46,832 nucleotides of DNA from Nitrospira sp. (GTDB lineage: Bacteria > Nitrospirota > Nitrospiria > Nitrospirales > Nitrospiraceae). The notes under the pieces are model-generated. The model did not search any database. It saw nothing but the letters and a program-made list of their open reading frames with translations, and was not told the origin of the DNA. A program made the translations under genes and the position numbers. Positions 1 through 46,832 of this stretch are shown piece after piece. The stretch spans positions 4,245 to 51,076 of the forward strand of contig JARFPM010000048.1 in NCBI GenBank assembly GCA_030444405.1. Direction: 5' to 3'. Position 1 is the first letter of the stretch, and each line of letters starts with the position of its first letter.

Positions 1-20
1 CATTCAACTTAAGGAACCCC

Positions 21-3000
21 ATGCCTGAAATTCCCCGCTCCGAACGCAAGACGCAGAACCGCGTCATCGCGCTGTTCACCGAGAAGGCCAGGCCCGATTG
101 CCTCGGCTACCACTACCTCGGCGAGTGGACCAAGCGGGAAAACAATCGTTGCATCGAAGCGGATCTGCTCCGTGCAAATTTGAAGGCACGCGGCTATTCC
201 GAGGCGCACATTTCCGCTGCCCTTCAGAGGCTGATGGCCGCAGCGGACGCCACCGGCATCACACTCTATCAGGCCAATCTGCGGACATACCAACTGCTGC
301 GCTACGGCGTGTCCGTACAGATCGCCGCCGGAAAGCCGAACGATCAAGTGCATCTGGTGGATTGGGAGCACCCGGAGAACAACGACTTCGCCCTCGCCGA
401 GGAAGTGACCTTGCGCGGCGGCTACGAGCGTCGGCCCGACCTGGTGCTGTACCTGAACGGCATCGCCGTTGGCATTATCGAGCTGAAGCGGAGTTCAGTC
501 GAGATCGCGGATGGCGTGCGTCAGCTCATCACCAACCAAGAAGAAATCTTTAACAAGGGCTTCTTCCCAACGGTGCAACTGGTGTTCGCGGGGAGCGATT
601 CGCAGGGGCTGCGCTACGGTACTGTCACCACCCGGGAGGAATTCTTCGTCGAATGGAAGTCGGCTGGTACCGCAACGCTGCCACCGGGCGCTCTCCTGGA
701 TCAACCACTGGCCGAGATGTGCGAGAAGTCCAGGCTGCTCAACTTGATCCGCAATTTCATCATCTTCGATAGCGGCATCAAGAAAGTGCCGCGCCCGCAT
801 CAATTCGCTGGCGTCAAGGCGGCGCAGGAACGGATTCGCAAACGTGAGGGCGGCGTCATTTGGCACACCCAGGGTAGCGGCAAGAGCATCCTCATGGTGC
901 TGCTCGCCAAGTGGCTGTTGGAACACGATTCCGAAGCTCGCATCCTCATTGTCACCGACCGCGACGAACTGGACAAGCAGATCGAGGGCGTGATGAAGAA
1001 CGCCGGCGTCATCGGCGAAGACTCGCCATCGCCCCGCATTCAGAGCCGAGCGGAGTTCGTAGCCAAGCTGGGCGCCCCCTCGCCCCGGCTGCTGTGCGCG
1101 CTGATCCACAAGTTCGATCCCGCCGACCTCGAAGGTCCGCCGCCACACGTTCATGGCCGGTTCTATGTCTTCGTGGATGAATGCCACCGCACCCAGGGCG
1201 GCGACATGAACCGCCAGATGAAACGTTGGCTGGAGCATGCCATCTTCATCGGCTTCACCGGCACACCGCTGCTGAAGAAGGATGCGGCCAAGTTGAGAAC
1301 CCGCGACATCTTCGGCACCTACATCCACACCTATAAGTTCCATGAAGGGGTAGCGGATGGCGTCATCCTCGATTTGAAATATGAGGCCCGCGACGTGCCG
1401 CAACGCATCACCTCGCCCCAGGCCATCGAGGCGTATTTCGAACAAAAGACAAAGACGCTGAACAATTTTCAGAAGGCCATCATCCGCAAGCGATGGGCGA
1501 CGATGGAGGAGCTGATGAGCGCCGAGGAGCGCAAGGCCCGCATCGCCGCCAGCATCATCCACGATTTCGACACGAAACCGCGCCTGAACAATGAACGGGG
1601 CACAGCCCTTCTCGTGGCCGCGAGCATCTACGATGCCTGCCACTACTACCGCATCTTCCACAGCAAGCCGTTTGGCCAATACTGCGGCATTATCACATCC
1701 TTCGAACCGAACGCGACGGCGATCTCGAAGGAGCCTGCGAACAGCGACGAACGCTACAAGTTCGATACTTACACGAAGCACGTTCTCAAGAGCGGACAGA
1801 CGACGAAAACCTACGAGGATGAAGCCAAGCGCCGCTTCATCAAAGAGCCGGCGAATATGAAGCTCCTGATTGTCGTGAGCAAACTCCTGACCGGCTTCGA
1901 CGCACCGAGCTGCACCTATATCTACCTGGATAACGAACTGCACGACCACAACCTCTTCCAAGCCATCTGCCGCACGAATCGACTGGACGGTGACGACAAG
2001 GACTACGGATACATCGTGGACTTCAAAGAGCTGTTCAAGGACGTGCAGGAGGCCATCGCCGTCTATAGCTCCGACGAGCTGGACATTGATCAGGGCAACG
2101 GCGGCACCAACAACGTCGAGCTGAAGGACTGGCTGAAGGAAGGAAAGAAACAACTTGATGCCGCCCGCGAGGCGCTGCGCTACCTGTGCGACCCGGTGCC
2201 GCTCCCTCGCGAAGTCGAGCAGTTCCTCCGCTACTTCTGCGGTGACGCGGCCAATCCTCACGCATTGGCGGATACGGAGCCGTTGCGCATTGCCTTCTAC
2301 AAATCCGTCGCCACGTTCGTACGCGCCTACGCCGACATCGCCCAGAACCTCCCCGAGGCTGGATACTCCGATTCCGAGGCCGCAGCGTTGCAGAAGGAAG
2401 TTGAGTTCTACGGCGAGACCCGCAGCGCCATCAAAAAGCACTCAGGCGAGGAGTTGGACATCAAGCCCTACGAGGCTGATATGCGGCATCTGCTTAACAC
2501 CTATGTGCAAGCCGACCCGGCGACGGACATGGGCAACCTCCATTCGCTGTCGCTCACGGAACTGATCGTCGAAACCGGCATCCACGACGCCATCGCCCGC
2601 AAGCTGAACGAGAAGGAGAAGCTCTCCAAGAACGCCATCGCGGAAGGTATCATCAACAATCTTCGCAAGACCATCATCCGTGACCAGCTCACCGACCCGA
2701 GGTTTTACGCTGAGATGTCGAAGCTGCTGGGCGATCTGATCAAGCAGAGCCGTGCAGATGCGGCGGCTTACGCGGAGTTCCTTCGAAAAGCGGAAGCCCT
2801 GGCCAAGCGACTGGTGGCGAAGCAACCGGACGAGGACGTTCCCGCGATGCTTCACGGTAACCGGGAGGCCATCGTCATCTTTCGCAACCTGCCTCAGATC
2901 CTCGCGGCTGGTCAGGGCGCTGCCGATGTCGCCGCTGAATCTCAAGCCGAATATGGGAGCAGGCTGGCAAGGCTGGCGCTGGAGATTGATCGTGTCATGC

Positions 3001-3143
3001 GGGAGCAGGCGCCGGCGGGTTGGAAGGGCGACCATGCGCGTGAAGCTCAGGTGGTCAATGCGCTGTTCCCATTGCTCAACCGCAATCGTGAGGCCACGCG
3101 GGCACTCTTTGAACTGGTCAAGAACCAACCGGGGTACGGATGA
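21..3143 (+). CDS. hsdR: Type I restriction enzyme, R (HsdR) subunit
   Basis: ATP-dependent translocase/endonuclease subunit of a type I restriction-modification complex, cutting DNA that lacks the host methylation pattern. The 1040-residue protein has the HsdR domain order: an N-terminal PD-(D/E)xK nuclease (RPD with D140, then ELK with E154 and K156), then SF2 helicase domains with a Walker A (TQGSGKS, about 283-289), a DECH box (386-389), TGTP (413-416) and a QAICRTNR-type motif VI, followed by a helical C-terminal part. AAGGAA lies just before ATG 21. The last 4 nt overlap the next gene (ATGA). The modification and specificity subunits would be expected upstream, outside the window. All key residues are present and the frame is intact. 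Confidence 0.95.
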
Positions 3144-3868
3144 GCCAGACCCTACAGCTCGGCGATATCACCATCCAACTGACTCGCAAGGCGGTCAAGC
3201 ACGTGCATTTGTCCGTGCACCCGCCGAAAGGCCGTGTGAGCCTGGTTGCGCCTATCAGCACCAGGGCGGAAGTCGCTCGTGCCTATGCGATCTCCAAACT
3301 AGCGTGGATTCGAACACAGCGGGCGAAATTTTCTGAACAAGCTCGCGAAAGCCCCCGCCGGTTCATCACAGGGGAGACGCATTACCTGTGGGGACGGCGC
3401 CATCTGCTATCGGTGGAGCACCAGGAGGCAAAACCTCGCGTCAAGCTGGATCATCGGCGTATCACCCTGGTTGTAAGGCCGGGCAGCACACAGGCGGTTC
3501 GTGCGAAGGTGATGCATGAGTGGCATAAGTCCCTACTGCATCAGATCGTTCCTCGTCTGATCGCCCAGTGGGAATCACGTCTCGGGCTACGGGTAGCTGG
3601 CTATTTCCTGCAACGCATGAAGACCAAGTGGGGTGGCTGCAACCACAGGGCAGGTCACATCCGGCTGAATACGGAACTTGTGAAGAAGCCGAAAGACCTG
3701 TTGGAATACGTCATTGTCCATGAAATGATTCATCTTATCGAGCCAAGACACAGCGATCATTTCATCGCAATCCTCCAGGAGCATTATCCAACCTGGCGCG
3801 AAGCACGTCTCGAACTAAATGAATTGCCTTTGGCTGCAGAGGTCTGGGCTAGGAACAAGACGGGCTAA
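3140..3868 (+). CDS. YgjP-like (DUF45/M48-type) zinc metallopeptidase
   Basis: A 242-residue protein of the YgjP/SprT-like metal-dependent hydrolase family often found beside type I restriction genes. The zinc site is visible near the C-terminus: HEMIH (194-198), with H204 and H207 as candidate third ligands in RHSDHF. The motif KTKWGGC with a following RLN, typical of the family, lies about 30 residues before it. The start codon overlaps the hsdR stop (ATGA), so the two are translationally coupled and probably one operon. Its substrate is unknown; a role with the restriction system is suggested only by position. No signal peptide is seen, so it should be cytoplasmic. Confidence 0.85.
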
Positions 3869-3954
3869 TTTATTGAAATTGTCGACGACCCATGGCGACG
3901 CTGGGCTGAAGTATTCGAAGTATCCTGGCGGACTTGCGTGAAAGAGCCGAGAAG

Positions 3955-3989
3955 GAGACACCAAGGGGTCCGACGCTTTAACTCTCCCC
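3955..3989 (+). repeat. 35-nt direct repeat, copy 1
   Basis: This 35-nt stretch begins GAGACACCAAGGGGTCC and ends TTAACTCTCCCC. It matches 5099-5133 at 30 of 35 positions in the same orientation. It lies about 30 nt beyond the 3' end of the potassium-channel gene, and copy 2 lies about 60 nt beyond that gene's 5' end, so the pair brackets one gene. I do not recognise the family with certainty. Confidence 0.7.
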
Positions 3990-4019
3990 CTCGGACCAGA
4001 TTCCGTCCGCAGACTCACC

Positions 4020-5039
4020 TCAACCACGCAACAGGGCCTCCAGTCGCTGCAAGCTCTTTGGCTGGCCGAGTACGATCAGCTTATCCCCTTCCCCCAGGAC
4101 GACCTTCGGGCCCGGATTGAACTCCAAATGGCCCGAGACGCGCTTGACGGCCACCACCATCAACCCTCGATCTTCTTCGAGGCCGCATTCACAGGGAGTG
4201 CGACCATCAAACCGCGACCCCTTCCCGATCGTCAGCTCCTCCATCTGGAGATCCAGGTGCTCGCTGTGCGTGGCGAGTTCGAGAAAGTCAACGACCGCCG
4301 GCCGAATCAGGGCTTGCGCAATTTGCATCCCTCCAATGTGATAAGGGGAGATGACGCGGTTCGCTCCCGCGCGCAGCAGCTTCTGCTCCGAGCCCTCTTC
4401 GCCCCCCCGCGCGACGATGAACAGATCCTTGTTGAGGCCGCGAGCGGTCAGGACGATGTACAAATTCTCGGTGTCCGTATTCACGACCGACACCACCCCT
4501 TTGGCCCGTTCAATGCCGGCCCGGATCAGGACATCGTCCCGCGTGGCATCGCCTTCCAAGGCCATCAGACCTTCTTGTTGCACAGCCGAGATCACGTCAG
4601 GATTCTTGTCGATCACGACAAACGGCAACGGTTTCGCGCTGAGTTCTTTGCAGATCCGCTTCCCCATGCGTCCGTATCCACACACAATGTAGTGAGTCGT
4701 GATGGCTTTCATCTTTCCCTCAGTCCGATACCGCCCGAAAATAGCTCTCAGTTCCCCTTCCAACACCAGCCGGGCGATATTGCCCAAAACATAGAACAAA
4801 GTGCCGACGCCGCTGATGACCAGGACGATCGTGAAAGCCCGTCCGGTCGGTGACAGGGGATGAATTTCCTGATACCCGACCGTGGTGACGGTCGTGACCG
4901 TCATATACAAGGCGTCGAAGGCGGACCAGCCTTCGATCACGATATAGCCGAGCGTCCCCAACGCGATCACGATCACTCCAGCCATGACCGCTAGTACCAA
5001 GCGTCGCGTGGAGCCCGCCAAAACAGACGCTCCTGTCAT
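4020..5039 (-). CDS. RCK/TrkA-N potassium channel protein
   Basis: Two-helix potassium channel with cytoplasmic RCK regulatory domains, 339 residues. TM1 is about 13-35, the pore helix and selectivity filter TVGYQ lie at 53-57, and TM2 is about 68-92. The RCK_N Rossmann domain begins with a GYGRMG nucleotide-binding loop (121-126), and an RCK_C (TrkA_C) domain fills the last 80 residues. The architecture matches MthK/Kch-type channels, which pass K+ and are gated by ligands bound to the RCK ring. It is a single gene facing away from its neighbours and bracketed by a 35-nt direct repeat. No partner gene is seen, and the gating ligand cannot be read from sequence. Confidence 0.92.
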   Translation of the reverse strand: MTGASVLAGSTRRLVLAVMAGVIVIALGTLGYIVIEGWSAFDALYMTVTTVTTVGYQEIHPLSPTGRAFTIVLVISGVGTLFYVLGNIARLVLEGELRAIFGRYRTEGKMKAITTHYIVCGYGRMGKRICKELSAKPLPFVVIDKNPDVISAVQQEGLMALEGDATRDDVLIRAGIERAKGVVSVVNTDTENLYIVLTARGLNKDLFIVARGGEEGSEQKLLRAGANRVISPYHIGGMQIAQALIRPAVVDFLELATHSEHLDLQMEELTIGKGSRFDGRTPCECGLEEDRGLMVVAVKRVSGHLEFNPGPKVVLGEGDKLIVLGQPKSLQRLEALLRG

Positions 5040-5362
5040 GCGCCACGACCTTTCACTCTTTCACGATCACCCCGCAGGCGATTCGAGGTCCGCCGGGTGA
5101 GACACAAAGGGGTCCCACCTCTTAACTCTCCCCTTATGCTCTCAGGTGGCAGAAGAGGCTTGCCGTACGGTGCGCGGGATCGACGGCTCGGGCCAAACCT
5201 GTCAAGTAAGGTCACGACAACAACGCCTCCGCTCGGCCGCGCGACAACCGGTGGGGGGAGGGGCTGAAGAATGAATAGCGATCTCCGTGCTTCAGCTTCT
5301 GAATGTTCGGAGAGGGCCACGTTCCCAGATGAGTGGAGCGAACACCTGTATGGCCCCCAAAT
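5040..5362. other. Intergenic stretch, no gene seen
   Basis: About 320 nt between two minus-strand genes. It holds repeat copy 2 (5099-5133) and a 7-bp inverted repeat, GCTGAAG at 5263-5269 with CTTCAGC at 5290-5296. The start of the channel gene lies at its left end and the 3' end of the J-domain-like gene at its right. Short open frames here have no recognisable content. Confidence 0.5.
5099..5133 (+). repeat. 35-nt direct repeat, copy 2
   Basis: Second copy of the repeat at 3955-3989 (30 of 35 positions identical, same orientation), beginning GAGACACAAAGGGGTCC and ending TTAACTCTCCCC. It sits upstream of the start of the potassium-channel gene. The five differences lie at position 8 and in the middle of the unit; the ends are conserved. 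Confidence 0.7.
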
Positions 5363-6544
5363 TTAGAGCCGGCCTTGATTCGCGGCCCGGAATACCTGGA
5401 TCGCGCTGCGCACCTCGGCGAGCGCCTCCTCTGTGCGCATCCGCCTCAGCCTTGCGTCCATCTCTGCAATCATTTGGTCCATCCGCCAAGCCTCCGCCCG
5501 CCCGTCCTTTTGATCGAAAACTCGGCAGATCCCGAACGGCCCGCCCTCGGTTATGATCGGCTGATAACGGGGATGGTACGGCAACTCATCCAACTCCCAC
5601 TGGAGTTCGTCCACCTGCTCCTTGAGCACCTGGTTGTAGACGGCCAGTTTGTCGTCCGTCAGCCGCTCAAGATCGCCTTCTTCTCGCTCGATCCACGCCA
5701 GCTCAAGACGGAGGAGGCTGTGCAGATCATTGTTGCGGTAGGCGGTGGTCAGATCCTGCATCAGGGCGCTCTTGCGCTGCTTCCGCTCAGGATCAGGCTC
5801 GAGGTCAGGATGCAGCACCTTCGCGAGTTGGCGGTAGATGGTCGCGAGGCTCTTCTTCCGGATCTCTTCCGCCTGCTGCAATCGCGCCTCTTTCGCCGAG
5901 TGACGCTTCGATTTGGATTGGTCTGACCGGGTGGTCGCACCGGCCTCTTCCTCACACTTCTTTCGGACCCGCTCCGCCATCTGGGCCGTCTTGGCGGCGA
6001 AACACTCCTCGGTCGCGTTCGGCTGCAGGTCGGACAAATCAATGTCGATCCCGAATTCCCCGAAGGCCTCCTCCATGATCGAACGCGCCTCTTCGAATCC
6101 TGCTCGTTCCGCACGGTCGAAACTGACCCGATGTACCCGTTCGAAGAGCGTCCGAAGGTCGGCATCGACCAGTGAACCCTCTGTTCTCACAATGGTGTCC
6201 AACTGGTCCGCGACAATCGCCTGCAGCGCCTTCTGCTCGTTCTTGCGGAGCGGACGCGGGTTTTCGATAAATGGGGCAAGTGCGCGAAGGAGGTCCTTGC
6301 GCAAGGCGGTGAGTCTCAGTTGCCGTGGATGCAGATGTTGCGCCCAATAGGCGAGTGCCTCGTCCAGCCTCCGAGTTTCGCGAGCCAGCGCGGCCCGGAG
6401 CGTTTCAATCTTGCCCACGAGCCGGTTGAAGGTGCGCTGCACCTTGGTTAATGGGCGGTTCAGCTGGGCGCGCAGAGCGAGTTCGCCGGAAATCCCCTGC
6501 CCGGCGCACTCGTTGCCGAACAACGAAGTCTGGTTATCTGCCAT
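5363..6544 (-). CDS. J-domain-like protein of unknown function
   Basis: A 393-residue soluble protein. ATG 6544 is chosen because GGAGA lies 6 nt upstream; an in-frame start 51 nt earlier lacks this. The first half is helical and charged (likely coiled coil). A central segment resembles a DnaJ J-domain: IYRQLAKVLHPD carries an HPD tripeptide after a helix II-like stretch, followed by a helix with LTTAYRNND. The C-terminal part is again charged and helical. The HPD loop suggests it could engage an Hsp70, but the J-domain is internal and diverged and no chaperone gene is adjacent. Proteins of this kind are usually annotated only as hypothetical or molecular chaperone DnaJ-like. Confidence 0.7.
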   Translation of the reverse strand: MADNQTSLFGNECAGQGISGELALRAQLNRPLTKVQRTFNRLVGKIETLRAALARETRRLDEALAYWAQHLHPRQLRLTALRKDLLRALAPFIENPRPLRKNEQKALQAIVADQLDTIVRTEGSLVDADLRTLFERVHRVSFDRAERAGFEEARSIMEEAFGEFGIDIDLSDLQPNATEECFAAKTAQMAERVRKKCEEEAGATTRSDQSKSKRHSAKEARLQQAEEIRKKSLATIYRQLAKVLHPDLEPDPERKQRKSALMQDLTTAYRNNDLHSLLRLELAWIEREEGDLERLTDDKLAVYNQVLKEQVDELQWELDELPYHPRYQPIITEGGPFGICRVFDQKDGRAEAWRMDQMIAEMDARLRRMRTEEALAEVRSAIQVFRAANQGRL

Positions 6545-7156
6545 CGCCGTCTCCGTACAAACGGTTTCGGAGGCCTTGAGCCGACACGGGAGCATCCCTG
6601 TTCCCCCATCAGCCGTTGAACCACAAATACATCGCCTGCCATCACGCAGGCACGTCGACCATGGTGTTGAAACCGGGGTTCGCCAGGCGGTGGGTGCTCA
6701 TCTGCTCTATCAGGGCCCTTTGTGCTCACCGGGCGTCCGTCCGGATAATGTAAGGGAGCGACCGACCTTGTGTCCACCCCGAGTGCGACGAGAGAGGCAC
6801 CGATAGGCACTGACCCAGTGCCGGTCCCGACTGTGTGAAGCCTATCCGACATCAGTCTCAGGAACAGAAACAGGTCTCGGGAGTCTTTACTCCGGGTGCG
6901 ATCACAAGAAGAGCAGAATACGGGATCAGTGCGAAGACGGTGTCAGGAACGGATATCGGTGAACAACGCAACGACTTTGCAGGAGCCCGACCGTGAACTG
7001 AAGAGGGCGAGAGTCGTGTTAGGAAGAGAAAAAGCCGTCAGGGACCATAGTGGGGCAATCCCCGTCGGCTTCAAAAGCGCTCAGACGCGTGTCGCTCCAG
7101 CATACAACACTCAAATAGAGTGCGGAGTCAACGGGACCCCGCAGGGGTTCAGGTAG
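6545..7156. other. Non-coding stretch with several hairpins
   Basis: About 610 nt without a convincing gene. It contains clear short inverted repeats: GCCTGC/GCAGGC at 6634-6639 and 6646-6651, GGCACT/AGTGCC at 6806-6811 and 6817-6822, and GGAGT/ACTCC at 6880-6884 and 6889-6893. An open frame at 6896-7156 (86 codons) has an unlikely composition and no recognisable family. The density of small stems is compatible with a decayed structured RNA or mobile element, but no defining motif (for example group II domain V) was found. Confidence 0.4.
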
Positions 7157-7463
7157 CTCACGGTTCATTGGCATGGTGCGAAGCTCCGACATCCTTCATG
7201 GGTCTACAAGCTTCGTTGGCTTTCTGAGCCAACCAAACCCACTCCTATCGCCATTTGGTCTGGCGCAGTTGGGGGCACGCTGAGCCACATTGTCCTTGAT
7301 AGTTTCATGCACTATGACATACGGCCCTTTTCACCATCCTGATGCCAACCCACTCTTAAACAGATTGTCGCATGATGGTGCGTATCAGCTATGTTTTCTT
7401 CTTGGTGTCGTTGGTTTCATGGCATGGCTACTGACAAAATGGTTGGGTCGCCATGCTTCATAA
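7157..7463 (+). pseudogene. Remnant of membrane metal-dependent hydrolase (C-terminal part, frameshifted)
   Basis: Two frames together give the C-terminal part of a membrane-bound metal-dependent hydrolase-like protein. From about 7157 one frame reads through PTPIAIWSGAVGGTLSHIVL and then DSFMHYDIRPFSP before a stop near 7342. One base over, the next frame continues DANPLLNRLSHDGAYQL and then a hydrophobic helix (FLLGVVGFMAWLLTKW) to TAA 7461-7463. The join is natural for this family (SH..LDS.MH.D.RPF..F.DANPLL), so a single-base frameshift at about 7336-7341 is the simplest reading. No N-terminal half or start is visible upstream: an in-frame stop at 7154-7156 precedes it. Family assignment is from memory of the motif pattern. 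Confidence 0.65.
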
Positions 7464-7582
7464 AACTACCCTCCTGGACTTCTCCCGGGGAAGTCCCCGG
7501 CCTTCCGGGCTTCCCTCATCTCCTACCTCCCCTGTCATTGCATCTCTGCTACACTTACTCCACACTCTGTTGGGAGCGTCTA

Positions 7583-8131
7583 TTGCACCCTTCCAGTCAT
7601 CTCATTGTCTCGTGGTTGGTGGGACAGCATCTCCCGGAGCGACGGGATCGTCTTCTGGTTGCCTACGCCGGAGTCGCCCCCGATCTTGATGGGCTGTCGC
7701 TGCTGGCAGGCGTCGATGCCTACGGGCAATGGCATCATGTGCTCACGCATGGGGTCGTCGGTGCGACGCTCGTCACCATCTGTGCAACGAGCCTCGCGAA
7801 AGACCGGGTGCGCGTCGCACTGCTGGCGCTAGTGGCCTTTCACGGGCATCTGCTCTGTGACTTCTTCGGCAGCGGGTACGGGTGGGGCATCACCTATTGG
7901 TTCCCCTTCAGCAGGCACGCGTATCTGGCTCCCATCCAATGGGACTTGAACGCCTGGCCGAACGTGGCGGCCACGGCGGTGGCGTTAGCCTTGTCGGGGT
8001 GGCTGGCCCTTCGCCACGGGCACAGTGTGGCTGAAACGGTGGTTCCCCGCCGGTGGGATGCGGTGATCGTCGAGACTCTTCGGAACCGATTCGGCCGAAC
8101 GCAGCCGCTTCGCCAAGCCACAACCGAGTGA
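7583..8131 (+). CDS. Membrane-bound metal-dependent hydrolase (YdjM/DUF457-like)
   Basis: About 183 residues from TTG 7583, chosen because GGGAG lies 6 nt upstream and the protein then begins at the conserved HPSSHLIVSWL; the open frame extends upstream to 7391 with unlikely residues. Histidine/aspartate motifs of the family are present: GVAPDLDG, then QWHHVLTHG and AFHGHLLCDFFGSG, interleaved with hydrophobic helices. The family is predicted to be an inner-membrane metal-dependent hydrolase with unknown substrate. The remnant just upstream (7157-7463) belongs to a related kind of protein, so this may be an eroded tandem pair. The C-terminal tail is basic and cytoplasmic-looking. Confidence 0.75.
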   Translation: MHPSSHLIVSWLVGQHLPERRDRLLVAYAGVAPDLDGLSLLAGVDAYGQWHHVLTHGVVGATLVTICATSLAKDRVRVALLALVAFHGHLLCDFFGSGYGWGITYWFPFSRHAYLAPIQWDLNAWPNVAATAVALALSGWLALRHGHSVAETVVPRRWDAVIVETLRNRFGRTQPLRQATTE

Positions 8132-8457
8132 TTCTCTGAAATCGGCTTGTCCAGCGACCTAGGGGATGCTTCTGAAAATGTACCGGATCCATCATTGTGA
8201 AGCTCGGCCGGACCTCCGGGGGATCCCACTCTAATTGCAAGGTCGATCTATCTATTCCGACGCACTTTCGAAAAGGATAGGGTCGGATCTTGAACCGTGC
8301 AGGCTCTTCGATGATACGACGTCGCATTCAAACCAAAGCGGGCGCATCCGGCAATGGCAGCGTCGTCGAATGCACGGGCGAGGGGACGGTGGGTCTTGTG
8401 TTGTCAGGCTCTTGACGTCTCGACAGAGGGGCCCCGCTCCTGGTACCCTCTTTTGCC
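8132..8457. promoter_or_regulatory. Intergenic stretch with candidate promoter before cimA
   Basis: About 325 nt with no gene seen. Near its right end TCGACA (8420-8425), a 17-nt spacer and TACCCT (8443-8448) form a weak sigma70-like promoter only 9 nt before the cimA ATG at 8458. No Shine-Dalgarno sequence precedes that ATG, so a leaderless or nearly leaderless transcript is possible. This is an inference from spacing alone. Confidence 0.3.
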
Positions 8458-10107
8458 ATGGCTCGGAAAACCTCTCAAATCGGTGCTTCCCCCGCTTCGC
8501 ATGAGCAACAGCCCGTTCTTGACCGAAAGCCGTCTACGGATCAGACGGCGTCACTGGAAATCTATGACACCACCTTGCGCGATGGCGCTCAGGCAGAGGA
8601 CGTCAGTTTCTCGGCAGAGGACAAAGTCCGCATTGCGCAGAAGCTGGATGAGCTGGGAGTCCATTTTATCGAGGGTGGCTGGCCTGGGGCGAATCCCAAA
8701 GACATTGAATTCTTCCGGATGATCAAGACGATTCCGCTAAAGCATGCCGACGTTATCGCGTTTGGATCGACCAGGAAAGCCAGTAATTCCGTCCGAAAGG
8801 ATCCTAATCTCCAGGCCTTACTCGCGGCCGAAACCAAGACGATCACTCTCTTTGGCAAAACGTGGTCGCTGCACGTCACGGATGCTCTCGGCATCTCGCT
8901 GACCAAGAACTTAGAGTTGATCGCCGATTCCATCGCGTATCTCCACGGAAAAGGACGCCGGGTGTTCTACGATGCGGAACATTTCTTCGACGGATACAAG
9001 ACCAATCCTGAGTATGCGCTTGCCACCATCAGAAAAGCGGTGGAGGCCGGAGCCGAACGGGTCATTCTCTGTGATACCAACGGTGGGACGATGCCGTGGG
9101 AAATCCGTGAAATTTGTGGTGTGGTTCAACGCGAGTGTCAGGTTCCGCTCGGCATCCATGCCCATAACGACTGCGAAATGGCGGTGGCGAACTCGCTGGT
9201 GGCGATTCAGCTGGGTATCCGGCAAGTGCAGGGGACGATCAATGGGATTGGAGAGCGGTGTGGGAATGCCAACCTCTGTTCGATCATCCCGAATTTAGAA
9301 CTGAAGATGAAGCGTCCAGCCTTGACCGATCGATTGAACCATCTGAAGGATGTGTCAGGGTTTGTCACGGAGATCGCGAATCTGATGCCGAATAAGCATC
9401 AACCCTATGTCGGCGATTCCGCGTTTGCGCACAAGGGGGGCGTTCATATTCATGCCGTGCTGAAGAATCCGGCGACCTATGAACATGTCGATCCGGCCAG
9501 AGTCGGGAATCGACAACGGATGCTGATCTCCGACTATGGAGGACGGAGCGGACTTCTCGACAAGATTGAAGCCTATGGAATCAAGCTCTCGAAGGGCCAT
9601 TCCAAGGTCAATGAGCTGATCCATACGCTGAAAGAGCGAGAAAGCCAAGGCTATCAGTTCGAAGGTGCCGAAGGATCGTTCGAATTGCTGATGCGAAAGG
9701 CGATGGGGAGTCATAGACCCGCGTTCCAATTACTCGGGTTTCGCGTGATTGTTGAAAAGAAGCAGGAGGATGGTATGCCTCTTTCCGAGGCTACGGTGAT
9801 GGTCAAGGTCGGCGACGCGGTCGAACATACGGCGGCTGTCGGGACCGGTCCGGTCAATGCTCTCGACCATGCGTTGCGTAAGTCGTTGGAAAAATTCTAC
9901 CCGCAGCTTCGTGAAGTCAAGCTGTTGGACTACAAAGTGCGTGTGCTGGCGGCAAATCGAGGGACCGAATCAAAAGTGCGTGTCTTGATCGAATCCGGAG
10001 ACCACAAAGATAAGTGGGGGACGGTCGGGGTCTCGGAAAACATCATCGAGGCGACGTGGCAGGCGCTCGCAGATAGTATCGAATACAAACTTCTAGCCAA
10101 GGACTAG
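8458..10107 (+). CDS. cimA: (R)-citramalate synthase
   Basis: Condenses pyruvate and acetyl-CoA to (R)-citramalate, the first step of the threonine-independent route to 2-oxobutyrate for isoleucine. The 549-residue protein has the DRE-TIM metallolyase barrel: YDTTLRDGAQ (36-45) with R41 and D42, and the metal-binding HAHND (H234, H236), followed by the NGIGERCGNANL loop and a C-terminal LeuA-type allosteric domain. The GERCGNANL and SAFAHKGGVH signatures point to the CimA type rather than 2-isopropylmalate or homocitrate synthase. The first 32 residues form a polar extension that may not be conserved. No partner pathway gene is adjacent. Confidence 0.9.
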   Translation: MARKTSQIGASPASHEQQPVLDRKPSTDQTASLEIYDTTLRDGAQAEDVSFSAEDKVRIAQKLDELGVHFIEGGWPGANPKDIEFFRMIKTIPLKHADVIAFGSTRKASNSVRKDPNLQALLAAETKTITLFGKTWSLHVTDALGISLTKNLELIADSIAYLHGKGRRVFYDAEHFFDGYKTNPEYALATIRKAVEAGAERVILCDTNGGTMPWEIREICGVVQRECQVPLGIHAHNDCEMAVANSLVAIQLGIRQVQGTINGIGERCGNANLCSIIPNLELKMKRPALTDRLNHLKDVSGFVTEIANLMPNKHQPYVGDSAFAHKGGVHIHAVLKNPATYEHVDPARVGNRQRMLISDYGGRSGLLDKIEAYGIKLSKGHSKVNELIHTLKERESQGYQFEGAEGSFELLMRKAMGSHRPAFQLLGFRVIVEKKQEDGMPLSEATVMVKVGDAVEHTAAVGTGPVNALDHALRKSLEKFYPQLREVKLLDYKVRVLAANRGTESKVRVLIESGDHKDKWGTVGVSENIIEATWQALADSIEYKLLAKD

Positions 10108-10139
10108 AGTATTTTCGTAAGCACTAGCCAAATTTATTC

Positions 10140-10168
10140 TTGACAGGTTTCGTAACCTCACGTAACTT
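10140..10168 (+). promoter_or_regulatory. Candidate sigma70 promoter for ihfA
   Basis: A perfect TTGACA (10140-10145) is followed by a 17-nt spacer and TAACTT (10163-10168), about 80 nt before the ihfA start. The spacer contains the small inverted repeat AGGTT-TCGT-AACCT (10145-10158), which could be an operator or may be chance. Confidence 0.5.
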
Positions 10169-10247
10169 AAGCAAAACTCATCGCATTGCAGGAGGAGCAG
10201 TTCAAACGAAAACGCGGCGAGTTGCAGTGGTCACGTAGGGGGGTGGC

Positions 10248-10523
10248 ATGAGAAAGGCGGATATCGCTGACGAAATCTTCAAGCAAGTCGGCATCTCAAA
10301 AAATGAAGCCGCTGACATTGTTGAGTTTGTACTGAATATGTTGAAATCCGTCTTGCAGAAGGGAGAATCGGTCAAAATCGCGGGGTTTGGGAATTTTGTG
10401 GTCCGTAGCAAGGGAGCCCGGAAGGGACGAAATCCACGAACTGGAGAAGAAATTGGGATTACCCCCCGTCGAGTCGTCACGTTTCGGCCAAGCCAGGTGT
10501 TCAAGAAGTACGTCAATTCGTAA
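10248..10523 (+). CDS. ihfA: Integration host factor alpha subunit (HU/IHF family)
   Basis: Small DNA-bending nucleoid protein, 91 residues. It shows the HU/IHF fold: two N-terminal helices (MRKADIADEIF onward), then GESVKIAGFGNF, the DNA-contacting beta arm around RKGRNPRTGEEI with the conserved RNP proline that intercalates in the minor groove, and the C-terminal helix FRPSQVFKKYV. The MerR-type gene downstream, in the same order as in many bacteria (ihfA followed by a MerR regulator), supports the alpha assignment over HU. GGGGGG lies upstream of ATG 10248. Usually forms a heterodimer with IhfB, not seen here. Confidence 0.88.
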   Translation: MRKADIADEIFKQVGISKNEAADIVEFVLNMLKSVLQKGESVKIAGFGNFVVRSKGARKGRNPRTGEEIGITPRRVVTFRPSQVFKKYVNS

Positions 10524-10565
10524 GTCTGCTTCACCCACATCATCGACCGCACCGTGAGGCCGGTC

Positions 10566-10916
10566 ATGGGAATTGAACCCAGCCTGGGGAGTAAGGTCTT
10601 CTATAAAATCGGCGAAGTGAGTCAACTGACGAAGCTTCCCGCGTATGTGCTCCGTTTCTGGGAATCTCAATTCACGTTTCTGAAGCCCAAAAAGAGTCGA
10701 GGGAATCAACGCCTCTATGTCCAACGAGATGTCGAAACCGTGCTGGAAATCAAGCGGATGCTCTATGAGGAGGGACATACCCTCGATGGTGTCAAGCGAT
10801 ACTGGGTACGTCGTGGGCGAGCCGCCTCGCGTAGGCTGCGTCCAAGAGAGGTTGCTAAAAAGTTGAGAGGCGATCTCCAAGTTATTCTCAAGATTATCGA
10901 CTCGCATTCATCATGA
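10566..10916 (+). CDS. MerR-family transcriptional regulator
   Basis: A 116-residue MerR-type DNA-binding protein. The winged HTH begins at FYKIGEVSQLT and runs through LRFWESQF, a long wing with SRGNQRLY and the helix pair ending at EEGHTLDGVKRYW. No C-terminal cysteine- or ligand-binding domain follows, only a basic helix. ATG 10566 is preferred because GTGAGG lies 6 nt upstream; a GTG 12 nt earlier is in frame. The family member found next to ihfA is common and its target is unknown. It starts 42 nt after ihfA and is probably cotranscribed. Confidence 0.88.
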   Translation: MGIEPSLGSKVFYKIGEVSQLTKLPAYVLRFWESQFTFLKPKKSRGNQRLYVQRDVETVLEIKRMLYEEGHTLDGVKRYWVRRGRAASRRLRPREVAKKLRGDLQVILKIIDSHSS

Positions 10917-10937
10917 TAAAAGGGTAGTTTCACTGAA

Positions 10938-10974
10938 GACATTCCCCTGAATCATCGGTCAAGATGGGGATGTC
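10938..10974 (+). terminator. Stem-loop after the ihfA-merR unit
   Basis: GACAT(T)CCCC at 10938-10947 pairs with GGGGATGTC at 10966-10974, with one bulged T and an 18-nt loop. It sits between the MerR gene and the tRNA gene. There is no T-run after it, so termination is only a possibility. Confidence 0.3.
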
Positions 10975-10991
10975 CGGATTTATGAACGTGT

Positions 10992-11068
10992 CGGGGCGTA
11001 GCGCAGCCCGGTAGCGCACTCGCTTGGGGTGCGAGTGGTCGTGGGTTCAAATCCCGCCGCCCCGACCA
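10992..11068 (+). tRNA. tRNA-Pro (anticodon GGG)
   Basis: Complete 77-nt cloverleaf. The acceptor stem CGGGGCG (10992-10998) pairs with CGCCCCG (11058-11064); the D arm follows TA; the anticodon stem CTCGC/GCGAG encloses the loop TTGGGGT with anticodon GGG; the T arm is GTGGG-TTCAAAT-CCCGC. The discriminator A and CCA end are encoded (11065-11068). It reads CCC/CCU proline codons. A strong hairpin terminator lies 60 nt downstream. No duplicated 3' end of the tRNA was noticed in the window, so there is no sign of an integrated element. Confidence 0.97.
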
Positions 11069-11128
11069 ATGACTTGTGCCGTGAACGGTAAGGCCATCGC
11101 GCTTTACCCGTTACTGAAGTAGCGAAGG

Positions 11129-11151
11129 AGCTGCCTCGCGCAGCTTTTTTT
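11129..11151 (+). terminator. Rho-independent terminator after tRNA-Pro
   Basis: AGCTGC (11129-11134), a 5-nt loop, GCAGCT (11140-11145), then a run of T to 11151. This is a textbook intrinsic terminator and should end the tRNA transcript. It lies only 15 nt before surE, so surE must use its own signals or read-through. Confidence 0.85.
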
Positions 11152-11165
11152 GTTGAAAGCCGGCC

Positions 11166-11978
11166 ATGCGCATCCTCGTCACCAACGATGACGGTATCCA
11201 CTCGCCGGGCATCACTGCCTTGGCGAGGGCGCTTGCCCCGGTCGGTGAAGTTTGGATTGTTGCCCCGGATCGGGAGCGCACGGCGGTGGCTCACGCCGTG
11301 ACATTGCACAAGCCCTTGCGTCTCCATCAACTGGGTCCACGCACATATGCCGTGAATGGAACCCCGGTGGATTGCGTGAATCTTGCGCTGCTCAAAGTCA
11401 TGCCCAAACCGCCCGTCATTGTCGTCTCCGGTATTAATAAAGGGGTCAACCTCGGCGATGATGTGATGTACTCCGGCACCGTGTCGGCGGCGATGGAAGG
11501 GACCATCCTCGGTATACCGTCCGTGGCAGTGTCCCAAGAAGGGCTGGACACCTTTCGCTTTGACGTCGGTGCCGCCTATGCGGTACGCGTGGTCCGGCTT
11601 GTCCTTGCCCACGGTCTGCCCGAGGAGACGCTCGTGAACGTGAATATCCCAAATCGCCCGAGACGCGCAATTAGAGGCGTGCGGGTCACCTGTCTTAGCC
11701 GAAGGCGGTTTCACAATCCGATCATCGAAAAGCTTGATCCGCACGGCCGCAAGTACTACTGGATTGCCGGTAAACGGGTCTCGTGGAGTCGCAGCAAGGA
11801 TGCGGATCACGAGGCGATCGAAGAAGGCTTTGTGTCTATCACTCCGATCCGCCTGGATAGTACGCATCATGGAGTACTTGATCGGTTTCGTGCGTGGGAG
11901 CCGATCCTAAACCGGGGTGTCAGGAAGCCCTCAACCCCCCGATCAGCGATCGGTCGCACAGGGCAGTTAGGGGCGTGA
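11166..11978 (+). CDS. surE: 5'/3'-nucleotidase SurE
   Basis: Metal-dependent nucleoside monophosphatase linked to stationary-phase survival. The 270-residue protein begins with the diagnostic TNDDG (D8, D9), continues with VAPDRERTAVAHAVT, NGTPVDCV, VVSGINKGVNLGDDV and YSGTVSAAMEG, all hallmarks of the family, and has the swapped C-terminal arm. The last about 20 residues are proline/arginine-rich and are encoded by a GATCAGCGATCGG-type sequence, so they may be a non-conserved extension. The stop overlaps the dedA start (TGATG), implying coupled translation. Confidence 0.95.
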   Translation: MRILVTNDDGIHSPGITALARALAPVGEVWIVAPDRERTAVAHAVTLHKPLRLHQLGPRTYAVNGTPVDCVNLALLKVMPKPPVIVVSGINKGVNLGDDVMYSGTVSAAMEGTILGIPSVAVSQEGLDTFRFDVGAAYAVRVVRLVLAHGLPEETLVNVNIPNRPRRAIRGVRVTCLSRRRFHNPIIEKLDPHGRKYYWIAGKRVSWSRSKDADHEAIEEGFVSITPIRLDSTHHGVLDRFRAWEPILNRGVRKPSTPRSAIGRTGQLGA

Positions 11979-12616
11979 TGGGAGGACTGATCGAGGCCGT
12001 CATCAGTGAGTTGAGCCGATTCGTCATTGCGTGTATTTCACGATTCGGCTATGGAGGCATCCTCTTCACGATGGCTGTCGAGAGTGCCTGCATTCCGCTC
12101 CCGAGTGAAATTATCATGCCGTTTTCCGGCTACCTGGTCATGACCGGACAATTTACGATGCTCGGGGTCACGTTGGCCGGCGCGGTCGGCAATGTTCTCG
12201 GGTCGATCGTGGCCTACTACGCGGGCGTCTGGGGTGGACGACCACTTGTGGAGCGTTATGGACCGTATTTTCTGATCTCACACCATGATCTCGATATCGC
12301 CGATCGCTGGTTCGCAAAATATGGAGAGGCGGCCGTCTTCTTCAGCAGAATGCTCCCGGTGGTGCGGACGTTCATTTCGCTCCCGGCCGGCATTGCGAGG
12401 ATGAATTTCCCACGGTTCGTGGTCTTCACCTTTGTGGGAGCGCTGCCCTGGTGCTATCTGTTGGCCTATATCGGCCTTCGTATGGGCGAACAATGGGAAC
12501 ATCTCCGGGATTACTTTCATCAATTCGACATCATCATCGGGCTCGTCCTGGCTGCAGCTGTTGGGTACTTCCTTTGGTCTCACTGGCCGAAACGGCGAAC
12601 GAGCCCGGGAGCTTAA
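11978..12616 (+). CDS. DedA-family membrane protein
   Basis: A 212-residue inner-membrane protein of the DedA/SNARE-associated (VTT domain) family, associated with lipid carrier recycling and membrane homeostasis. ATG 11978 overlaps the surE stop; an upstream in-frame extension into surE is unlikely. Motifs include ESACIPLPSEIIMPFSG near the N-terminus, the GSIVAYYAG segment and the family's FSRMLPVVRTFISLPAGIAR region with a re-entrant loop. Several hydrophobic helices follow. The substrate of this member is not known; some DedA proteins flip undecaprenyl phosphate. Confidence 0.9.
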   Translation: MGGLIEAVISELSRFVIACISRFGYGGILFTMAVESACIPLPSEIIMPFSGYLVMTGQFTMLGVTLAGAVGNVLGSIVAYYAGVWGGRPLVERYGPYFLISHHDLDIADRWFAKYGEAAVFFSRMLPVVRTFISLPAGIARMNFPRFVVFTFVGALPWCYLLAYIGLRMGEQWEHLRDYFHQFDIIIGLVLAAAVGYFLWSHWPKRRTSPGA

Positions 12617-12621
12617 ACAGC

Positions 12622-14100
12622 ATGCTCAAGCTGTTCAATACGCTCACCGGGCGGCAAGAAGTGTTCGAGCCGATTGAACTGAAGACAGTCCGCATGTACG
12701 TCTGCGGCGTGACGGTCTATGACTATTGCCACATCGGCCATGCGCGCAGCGCGCTGGTATTCGACGTGCTCCGGCGTCACTTGGAATACAGCGGGTATGC
12801 TGTGACCTTCGTCAAGAATTTCACGGATGTTGACGACAAAATCATCAAGCGGGCAAATGAACAGGGTGTTTCGTGCGATGCCGTTACAGCCAAATACATT
12901 CAGGCCTACCATGAGGATATGGGTAAGCTGGGTATCAGGGCTGCGACGGAAGAGCCCAGGGCCACGGAGCACATCGACGACATCATTAGGTTAACCGAAA
13001 GATTGGTCGGCAAAGAGTTGGCCTACGTGGTGGATGGGGACGTGTATTTTGAGGTCGCGAAATATCCGGAATACGGAAGGCTGTCAAAACGACGACTCGA
13101 GGACTTGCAAGCCGGTGCGCGTGTGGATGTGGATGAACGAAAACATCACCCCATGGACTTTGCCATTTGGAAGAGCAGTAAGCCGGGTGAGCCGGCATGG
13201 GAAAGTCCCTGGGGACCAGGGCGACCGGGCTGGCATATTGAATGTTCCGCCATGTCGATTCGGCACCTCGGTGAAACCTTCGACATCCATGGCGGCGGGA
13301 TGGACCTTATTTTCCCGCACCATGAAAACGAGATCGCACAATCATGTGGCGCGACGGGAAAAGAATTCGCACGCTATTGGATCCACAACGGGTTCGTTCA
13401 GATCAACAAAGAGAAGATGTCGAAGTCACTCGGGAACTTTTTCACGATCCGTGAGATCTTTGAGAAGTCGGAATGGCCAGAGGAGGTTACGGGAGAAATA
13501 CTGCGCTTCTTCCTGCTCTCTACCCACTACCATGGGCCGCTGGATTTTTCAGATCAAGCACTGAAGGAGGCCAAACAGGCCTTGAACGGGTTCTACGACC
13601 TGTTCAAGCGGCTGGAGGAGTGGGAGTCTCAGGGGAGTGTCAACACCGCCGCTGCTAAGGCAATCGAACGATGTCGGCAGAGATTTCGAGCGGCAATGGA
13701 TGACGATTTCAATACGCCTGCTGCTATCGCCGAACTTCAAATGTTTCGCGGCGAGATCAATAAGCTTCTCGACAGGGGATTGTCGAGTGAGGCAAGGAAA
13801 GAGGTGCGAGAGGAATTCCAAGCTCTTGGCGGCATCTTGGGATTGTTCCAGCTGAATAGATGGCAGTTCAATCCCATGAGGGATCTCAGGGCGTCGGACT
13901 CGCTATCGGCTGGTCTTGGGGAATCAGAGACTATGCAGTCGGTGCCCTCAGACAATGATATCGAGCAGAAGATTCAAGACCGGAACGCAGCACGTGTACT
14001 GAAGGACTTTAAGCGAGCGGACGAGATTCGCAGGGAACTCGCTGCTCTGGGGATTACCATTGAGGACAAGCCAGATGGCACCAGCCGGTGGAAGCGCTGA
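12622..14100 (+). CDS. cysS: Cysteinyl-tRNA synthetase
   Basis: Class I aminoacyl-tRNA synthetase charging tRNA-Cys, 492 residues. ATG 12622 gives the conserved N-terminus; the open frame extends upstream into dedA without meaning. The zinc ligand C28 (YVCGVTVYD), the HIGH box HIGH (37-40), [23 protein letters not shown] with further zinc-binding histidines and KMSKS (265-269) are all present. The C-terminal DALR-like and anticodon-binding region contains a low-conservation insertion at about 415-440. It starts 5 nt after dedA and overlaps rlmB by 26 nt, so surE-dedA-cysS-rlmB is probably one operon. Confidence 0.97.
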
Positions 14101-14842
14101 CGCGCGGGAGATCCTGTATGGGCTCCATGCCGTGCGCGAAGCGCTGAAAGCCGGAAACAGACCGCTGCAACGTATATTGGTCCTTCGAACCGATAAACAG
14201 TTCACCGATCTGGTGCAACTGGCTCGATCACGCCATGTTCCGGTTCATGTCCAACCTCAGATCTCTTTCGACCGTCTGGTTCCCAACGGCAAGCACCAAG
14301 GCGTTGTAGCCTTTACCTCAGCCAAGGCCTATCAGACGGAGGAGTCGATCCTCGCTCGAGCTGCCCAACGGCATGAGGCACCACTGCTTGTAGTCTTGGA
14401 CGGAGTTGAAGATCCACACAACCTCGGCGCCGTGCTTCGGACGGCAGAGGGTGCGGGGGCCCACGGAGTATTTATCCCCGAACGAAGGGCTGCCGGACTC
14501 ACATCAGTCGTTGCCAAAGCTTCGGCCGGAGCGATCGATCACATTCCCGTTGCACGCGTGACAAACATCAGCAGATTGATCGAGTCATTGAAGGCGGCTG
14601 GAGTTTGGATCTACGGGGTGACGCCGTCGGCTCATACAATATTTACGGACGTCGACCTCCGACAACCGATTGCGCTGGTTCTAGGAGGGGAGGGAACAGG
14701 AATCAGGCCTGGAGTCCTGCAACATTGCGATGAGTGTGTCTGCATTCCTCTCAATGGTCAGGTTCGGTCATTGAATGTGTCCGCCGCGGCAGCCATAGTC
14801 CTGTTTGAGGCGGTTCGTCAACGCCGTCCTGCTCAGGGCTGA
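14075..14842 (+). CDS. rlmB: 23S rRNA (guanosine-2'-O-)-methyltransferase, TrmH/SpoU family
   Basis: SPOUT-class 2'-O-methyltransferase, 255 residues, most like RlmB (23S rRNA G2251). An N-terminal SpoU substrate-binding domain (LYGLHAVREALK onward) is followed by the knotted catalytic domain with DGVEDPHNLGAVLRTAE, LVLGGEGTGIRP and PLNGQVRSLNVSAAAAI, which supply the catalytic Arg/Asn and SAM pocket. ATG 14075 is preceded by TTGAGGA at a good distance; the gene overlaps the end of cysS by 26 nt, a common cysS-rlmB arrangement. It converges with the LuxR-type gene, whose stop is 2 nt away. Confidence 0.93.
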   Translation: MAPAGGSADAREILYGLHAVREALKAGNRPLQRILVLRTDKQFTDLVQLARSRHVPVHVQPQISFDRLVPNGKHQGVVAFTSAKAYQTEESILARAAQRHEAPLLVVLDGVEDPHNLGAVLRTAEGAGAHGVFIPERRAAGLTSVVAKASAGAIDHIPVARVTNISRLIESLKAAGVWIYGVTPSAHTIFTDVDLRQPIALVLGGEGTGIRPGVLQHCDECVCIPLNGQVRSLNVSAAAAIVLFEAVRQRRPAQG

Positions 14843-14844
14843 TT

Positions 14845-15123
14845 CTACCGAATCCTGAGCACACCACCCTGGATGGCGGTTTTCAGGAGTTGAGCCGTAT
14901 TCGACACCCGCATTTTCTTCATCATATTGGCCCGGTGGGCTTCGACCGTTTTAACGCTGATCTTCAACCGTTGACCGATTTCCTTGTTCTTAAATCCCGC
15001 CCAGATCAGTTCCAAAATTTCTTGTTCGCGTGATGTGAGCGACTCAGGCCGTCTTGAGCGCGGAGGCGGCTCAAGATCGGCAAGAGATTTCCGAGGCCGT
15101 GGTTTTCCCGTTGTTTTCGCCAT
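14845..15123 (-). CDS. Stand-alone LuxR/FixJ-type HTH regulator
   Basis: A 92-residue protein consisting of a basic tail and a LuxR-type HTH (about 28-85): LTSREQEILELIWAG, NKEIGQRLKISVKTVEAHR and NTAQLLKTA are the scaffold, recognition helix and fourth helix. No receiver or ligand domain is present, so activity must be set by expression or by a partner. GGAGA lies 9 nt before ATG 15123. It is divergent from the prepilin peptidase gene with a 163-nt shared region, so it could regulate the pilus cluster; this is inferred from position only. Confidence 0.88.
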   Translation of the reverse strand: MAKTTGKPRPRKSLADLEPPPRSRRPESLTSREQEILELIWAGFKNKEIGQRLKISVKTVEAHRANMMKKMRVSNTAQLLKTAIQGGVLRIR

Positions 15124-15286
15124 ACTAGTAGTTCTCCATATTACATATTAATAGGTATGTGCTTTGGGTATACTCATACACTCGGGCGAGAATCATATCG
15201 AACATCATGGGCATATTATGGATGGATCATTCAGGAATGTAAATAAAGGTACGGGTTCCTAGGTAGGGAAAGAACTCTGGGCAATT

Positions 15287-16072
15287 ATGCATGAGGGGCA
15301 TCTACTGTTACTACTCCTGATTGCCGGCCTTTTCGGTGCACTTATCGGTAGCTTTCTCAATGTCTGTATCTACCGCTTGCCACGGCAGGAATCGATCGCC
15401 TGGCCCGGCTCTCATTGTCCGAGATGCAGTCACCCCATTGCCTGGTACGATAACATTCCCATTCTGAGCTACTTCGCGTTGAATGGACGCTGCAGGCATT
15501 GTAGTGTGCCCATTCCTTTCCGCTATCCCTTGGTTGAGATCCTGAATGCCGCAGGTTATGTAGGGCTCCTCTGGTTCTTCGGACCAACCTGGGTTGCTGT
15601 GGCCTACGGGTTGCTCTATTCCGCCCTCCTTGTAGTAGCCGGGACAGACCTTTCTCATAAGATCATCCCCAATGCCGTGACGTTTCCGGGAATCATTGTA
15701 GGCCTCGTCTGCGCCACCACCATTTTACCCCTCGGATTCTTGGATAGTTTGCTGGGAGTTCTCGTCGGCGGGGGAATCCTGTGGCTTCTGGCGTGGGCCA
15801 GCCCCTATCTCTTCGGGAAGGAAGGGATGGGGGGAGGGGACATCAAGCTTCTGGGGATGATAGGGGCTTTTCTTGGGTGGAAGCCTGCTCTGATGACGAT
15901 CATGGTAGGGTCGCTCCTGGGGTCGCTCGTCGGGATTACCCTCATTACGGCACAGGTGATTAAGCGCGAAGACTACATTCCATTCGGGCCATTTCTGGTT
16001 TGTGGCGCGCTAGTAGCACTATTCTTTGGCCAATCTATCCTTGACTGGTATCAAGGGCTCCTGGCTGGATAA
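15287..16072 (+). CDS. pilD: Type 4 prepilin peptidase / N-methyltransferase (A24A)
   Basis: Inner-membrane aspartyl protease that removes the leader of type IV prepilins and methylates the new N-terminus. The 261-residue protein has a cytoplasmic zinc-binding domain with CPRC (C44, C47) and CRHC (C69, C72) and then several membrane helices. The catalytic aspartates are D121 (GTDLSHKIIPN) and D185 (GMGGGDIKLLG). It is full length and bifunctional by the presence of the Cys4 domain. It lies directly upstream of two minor-prepilin operons and pilB, whose products it would process. The RBS before ATG 15287 is weak. Confidence 0.95.
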   Translation: MHEGHLLLLLLIAGLFGALIGSFLNVCIYRLPRQESIAWPGSHCPRCSHPIAWYDNIPILSYFALNGRCRHCSVPIPFRYPLVEILNAAGYVGLLWFFGPTWVAVAYGLLYSALLVVAGTDLSHKIIPNAVTFPGIIVGLVCATTILPLGFLDSLLGVLVGGGILWLLAWASPYLFGKEGMGGGDIKLLGMIGAFLGWKPALMTIMVGSLLGSLVGITLITAQVIKREDYIPFGPFLVCGALVALFFGQSILDWYQGLLAG

Positions 16073-16367
16073 CGGCTCTCCTGGACGATTCCCACCCTTT
16101 CGTACTGTATCTCTTCTGTAAAGAATCGTATCTGTTGAGGTACTACTGCTCTCCGCTGTCCTCGTCTCTCGTGTAGGCGTTATGCCTTCCAGGTCATTTC
16201 ACATCTTTCTCATTTTGGTTCTATCGCTTCAATGGCTTAGGGACTTTCCGTAACACTTGGTTCGGTAAGCAGACCATTTATGAAGGCTTCGATTAGGAGT
16301 GGCACGAGTCTTGACATAGCGTCGGACTACATAACCACTGCAGAGTTAGAGAACTAGTGAGGAGACT
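16073..16367 (+). promoter_or_regulatory. Upstream region of minor-pilin operon A with sigma54-like site
   Basis: No gene seen in 295 nt. At 16300-16316 the sequence TGGCACG-AGTC-TTGACA closely resembles a sigma54 -24/-12 promoter (TGGCACG-N4-TTGCW), but the GC of the -12 element is AC. The same bases supply a perfect sigma70 -35 (TTGACA, 16311-16316), though its -10 is poor. The operon start lies 51 nt downstream. Either sigma factor could be used. Confidence 0.4.
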
Positions 16368-16799
16368 ATGAAGCAAGAAGGTAAGACATTGACAGAGCTC
16401 ATCATGGTCGTCGCGATAATGGGGATGCTCGCCACGATGGCGGCTCCCAACTACTCCGTCTTCAACTCTCGCAGTCAGATTCGTAGTACGACCGAGGAAA
16501 TCGCTTCGGAATTGCGGCTTGCACGGCAGCTTGCGATGACCTATCGGGATCGCGTTCGAATCGTCGTCGACATGGACCAGCAGGTCCTTGCCACTCAGTT
16601 TGTCAACACCGGGACCGCCCATCACGCGTATCACTATGGAGGGAAAGGGATCGTTATCGAGGAGCCAAGCGCAGGGCCGGAGATTCTCTTTCATCCAAGC
16701 GGACGCTCCGCCAGTGCCACGACGATTCAAATTCACAGCTTAGAAGGACAGACCCAGCAGCTTACCGTGAGCATCACAGGTCGGATATCGCTCCTATGA
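16368..16799 (+). CDS. Minor prepilin, FimT/GspH-like (operon A)
   Basis: A 143-residue type IV pilin-like protein. The leader MKQEG ends in glycine; cleavage before K6 would leave Glu at +5 (KTLTE), followed by the hydrophobic helix LIMVVAIMGMLATMAA. The rest is a small beta-rich GspH/FimT-like globular domain. Lys at +1 is unusual (Phe or Met is common) but tolerated. First gene of a four-gene operon with ATGA overlaps, in the order FimT-PilV-PilW-PilX. Such minor pilins are thought to prime pilus assembly. The specific role of this set cannot be read from sequence. Confidence 0.85.
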   Translation: MKQEGKTLTELIMVVAIMGMLATMAAPNYSVFNSRSQIRSTTEEIASELRLARQLAMTYRDRVRIVVDMDQQVLATQFVNTGTAHHAYHYGGKGIVIEEPSAGPEILFHPSGRSASATTIQIHSLEGQTQQLTVSITGRISLL

Positions 16800-17281
16800 G
16801 ACGAACGATGAAGAATGATGGCATTAGTCTGATCGAGGTGATGGTGGCAATGGTGATTTCGGGGGTTGCACTGATGGGTACTCTGGGTGCGGTGGAGATT
16901 TCATCCAGGCACATACAACAGGGCGGCCTGAACAGTAAGGCGATCGAGCTGGCCCAGGCAAGGTTGGAAGCGAAGCGGTCCGTTCGTTGGCAGTCCCTTC
17001 TGGAAGATGATCTCGATCACGATGGCACTCCAGAAACGCTCATGGCGGACGACGGCCAAGGCTCCGACACGACTGCGGGTGATGGAATCTACACAGCCAT
17101 GTATGAGCGTGACGGCGTGACAGTCGTGTGGATGATTGAGACAGATCGGCCAGGACCACTGCGCTCCGCCGCCATGGTGACGATTCGAGCGGTCGCCTCG
17201 TATTCGGGGGTCAGCAGCCACAAGAGAGAAGTGAAGATGGCAACCATTCGAGCCAACCCAAACTTTGTGGGGCAACCATGA
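16796..17281 (+). CDS. Minor prepilin, PilV-like (operon A)
   Basis: A 161-residue prepilin-like protein. The leader MRRTMKNDG is followed by ISLIEVMVAMVISGVALMG, giving Glu +5 after cleavage at G9. The middle carries a DDGQGSDTTAGDGIY stretch, which resembles a calcium-binding or choice-of-anchor-type loop not seen in the operon B homologue. It overlaps the genes on both sides by 4 nt (ATGA), implying coupled translation. PilV-type proteins are minor pilins of the priming complex. Confidence 0.82.
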   Translation: MRRTMKNDGISLIEVMVAMVISGVALMGTLGAVEISSRHIQQGGLNSKAIELAQARLEAKRSVRWQSLLEDDLDHDGTPETLMADDGQGSDTTAGDGIYTAMYERDGVTVVWMIETDRPGPLRSAAMVTIRAVASYSGVSSHKREVKMATIRANPNFVGQP

Positions 17282-18036
17282 ACCAAGGGAACGTCACCAC
17301 ATCTGAAGACCAGCGCCGCCGTTTCAGAAGCATTGAGTTCGACACGTGTGGTGTTTGTCTGACTGAAGTGATGATCAGTTTGACGGCCGGAGCAATCGTA
17401 TTCGCTGCGGCGTTGCATGCTTTGAATGTGGCGCAGGCCCATGTGAGCAAACAGCAAAATGATCTGAGGCATCAGCAAGATCTCCGAATGGGGTTAGAGG
17501 TGTTCGAACAAGAAATTCGATTGGCAGTTCCCGATTCGATCATATCAGCGACTCCGGATGAATTTCGGTTTCATGCCAATATCAGCGGCCATCGAACGGT
17601 GACTACTGGTGCGCTTATGCCGGGTCAATTAGTTATTGCGGTGCAGGATGGCAGTGGATGGAGTGAGGGGAAAACCGTAATCATTTGTGGCCAGCAGGAC
17701 TGCGAAGCTCATCGACTCTCCCATTCAGGGCAGCGGTATCAGCTGACCGTGACCGAGCCGGTAGCCTTGTCGTTTCCCGCAGGTGCCTCTGTGGAAGTGA
17801 GCAATCGGGTGGGCTATTACACCAAGCGAGATGAAACCGGAACGGTAAAGCTTATGCGGATGGTCGATGGAGGAGCCAATACTCTCATCGGCAACCTGGA
17901 AGATGTGCATTTTTCGTATTGGGACGAGCATGGTCATGTCACCGGGCAGCCCTCGCTCGTGAAGCGAGTCGTGCTCAAAATCGACTCGAACCACCACCCG
18001 CATAGAATGATGCGGGAGGTAAGTCTTCGATCATAG
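17278..18036 (+). CDS. Minor prepilin, PilW-like (operon A)
   Basis: A 252-residue prepilin-like protein with an unusually long 25-residue leader: the processing site is TCG-VCLTE, with Glu +5 and a hydrophobic helix (VMISLTAGAIVFAAALHAL). After it come a helical spine (QDLRMGLEVFEQEIRLA, the typical PilW segment) and a beta-rich domain with a CGQQDC pair that may form a disulfide. It overlaps the previous gene by 4 nt. Assignment as PilW-like rests on gene order and on the spine motif. Confidence 0.82.
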   Translation: MNQGNVTTSEDQRRRFRSIEFDTCGVCLTEVMISLTAGAIVFAAALHALNVAQAHVSKQQNDLRHQQDLRMGLEVFEQEIRLAVPDSIISATPDEFRFHANISGHRTVTTGALMPGQLVIAVQDGSGWSEGKTVIICGQQDCEAHRLSHSGQRYQLTVTEPVALSFPAGASVEVSNRVGYYTKRDETGTVKLMRMVDGGANTLIGNLEDVHFSYWDEHGHVTGQPSLVKRVVLKIDSNHHPHRMMREVSLRS

Positions 18037-18046
18037 GAGTAAAGAC

Positions 18047-19516
18047 ATGTCGCATTTTAATGTCAAAGACGGTCAGCAGGGGATTGCACTTCTGGGAGCG
18101 ATGATCGTCGCGCTCATTCTATCGTTGCTGGGCGCCACACTTCTCAATCTGGCAGGACAAGAGACCGTCAGTGCTGGACTAGCAAACCAAGCGGCGGTTG
18201 CCCAGCAACTTGCCGATGCGGCTGGTGAAATGGTGGTGGCCTGGTTTCACAGCCACCAGACAACTGCAGGCGCACCCCAGCTTTCGTCTTTTCGGGAAAA
18301 AAGAAATCACGATAGAGAAGGAGCGCCATCCTTTTTCGATGCATTCGGTCGCTCGCAATTTGTAGGTACGGCGGATCAGCCGGATGTACGGTTACAGACT
18401 GACAATCCCTCAGATAATCGACTGTTGAACGATCCAGAGACCGGCATGTTTCGCGCAATGACACATCTAGGACAGGTGGAAGAACTCAAAGTCTACGCGC
18501 CTGCCAAGCCGGGCCTTCTGTGCACAATCGACACCACGGTCGCAACCAATACCAATCCCCCGGTCAAGCAATCGATACTCATGCAGTTGGGCGCACTGGA
18601 CCTGCCGCCGCTAAGGGCCGCTGTGCAAGTGGGTCTGCATCTTGGCCGGTTCCAGCCAGGAAGCGAATCGCCAGTCTCCGTGCATTGGGGTGAGTTAAGG
18701 GTGGGAGGTGATCTGGTTCTCTCACAGGCTGAAGAGATCCCACTGAAGAGCGCACTTGCTCCAGTGACCCCGCAGGCCTATGACGAAATGACGCACCGAG
18801 AAGATCGATGGATGGAAGGGTGGATAGGCGGGACGGTGCAGGTGACACAGCCATCTTCGGGACAGGCTCCCAATTTCCCCAGCAACCTTCACATGGGTCA
18901 GAATCCTATTCCGGGAGTTCGCCTCGATCAGTGGAACTATGAACACACAAAGCGAGTGGCAAAAAGATTCGGCCGTTACTTCGCGATCGATCGAGAAGGT
19001 CTTCTGTATCCGCAAGGTATTGTAGAACCAGGACGTGGTCTCTCCCCAGACGAGGTCTTTCGGTCACAGGGAAGCGGCGACCAGCATGGTCTGATATTCG
19101 TCGACACGCTCGATCAGATGGCTCCCCGTCCAGACAATCTTGGGGTGGTCAAATTGCACGCGTCGTACTTTGAAGGCATGGCGGTCGTGCAAGGTCACGT
19201 TGTGCTTGCTTCCAGTGGATCAGGACAGCCCATCCGGGTACTCAGTCCTCCACAAGGAGACCAGAGTACAGATGCCGCTCGGACGTCGGTTCAACTCTCC
19301 GGCATGCATTTCAATGGAGTGCTCCACGCAAGCGGAGACATTACGATAGCCGGAAGAGTCAGATTATATGGAGCGGTGGCAGCCGGCGGGGCAATCACCT
19401 CAGCTAGCTCAGGAAGCAGCTTGGAGGTGTGGTATGACCACGATCTCAGTCGAGGCTTCTATCGTGGACTCCCCGTGGTCTATCGTGCTCCCGGTACCTG
19501 GATGACGCGATATTGA
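18047..19516 (+). CDS. PilX-like pilus assembly protein, long form (operon A)
   Basis: A 489-residue protein whose N-terminus is a PilX_N-type segment: leader ending QQG, then IALLGAMIVALILSLLGATL and NLAGQETVSAG. It lacks Glu at +5, as PilX proteins often do. The rest, about 430 residues, is far longer than a classical PilX and contains beta-rich repeats near the C-terminus (HFNGVLHASGDITIAG, RLYGAVAAGG) like those of large Nitrospirota/Deltaproteobacterial PilX-like proteins. AGGAG lies 6 nt before the start. It ends operon A, in the place where PilX is followed by PilY1 in operon B, so it may combine functions; that is inference. Confidence 0.75.
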   Translation: MSHFNVKDGQQGIALLGAMIVALILSLLGATLLNLAGQETVSAGLANQAAVAQQLADAAGEMVVAWFHSHQTTAGAPQLSSFREKRNHDREGAPSFFDAFGRSQFVGTADQPDVRLQTDNPSDNRLLNDPETGMFRAMTHLGQVEELKVYAPAKPGLLCTIDTTVATNTNPPVKQSILMQLGALDLPPLRAAVQVGLHLGRFQPGSESPVSVHWGELRVGGDLVLSQAEEIPLKSALAPVTPQAYDEMTHREDRWMEGWIGGTVQVTQPSSGQAPNFPSNLHMGQNPIPGVRLDQWNYEHTKRVAKRFGRYFAIDREGLLYPQGIVEPGRGLSPDEVFRSQGSGDQHGLIFVDTLDQMAPRPDNLGVVKLHASYFEGMAVVQGHVVLASSGSGQPIRVLSPPQGDQSTDAARTSVQLSGMHFNGVLHASGDITIAGRVRLYGAVAAGGAITSASSGSSLEVWYDHDLSRGFYRGLPVVYRAPGTWMTRY

Positions 19517-19580
19517 GCAAGAGTCAAAGACCGACACATGAAAACAACTTCTTATTGTCGATGAGAAAGGATGAGATAGA

Positions 19581-21407
19581 ATGATTACGCAAGGCGTTGA
19601 AACGCATCACAAACGGCAGATCCTCTCGGTTGCCAGCCTGAAAAAGCCGTCGATGGCCAAACAGCCTCGCAAGATGACGATGGGGCGCAGTCTCTTAGAC
19701 TGCATCGCCTATCGTGGGATTATTAAGCAGGCGGACCTCGATGCCGCAATAGAGGAATCCCTATCACGGGAAATTGATCTAGAAACCCTCTTGCTCGATA
19801 AGTACCGTGTGCCGAAGTCTGCACTCGGGTCTGCGCTCAGCGAATTTTACCAATGCCCCTACGTGGCCTATGATGAGCGAACCGTCATCGACCCGGAACT
19901 CTTGAAAAACCTCAGCGTAGATTATCTCAGAAGGAGCGCCTGGATTCCGTTGAAACGACAGGGGATTGTCCTCGATATTGTCATCAATGATCCGCACGAT
20001 CTGGAGAAAGGTCTCGATATACGACGCGCCTTCCCTGGTACGACGATACGCTTCTCCGTTGGGCTTCGACGGGATATCGAACAATATCTTCTTGTCGCGA
20101 CAGGGCAGGCCAACGGGGAGTCGATAACCGAAATTCTCGGCGAACTCGTCGATGAAGCGAGCCTGGAGTTAAACCGAGACGCCGAGTTCAGAGAGGTCGA
20201 TGAAAACGATTCGGCCATCGTGCGTCTGGCGAACCAAGTGATCGCTGAGGCCTATCGATTAGGGGCATCGGATGTCCATATTGAACCCTATTCGGATCGC
20301 AAGGAAACGGCAGTACGGTTCCGTGTCGATGGGACTTGTTTTACCTATATGCGAATTCCTGCCGTCTATAGGCGTGCCATTGTTTCGCGGTTGAAGATCA
20401 TGGCCAACCTCGATATAGCCGAGCGACGGAAACCTCAGGACGGCAAAATCCGCTACAAATTAGCCAAGGATCGTGAAATCGAATTGCGGATAGCCACATT
20501 GCCTACCGCAGGAAACAACGAAGATGTAGTGATGCGTCTTCTAACGGCAAAGGAAACCATGCCCTTAGAGGCCATGGATTTTACCCAAGATGTTCTGCAG
20601 ATGGTCAAAGAATTGTCCGAGCGTCCGCATGGAATTATCCTTTGTGTGGGGCCTACTGGATCGGGGAAAACAACGACGCTGCACGCCGTGATGAAACATA
20701 TCAATACCGATGAACGGAAAATTTGGACGGCGGAAGACCCCATCGAAATTACTCAGGAAGGATTACGACAGGTTCAGGTCCATCCTAAGATCGGCTTTAC
20801 CTTTGCGACGGCGATGCGGGCGTTCCTTCGCGCAGATCCGGATGTGATTATGATCGGAGAAATGCGCGATAAAGAAACGGCTGATATTGCGATTGAGGCT
20901 TCGCTCACGGGTCACCTCGTGATGAGCACGCTACATACCAACAGTGCAGTGGAAACAGTCACTCGACTGCTGGATATGGGTTGCGACCCATTCAATTTCG
21001 CTGATGCGATGTTAGGAATACTGGCAATGCGCCTCTGTAAACGCATCTGCCTCCACTGCAAAGAAAGCTACCACCCAACGCAACAGGAATATGACGAGCT
21101 GGTGCAAGGCTATGGAGCACGTTATTGGGAGAAGCTCGGCGTCTCATACACCGACGACTTGAATCTCAATCGCGGAAAGGGTTGTGATGCCTGCAATCAC
21201 AGTGGGTTTAAGGGGCGGGTGGCACTGCATGAGCTGCTGGTCGGATCAGAAGACATCAAGAACTTGATTCAAGGGAGAGCCCGAACCGCGGAAATCCTGA
21301 GTGTTGCGATGCGGGATGGAATGGTCACGCTCTTACAAAATGGCATTCAGAAAGTGCTGAAGGGCCTTACGACATACCGTCAAGTCCGAGCTGTAGCTAT
21401 AAAATAG
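19581..21407 (+). CDS. pilB: Type IV pilus extension ATPase PilB (GspE/PulE family)
   Basis: Cytoplasmic hexameric ATPase that powers pilus extension, 608 residues. An N-terminal MshEN/GspE_N-like domain (about 35-190) is followed by the catalytic domain: Walker A GPTGSGKTT (357-365), an Asp-box region around 384-390, Walker B DPDVIMIGEMRD (419-430) and the His box TGHLVMSTLHTN (443-454). The tetracysteine zinc motif of the extension ATPases is present (C490, C493, C535, C538), which separates it from PilT. It lies between the two minor-pilin operons. No PilT or PilC gene is in the window. Confidence 0.93.
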   Translation: MITQGVETHHKRQILSVASLKKPSMAKQPRKMTMGRSLLDCIAYRGIIKQADLDAAIEESLSREIDLETLLLDKYRVPKSALGSALSEFYQCPYVAYDERTVIDPELLKNLSVDYLRRSAWIPLKRQGIVLDIVINDPHDLEKGLDIRRAFPGTTIRFSVGLRRDIEQYLLVATGQANGESITEILGELVDEASLELNRDAEFREVDENDSAIVRLANQVIAEAYRLGASDVHIEPYSDRKETAVRFRVDGTCFTYMRIPAVYRRAIVSRLKIMANLDIAERRKPQDGKIRYKLAKDREIELRIATLPTAGNNEDVVMRLLTAKETMPLEAMDFTQDVLQMVKELSERPHGIILCVGPTGSGKTTTLHAVMKHINTDERKIWTAEDPIEITQEGLRQVQVHPKIGFTFATAMRAFLRADPDVIMIGEMRDKETADIAIEASLTGHLVMSTLHTNSAVETVTRLLDMGCDPFNFADAMLGILAMRLCKRICLHCKESYHPTQQEYDELVQGYGARYWEKLGVSYTDDLNLNRGKGCDACNHSGFKGRVALHELLVGSEDIKNLIQGRARTAEILSVAMRDGMVTLLQNGIQKVLKGLTTYRQVRAVAIK

Positions 21408-21440
21408 CTACTTCAAGGCACAAATAGTCAGCTGAATCTG

Positions 21441-21776
21441 CTAAGGGGTTTGCTCCAACACCAATACGAAAGCTCTCAATTTCACCAGCATATCAGGCGA
21501 AACACGGATAAATTCCAACCCACATCGGAGCTCGGAAACCCAACGTACTCCAGCCAATTCGATGTTCACTGGCTCTTCGCCACCTAACAAATCTATCGAC
21601 AGCGAAACGTAAGTCGAGACGGACGAAGGGTGCTCCGCTGTTAGGGCACACCCCTGCGCCGAGAGGTATAAGACGGTGCCGTCCGACTTGTGTCCATTGT
21701 TCCACAATTTGCAGGGAAGCTGGACGGCAAACCGCTGGACCTTGCGAGACTCTCGTTTCATACGACCCCTACTCAC
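21441..21776 (-). CDS. PilZ-domain protein
   Basis: A 111-residue single-domain PilZ-like protein. The N-terminal RxxxR motif is visible (R-KVQ-R in ESRKVQRF), and the second c-di-GMP motif appears as YLSAQG, with Tyr where Asp/Asn is normal, so ligand binding may be weak. It is on the opposite strand, between pilB and minor-pilin operon B. PilZ proteins commonly tune type IV pilus activity in response to c-di-GMP; here that is inferred from domain and position. Confidence 0.85.
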   Translation of the reverse strand: MSRGRMKRESRKVQRFAVQLPCKLWNNGHKSDGTVLYLSAQGCALTAEHPSSVSTYVSLSIDLLGGEEPVNIELAGVRWVSELRCGLEFIRVSPDMLVKLRAFVLVLEQTP

Positions 21777-21877
21777 TTATGCAGATTGAATCCTACCCCC
21801 TCAGACGGCTGTTGTCCTGACTCGGCGTCGTCTACGGTAGTGATCACCCAAGGATCCTTAATCAAATATACCCACTT

Positions 21878-21899
21878 TGCTGTACGAAACAGTACAGCA
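21878..21899. promoter_or_regulatory. 22-nt palindrome upstream of minor-pilin operon B
   Basis: TGCTGTAC (21878-21885), a 6-nt centre GAAACA, and GTACAGCA (21892-21899): a perfect 8-bp inverted repeat in the 180-nt region between the divergent PilZ gene and minor-pilin operon B. Its length and symmetry suit a dimeric regulator operator. The regulator is unknown. It is not a canonical LexA box because the spacing between CTGT and ACAG is 10. Confidence 0.5.
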
Positions 21900-22046
21900 T
21901 CCTCGCCGAAAATTGTTGCTCATCATCGCGGAAAATGACCGAAGACGAAGACCTTTGTGGTGAGAACACTGCCATCTAATCAAGGGGTTAGAATAACGCG
22001 ACGCCTTTCCTGGAGCGGCATGCCCCTTGCTCGATCAGCAGGCGTC

Positions 22047-22553
22047 ATGTTGTGTCAACGACAAACAACCACGAGACGGGCTGAGAAAAACCAGCAGGGC
22101 TTTACGCTGCTGGAGATCATGATTGTCGTGGTCATCGTTGGGATTGCCGCGGGGCTGGCCATTCCCAATTTCACGTTGATGTACGCTCGCCACGAGCTCT
22201 ACCAGGCGACCACGAGTTTGTATAACCGACTCCTGTTCGCTCGGTCGGCGGCCATCAGTCGCAACGCAATGATTGTGGCAACACCTACCAATGTACCTGG
22301 AGCCCAAAGCCAAGTAGCATTCACTCCCCCCCTGGGTTCCGAGACACTCCCATTGAACGTCACCTTTGTTCTCTTGCCTGCCCAGCCGATCGGATTTACT
22401 CCCAGAGGCCTGAGCACGACTCCATTGGCCAATCAAACGGTTCAGTTGCAAAGCGTGCGCGACCCTAACTTGATCTATTCGATCTCGCTGGCTCCATCCG
22501 GCAAAGTCACCTGGTGTACCAGACAGATCAATCCCTGTCTGCAGAACCAATAG
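22047..22553 (+). CDS. Minor prepilin, FimT/GspH-like (operon B)
   Basis: A 168-residue prepilin. ATG 22047 gives an 18-residue leader ending NQQG; alternatives at 22020 (GGAG 4 nt upstream) and 21957 are in frame. Processing before Phe yields FTLLE with Glu +5 and a helix (IMIVVVIVGIAAGLAIP). The FimT/GspH globular part follows, with two cysteines near the end (WCTRQINPC) likely forming a disulfide loop. First gene of operon B, 18-20 nt before pilV. The start choice is the least certain part of the annotation. Confidence 0.85.
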   Translation: MLCQRQTTTRRAEKNQQGFTLLEIMIVVVIVGIAAGLAIPNFTLMYARHELYQATTSLYNRLLFARSAAISRNAMIVATPTNVPGAQSQVAFTPPLGSETLPLNVTFVLLPAQPIGFTPRGLSTTPLANQTVQLQSVRDPNLIYSISLAPSGKVTWCTRQINPCLQNQ

Positions 22554-22572
22554 AGAGAAAGCAGGTGATGAG

Positions 22573-23085
22573 ATGAAATGTAGAAATGAAAAAGGCTTCA
22601 CTCTCGTGGAAGTCTTAGTGTCGGCCACGATTCTCGGTGTGGGAGTGATGGGCATGGCTGCTATGCAAGGGATGGCTTTCACCAAGAACGTGGATGCGAA
22701 CGATCTCTCTGTCGTGACGAACATTGCGTCGGACATGATGGAGCGCATTCAGGCCAATCGGCAGTACGCCTGGGCCTATCACAACGTCCAGACACTCGGG
22801 CCTGGCAATTGTGCTGCAGTCCCCGCTCCGCCTCCGATCGGAGTTACCAAGCCCACCCCTCTCAACATCGTTCGAGTCGTTCAGGGTGACTGCACACAAT
22901 GGCGTACGTTGGTCCTGGCCTCCAATCTTACCAACGTACAAGGAACCGTCCTGGTTACCAACGGCGTTCCAGCCAATCCATCATTGGGGGCGAGGCAAGT
23001 GGTTGTGCAGGTGCAATGGAATGAGCGGGGTGTGAGCCAACGGCTCAGGACCGTCAGTTTTCAGACGACTCTCGTCCCTGAATGA
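22573..23085 (+). CDS. pilV: Type IV pilus modification/minor pilin protein PilV (operon B)
   Basis: A 170-residue minor prepilin with a short classical leader (MKCRNEKG) and FTLVEVLVSATILGVGVMGM after the cleavage site. The PilV segment with SDMMERIQANRQ is typical. A proline-rich loop and a beta-rich domain with two cysteines follow. It lies 20 nt after the FimT-like gene and 6 nt before pilW. PilV is one of the minor pilins (FimU-PilV-PilW-PilX) that, with PilY1, prime type IV pilus assembly. Confidence 0.88.
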   Translation: MKCRNEKGFTLVEVLVSATILGVGVMGMAAMQGMAFTKNVDANDLSVVTNIASDMMERIQANRQYAWAYHNVQTLGPGNCAAVPAPPPIGVTKPTPLNIVRVVQGDCTQWRTLVLASNLTNVQGTVLVTNGVPANPSLGARQVVVQVQWNERGVSQRLRTVSFQTTLVPE

Positions 23086-23091
23086 ATTCGT

Positions 23092-24345
23092 ATGACACAG
23101 CTGCGCAACAATATGGGTGCATCGATGATCACATCTCCAAAGCCTATCCTGGTCAGTCAACGGGGATTTACTCTGACAGAAGTGATGATCGCGGTCGCGA
23201 TGTCTACTGCGATCATCGCCGCCGGATTAGGGGCTCTCACGGTCACTCAAAAAACGACGAGAATGACCAACCAAGTAGTCAATACTCAATCGACTGCCAG
23301 GAACGGGCTTGACATGATCACGGCGGACCTCAAGCTTGCTGGTTTCGGCATGCAAGGTCTGATGGGTGGGTCAGTTGGCAATTGCGCAGTAAATGGAACG
23401 CCTGCGGCTTTGATCCCGGCCGACAATAATGCACTGGGTGCCGACTTTGGGCCGGATTCCATATCGATGGTGGTGCCGATGACGAATTCGATTACCGCGG
23501 TAGGACCGATGTGGCAGCTCGCTATCGCAGCCCCTGGGACAATTGGCGGTCCTAATCAACCGATTGCAACTCTTCCTTTGGTCAACAACGCGACGACCGG
23601 TATGGGGGCTGCAATCCCGGGTGGGGCTGCGGCACTTCCCGGGATGTCGGTGACGGTTGGAGGTGTGACGGGTTCACGCATTGCGGCTGGAGGCGTGACC
23701 CCTGCTGCGTTAAATCTAAATCCCTCCATCCCTGCGCCCGCGACATTTGGAAGCGGCACACAAGTCTATCTCCTGCAATGCATCACTTATCAAGTCATTC
23801 CGCCTCCAGACCCTCTCAACCTCTGTCAAGGGAACGCGCCTTGTTTGGTGAGAGGTGTGGCTCCTGCTGGCGTCGGTGGTCCGCCCAACTGCAACAATCC
23901 GGGCAACACCTGTGTACCGATAATGGATGGGGTGGAAGACCTCCAGCTGGCCTATGCCTGTGATGGCTGCAACATCAATATCAATTCAGGGGATCCAGAC
24001 GGCGCCATTGACGATATGAACGGGTCCAACTCATTCGATCAGGGAGACTTTCTGACTAACATCAATTGGTTCCTTCCTCCAAGCTCCAAGATGACGACGA
24101 ACAAGATCCGCATGGTCCAGGTCAGCATCGTGGCCAGGCAAACAAGGACCGATCAGGGAACGGGTGAAGGAATATCAACCCTTGTACAGAATACGAATAC
24201 GGTCCCCACCATCAGTGACCACAATCATGCGACGGGAGTGTTTACCCTCGGCGATAACGTTACGCCGGCTCAACAACAAGCCTATCTCCAGTTTAGGAGA
24301 CGGATCCTGACCAGGACGGTTGAACTCAGAAACCAGAGGTACTAA
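23092..24345 (+). CDS. pilW: Minor prepilin PilW (operon B)
   Basis: A 417-residue PilW-type prepilin. The leader is 25 residues (ending VSQRG), followed by FTLTEVMIAVAMSTAIIAAG with Glu +5; an internal ATG at 23125 would give a shorter leader. The PilW spine with ARNGLDMITADLKLAGFGMQ is clear. The large globular part contains glycine/proline-rich loops, several cysteine pairs and an Asp-rich stretch (SGDPDGAIDDMNGS) that could bind calcium. It is much longer than its operon A counterpart (252 residues). Confidence 0.88.
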   Translation: MTQLRNNMGASMITSPKPILVSQRGFTLTEVMIAVAMSTAIIAAGLGALTVTQKTTRMTNQVVNTQSTARNGLDMITADLKLAGFGMQGLMGGSVGNCAVNGTPAALIPADNNALGADFGPDSISMVVPMTNSITAVGPMWQLAIAAPGTIGGPNQPIATLPLVNNATTGMGAAIPGGAAALPGMSVTVGGVTGSRIAAGGVTPAALNLNPSIPAPATFGSGTQVYLLQCITYQVIPPPDPLNLCQGNAPCLVRGVAPAGVGGPPNCNNPGNTCVPIMDGVEDLQLAYACDGCNININSGDPDGAIDDMNGSNSFDQGDFLTNINWFLPPSSKMTTNKIRMVQVSIVARQTRTDQGTGEGISTLVQNTNTVPTISDHNHATGVFTLGDNVTPAQQQAYLQFRRRILTRTVELRNQRY

Positions 24346-24347
24346 CG

Positions 24348-24950
24348 ATGAAGCCATTGAACAGGCTAGAGGGTCTGGGGCGAAGAGCGCTCGACGAACA
24401 AGGCGTATCCTTCATGACGGTCATGATCATCACGCTTATGGCCGGGGCACTTGGTGTGGCTGCTCTGACGATGACCGGTCTGGAAAATTCAACGGCCGGG
24501 GCCATGCGCATGGTGGAAGAGGGCACCGATGCGGCTGAATCCTGTGTGGGGATGGGAGTGAAGGTCATCCAACAAACCATAGAGACCGGGGCGGTTCCAC
24601 CAACGTTGGTTGCGCCGGCAGGACCTGTCCCGGCCGCAAACTCGGTGTTCCTAGGGAATGAAATCAATTACCTTGCTAACAATCCTGATGTCGCTTGGGG
24701 TGGCGGTGCCGCCCCGAACATCACGATGAATGTCAACAACTACGTCGTTAACGGCGATATCGATAAGCAGTTCGTGAAGATCCGTGCAGGTTCCCAAAAT
24801 ACCGGCGGAAGCTCACAGGCACCGGCAACGGAACACTATTACCGCATCGATTGCCAAGCGGTAAACGCGGCGACTGGCGCGACCAGCCGGGTCATCGCCG
24901 TCTATCAATGTCTGGTGTCCGGTGATACTTGCCAGTCGCGTTTCCTCTAA
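24348..24950 (+). CDS. PilX-like minor pilin (operon B)
   Basis: A 200-residue PilX-type protein: the leader ends DEQG, then VSFMTVMIITLMAGALGVAA and LTMTGLENSTAGAM, the pattern of the PilX_N domain. The remaining 140 residues are beta-rich with a disulfide-capable CQCLVSGDTC-like C-terminus. It starts 2 nt after pilW, so translation is coupled. It completes a FimT-PilV-PilW-PilX set followed by a small secreted protein and PilY1, as in other PilY1-linked operons. Confidence 0.82.
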   Translation: MKPLNRLEGLGRRALDEQGVSFMTVMIITLMAGALGVAALTMTGLENSTAGAMRMVEEGTDAAESCVGMGVKVIQQTIETGAVPPTLVAPAGPVPAANSVFLGNEINYLANNPDVAWGGGAAPNITMNVNNYVVNGDIDKQFVKIRAGSQNTGGSSQAPATEHYYRIDCQAVNAATGATSRVIAVYQCLVSGDTCQSRFL

Positions 24951-24997
24951 CGCAGGAGCGACTGATAGTCAGACATAAGTGAATGGAGGCCAGATCC

Positions 24998-25432
24998 ATG
25001 ATCAGTACAGAGATCAGCAAACACCACAATCGGCGCTCCCTATCACTGGCACTAGTCTTGGGAATCGGAATGATGATCAGTCTGGCTCCCGGGATGACGC
25101 GCGCGGATCAACAATCTCCGATGATGGCGGTCGGATATCAGAGCGGGACTATTACAGGTATCTATGAAACGACATTTCAGATCGACCATAGAACCTATAG
25201 TTTGACGCCGGACGCGGTCCTCCTAGACCGCCACGGTGACGAATTGATGCCAAATCATCTGAGGGTGGATATCGAAGTCAAGTACCATCTTCAAAAGGAT
25301 TCGAAAGATGTCTTGTACAGCCTGGGGTGGGCAAGGCCCAGACGATGGACCAGTACTATGCCGTACCTCCCTTCGTCAGTGATCAGGTCGCGCCCAACAT
25401 TATCTTGGTGCTCGATAACTCCGGCAGTATGA
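24998..25432 (+). CDS. Small exported protein upstream of pilY1 (3' end possibly disrupted)
   Basis: A 144-residue protein from ATG 24998 (TGGAGG 8 nt upstream). A basic N-region and the hydrophobic stretch LSLALVLGIGMMISLA, with cleavage near TRADQQ, form a signal peptide. A compact beta-type domain follows (GTITGIYETTFQIDHRTYSL and the VKYHLQK segment). From about residue 107 the frame runs into pilY1 DNA in another frame for 106 nt and yields an Arg/Trp-rich tail that looks unnatural. The real domain probably ends near 25300, so the 3' end seems lost or replaced. Function unknown. Confidence 0.6.
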   Translation: MISTEISKHHNRRSLSLALVLGIGMMISLAPGMTRADQQSPMMAVGYQSGTITGIYETTFQIDHRTYSLTPDAVLLDRHGDELMPNHLRVDIEVKYHLQKDSKDVLYSLGWARPRRWTSTMPYLPSSVIRSRPTLSWCSITPAV

Positions 25433-28400
25433 GCGGGCTGGGGTGTGACCGCAACGACGACGGAGACTGTGTGGATGCTGCGGATCTCGTGTTCACAAAT
25501 GCCACGAACTGGTCCGGCTACTTTGATACGTTGACCTGTTATAGTTATGATACAGGGGATACACGTTTTGAACCAACAACTACCAAGGCAACTCTAGCCA
25601 CGGCCTGCCCGAGTACTGAGTGGGATGGTAACTTTCTCAATTGGGCCACATTCCGGCGATTCGATGCGCTCAAGAAAGCTATGAGTGGAGGTGATTGCTT
25701 TGTGGCCCGTGCGGCTGACGGAACCTGTCCCACAAATGGAAGTCCTGCGCTGAAGACGGTCAGGGCCCAAGCATCGGGGGTTAATACCGAACTTGCACTC
25801 ATGAACTATAACGCTGGTGTAGGCGCAAACACCTATGTCGGTAGGATTCCTTCAGCTGATAGGGGGAGCAATCCAGCAACTATATATATTGGCACCGATG
25901 CTGCCTATTTCTGCGTCGACAACGACAACAGTTTCGATAGCAACTGCGGTGATAGCTTCAGCCAGAGGAGATATGAACTCAAGGTCGGCTATAGCCTCGA
26001 GCCAACGGGTGTCATCCAGCAGATCGGAGCTTCAGCACGATTCGGTCTCTTTGAATTCAAACCGACCGGTGACGGAGCTCGCATGTTGGTGGGGGTTGGA
26101 TCACGTCAATCAATCGACTTCAATGGCAGCACAGTAGAAACGTTCAACACCAATACGGCTGCCATGCTGGACGCGGTTCAGGAATCATTCCCTTCGACCT
26201 GGACACCCCTCTCTGAGTCGCTCTATGAAACGACTCGCTATGTGGCACAGATCAATTCCACGTACCTGGCTGGATCGTATGTCTATCCCATCGCTTTTTC
26301 TGGGGGTAGTTCCAACGGCGTGGCGTTTCAGGGGACTGGGACTGGATCGATCGGGGGGAGCGAAATCAGTGCCATGACAGGTGGGGAGGTATGCCCCCCT
26401 GGATATAGCATTGCCAATGCCTGTGGACGAGATCCCTATTTCTTTGGCAGTAACCATACGCCTGCTTGGGCATCGACCTCTACGCAAGTCGCCTGCTGCA
26501 AAACATTTGTGATTCTCGTCACGGATGGGGCACCGACGCAGGATACAAATATCCCCGCTGGGTTACAGGACTATGCGCACGGTCGCCACGGTATCCACTG
26601 TGTGGGCGCAGATACCACCAGTCCGACCGCTCCGATTGATGCCACCTGCAATGCCCATCAGAACACGACGGCGCCTTTTCTGTTAGGCGAGCACAAGACT
26701 GACTACGCTAGCAGTGGTAACCACTATCTGGACGACGTCGCCTATTGGGCCCACACCAATGACTTGCGACCTTGTAACGGGACAGCTGATGGATTGATCC
26801 CCGTGTTGAACGTCACCGGCCATTGTTTACAGGGGCTACAGAACATCACCGTGTACACCTTCTTCGCCTTTGGAAACATCGCCGGACGTGAGATCCTCAT
26901 GCATGCAGCGCAACTCGGAGGATTCGAGGATGCCAATAACAACAACCTTCCAGACCTAGTCTCAGAATGGGACAAAGTCATTAACGCGACCGGCGCCCCA
27001 GGCACCGACGGCGTCCCAGACAATTACTTCGAGTCCTCGAACGTCGACGACCTGCAAGATCGACTGATGGCCACGATCACCGCCATCTTGCGGAAGAGCG
27101 CCTCAGGAACGTCAGTTTCCGTGCTGTCTTCCTCATCGACCGGTGAAGGGTCGATCTACCAGGCCTACTTCTTTACCAGTGACATCGGCCAGGGTGGGGC
27201 GAACGTTAGGTGGACAGGCTATGCTCACGGTCTGTTCGTCGACGGGTTCGGCAACTTCAGAGAAGATACCGTCAAAGATGGTGTGCTCGACTATAAGAAC
27301 GATCTCATCATTACGACGAGGTTCGACAATAATCCTTTGAGTTCAACGTACCGAAAGGTGCTGGTCGATAAGTTTGTTGATGCCAATGGCGACGGTGTCG
27401 CTGATAGTACAGTGCCGAACGTTCTCGGCGACGATCTGAAAAACATCAAGCCGATTTGGGAAGCCGGTGCAGAGCTTGCCAACACACCCTCCGCATCCCG
27501 TAAGATCCTCACATGGATTGACCCGAACAATAATGGTGTCGTTGATCCCACCGAGCAGGTCGATTTTAGTACAACGAATTGCGCAGCTCTGCGCGATTAT
27601 CTCCGCTACCCAGGTGATAGTTGCTCAGGTGCCAGCAACGCCATGAATCTGATCAACTTCATCCGGGGTGACGAGGTGTCAGGATTACGTACGAGGATGA
27701 TCGAGGTGCCGCTCGGGAGTGGAACGTTCAAGGTGTGGAAGTTAGGGGACGCGATTCATTCAACACCCACCATCGTGGCAGCGCCTACCGCTAGATTCGA
27801 TCTTGTGTATGGTGACTCTTCGTATAACACGTACTATCAGCAATACCGGAATAGGCGCCAGGTGATGTATCTGGGAGCAAACGACGGTATGCTTCACGCT
27901 TTTAACGGAGGCTTCTATCACAAAGGCGACGATCCTACGACACCTGGAACCATCGAACATGGTTGGTTTACCAAGAATCCAACGGACAATGCGAGTGGAC
28001 CAAATTTGGGTGCGGAGCTATGGGGATTCGTTCCCATGCAATTGCTTCCACAACTGCAATGGCTGGCCAGGACCGACTATACACATGTGTACTACGTTGA
28101 TCTAAAGCCAACCATTGCCGACGTTAGAATCTTTACGCCCGATGCTGATCACCCTGGTGGATGGGGCACGATTCTGATCGGAGGATTTCGTATGGGGGGA
28201 AGCTGCGGAAGATGCGCTGTAGGGTCTGGCGCGCCCCCCATGACGGCCAATATTGGTGGAGTCCCGCGGACTTTCTATAGCGCATTCTTTGTCCTCGACA
28301 TTACCAATCCAGAGCTAGACCCGAAGCTGCTCTGGACATTCTCCGATATAGACCTTGGTCTCACAACGAGCACTCCAACAGTGGTTCGTATGAACCCGAC

Positions 28401-29586
28401 GGGTGATGCCATTACGAGCAATGTGAATGAGAAGTGGTATGCCGTGTTCGGATCCGGCCCCAATAGTTATCAAGCGGATCTCCCTACTCCTCCGACCCAA
28501 GCCGCCGCTCTCTATACAGTTAATCTCGCCGTGGGACCTGGTCTGGCTAACACGAATGTGACGCGCATGCCCGTCGGAGTTGTTAGATCATTCATCGGTC
28601 CACTGGTTTCGGCTGATAAGGATCTCGATTTCAGAACGGATGTCGTGTATGCGGGACGAACCTTGCATGATGGGTCTCTCCCCTGGAGAGGAAAGATGTA
28701 CCGCCTCACGATGGGCTGCGCAGCCGCTCCCTGTCTACCAACCAGCTGGGGCATAGCAAGTGGGGGCACTCGTGTACCGACGGAGATGATCGATACCTTC
28801 AATGATCCTGTACTTGGAACGGTTGAAATTGGCCCTGTGACTGCTTCTCCAACCTGGACGATCGATGACAGTAGCCAAGTGTGGGTCTTCTTTGGAACAG
28901 GACGATATATCGGGAACTCTGACAAAGTCGACAACAGCATCCAACGTCTGTATGGCATGAAGGACAAGGTCGTGAATGGTTCTTGTACACAAACCGATCA
29001 GTTAAATTGTTGGACGAACAATCTTGTCGACGCGACAAAAGCAGTGGTCTGCATTGTCTGTAGCGGCTCGACGAATCAGGTCACGGATCCGACCAATCCT
29101 GGCGTCACGAAGTTCGATGGCACAGGAACGACCTCGATGATCGGCTTGGTGGCATCGAAGGATGGTTGGCGTGTGACTCTGCCAGGACCGTTCAGTATCA
29201 ATAATGCAGGCTTCGTTACAAACTACTCCGCTGAGCGGTCTGTGGTGAATCCTACCATTTTTGGGGGGACGGTTTTTTTCCCAACCTTCGCACCGACCGC
29301 TGACTTCTGCGGCTCGGACGGGACCAGTTTCCTCTATGCACTTTTCTACAAGACAGGGACAGCATCCACTTCACCAGTAGTCGGAACGTCGACTGCCGGT
29401 AGCAACACCAATGTGACAACTAAAGTCTCACTCGGGGTCGGTATGGCTTCAGCCCTCTCTGTCCACGTTGGCAATGAAGGCGCGATGCTGATGTCACAGA
29501 TGAGTAATAGCAATACAACAACACAACTCGCGAGCGTAGGGGATTTCTACAGTCGATTCATCAGCTGGGTACATCAACGCGACTGA
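25327..29586 (+). CDS. pilY1: PilY1-type pilus tip/assembly protein, signal peptide missing
   Basis: A 1419-residue PilY1-like protein. After the first codons the mature N-terminus AQTMDQYYAVPPF leads into a von Willebrand A domain with the MIDAS motif DNSGS, and the C-terminal half is the PilY1 beta-propeller with WxVMRLGDAIHSTP-like and GANDGMLHAF motifs and a calcium loop (DKDLDFRTD). Many cysteines suggest an exported protein. The frame opens only at GTG 25327 (a few codons before AQTM), with a stop upstream, so no signal peptide can be encoded as the sequence stands. AKAQ/GKAQ looks like the end of a lost one. Possible deletion or sequence error. Confidence 0.85.
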   Translation: MGKAQTMDQYYAVPPFVSDQVAPNIILVLDNSGSMSGLGCDRNDDGDCVDAADLVFTNATNWSGYFDTLTCYSYDTGDTRFEPTTTKATLATACPSTEWDGNFLNWATFRRFDALKKAMSGGDCFVARAADGTCPTNGSPALKTVRAQASGVNTELALMNYNAGVGANTYVGRIPSADRGSNPATIYIGTDAAYFCVDNDNSFDSNCGDSFSQRRYELKVGYSLEPTGVIQQIGASARFGLFEFKPTGDGARMLVGVGSRQSIDFNGSTVETFNTNTAAMLDAVQESFPSTWTPLSESLYETTRYVAQINSTYLAGSYVYPIAFSGGSSNGVAFQGTGTGSIGGSEISAMTGGEVCPPGYSIANACGRDPYFFGSNHTPAWASTSTQVACCKTFVILVTDGAPTQDTNIPAGLQDYAHGRHGIHCVGADTTSPTAPIDATCNAHQNTTAPFLLGEHKTDYASSGNHYLDDVAYWAHTNDLRPCNGTADGLIPVLNVTGHCLQGLQNITVYTFFAFGNIAGREILMHAAQLGGFEDANNNNLPDLVSEWDKVINATGAPGTDGVPDNYFESSNVDDLQDRLMATITAILRKSASGTSVSVLSSSSTGEGSIYQAYFFTSDIGQGGANVRWTGYAHGLFVDGFGNFREDTVKDGVLDYKNDLIITTRFDNNPLSSTYRKVLVDKFVDANGDGVADSTVPNVLGDDLKNIKPIWEAGAELANTPSASRKILTWIDPNNNGVVDPTEQVDFSTTNCAALRDYLRYPGDSCSGASNAMNLINFIRGDEVSGLRTRMIEVPLGSGTFKVWKLGDAIHSTPTIVAAPTARFDLVYGDSSYNTYYQQYRNRRQVMYLGANDGMLHAFNGGFYHKGDDPTTPGTIEHGWFTKNPTDNASGPNLGAELWGFVPMQLLPQLQWLARTDYTHVYYVDLKPTIADVRIFTPDADHPGGWGTILIGGFRMGGSCGRCAVGSGAPPMTANIGGVPRTFYSAFFVLDITNPELDPKLLWTFSDIDLGLTTSTPTVVRMNPTGDAITSNVNEKWYAVFGSGPNSYQADLPTPPTQAAALYTVNLAVGPGLANTNVTRMPVGVVRSFIGPLVSADKDLDFRTDVVYAGRTLHDGSLPWRGKMYRLTMGCAAAPCLPTSWGIASGGTRVPTEMIDTFNDPVLGTVEIGPVTASPTWTIDDSSQVWVFFGTGRYIGNSDKVDNSIQRLYGMKDKVVNGSCTQTDQLNCWTNNLVDATKAVVCIVCSGSTNQVTDPTNPGVTKFDGTGTTSMIGLVASKDGWRVTLPGPFSINNAGFVTNYSAERSVVNPTIFGGTVFFPTFAPTADFCGSDGTSFLYALFYKTGTASTSPVVGTSTAGSNTNVTTKVSLGVGMASALSVHVGNEGAMLMSQMSNSNTTTQLASVGDFYSRFISWVHQRD

Positions 29587-29613
29587 CATGCCTTGCAGGG
29601 CAATGTTATATGC

Positions 29614-29650
29614 TCAGGTCATGGCGCGGACAATGAGCGCCGTGACCTGA
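29614..29650 (+). terminator. Long hairpin after pilY1
   Basis: The arm 29614-29627 (TCAGGTCATGGCGC) pairs with 29637-29650 over 14 bp with one G-T wobble and a 9-nt loop. It lies 28 nt after the pilY1 stop. No T-run follows, so it may be a 3'-end stabiliser, a Rho-linked end or an RNA-processing site rather than a classical terminator. Confidence 0.55.
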
Positions 29651-29675
29651 ATGCAGCAACGGGAAAGAAGCCACC

Positions 29676-30671
29676 TTGATTCCAGTGAGTAACCCGCGCA
29701 CATTTTGCTCAACCGTCGTCAGATCCTGGCTCCTCACTCTTGGTGTTAGTGCGCTCGTGATGAATATGTCCTGCACTGGTTCCTCTCCCGGTACAGCCAA
29801 TGGTTCAGCTCCTGCAAAGGGCAATCAGCCTCCCATTGTCACCTCGGCGAAGATCCTTAACGATCCCATTCCCCTCACCGGACCAGTGGAGGTTCAGGTC
29901 GATGCTCAGGATCCCGAGCGCGAGGCACTGTCGTTCCAATACCAATGGTATGTGGACAACACTCCCCTTGCGAACCAAACCAAAGCCACCTTGCCAGCCG
30001 AGCTGTTAAGGCGTGGTCAATCAGTTTTCGTCGAAGTTGTCCCGACTGATGGGGCGCATAAGGGTCAGCCCTATCGAACGAAGAGTGTCGTGGTGGGAAA
30101 CACCTCCCCGAACGTAACCGCGGTTATACTAATTCCTCAGACTGCCCGAACCGGTGACAAGCTTGAAGCGCAAGTTGAAGCGAATGACCCTGATCATGAT
30201 CGCGTCGATCTGACCTACAAGTGGTTTCGCAATGAGGCTGTCATTAAAGAAGGAGATGAGTTGTTTCTCGATACGACTGGATTTACTACTCGCGATAAGG
30301 TCATGGTTGAGGTTACAGCTCATGATCCAGCCGGTTCCGGAGGTTCCTTAAGGTCTGAACCGCTCGTGCTAGGGAACATCGCTCCAAAGATCGTGTCGAT
30401 GCCTCCTGTGTCTAACGCTGGAGACCGCTTTGACTATCCTGTGAAGGCTACTGACCCCGACGGCGACCAGTTGACCTACCAGTTGGAAGCAGCTCCGCCA
30501 GGCATGACAATTAGTCCAGAGTCAGGCCGAATCGCATGGCAGATTCCGTCCGATCAACAAGGGACTTTTCATGTCAAGGTGATAGCCAAGGACGGGCAGG
30601 GTGGTATGGCCTCTCAAGAGTTCGATCTGACCCTGTCCCTGCCGGTTTCACCTAAGCAAGCCGGGACATGA
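29676..30671 (+). CDS. Exported protein with Ig/cadherin-like repeats
   Basis: A 331-residue secreted or lipid-anchored protein. The start is uncertain (TTG 29676 or GTG 29685). The N-terminal hydrophobic stretch (SWLLTLGVSALVMN) ends in MSC at position 33, a possible but imperfect lipobox. Three immunoglobulin/cadherin-like modules follow, seen from the repeated pattern of DxDPExExLxxxYxW (about 70-90, DAQDPEREALSFQYQW), ANDPDHDRVDLTYKW and ATDPDGDQLTYQLEAAPPGM. Such modules act in adhesion or scaffolding. It follows pilY1 by 90 nt with a hairpin between, so it may be a separately expressed partner of the pilus. Confidence 0.75.
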   Translation: MIPVSNPRTFCSTVVRSWLLTLGVSALVMNMSCTGSSPGTANGSAPAKGNQPPIVTSAKILNDPIPLTGPVEVQVDAQDPEREALSFQYQWYVDNTPLANQTKATLPAELLRRGQSVFVEVVPTDGAHKGQPYRTKSVVVGNTSPNVTAVILIPQTARTGDKLEAQVEANDPDHDRVDLTYKWFRNEAVIKEGDELFLDTTGFTTRDKVMVEVTAHDPAGSGGSLRSEPLVLGNIAPKIVSMPPVSNAGDRFDYPVKATDPDGDQLTYQLEAAPPGMTISPESGRIAWQIPSDQQGTFHVKVIAKDGQGGMASQEFDLTLSLPVSPKQAGT

Positions 30672-30760
30672 AATTTCATTCAGCACTGCTTGTCTCCCCT
30701 TTTTCCTGTCTGTTAGAATGAGTCTATCGGCGTGGTGAGGAGGGAGACCACCCCAAACTC

Positions 30761-31828
30761 GTGCGTAAACTCAAACTACGAGAAGGTACCAATACCGCTG
30801 TCCTGTTCGGTCACCATGACCGGCATCTCAAGTTGATCGAAGACGAGTTGGGCGTCCGACTCTCTGCCCGGGGAGAAGAACTCACACTGGACGGTCTTCC
30901 CGAGGCTGTTCGTCAAGCGGAACGCATCCTCGTCGAACTTGCCTCCCTGACCAATCAGGGGATATCGTTTCAAGCTGAAGATGTAACTCATGCGCTCAGC
31001 GCATTGCGCCGAACGCCTGAGGCTTCCCTCAAGGATGTGCTCGGCGAGTCGGCCATGATCGTCACGAAAAAACGATTCGTCGGCCCCAAGTCCCCCACGC
31101 AGAAGGCCTACATCGAAGCGATCGAGCAGCACGATATTGTAATCGCTATCGGACCGGCTGGAACGGGGAAGACCTATTTAGCCATGGCGATGGCCGTCAG
31201 TGCGTTGATGAACAAAGAAGTAAGTCGGATTATTCTTGCTCGGCCGGCGGTTGAGGCAGGGGAAAAACTCGGTTTCCTGCCCGGCGATATATACGAGAAA
31301 GTGAATCCCTATCTGCGGCCGCTCTACGACGCGCTGTTTGACATGATGGATATGGAACGAGCGAATCGCTTGATCGAGCGGGGAGACATTGAAATTGCAC
31401 CCCTGGCGTTCATGCGCGGAAGAACGCTCAACGATTCATTTGTCATCTTGGACGAAGCGCAAAATGCCACGGCAGAGCAGATGAAAATGTTTCTCACCCG
31501 GCTGGGGTTCCATTCGAAAGTTGTCGTTACCGGCGACATCACCCAAGTCGATTTACCGAGCGATCGAGTGTCCGGCCTCATTCAGGTGAAGGAAATCCTC
31601 CACGACATTGAGGGGATTGAGTTTGTGTACTTCGATGAAAAGGATGTGGTCCGACATCGACTAGTTCAAGAAATTATCAAGGCCTATGATCGGCATCAGC
31701 CGGTCAACGGCGGTGATGCTCGGCATCCTCGAGAGCAGGTCTCATCTCACCAGCGCCCATCGCCCAATCCCCGCAAGTCGCCCGCGGCCGGCTCGTCGCC
31801 GCGCGGTCTATCCAGCAGTTCTCATTGA
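30761..31828 (+). CDS. ybeZ: PhoH-like ATPase (YbeZ)
   Basis: A 355-residue PhoH family protein. A short KH-like N-terminal part (about 1-75) precedes the PhoH ATPase core with Walker A GPAGTGKT (131-138), RPAVEAGEKLGFLPGD, the Walker B FVILDEAQNA and TRLGFHSKVVVTGD. The last about 35 residues are Ser/Pro/Arg-rich and disordered. The GTG start at 30761 follows a GAGGAGG at a longer than usual distance; no better in-frame start exists. It is followed by ybeY with a TGATG overlap, the standard ybeZ-ybeY pair, linked to 16S rRNA maturation and ribosome quality control. Confidence 0.92.
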   Translation: MRKLKLREGTNTAVLFGHHDRHLKLIEDELGVRLSARGEELTLDGLPEAVRQAERILVELASLTNQGISFQAEDVTHALSALRRTPEASLKDVLGESAMIVTKKRFVGPKSPTQKAYIEAIEQHDIVIAIGPAGTGKTYLAMAMAVSALMNKEVSRIILARPAVEAGEKLGFLPGDIYEKVNPYLRPLYDALFDMMDMERANRLIERGDIEIAPLAFMRGRTLNDSFVILDEAQNATAEQMKMFLTRLGFHSKVVVTGDITQVDLPSDRVSGLIQVKEILHDIEGIEFVYFDEKDVVRHRLVQEIIKAYDRHQPVNGGDARHPREQVSSHQRPSPNPRKSPAAGSSPRGLSSSSH

Positions 31829-32322
31829 TGGCCGTCTATCTTCGCGTGCGCTTCACGCGGCTTGCCGTCCGACAAAGCACACTGGTCCATCTGGCCGAAC
31901 GTCTCTTATCAGCAGTAGGAGAGTCTCGATCGGAACTAAGCCTGGAATTGACCGGAGACAGACGCATGCGATGGCTGAACCGTGAGTACCGGAAGAAGGA
32001 TCGACCTACTGATGTGCTGGCTTTCCCCATCCGTGAGGCCGTGATGCCTCGGGGCGTGCGTCTTGTAAGTCACATGCTTGGAGATGTCGTGATTTCGTTA
32101 CCGACGGCCGTTCGCCAAGCAAAGGAAGCCGGACGAGCGATCGACGATGAGCTAGCGATGCTGTTGGTGCACGGGGTGCTCCATCTCTGTGGATACGATC
32201 ATGAACGTAATCCACGAGAAGCGTCGCGAATGTTGCGTCGTGAACGGGCCTTACTTCATCTGATTTCTCCCGTACCTCGCATGGTAACTTGGCGGACTGG
32301 ACGGCAAACAAGAGGTCGTTGA
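31828..32322 (+). CDS. ybeY: Endoribonuclease YbeY (rRNA maturation)
   Basis: Zinc-dependent single-strand endoribonuclease needed for 16S rRNA 3'-end maturation, 164 residues from ATG 31828. The metal site HGVLHLCGYDH matches H3xH5xH, and the upstream TDVLAFP motif is conserved. The start overlaps the phoH stop (TGATG). The C-terminal about 20 residues are basic and variable. Two nt after its stop the ftsY gene begins, so phoH-ybeY-ftsY looks like one unit. Confidence 0.95.
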   Translation: MAVYLRVRFTRLAVRQSTLVHLAERLLSAVGESRSELSLELTGDRRMRWLNREYRKKDRPTDVLAFPIREAVMPRGVRLVSHMLGDVVISLPTAVRQAKEAGRAIDDELAMLLVHGVLHLCGYDHERNPREASRMLRRERALLHLISPVPRMVTWRTGRQTRGR

Positions 32323-32324
32323 CG

Positions 32325-33260
32325 ATGGGATGGTTTCAACGGCTGAGCGAAGGGCTCGGCAGAACACGCAATGTCGTGCAGCAGTCCCTGGATCGATTCC
32401 TTGGACGGGCACCGGACGAAGAACTTCTTGAAGATCTGGAGGCGGCGCTGCTCGCCGCCGACCTTGGCGCCAGCGCCGTCAATCGTCTGATGCAGCGGGT
32501 GAGGGAAGAGACGCGCGGAGCGGATGCAAAAACTTCGGAAGGGCTTCAGAATGTCTTAAGTCGGTCACTCTATAGCATTCTGAAAACCGTATCGGGTCCT
32601 ACAATCGATCAGCTGGTCAACGAGAGCTCTAAACCGTTTGTCACGCTTGTCGTTGGAGTCAACGGCGTAGGAAAAACAACCACCATCGCCAAAATTGCAC
32701 AGCGGATGACACAGGCCGGGCGGCGGCCTCTTCTTGTCGCAGGAGATACCTTTCGAGCAGCCGCCATTGATCAACTTCAAGTTTGGGGGGATCGGCTTGG
32801 AGTGGAGGTGATTCGCCAACGACACGGTGCCGATCCTGCGGCAGTGGCCTTCGACGGCATCGTTGCAGCCAAAGCCAGAATGGTGGACATGGTCCTCGTT
32901 GATACGGCGGGCCGTTTGCACACCAAGTCCAATCTGATGGACGAGCTGCGGAAAGTAAAACGGGTGATCGCTCAGGAGTTACCCGGTGCGCCACATGAAG
33001 TGCTATTGGTCCTGGATGCCACGGTCGGACAGAACGCGCTGACCCAGGCCCGTCAATTTCACGAGGCAGTTGGGGTCACGGGACTTGCTCTGACGAAACT
33101 TGATGGGACCGCACGAGGGGGTATTGTCGTAGCGATTGCCGAAGAACTGAAGCTTCCCCTGCGCCTAATTGGTGTGGGAGAAGGAGCCGATGACCTCCAG
33201 GACTTCAATGCCGAGGCATTTGTCGCGGCTCTGTTCGGACAGCCAGCTTCCCGCTCATAA
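32325..33260 (+). CDS. ftsY: Signal recognition particle receptor FtsY
   Basis: SRP receptor GTPase that docks the ribosome-SRP complex at the inner membrane, 311 residues. ATG 32325 is chosen as the start because MGWFQRLSEGL is the conserved amphipathic N-terminus; an upstream TTG 36 nt earlier overlaps ybeY. The NG domain is complete: N domain, G1 GVNGVGKTT (111-119), DTFRAAAIDQL, DTAGRLHTK, TKLDGTARGG and the closing GEGADDLQDF. The acidic A domain is essentially absent, as in other short FtsY proteins. Confidence 0.96.
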   Translation: MGWFQRLSEGLGRTRNVVQQSLDRFLGRAPDEELLEDLEAALLAADLGASAVNRLMQRVREETRGADAKTSEGLQNVLSRSLYSILKTVSGPTIDQLVNESSKPFVTLVVGVNGVGKTTTIAKIAQRMTQAGRRPLLVAGDTFRAAAIDQLQVWGDRLGVEVIRQRHGADPAAVAFDGIVAAKARMVDMVLVDTAGRLHTKSNLMDELRKVKRVIAQELPGAPHEVLLVLDATVGQNALTQARQFHEAVGVTGLALTKLDGTARGGIVVAIAEELKLPLRLIGVGEGADDLQDFNAEAFVAALFGQPASRS

Positions 33261-33348
33261 ACCACGCATTTTCTTCTCATTGTTCACGCCCTCGTGCTAT
33301 TCTCTTTTCACAGGGTACAGCTTTTCAGGTTGAGGAGGGCCGGCAGCG

Positions 33349-34134
33349 ATGATCAAAGTCTTAATCGTGGACGATGATCAGATGAATTGCGATCTGTTGC
33401 AGAGCGTCCTCACCCGTCACGGGTGCCACGTCATTTCGACGACCAGTGGACGAGAAGGTCTTGATCTATTCCGTGCACACAATCCACGAGTCACCCTGCT
33501 GGACCTTCGTATGCCGGAAATGGACGGATTGACCGTCTTGAAGGAAATCCGGGCCATCGACCCTCATGCGCCGGTGATTATCCTGGGCGGTGGAGCAACT
33601 GAAATTCAGGAGAATCAAGCACGCGCTCTACGAGCCACGGATTTTATCAGAAAAGGATTGTCGCTGGACGTCCTCGTCGAAGCCGTCACTCGACTCTCAA
33701 AGCTACCTATGCCGTCGACGACCACCCAGCCCCCCCTTGGCAGCGGGAATGTCATCGAGCAGATCGATGAGTCAGTCCTGGTCGTCGACGACGAACCGCT
33801 CCTGTGTGACCTCTTGGTTCGCTTTCTCAGCCTGCGCGGTTATCGGGCGTTTGGGGTCAAAGATGGCCACGAGGCTCTGCGGATAGTCGAAGATAATCCG
33901 CCCGATGCGATCGTGCTCGACCTGATCATGCCCGGAATGCCGGGGATCGAAGTTCTTCGCGCCCTGCGTGACAAGGTTTATTCGGGTGGGATTATCATCA
34001 TGACCGGAAGTCACAATGAGGAGTTGCTTCAAGAAGCTTGGAGCCTAAGCCCTCAGGAGATCCTTATAAAACCGGTCGATCTTGAACGCTTCTTGACCGC
34101 GATCCAGCTTGTACTCGTCTGCCGCGAGTGCTAA
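33349..34134 (+). CDS. Two-receiver (REC-REC) response regulator
   Basis: A 261-residue protein made of two receiver domains and no output domain. REC1 (about 1-115) has D9, D10 and the phospho-acceptor D52 with K102, but a Gly (ILGGG) where Thr/Ser normally sits. REC2 (about 142-258) is complete: D147, D148, D191, T219 and K241. No histidine kinase is adjacent. GAGGAGG lies near the start, preceded by an 88-nt gap after ftsY. It overlaps the next gene by 7 nt if that gene starts at GTG 34128. Its role is unknown; it may act by protein contact or relay phosphate. Confidence 0.88.
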   Translation: MIKVLIVDDDQMNCDLLQSVLTRHGCHVISTTSGREGLDLFRAHNPRVTLLDLRMPEMDGLTVLKEIRAIDPHAPVIILGGGATEIQENQARALRATDFIRKGLSLDVLVEAVTRLSKLPMPSTTTQPPLGSGNVIEQIDESVLVVDDEPLLCDLLVRFLSLRGYRAFGVKDGHEALRIVEDNPPDAIVLDLIMPGMPGIEVLRALRDKVYSGGIIIMTGSHNEELLQEAWSLSPQEILIKPVDLERFLTAIQLVLVCREC

Positions 34135-36356
34135 AACGCTCCTTGATGTCCATCAAGAAGCGTGTTCTTCGATCTTGCCTCATCGGTCTGCTGTCGACCT
34201 CCATCGTACACACGTGGGGCGTTGCGGCCCTGTCTGCCCAGGAGAATGTCACCAACATTCATCACGCCCTCACAGTCGAGTTGACCCCCGCGGCACATGA
34301 GCTCGTGGCGAACGATCAGATCGAACTGCAGGTTGAGCCACAGGTCACGTCGGTCACGTTTACGCTTGCACATACGCTGCATGTCGAGTCCATCGCCATG
34401 CGAACGCACTCGGTCTCGGCTGGGCAGGGAAGCCCGGACAAATTCATCCCGTTCACAAGAGTGCGTCCTCCTGAGGCCACGGTTCAGCGGATTGCAGTCT
34501 CTCTTCCCAAAGACCATGGCCGGAGGGTGACATTGGTCATGAGCTATCATGGTCAGATCAATGACCCTCCCAGAGAGCCGCGCCACTTGAGATTCGTGAC
34601 ACCCAGTGAGACAGCGGGACATATCGGTTTGGAAGGTGTGTACTTGAGCGGTGAAAGCCAATGGTACCCCGATGTCATCGGCTCCTTCAGTACCTATCGA
34701 GTGACTGCTCAGATTCCACAAGGCTGGACGGTGGTGGCATCCGGGCGTAAGGAAGGCGAGACGACGAGCGCGGGAAAGACCTTCTCGACCTGGATCGTTC
34801 AGGACCAGTCTGAGGCGTTCACACTCGTTGCCAACAAGTTTGTGACGACATCGCGAGAATGGAAAAGCCCGACAGGACAGCGAGTCGAACTCCAGACCCA
34901 TTTCTTGCCCGACAATGCCAGCTTGGCGGACGAGTATCTCGATGCGACCGCAAGGTATCTCGATGCGTATGTCAGGATCCTCGGGAACTATCCCTTCGAC
35001 AAATTTGCAGTGGTCGAGAATTTTTTTGCGAGCGGTCTTGGTCTGCCGTCGTTCACTCTACTTGGCAGCGGCAGCATCAAGCGACACTATATCCAACCCT
35101 ATGCCTTGGGCCACGAGATCGTCCATTCATGGATCGGAAATTCCGTGTTCAATCGCGACGATCATGGCAACTGGGTCGAAGGCATGACGACCTACTTAGC
35201 GAATTACTACTGGCACGAGATGGTTCAGGATGTTCCGCAAGCCTTCGAACAAAGGCGAATGATGCTTAACGGGTACAATCTCTATGTAAGGCCTGAAACA
35301 GACTATGCGGTTTCACAATTTCTGAGGAAGCATGACGAGAAAGATAATGCCATCGGCTACCAAAAATCTGCCTTTGTGTTTCACCTCCTTCGGCAAGAAA
35401 TCGGAGACGAGCCATTCTGGCGAAGCCTCAAGACCTTCGTCGGCAGCTATCGCAATCGCCCGGCGGACTGGAGATCGATTGAGGAAGTCTTTTCTCGAGA
35501 AAGCGGTCAGGACTTGCGGTGGTTTTTCGAGCAATGGGTTGAGCAGCCCGGTGCCCCACGATTATCCTTGCGCGATGTCCACGCTCGTCGCGTGAAGGGA
35601 GAGGGTGGCAGAGAAACTTGGCGGCTGACGGTTCAGATTGAGCAGGCCGAGAAGCCGTTTCGGATGGCGATCCCCATCCGCATCTCGATGAAGGAATCGA
35701 CGGACATCAAGTCGATCGTGCTGAGCCTCTCACAAACGAGCGTTGCCGAATTCGTCGTGCAGGATCAGCCGTTGAGGGTGGAGCTTGATCCAAACTTAAT
35801 GACGTTTCGCCGGCTGACGAGACGTCAGCTGCCGCCGATGTTGAACGGCTATGTGACGGATCCACACAAGACGGTGGTGCGGGCGTTTTCTGACCCTGCG
35901 TCGCCGTTGCAGCAGATTGTGTCTCGCATTGCCGATCACGAACTCACGGGATCGCCTAGAACGACGGTAGTCTCTCTCAAAGAGAATTCCCTCCCCCACG
36001 ATGGATCGATCCTAGTACTGGCAGGAGTCGACCAGCGACAGGCGGTGCAATCAGTGGTGCAGGAGTCTTGTGGTGACCGAATTGCCTTCGGAGATAGGGG
36101 TTTCCAGATCGATGGTCAGGCCTATGATGGGCCGAAGATGGCAGTGCTTTTCTCCTGCCATCGGGCGAATGTGCCGGGGAGCGTCATCACGGTTCTGTAT
36201 GGCGTAACCTCGGGCGCAGTCGAGAAAATGTCACGCTTCCTGTTTTATTATGGGTGGCATAGTTACCTGATTTTTCAAGACGGAGCCGTGACGAAGCGCG
36301 AAGTGTGGCAAGATTCGCCAGATGTGAGGGAGGTAAGGATTGATGCAACGTCGTAA
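34128..36356 (+). CDS. Exported M1-like metallopeptidase
   Basis: A 742-residue zinc peptidase-like protein. The N-terminal signal peptide (SCLIGLLSTSIVHTWGVAALSAQ) is clear from ATG 34146, with a GTG 18 nt earlier as alternative. The catalytic domain has HEIVH followed by the glutamate in WVEGMTTY, spacing 17 rather than the usual 18 residues, and NYYWH. The GAMEN exopeptidase motif is not present; GLGLPSFTLLG occupies its place, so it may be an endopeptidase, or a non-aminopeptidase M1 member. A C-terminal alpha/beta portion follows. It overlaps the PD40 gene downstream (14 nt) and probably forms an operon with it and the upstream regulator. Confidence 0.8.
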   Translation: MLKRSLMSIKKRVLRSCLIGLLSTSIVHTWGVAALSAQENVTNIHHALTVELTPAAHELVANDQIELQVEPQVTSVTFTLAHTLHVESIAMRTHSVSAGQGSPDKFIPFTRVRPPEATVQRIAVSLPKDHGRRVTLVMSYHGQINDPPREPRHLRFVTPSETAGHIGLEGVYLSGESQWYPDVIGSFSTYRVTAQIPQGWTVVASGRKEGETTSAGKTFSTWIVQDQSEAFTLVANKFVTTSREWKSPTGQRVELQTHFLPDNASLADEYLDATARYLDAYVRILGNYPFDKFAVVENFFASGLGLPSFTLLGSGSIKRHYIQPYALGHEIVHSWIGNSVFNRDDHGNWVEGMTTYLANYYWHEMVQDVPQAFEQRRMMLNGYNLYVRPETDYAVSQFLRKHDEKDNAIGYQKSAFVFHLLRQEIGDEPFWRSLKTFVGSYRNRPADWRSIEEVFSRESGQDLRWFFEQWVEQPGAPRLSLRDVHARRVKGEGGRETWRLTVQIEQAEKPFRMAIPIRISMKESTDIKSIVLSLSQTSVAEFVVQDQPLRVELDPNLMTFRRLTRRQLPPMLNGYVTDPHKTVVRAFSDPASPLQQIVSRIADHELTGSPRTTVVSLKENSLPHDGSILVLAGVDQRQAVQSVVQESCGDRIAFGDRGFQIDGQAYDGPKMAVLFSCHRANVPGSVITVLYGVTSGAVEKMSRFLFYYGWHSYLIFQDGAVTKREVWQDSPDVREVRIDATS

Positions 36357-37467
36357 GAGAGGAGGAATTTGGCTATGGGGATTTTGTGCATTGATGGGTA
36401 TTCCCCCGTTTGCCCTGGCTGCTGATCAGCCGAAGGAGCCGATGGCGTCGGCTCGTCCTACGGAACGGCATCTGGCCAATATCCGTCAGCTGACCTTTGG
36501 TCGCCAGAACGCGGAGGCCTATTTTTCATTCAACGGGACCAAGCTGATTTTTCAATCGACGAACAACTGGATGAAGGATTCGTCGGCCTCCCCACGAAAA
36601 CCAGCCGAGTCGGGGCTGGGGTGTTATCAAATGTATGTGATGGATGTGGAAAACGAGACCGTCCGCTTGGTGAGTACGGGGAAGGGGGCGACGACGTGCG
36701 GCTATTTTTTCCCCGGTGACAGCCGGGTGCTGTACTCATCCACACATGCTGCCGGGCCCGATTGCCCCCCGAAACCCAAACGGGATGGCGCCTATCGATG
36801 GGCACTCGACGATTACGATGTCTACTCTGCGAATCTCGACGGACAGGACCTGCAGAGGCTGACCGCGTCACCAGGATATGACGCCGAGGCCACGATCTCA
36901 CCCGATGGGAGGACCGTTGTCTGGACATCGGTCAAGGATGGAGATCTTGACCTGTATACGATGAATCTGGACGGCTCGAACGTTCGTCGCCTGACGGACG
37001 ATGTCGGCTACGACGGCGGAGCGTTCTTTTCACCCGACAGCAAGAGAATCGTCTATCGGGCGGCCCATCCAACCGATCCGTCCGAACTGGCCAAATACAA
37101 GGAGCTATTGGCACAACGGCTGATCGAACCAGGTCAGCTTGAAATTTATGTCATGAATGCCGATGGGTCGGACAGGAAACAGGTGACCACGACCGGCGCA
37201 TCGAATTTTTCTCCATATTTCCATCCCGACGGCAAACGCATCATCTTTTCCTCCAACATCGAAACGAGAGGAGAAGGGGGACGCCCAAGTTTCCATCTCT
37301 ATCTGGTGCGTGACGACGGAACCGGATTGGAACGTCTCACCCTGGAAGGACACTTTAATAGTTTCCCCATGTTTTCCCCGGACGGCAAACGTCTCGTCTG
37401 GGTCTCGGATCGCAATGCCAAGGAACCGGGCGAATTCAACGTGTTCCTGGCCGACTGGGTGCCGTAA
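36343..37467 (+). CDS. TolB-like beta-propeller (PD40 repeats) exported protein
   Basis: A 374-residue protein from ATG 36343, with GGAGGTAAGG upstream. A signal peptide (IWLWGFCALMGIPPFALA) is followed by repeated PD40/WD40-like blades, each with a motif like SPDGRTVVWTS, SPDSKRIVYRA, HPDGKRIIFSS and SPDGKRLVWVS. TolB-type propellers bind partners in the periplasm. It overlaps the M1-like peptidase gene by 14 nt, so the two are translationally coupled and probably act together in the periplasm; the substrate is unknown. Confidence 0.88.
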   Translation: MQRRKRGGIWLWGFCALMGIPPFALAADQPKEPMASARPTERHLANIRQLTFGRQNAEAYFSFNGTKLIFQSTNNWMKDSSASPRKPAESGLGCYQMYVMDVENETVRLVSTGKGATTCGYFFPGDSRVLYSSTHAAGPDCPPKPKRDGAYRWALDDYDVYSANLDGQDLQRLTASPGYDAEATISPDGRTVVWTSVKDGDLDLYTMNLDGSNVRRLTDDVGYDGGAFFSPDSKRIVYRAAHPTDPSELAKYKELLAQRLIEPGQLEIYVMNADGSDRKQVTTTGASNFSPYFHPDGKRIIFSSNIETRGEGGRPSFHLYLVRDDGTGLERLTLEGHFNSFPMFSPDGKRLVWVSDRNAKEPGEFNVFLADWVP

Positions 37468-37542
37468 GGTACAGTGATCGGCGATGAGCGATTGGTGATC
37501 AGTTCCGGACATCCAGGGAGCCTCGTTACAGATCGTGGCTCG

Positions 37543-38631
37543 ATGAACGCCCTCTCCCACTCATCCCGGAACACGACCTCGTCGCTCGCCGTAGTCGGTT
37601 GTTCCTGCGCCGCGTTGGTCATCAGCCTTCTTGGCGTGGCCCAGTTTGATCTGCCGATCACCAAGTATGTGCGATCGGTGACGATTCATCTGCCCTGGGA
37701 CCAACTCACCGTTCCGTGGATGGCGTTCACCAGCAATACGGGCGACTGGATCGGCCAAGGATGGCGGCTGACGACCTTAAGCCTCCTACTGCTGGTCGGT
37801 GCGTGGGCCTTTGAAAAGCCGACTTTCAAAATCGTAGCCATCCAGTCGCTGATCGCTCACGGAATCGCCGCATTGCTCGCCAACGGGTTGAAACACATCA
37901 TCGGCAGGCCTCGACCGAAGTTCGTCCACTCGGGAGAGTGGCAGATGACATTTTCCTGGGCATCGGGACTGGACTCCTTTCCATCGGGGCATACCACGGC
38001 GAGTTTTGCCATCGCGACGGTGTTGGCTAAGCAGTTTCCCATCTTCGGACCACTCTGTATCGCGATCGCGCTGTTCGTGGCACTCAGTCGTGTCCTTCGA
38101 GGATCGCATTTCCCGACCGATGTTCTCGGAGGGGCGGTGATCGGCATCCTCAGTGGCTTCATCGCGACGGCTCCTTTGAAACAGTGGCGTTTGTCACTAC
38201 AAGAAGGATTGCGACATGCGGCGATTGGGGCCTCGTCGGTGTTTGCCTTGCTCTGGGTATTATCCCGTCGAATGGAGGAGGGAATGCTGGGCATCCTGTT
38301 CTTGGTGCTAGGGGCTGGTGCGGTAGTGGGCGGTTTATGGATCCGGCGAACTCATTGGGCTCGCAAGGGAGGAACAGGAGGGAACTGGCACTCGCATACC
38401 TCAGCTCTCTTGATCGCCTACGGCCTGGCTGCTATGACGACCTCACCTCTCGTCCTCTCGTCGGTCGGATTCGCCTGCATGGCGTCCTGGTTCGAGGCGA
38501 TAGGTCGGAACGACGACCAGGCGGAGGAATCGACCAGCTGGTCCGTGATGCGGGAAACTGCCTTGATTGGGGGGGTGGCCATTGCCATTCTGATCCTCGT
38601 GGATGCGCGAGGGGTTCTGCCCTTTCAGTGA
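37543..38631 (+). CDS. PAP2-family membrane phosphatase
   Basis: A 362-residue membrane protein of the type 2 phosphatidic acid phosphatase family. The three catalytic motifs are complete: KHIIGRPRP (C1), FPSGHT (C2) and SRVLRGSHFPTD (C3). Several membrane helices precede the motifs, and about 170 additional hydrophobic residues follow them, which is longer than the core family. It probably hydrolyses lipid phosphates or undecaprenyl pyrophosphate at the periplasmic face. ATG 37543 is used since the 69 nt upstream are repeat-like (GATCGGCGATGAGCGATTGG). It converges with the glycosyltransferase set. Confidence 0.85.
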   Translation: MNALSHSSRNTTSSLAVVGCSCAALVISLLGVAQFDLPITKYVRSVTIHLPWDQLTVPWMAFTSNTGDWIGQGWRLTTLSLLLLVGAWAFEKPTFKIVAIQSLIAHGIAALLANGLKHIIGRPRPKFVHSGEWQMTFSWASGLDSFPSGHTTASFAIATVLAKQFPIFGPLCIAIALFVALSRVLRGSHFPTDVLGGAVIGILSGFIATAPLKQWRLSLQEGLRHAAIGASSVFALLWVLSRRMEEGMLGILFLVLGAGAVVGGLWIRRTHWARKGGTGGNWHSHTSALLIAYGLAAMTTSPLVLSSVGFACMASWFEAIGRNDDQAEESTSWSVMRETALIGGVAIAILILVDARGVLPFQ

Positions 38632-38742
38632 CCGTCATTGCGTCGCCGATATGGGACAGCTTGGCTCGATATTCGTAACAAGTCGTCCTGCGGATGGTAC
38701 TCGCCTCCGGAAGAAGATCTGAAAAGCAGAGTCGAGCGTAGG

Positions 38743-40494
38743 TCAGTGCCCAAGAGTCTTAGTCGGTGGTAGGGCGCCAACATCTGCACCCGGGGGCATG
38801 GGGACCATCGGTTGATTGCCCAACAAGACGTAGCCATAACGCTTGAGGATCGGCTGAAATCCAGCCGCTTCCTTCGGCAAGGCATCCTGAAAGTATTCCG
38901 GTAGGAGGATCATCGTACGGCCTCCTTTGCCCAGCGCCGTACGCAGTCGGTCGATCTCGCCGTCTGGGATAAAGGTCACGGTTCGCCTTGCGTAGAAGGC
39001 GATGGATGCCCTGGTCGAACCGAACGCGATCAGTTGGTCGGTCGGATCCAGGTTCAACCCGGCTGCGTAGGCCAATTCCTGCGGCGGCGCGATCGCATAT
39101 CGGTTGAGTCCTGGAACGACCACCAGGATGGCGACAAGAAAGACACTCGCCAGCGCTCCTCCGGCCACCCCAAAGGCACTGCCTCGCCTGCTGTCGTTCA
39201 AGCCGAAATATCCGATCAGCCCCATAGCGACCACGATGATCGTTGCGCCAACGTAAGGACCGATACCCAGATCGAATTGAGTGGCGAGCGGGAACTCTTT
39301 GACCATCTTCCCGGAGAATTTGAAGAACAGAGAAGGCGCGCCCGCAAACCCGATGGCCAAGAGATAGCCAATCCCCATCATGAAATGGATCGACCCATGC
39401 AGGCCTCTCGTGGAAGGGTCCTTCAGACCTTGGGCCCAAAACAAAGCGGCTAGGAGGGCGCAAGCGGGAAACAGAGGGCCGATATAGTGGGGCAGTCGGG
39501 TAGATGACAGGCTAAAGAAGATGAACACCCCGACGATCCACAGACCTGCAAACCACTCCAACTCCTCACCGGACCCTAACAGGCTCTCTGATTCGTGTGC
39601 GCGATTCCTCATCAGGCGGCATTCTCGCCAGCTCTGATAGGCTCGATAGAGCCCCGCCGGTAGGAATGCGCTCCAGGGATAAAAGCCCAGCAGCAGGACC
39701 GGAAAATAGAACCACCATCCCCCTCCGTGTCCTTCCATCGGAGCCAGGAACCTTCCCACGGTATGGGCCTTCGCCTGGGAAGAGTACGCATCTCCATGGA
39801 TGAGGAACATGGCGGCATACCAGGGGCCTGCGAGGATCAGGAAGACCAATGTGCCGGCGATAGGTGCGCCTCTCTTCCAAAACACTTGCCATTGCCGCGT
39901 TGCAGCGAGGTACAAGAGAGCGGTGATCAGCGGAACGGCGAATCCCACTGGTCCTTTTGTTAAGGTCGCGAACGCCATGCCGGCATAAAAGGTCCAGATC
40001 CAATGGCGACCTGCACCGCGTTCATGGATGCCAAGCCAAAAGCCGTAGAGCGACATCGTGGTGAAGAAGATCAAAACACTGTCGGTAATCGCCATGCGCC
40101 CCAGTGCCAATATCTCGATGTTCAGCAGCAACATCAGAGCGCCGAACAGACCGACGGTCGGGCCACGCAGCCGGGTGAGAAACAGGTAGTGCATCACGAT
40201 CAACCCGACCCCGAATAGAGCTGAGGGTGCCCGCGCCGCAAACTCGCTCACACCAAAGAGGTGGTAGGACATCGTCATCAGCCAATACACGAAGACCGGC
40301 TTGGCGACGCGTAGTTCCCCATTGAAGGTCGGGGTGATGAAGTCGCCGGAGGCATACATTTCTCGGCCGGCTTCGGCATTGCGGCCTTCGTCGCGATCCG
40401 TCAGGCCCATACTGCCGAGGCCAGTGAAAAAAAGCAGACCAGAAAGGAGCAGAAGGAGCAGCACTTGTATCGGTTGAGTAGCTGTGCGATCCAT
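38743..40494 (-). CDS. ArnT/GT39-like membrane glycosyltransferase
   Basis: A 583-residue GT-C (family 39/83-like) glycosyltransferase. TM1 (VLLLLLLSGLLFFTGLG) is followed by the periplasmic acidic motif LTDRDEGRNAEAG, with the DE pair that is the catalytic hallmark of ArnT/PMT enzymes. About twelve membrane helices and a small soluble C-terminal domain follow. Such enzymes transfer a sugar from an undecaprenyl- or dolichyl-phosphate donor. With the GT2 gene and the small LpxB-N-like gene on the same strand it forms a lipid A or lipid-linked modification set: the GT2 would make the polyprenyl-phosphate sugar donor. Confidence 0.88.
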   Translation of the reverse strand: MDRTATQPIQVLLLLLLSGLLFFTGLGSMGLTDRDEGRNAEAGREMYASGDFITPTFNGELRVAKPVFVYWLMTMSYHLFGVSEFAARAPSALFGVGLIVMHYLFLTRLRGPTVGLFGALMLLLNIEILALGRMAITDSVLIFFTTMSLYGFWLGIHERGAGRHWIWTFYAGMAFATLTKGPVGFAVPLITALLYLAATRQWQVFWKRGAPIAGTLVFLILAGPWYAAMFLIHGDAYSSQAKAHTVGRFLAPMEGHGGGWWFYFPVLLLGFYPWSAFLPAGLYRAYQSWRECRLMRNRAHESESLLGSGEELEWFAGLWIVGVFIFFSLSSTRLPHYIGPLFPACALLAALFWAQGLKDPSTRGLHGSIHFMMGIGYLLAIGFAGAPSLFFKFSGKMVKEFPLATQFDLGIGPYVGATIIVVAMGLIGYFGLNDSRRGSAFGVAGGALASVFLVAILVVVPGLNRYAIAPPQELAYAAGLNLDPTDQLIAFGSTRASIAFYARRTVTFIPDGEIDRLRTALGKGGRTMILLPEYFQDALPKEAAGFQPILKRYGYVLLGNQPMVPMPPGADVGALPPTKTLGH

Positions 40495-40565
40495 AGTTGG
40501 ATGTGGCCGTTACCAGTGGGTGGTGAAAGGCGCCGAACGGCGGTGTGTGTCTCTGCCGCTCATGT

Positions 40566-40850
40566 CTACGGCCGAGGCTGATTCTTGGTTTGACCTGCGC
40601 GGTGAATGAGGACCAGGTTGCGCAGGTATACGACAGCACCGAGCCCTTGACCCGAGATAAACACTGGGTCCCTGCGATAGATAGCATAGGCGAGCGTGAT
40701 GAGCCCACCAATGAGACTCATATACCAAAATGAAACGGGCACGCGGCTTTCAGCGCTTCGTTCGGAAGCGATCCACTGAACCAGCCAACGACCGAAAAAA
40801 AGGGCTTGGCCGAAAAAACCGATACCAAGCCAGATAGTCTCAGTAGTCAT
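40566..40850 (-). CDS. Small LpxB N-terminal domain-like membrane protein
   Basis: A 94-residue protein of three membrane helices, matching the lipid-A-disaccharide-synthase N-terminal domain type (LABN): GQALFFGRWLVQWIASER, the conserved P-V-S-FWYMSLIGG and AYAIYRRDPVFI, GQGLGAVVYLRN. Stand-alone copies of this domain occur next to GT2 and ArnT-like genes and resemble small EmrE/PQ-loop transporters; a role in moving the lipid-linked sugar across the membrane is a guess. ATG 40850 is preferred over the TTG 18 nt upstream. It lies 71 nt before the GT39 gene. Confidence 0.85.
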   Translation of the reverse strand: MTTETIWLGIGFFGQALFFGRWLVQWIASERSAESRVPVSFWYMSLIGGLITLAYAIYRRDPVFISGQGLGAVVYLRNLVLIHRAGQTKNQPRP

Positions 40851-40923
40851 CAGGTATTGGGAAGGCAACCGTCATCGTGCGTCCGGATCGTGAAGGGGGT
40901 TGCCTGGATCGCATCGACCCACG

Positions 40924-41658
40924 TCACTTATCGCGAAATTTGTAGAGCAACACACGATTCTGCATCCATCGAACCGCGATCAGATCATAGAGCGACTTGA
41001 ACAGGCGGTTCCCCATGCCGTACTTGGATACTCCATGAATGCGCGGATAATGTCGGACCGGCACCTCGGTCACCGTAAAACCATGCATCAAGGCAAGCGC
41101 CGGAAAGAATCGGTGCATCCCCTCAAAGAGACGAATCCGTTCCAGCACGGGGCGTCGAAAGACCTTGAGGGGACATCCCGTATCATGGACACCGTCATGA
41201 GTGAAAAAGTTACGCACACGGTTCGCAATCCGGGAGGAGATCATCTTCACGAAGCCGTCCTGTCGTTGTTGTCTCCATCCGCAGACCAGGTCGTGGGAGG
41301 CGGTATAAGGAAGCAGCTCCAAGATGTCTTCACTGTCTTGCTGGAGATCGCCATCGATCTGGATGATGATCTCGCCGGAAGATTGTCGAAAGCCCGCCTC
41401 AAGCGCGCAGGTTTTCCCGTAATTGCGGTCAAAATGAAACACTCGCACCTGAGTATGTTCGCGTGCCAAGCGGTCCAGCTCGGCGCTGCTGCCGTCGCTG
41501 CTCCCATCATCGACGAAGAGAATCTCGTAAGGGCGAGTGCGTGATAGCTCGTGCGAATCCATGACCTTCATCAGGCTTGCCATAAGGGGAGACAGGTTCT
41601 CTCGTTCATCCTTGATCGGGATGATGATAGAGGCCCAGGGGCTAGATGGCGTCGTCAT
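40924..41658 (-). CDS. Family 2 glycosyltransferase (polyprenyl-phosphate sugar transferase-like)
   Basis: A 244-residue GT2 enzyme. ATG 41658 gives the N-terminus just before the conserved SIIIPIKDERENL; an upstream in-frame extension looks unnatural. The GT-A motifs are present: FVDDGSSDGS, DRNYGKTCALEAGF, IIIQIDGDLQQD (DxD region) and a DTGCPLKVFRR acceptor loop. No C-terminal membrane helices are seen, so it differs from ArnC, which has two. Likely makes a polyprenyl-phosphate-linked sugar for the downstream ArnT-like enzyme, the first gene of that three-gene set. Confidence 0.88.
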   Translation of the reverse strand: MTTPSSPWASIIIPIKDERENLSPLMASLMKVMDSHELSRTRPYEILFVDDGSSDGSSAELDRLAREHTQVRVFHFDRNYGKTCALEAGFRQSSGEIIIQIDGDLQQDSEDILELLPYTASHDLVCGWRQQRQDGFVKMISSRIANRVRNFFTHDGVHDTGCPLKVFRRPVLERIRLFEGMHRFFPALALMHGFTVTEVPVRHYPRIHGVSKYGMGNRLFKSLYDLIAVRWMQNRVLLYKFRDK

Positions 41659-41767
41659 GATACGAAAACTTCGGTCTGCGGTCGGAGGTGACGATAAAAA
41701 CTGGCGCATTCTAACGGAAGGCGGAGAGAGGGTCAAACATGTGCCGAGGAGGGACTCGAGCGGATCG

Positions 41768-42340
41768 TCAATCAGGCTGTTTGCGGGGTGTGCCAATGGT
41801 GAACCGCATTGTGCCCATTAAGCTCATCTCGTTGACTTGCTCGCCCGTATGAATCTCGACTTTATATCGGCCTGGTTTCCATCCTCCCTGCGGGGGCGAC
41901 AATTTGAGATAGCCGCTGTCATCCTCCAAAGAGATGCGCATGGCGTCTTCGCTGATGATCGCCCCCGGCATGACACCGGCCACCTGTTCGGGCGTGCAAC
42001 GGCCGAACACTGTGAAGGCCTGATAATGTTGATGCAGGGAGAACACGATGAAAATGGCGGCCACATCGGCGTGAAATCGTTCAGTCGGTTTGATCGGCAC
42101 GATTTCATGGGTTCGGAGAAAACCCAGGCGCTCTTCAAGATCTTCCGCCATGGCGATTGAGCGAAACATGCCCTGCGGTGGAGCATCGAAATCGTAGGCC
42201 TTCACGTCCTCTGTGCGGTTTTGAAACTCGGAGATCGGCACATTCTCCGTGAGCGGGAGTTCTTCGCCTGCTGCGGCTGAACTCCACAGGAGAGCGGTCA
42301 CCATGACAATGTCGGTTAGATGGGAACCTCTGGTCACCAT
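41768..42340 (-). CDS. Exported protein of unknown function
   Basis: A 190-residue protein with an N-terminal signal peptide (DIVMVTALLWSSAAAG) and no other membrane segment. The body has a FHADVAAIFIVFSLHQHYQ segment and ends in a beta-rich domain with SPPQGGWKPGRYKVEIH, a pattern seen in Ig-like or bacterial C2-type periplasmic domains. I do not recognise a family. It is the first minus-strand gene of the envelope set, 109 nt ahead of the GT2 gene, and divergent from the methyltransferase gene. Confidence 0.7.
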   Translation of the reverse strand: MVTRGSHLTDIVMVTALLWSSAAAGEELPLTENVPISEFQNRTEDVKAYDFDAPPQGMFRSIAMAEDLEERLGFLRTHEIVPIKPTERFHADVAAIFIVFSLHQHYQAFTVFGRCTPEQVAGVMPGAIISEDAMRISLEDDSGYLKLSPPQGGWKPGRYKVEIHTGEQVNEMSLMGTMRFTIGTPRKQPD

Positions 42341-42482
42341 TTCTGTCTGCTACACCTGTCGAGGTGAAGCTGTCAAGAAATCGGCGAGCAAGCGGCCCAT
42401 TGCAGCGTTTTCCAGCCATCTGTTAGGATTTCAGCTGCTGCCCGGCCAATTCATAGAAATCACTCACTGGTGACGAAACGAC

Positions 42483-43943
42483 ATGTTGCAAGATGCTGAC
42501 GCCCTTCCGCAATTAATCGGGGAATATAGGCCGCTCGATCAATGGCAGACTCATCTCAACCAGGTTTTTTATGGGCTGCGAGGGGACAAACTCCGAGCCT
42601 ATTACCAGACCTTCGCTTCCGCAGATTTCCGACTGGCCCATGCGCTGGCGGCGGATTATTTCGAGCGCGTCTCCAAGCGCGAGAAGACCGCGCCCCGTCC
42701 AGTGGTGACCATCAATCGCCAATCGCCCGATCCCTCACGCGGGACGCCTCATCCCTCGCCCCTTACGGTTCTAGAGTTGGGGCCCGGCAACGGCAACCTA
42801 GCGGCCTGCTTCCTTAGCCATCTCAAGGTGCTCGACCGAGAAGGCAAGGTCTATCCGCGTGTGCGATATGTCATGGTCGATTGGGACGAGTCGATGTTGG
42901 CAGGGGCATTGGCTCAGCCTGACCTCGCAGTGCATCGAGCCCATGTCGAAATCTACCGAGGATCCGTCGAACGCCTGGGAGAAATCGCCGATGCCACTGT
43001 TGACCGGATCATCTGTAATGAGTTGTGGAACGATCTGCCGACGAAATTACTGGCGAAGCATGGCGGCGAGGTCGAGGAAGAATATCTCCGTCCCAACCTG
43101 AGTGAGTCGCTCCATGCCAACATTCAAGATTGGTCGGCGTTCGTCCGGGCTTTTCAGGACAAGGATCTCGTTACACTCCAGACGTTCCCCGCGTTCCTCG
43201 ATGAACTGGTCTGGGAAAAAGAATACCGCAAAGTCGAGTGGAAGGACGTGCCCTATCGGAAAACGATCGCCGAATTCCTCCAGTCCATCGACCAAGAAGT
43301 CTTGATACCGGTCAACGTCGGCGCCTTCGCGACCCTGAAAGAGGCGAAGCGGCTCCTGGCTCCCGATGCCATTGGCTTCAGCGCGTTCGATGCCGGCACG
43401 GGGGACATGAAAGTCCTCAACGACCCGGAGAAACCCTGTTACGGCCAGTTCGGCGGACAATACAGTTTCATGATCAACTTCGCGTTGGTGGAAGCCGTGG
43501 TCAAGCATCTGGGCATGAAAGAAACGAGGCTTGAGTCGCAGCGGGAATTCGTCGGGCGGTCGTTGAATACAAACGTTGTCACGCTCATGGATCTGTTGGC
43601 GACCCACCCGTCTGCGGGACCGAAACTCCAGCCATGGGAACAAGATCGGCTTGTGTTGAAAACCATCAGGGCACTCAACGAAACATTCGAGAGCCCCTAT
43701 CGTCGCCGGCTCGAGTTTTCGTTGGGGACTGATATGCCACCGGAAGAGCGAGAGACCTCGGGCGCAATCCTGCGTTCCCTGAAGGACAACGGTATCCCTG
43801 ACACCGTGGCTTACGTGACGGAAGAAGAACTCACCTGTGCGCAGAAAGATTTGGAAGAGATCGGCTACGATGTAGATGCCATTCGGATGGCCGTGAACGC
43901 GCCTCCTAGCCCTATCGAGTACTGCCACTTCGCCTGCCGGTAA
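42483..43943 (+). CDS. SAM-dependent methyltransferase, MidA-like (class I)
   Basis: A 486-residue class I methyltransferase. The SAM-binding motif VLELGPGNGNLA and the following acidic VMVDWDES are clear, as is a NELWNDLP segment typical of MidA/NDUFAF7-type arginine methyltransferases. MidA family members act on complex I assembly; this one is longer and the substrate is unverified. Residues about 73-95 (VTINRQSPDPSRGTPHPS) are encoded by low-complexity ATCGCC/ATCCCTC-type sequence and look like an insertion. No recognisable downstream operon partner; a small hairpin follows at 43974-43988. Confidence 0.75.
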   Translation: MLQDADALPQLIGEYRPLDQWQTHLNQVFYGLRGDKLRAYYQTFASADFRLAHALAADYFERVSKREKTAPRPVVTINRQSPDPSRGTPHPSPLTVLELGPGNGNLAACFLSHLKVLDREGKVYPRVRYVMVDWDESMLAGALAQPDLAVHRAHVEIYRGSVERLGEIADATVDRIICNELWNDLPTKLLAKHGGEVEEEYLRPNLSESLHANIQDWSAFVRAFQDKDLVTLQTFPAFLDELVWEKEYRKVEWKDVPYRKTIAEFLQSIDQEVLIPVNVGAFATLKEAKRLLAPDAIGFSAFDAGTGDMKVLNDPEKPCYGQFGGQYSFMINFALVEAVVKHLGMKETRLESQREFVGRSLNTNVVTLMDLLATHPSAGPKLQPWEQDRLVLKTIRALNETFESPYRRRLEFSLGTDMPPEERETSGAILRSLKDNGIPDTVAYVTEEELTCAQKDLEEIGYDVDAIRMAVNAPPSPIEYCHFACR

Positions 43944-43973
43944 CGAGAGCGTTTGTGAGTCGTTCTCTATCGT

Positions 43974-43988
43974 ACCGCCACAGGCGGT
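43974..43988 (+). terminator. Short hairpin after the methyltransferase gene
   Basis: ACCGCC (43974-43979), a 3-nt loop, and GGCGGT (43983-43988). It lies 31 nt after the methyltransferase stop. No T-run follows, so it is only a weak candidate for termination before the guanidine operon. Confidence 0.35.
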
Positions 43989-44122
43989 TAAGACGTAACG
44001 AGTTTGTGGAGAACAGGGATGTGTTAGTCAAAATTGGAGTTGACTGAAACACCGGATTCCGATTGAAGGTGTGCCGGCAACGAAGGCGAAATTGTCGGGA
44101 GTGCGGTGTGCTTTTAGAGAGC

Positions 44123-44151
44123 TTGACTTTGGTATGGCAAGTTAATAGGAT
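44123..44151 (+). promoter_or_regulatory. Sigma70-like promoter of the guanidine operon
   Basis: TTGACT (44123-44128), a 17-nt spacer and TAGGAT (44146-44151) form a sigma70-like promoter. Transcription would begin around 44157-44160, just ahead of the riboswitch P1 strand at 44164. Location and spacing agree with the position expected for a riboswitch leader. Confidence 0.6.
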
Positions 44152-44163
44152 TTCCCAAGATCG

Positions 44164-44301
44164 TTCCAAAAGGAAAACTAGGGTTCCGGCTTCCTTTTAG
44201 GGGAGTGTCTGGTCCAAGAGTTTTCGGTCTCGCATAACGAGGCTCCACGGAGGGATAAAAGCCCGGGAGATCATGTACTGAGGTACATGGCCTTTTGGGA
44301 A
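44164..44301 (+). promoter_or_regulatory. Guanidine-I (ykkC) riboswitch, translational ON switch predicted
   Basis: The aptamer carries the class I guanidine signature blocks: ACTAGGGTTCCG (44177-44188), CTGGTCCAAGAG (44209-44220) and GGAGGGATAAAAGCCCGGGA (44249-44268). P2 is GTCTCG/CGAGGC (44227-44232 with 44238-44243). The outer helix pairs 44164-44173 with 44291-44301 (10 bp, one bulged G), enclosing an extra hairpin at 44272-44289. The same 3' strand can instead pair with 44310-44319, which contains half of the AAGGAGG site for the ATG at 44330. Guanidine binding should favour the outer helix and free the ribosome-binding site. Confidence 0.93.
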
Positions 44302-44329
44302 TTTGACCTTTCCAGAAGGAGGCTTTGTT

Positions 44330-45721
44330 ATGCATTTCCAACCCATAGTTCTTTGTTCTTTCCGTACCGGATCAATCAGACCTGCTGCCACGTCAGAGAG
44401 GTCTGTTATCTTAATGAAAGAGAGTCCGGATACGCATTTTCCTGCTTCCGCTACGAGTGCTCCCGAGACACTCCACCGCAGCCTCAGTCTCTGGAACAGC
44501 CTGACCATCGGCTTCGCGACCGTCTCGCCGGTTGCCGGGCTCTACGCCATCATAGGTGTCCAGACCATAGTGACAGGCGGCGGTTGGTTTGCTCCGCTGG
44601 CCCTCTGTCTGGTGATGCAGCTGCTGGTGGCGACCGTGTACGCGGAGCTGTCCTCGCAGATTCCGATCGCGGGGGGCGCGTACAAATGGGCAAGGCAACT
44701 CGCAGGCGCCACCACAGGCACGTATGCCGGGGCTATCTATGTCAGCTCCACCATCGCGATGCTCACCACGACCGCCTACACCGGTGGGATCTGGCTGGCA
44801 ATGTTTTTCGGATCAGGCAGCGGAACTGGAGTCACCCTCGTGATATGGGGGGCGGTGTTTATGCTCGTCTGCACCGTCCTCAACCTGGTCCACGTCTCGG
44901 TATTTAAGTTTCTCATTTCCCTGGGAGTCTATGCGGAAATCGTCGGTTCCTTCGGTGTTGCGCTGCTGCTATTTTTCTTTTTCCGGCAGCATGATTTCTC
45001 CGAACTGTTTGCACATCTCGGGACAGGAACTGCCCCCAGCCAGACCGCTGCGTTTCTGGCGGCGCTCGCTATTTCTGGTTGGGCTTTCATAGGCTTCGAT
45101 GCCTGCTCGACCATCGCCGAAGAAACTCACGAGCCCAAGCGGATGGTGCCGCGTGCGATCTTTTTCTCTCTCTGCATGGTGGGCAGCGTGGTGCTCTTCA
45201 ACTCTGCTGCCCTTACTCTCAGCTTCAACCGCGAGACCTTACAGCAGACGAACGCCGCGTCCGATCCTGTCACACCTGTGATCGTCGCCAACTTTGGCGC
45301 TTGGGCAGAAACCCCCTTTCTGGCAATTGTCATGATCGCGTTCCTGGCTTGTGGATCGTCCATGGTCCAGTACACATCCCGTATCGTGTTTTCCATGGCT
45401 CGCGAAGGAAGTATGCCGGCCGTCCTCAGTCGGGTCACTGCGGCGGGGGCTCCCCGGAACGCCGTGCTATTCACAGTTTTGCTGGCCACGCTTGGCTTGC
45501 TCTTCGGGCTCAATGATGAAGCCGTCGCCACGGTACTGGCGTTCGGCACGGGCGGCTTGTACGCCATGTTTGCGATGACCACGGGCGTTGGACTTTACAC
45601 TCGCCTCACTGGCCGCTGGGACCCCTCGTTAGGTCAACTGAAACTGGGCTCGTGGGGATTACTGATCAATACGGCTCGGAAGCATTCTAGGTTTGACCAC
45701 GCTGTATCTTCTGGTAGGTAG
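44330..45721 (+). CDS. APC-family permease (candidate guanidine uptake), C-terminus truncated
   Basis: A 463-residue amino acid/polyamine/organocation-type permease. ATG 44330 has a perfect AAGGAGG 7 nt upstream (44316-44322); ATG 44414 is an in-frame alternative at the usual family N-terminus. Ten membrane helices can be counted; signature segments include TM1 GFATVSPVAGLY, GGAYKWARQLAG and FSMAREGSMPAVLSR. The protein then stops after LGSWGLLINTARKHS with a polar tail, before TM11-12 of the usual 12. It sits behind a guanidine-I riboswitch and ahead of the guanidine hydrolase, so guanidine is the likely substrate (inference). As sequenced it may be non-functional or differently organised. 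Confidence 0.8.
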   Translation: MHFQPIVLCSFRTGSIRPAATSERSVILMKESPDTHFPASATSAPETLHRSLSLWNSLTIGFATVSPVAGLYAIIGVQTIVTGGGWFAPLALCLVMQLLVATVYAELSSQIPIAGGAYKWARQLAGATTGTYAGAIYVSSTIAMLTTTAYTGGIWLAMFFGSGSGTGVTLVIWGAVFMLVCTVLNLVHVSVFKFLISLGVYAEIVGSFGVALLLFFFFRQHDFSELFAHLGTGTAPSQTAAFLAALAISGWAFIGFDACSTIAEETHEPKRMVPRAIFFSLCMVGSVVLFNSAALTLSFNRETLQQTNAASDPVTPVIVANFGAWAETPFLAIVMIAFLACGSSMVQYTSRIVFSMAREGSMPAVLSRVTAAGAPRNAVLFTVLLATLGLLFGLNDEAVATVLAFGTGGLYAMFAMTTGVGLYTRLTGRWDPSLGQLKLGSWGLLINTARKHSRFDHAVSSGR

Positions 45722-45865
45722 ACCAACAAGGAACGACGTCTCGATGTGTCCGAGAAAGTCCGCACCAACTCAAGAATGAAAGACAGCTCGTTCGTCAAGT
45801 CTTGTGTCGCAAGGAGGGTTTCCCACAGAGTCAGAAATTCATTCATCTTGTAGAAAGGGGCAATC
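45722..45865. other. Short gap between permease and hydrolase genes
   Basis: 144 nt with no gene on the plus strand. No membrane helix TM11-12 coding is found in any plus frame. A plus-frame stretch at about 45665-45780 reads LGLTTLYLLVG but stops soon after. On the minus strand an open frame covers this region, with no recognisable family. AAAGGGG at 45854-45860 is the ribosome-binding site of the next gene. Confidence 0.5.
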
Positions 45866-46832
45866 ATGGCGAAAAAGAGAACATACCAAGGCAAGGTTCC
45901 ACTGCATGACAAATATGGTCCGGAAGCGAAATATGCAGTCGAGGCCGAGGCGCTGCTGCCGACCACGAAATATGAAGAAGAAATCGCTCGAGGCCTGGAG
46001 CTGGGCCTGCCTGGCGCCGATTCCATCAAAGATCGCCGGATTCCCACCTTTAGCCGAGGGGAGCTTCCTCACTTCGCCGGCATCAACACCTTTATCAAGG
46101 CTCCGTATGTCGAAGATGTCCGCAAGTGCGGCCAATACGATGTCGCCATTCTCGGGGCGCCGTTCGACGGCGGGACGACATACCGGTCCGGCACCAGGTT
46201 CGGCCCACAGGGAATTCGCAAGATTTCGGCGTTATACGGGACGTACAGCTTCGAGCTCGGGGTAGATCTGCGTGAATCCGTGTCCATCTGCGATGTGGGC
46301 GACGTCTTCACGATTCCCGGCAACATTGAGAAAACCTTCGATCAAGTCAGCAAGGGCGTGGGGCATGTCTATGCCAGCGGCGCGTTTCCCGTCGTACTCG
46401 GAGGGGATCATTCGTTAGGCTTTGCAACGGTCCGGGGCGTGGCGCAGCATCTGAACGGCAAGAAGCTCGGCATCCTCCACTTCGACCGGCATGTGGACAC
46501 ACAGGAGACCGATCTCGATGAACGCATGCATACCACACCCTGGTTTCATGCGACGAATATCCCCAACGTGCCGGCCAAGAATCTGGTTCAGATCGGCATC
46601 GGCGGCTGGCAAGCGCCCAGACCAGGCGTGAAGTCCGGCCGTGAACGCCAAACCACGATCATGACCGTGACCGACTGCGTGGAAATGGGCATCGAAAATG
46701 CTGCGAAGCAGGCGCTCGAAGTGGCATGGGATGGTGTTGATGCGGTGTGGTTGAGCTTCGACGTGGACTGCTTGGACGCGGCCTTTGTGCCGGGCACCGG
46801 TTGGCCGGAGCCAGGCGGGTTTCTGCCACGTG
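45866..46832 (+). CDS. gdmH: Guanidine hydrolase (Ni-dependent ureohydrolase type), cut by window end
   Basis: First 322 codons of an arginase/agmatinase-family enzyme from ATG 45866 (AAAGGGG, 5 nt away); no stop before the window ends. Metal ligands: H182 (GGDHS), D207/H209/D211 in FDRHVDTQE, D299 and D301 in SFDVDCLD. Differences from agmatinase: an N-terminal extension of about 85 residues, Arg in place of Ala in the DAHxD motif (DRHVD), a TQETDLDERMHT block after it and Trp313 in GTGWPEPGG where agmatinases have Thr. These match, from memory, the Ni-dependent guanidine hydrolase of cyanobacteria and Nitrospira, which yields urea and ammonia. Downstream HypA/B-like nickel accessory genes would be expected outside the window. 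Confidence 0.9.
   Translation, partial: MAKKRTYQGKVPLHDKYGPEAKYAVEAEALLPTTKYEEEIARGLELGLPGADSIKDRRIPTFSRGELPHFAGINTFIKAPYVEDVRKCGQYDVAILGAPFDGGTTYRSGTRFGPQGIRKISALYGTYSFELGVDLRESVSICDVGDVFTIPGNIEKTFDQVSKGVGHVYASGAFPVVLGGDHSLGFATVRGVAQHLNGKKLGILHFDRHVDTQETDLDERMHTTPWFHATNIPNVPAKNLVQIGIGGWQAPRPGVKSGRERQTTIMTVTDCVEMGIENAAKQALEVAWDGVDAVWLSFDVDCLDAAFVPGTGWPEPGGFLPR

Follow-up and report, generated by a model that had tools for sequence, protein, structure and literature searches.

Guanidine supports the growth of complete ammonia oxidizers. For the way in which they sense it, the published account assumes transcriptional control and calls the comammox riboswitch a transcriptional suppressor (PMC11410670). 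In that survey the riboswitch was present in 56 of 83 comammox genomes, always ahead of an APC permease; expression platform, start codon, terminator, and leader peptide do not figure in the text (PMC11410670). The window analyzed here (the whole stretch of 46,832 nucleotides from Nitrospira sp.) shares the gene order riboswitch, APC permease, guanidinase with this locus and is one more member of it. Which part of the leader carries out the regulatory decision can be asked from the following features:

44167 to 44271, plus strand: guanidine-I aptamer (RF00442), with helices P1 (44173-44178/44220-44225), P2 (44226-44232/44238-44244), and P3 (44246-44266)
44316 to 44322, plus strand: Shine-Dalgarno (SD) sequence AAGGAGG, conserved in the alignment of 46 leaders and preceding ATG 44330
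44330 to 45721, plus strand: APC-superfamily permease ORF (PF13520), 463 aa from ATG 44330, with a possible internal start at ATG 44414
45866 to 46831, plus strand: guanidinase (ureohydrolase, PF00491), cut by the contig end, with the frame open up to there

An Rfam search of the window detected one guanidine-I aptamer, matching RF00442 over its full length (model positions 1-107) with 94.4 bits, above the curated cut-off (gathering score 63). AGAG and the ACGGAGGGAUAAAAGCCCGGGAG segment agree with the family consensus, the subtype-diagnostic adenosine (position 46 of the crystal structure) lying outside this comparison. Downstream of the aptamer, the permease and guanidinase genes follow on the same strand. 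Compared with solved structures, the guanidinase ORF scored 734.7 bits with PDB 9fek and 509.8 bits with 7esr, but only 135.6 bits with the next, so that among solved structures it is nearest to 'agmatinase 2' proteins of the guanidinase type, as expected for a GdmH-type enzyme. We take these two structures to be the guanidinases of N. inopinata and Synechocystis, respectively. Judged from sequence, the window element is a guanidine-I riboswitch, as a preliminary description had proposed, with guanidine as the presumed ligand on account of its class and the genes.

Of 175 genomes examined in the family, 49 carried RF00442, and no other family was positive among the phylum sample. Of the 49 leaders extracted, 46 were aligned (the window copy and 45 homologous leaders), and 45 leaders were folded. 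These leaders were used to evaluate the switch put forward in the preliminary description, in which one strand chooses between two partners:

44164 to 44172, plus strand: 5' strand of the outer helix P0, pairing with 44292-44301
44291 to 44301, plus strand: switching strand CCTTTTGGGAA, able to enter the outer helix, the apo stem described below, or the SD hairpin
44310 to 44319, plus strand: 3' strand of the SD hairpin, with 79.3% of cells paired and poorly conserved

According to this proposal, CCTTTTGGGAA would either close the outer helix with TTCCAAAAGG (44164-44173; ON) or hide half of the SD sequence by pairing with TTCCAGAAGG in a hairpin at 44291-44319 (OFF). The strings and coordinates of both outer-helix strands were right, although the helix proper comprises nine pairs (44164-44172 with 44292-44301), since G44173 is also part of P1. 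Likewise, the geometry of the SD hairpin was correctly described (8-nt loop at 44302-44309, T-G wobble 44295-44315, bulged G44299). The homologous leaders kept only the first of the two pairings. For the outer helix, 92.3% of cells were paired over the 46 leaders, compared with 32-83% when one strand was slid; its covariation in fixed columns did not exceed that of shuffles in these leaders, and own duplexes gained only slightly over swapped ones (-11.7 vs -11.1). For the SD hairpin, two of ten pairs failed in about half of the relatives, no covariation beyond shuffles was found in the 46 aligned leaders, and own duplexes had no advantage over swapped ones (-10.2 vs -10.4). When leaders were folded with and without the aptamer as a constraint, the SD hairpin had a probability of 0.00 in the unconstrained ensembles of all 45 leaders; with the aptamer forced, it reached 0.64 in the window genome but a mean of only 0.03 over the set. 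The segment 44270-44345 folded in isolation does give exactly this hairpin, and its pair 44297-44313 flips from G-C to C-G in six leaders. Nevertheless, the window's SD hairpin forms best with the aptamer folded, the opposite of what an OFF state requires. Examined by pair counts, duplex swaps, and ensembles, this OFF state found no support, and we regard a switch built on it as very unlikely.

A different helix is predicted to hide the ribosome-binding site (RBS), by pairing it with the aptamer itself (P2:RBS):

44232 to 44246, plus strand: anti-RBS strand GCATAACGAGGCTCC, i.e. the P2 loop and P2 3' strand, forming 15 pairs with 44318-44333
44318 to 44333, plus strand: SD, spacer, and AUG, which the P2 strand would occupy in the predicted OFF state, as judged from pair counts, duplexes, and ensembles

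P2:RBS was paired in 96.1% of 684 cells, compared with 35-54% when slid, and contained four pairs with two-sided changes, occurring in four lineages. Shuffled alignments gave 0.9 such pairs, and only 1 of 500 reached the observed number. For scale, the aptamer helix P2 showed 98.1% of cells paired and two pairs with two-sided changes. The compensatory changes, readable without any alignment, comprise (i) GCATAGCGA with TCGCTATGC in L015; (ii) GCATGGC with GCCATGC in L039; (iii) GGTTCC with GGAACC in L042; and (iv) a single replacement of G-C by A-U in L040. These four leaders sit on separate branches of the permease tree. A pair in the loop portion was broken in L005, L030, L041, and L035. Duplexes formed with the leader's own P2 strand were 6-12 kcal/mol more stable than those with the P2 of other species in L015 (-23.6 vs -15.4 kcal/mol), L039 (-22.1 vs -10.3), and L042 (-22.2 vs -16.3).

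Such complementarity might arise as a by-product of a conserved aptamer facing a conserved SD and AUG, with no regulatory role, as CTCC of P2 naturally complements the GGAG of any SD sequence and the P2 loop CAUAA is frequent across the family (RF00442 consensus). The compensatory changes in L015 and L039, however, concern positions 44236 and 44237 with 44328 and 44329. The former belong to the P2 loop and the latter to the SD-AUG spacer; therefore, neither constraints on the P2 stem nor those on SD and AUG explain them. Moreover, when flanks were randomized with SD and ATG kept, just 10 of 20000 equaled the window's P2:RBS duplex. We consider a mere by-product to be highly improbable.

Folding pointed in the same direction. 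The unconstrained minimum-energy fold of the window leader already contains P2:RBS, and in the free ensembles of the 45 leaders its mean probability was 0.87; it was dominant in the apo ensemble predicted for each leader. As P2:RBS excludes aptamer helix P2, a conserved pairing that hides SD and AUG here competes, in silico, with the ligand-binding fold. Forcing the aptamer raised the mean probability of an unpaired AUG from 0.07 to 0.65 over the 45 leaders, whereas mean SD accessibility stayed nearly flat in the model (0.31 free, 0.27 with the aptamer forced), so that it is chiefly the AUG that is predicted to respond. Forbidding P2:RBS cost 5.5 kcal/mol on average (range 0.8-12.3) in a folding model that cannot score the tertiary contacts of the aptamer; in this model, the range is one that a ligand could tip. 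In folds of growing window transcripts, P1 and P2 appeared first, the apo stem from 44302 onwards, and P2:RBS replaced P2 only at 44334. This late appearance suggests that the decision is taken during or soon after transcription.

Two further elements occupy the segment between aptamer and SD sequence:

44272 to 44289, plus strand: hairpin CATGTAC-TGAG-GTACATG, paired in 46 of 46 leaders, with changes of the G-U type only
44262 to 44299, plus strand: predicted long apo-state stem, CCCGGGAG with CTTTTGGG, capped by the CATGTAC hairpin

The preliminary description had noted this hairpin, correctly placed within the outer helix, as an unusual addition to the class. A search of 84,980 species genomes for its motif GGGAGATCATGTACNNNNGTACATGG gave 37 stretches, every one in a Nitrospira-type record; given this confinement, the hairpin is a hallmark of the Nitrospira-lineage leader. 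Among these records, one is labeled Nitrosospira and one Nitrospirae bacterium. The record of L060 (CAADGK010000012.1), titled 'uncultured Nitrosospira sp. isolate CMX', bears a Nitrospira-type leader, and its title is probably a misnomer for Nitrospira. The apo stem comprises 16 pairs, takes in the aptamer 3' segment CCCGGGAG, and was paired in 98.2% of cells; covariation was sought in the aligned leaders and none was found. Its mean probability was 0.84 when P2:RBS was forbidden. In Niallia (L096), the same aptamer segment helps to build a perfect terminator stem with a T-rich tail behind it; in Pantoea (L091), a terminator with seven T is present. The CATGTAC hairpin seems to form the end of a longer apo stem, which also pairs the aptamer's 3' GGGAG at the site of the classical terminator stem elsewhere. 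From this resemblance, a plausible interpretation is that the 'extra' hairpin tops a stem derived from a terminator and no longer active in termination.

These parallels lead to the alternative of transcriptional control, with the apo stem at 44262-44299 or the hairpin at 44291-44319 acting as an intrinsic or Rho-assisted terminator. Guanidine-I riboswitches usually work by terminators (PMC12186494), the apo stem occupies the terminator-stem site of the Niallia and Pantoea leaders, and in activated sludge comammox communities guanidine raised the mRNAs of permease and guanidinase with a log2FC of about 2.6 (PMC11410670). However, a translational switch can also alter mRNA levels, and thus the induction data do not decide the matter. 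In contrast to the Niallia and Pantoea leaders, no intrinsic terminator was recognized between aptamer and gene: neither stem is followed by a U-tract, one terminator-like site was detected against 0.9 expected (i.e. chance level), and 45 of 46 leaders lack a run of five or more T before the AUG, the longest having four or less. The region after the stem is variable, whereas the complementarity of SD and AUG to P2 is kept. Terminator candidates at 44291-44319 and at the hairpin 44377-44405 were rejected for want of a U-tract and because such sites occurred at chance level. We rate termination as unlikely, though somewhat less so than the switch through the SD hairpin. The preliminary description had likewise favored control of the RBS, with translation ON in the presence of guanidine. 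The comparison of leaders supports this direction, but the predicted OFF helix is a different one, P2:RBS, which that description had missed.

What the controlled start codon opens was examined across the 46 leaders and led to these features:

44330 to 44413, plus strand: region homologous to a leader ORF (uORF), in frame with the permease in the window, unlike in 38 of 46 leaders
44377 to 44405, plus strand: hairpin CAGACCT/AGGTCTG over the permease's own SD sequence (AGAGAGG, 44395-44401), 87.1% paired

That AUG 44330 stands under RBS control had been proposed before, and the SD sequence is indeed present; in most relatives, however, this AUG opens a short leader ORF. An ORF of 23-30 codons, read in another frame than the permease, begins at the SD-linked AUG in 38 of 46 leaders; in all 38, its stop codon and the start of the permease overlap (ATGNTAA, ATGA, and similar arrangements). 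In the window, by contrast, the frame of the leader ORF is fused to the permease. The permease starts directly at the SD-linked AUG in seven leaders (L002, L013, L024, L032, L036, L037, and L042), and the six of them included in the permease tree form one clade (support 100/99). Because the deepest branches (L040, L026, L039, and L041) have the uORF, the fusion looks derived. Selection on the uORF peptide was not significant (ratio 0.64 vs 0.80 ± 0.13 in column shuffles, reached in 7 of 60), and a conserved functional peptide was rejected on this ground; what is kept is thus that ribosomes are brought to the start of the permease. The open frame and the stop position are kept as well, but a shuffled uORF body satisfies both with a chance of 0.46 per leader, and relatedness therefore limits the weight of this observation. 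The hairpin over the permease's own SD sequence was also considered as a regulator and set aside, as it showed no covariation beyond shuffles and a weak effect on the SD (unpaired 0.23, against 0.31 after shuffling of the upstream part).

Since P2:RBS is conserved, covarying, dominant in the ensembles, and incompatible with P2, the leader is predicted to act as a translational ON switch in which the aptamer's own P2 serves as anti-RBS. Taken together, the leader comparison and the folding model make it likely that the locus carries a guanidine-I riboswitch with a translational ON platform, with P2:RBS as the OFF helix and coupling through a leader ORF in relatives. In the absence of guanidine, the RBS, once transcribed, would invade P2 and become buried in the 15-bp helix, while the aptamer's 3' GGGAG would be drawn into the long apo stem beneath the CATGTAC hairpin. 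Guanidine would lock the aptamer and close P2 to invasion, and binding before the RBS emerges would presumably keep it so. Strand CCTTTTGGGAA would then be free to close the outer helix, the start region would be exposed, and translation would be ON. In most relatives, ribosomes would translate 23-30 codons, terminate on the permease start, and pass on by coupling; in the window genome, leader ORF and permease would be read as one frame. The mRNA rise in relatives may then follow from translation, through less decay or less Rho action, rather than from an intrinsic terminator.

If this reading is correct, guanidine control of the importer is translational, the ligand-binding fold itself is the anti-RBS, and in most species the switch operates by way of a leader ORF to which translation of the importer is coupled. 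It would also alter the choice of reporter, yield clear predictions for compensatory mutations, and provide a compact guanidine-I platform without a terminator. In addition, the permease start may be misannotated in Nitrospira genomes with this leader.

In the open-licence papers searched, we found no description of a P2:RBS platform or a leader ORF for the guanidine-I class. Classical guanidine-I (ykkC subtype 1) riboswitches have the same aptamer, the same ON logic, and a 3' GGGAG likewise engaged in the alternative stem, but usually stop transcription with a terminator (PMC12186494), whereas none was seen in Nitrospira, where the anti-RBS consists of the aptamer's P2 loop and 3' strand. With the PRPP riboswitch (ykkC subtype 2b), the Nitrospira leader shares a helix closing the aptamer ends (P0), which has been reported as absent from the guanidine-I aptamer (PMC6031431); the Nitrospira outer helix differs in enclosing the CATGTAC hairpin and in its guanidine gene context. 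In the B12 riboswitch of M. tuberculosis ppe2, as in the Nitrospira relatives, the switch lies upstream of a short leader ORF followed by the gene; there, the next gene depends on translation of the uORF and is expressed through termination-reinitiation. That system has another ligand and class and is an OFF switch, and its coupling was demonstrated by experiment (PMC11260477), whereas in Nitrospira coupling is deduced from the overlap.

Outgroup leaders, those of Burkholderiaceae being taken from plasmid records, gave a mixed picture. The RBSs of Pantoea and Caballeronia pair with the 5' strand of P2 (p = 0.007 and 0.044 vs shuffles, respectively), those of Paraburkholderia and Burkholderia match the P2 3' strand over 6-8 bases without significance, and in Rhizobium, Sinorhizobium, and Niallia P2:RBS was absent from the full fold. 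Possibly, though with more doubt than confidence, guanidine-I riboswitches in general have a translational layer in which the RBS invades P2; it would act alone in Nitrospira, gating a coupled leader ORF, and alongside a terminator in some Pseudomonadota. Five Pseudomonadota leaders (L091, L092, L093, L094, and L098) display terminator-like stems along with a short complementarity between P2 and SD.

The window copy itself departs from its relatives at one further feature:

44348 to 44361, plus strand: perfect 7-nt tandem duplication of GTTCTTT, whose frame change joins the leader ORF to the permease, a fusion that close relatives do not show

Compared with L053, the permease also shows an apparent 106-nt deletion at about 45675, by which the frame is shifted and the last membrane segments are gone. 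These two frame-affecting changes, in an assembly of 170 contigs, possibly reflect decay or assembly error. As the permease looks damaged, regulation in this particular genome may be a relict.

Individual leaders deviate in other ways. In L016, the SD sequence, spacer, and uORF start are lost just after the CATGTAC hairpin (CCTTTTGAATCCCC), leaving the aptamer without a regulated RBS; the same genome (G007) carries a second aptamer fragment at a contig end (L025). L045 has a P2 with an insertion and altered stem letters (GGCTTCG...CGAAGC), yet retains the RBS complement. Finally, a degenerate second aptamer (48 bits) was found at 1270-1380 of L052 (G166) ahead of another permease copy; its leader ATG has become ATA while the RBS region is still recognizable, as in a decayed paralogous switch.
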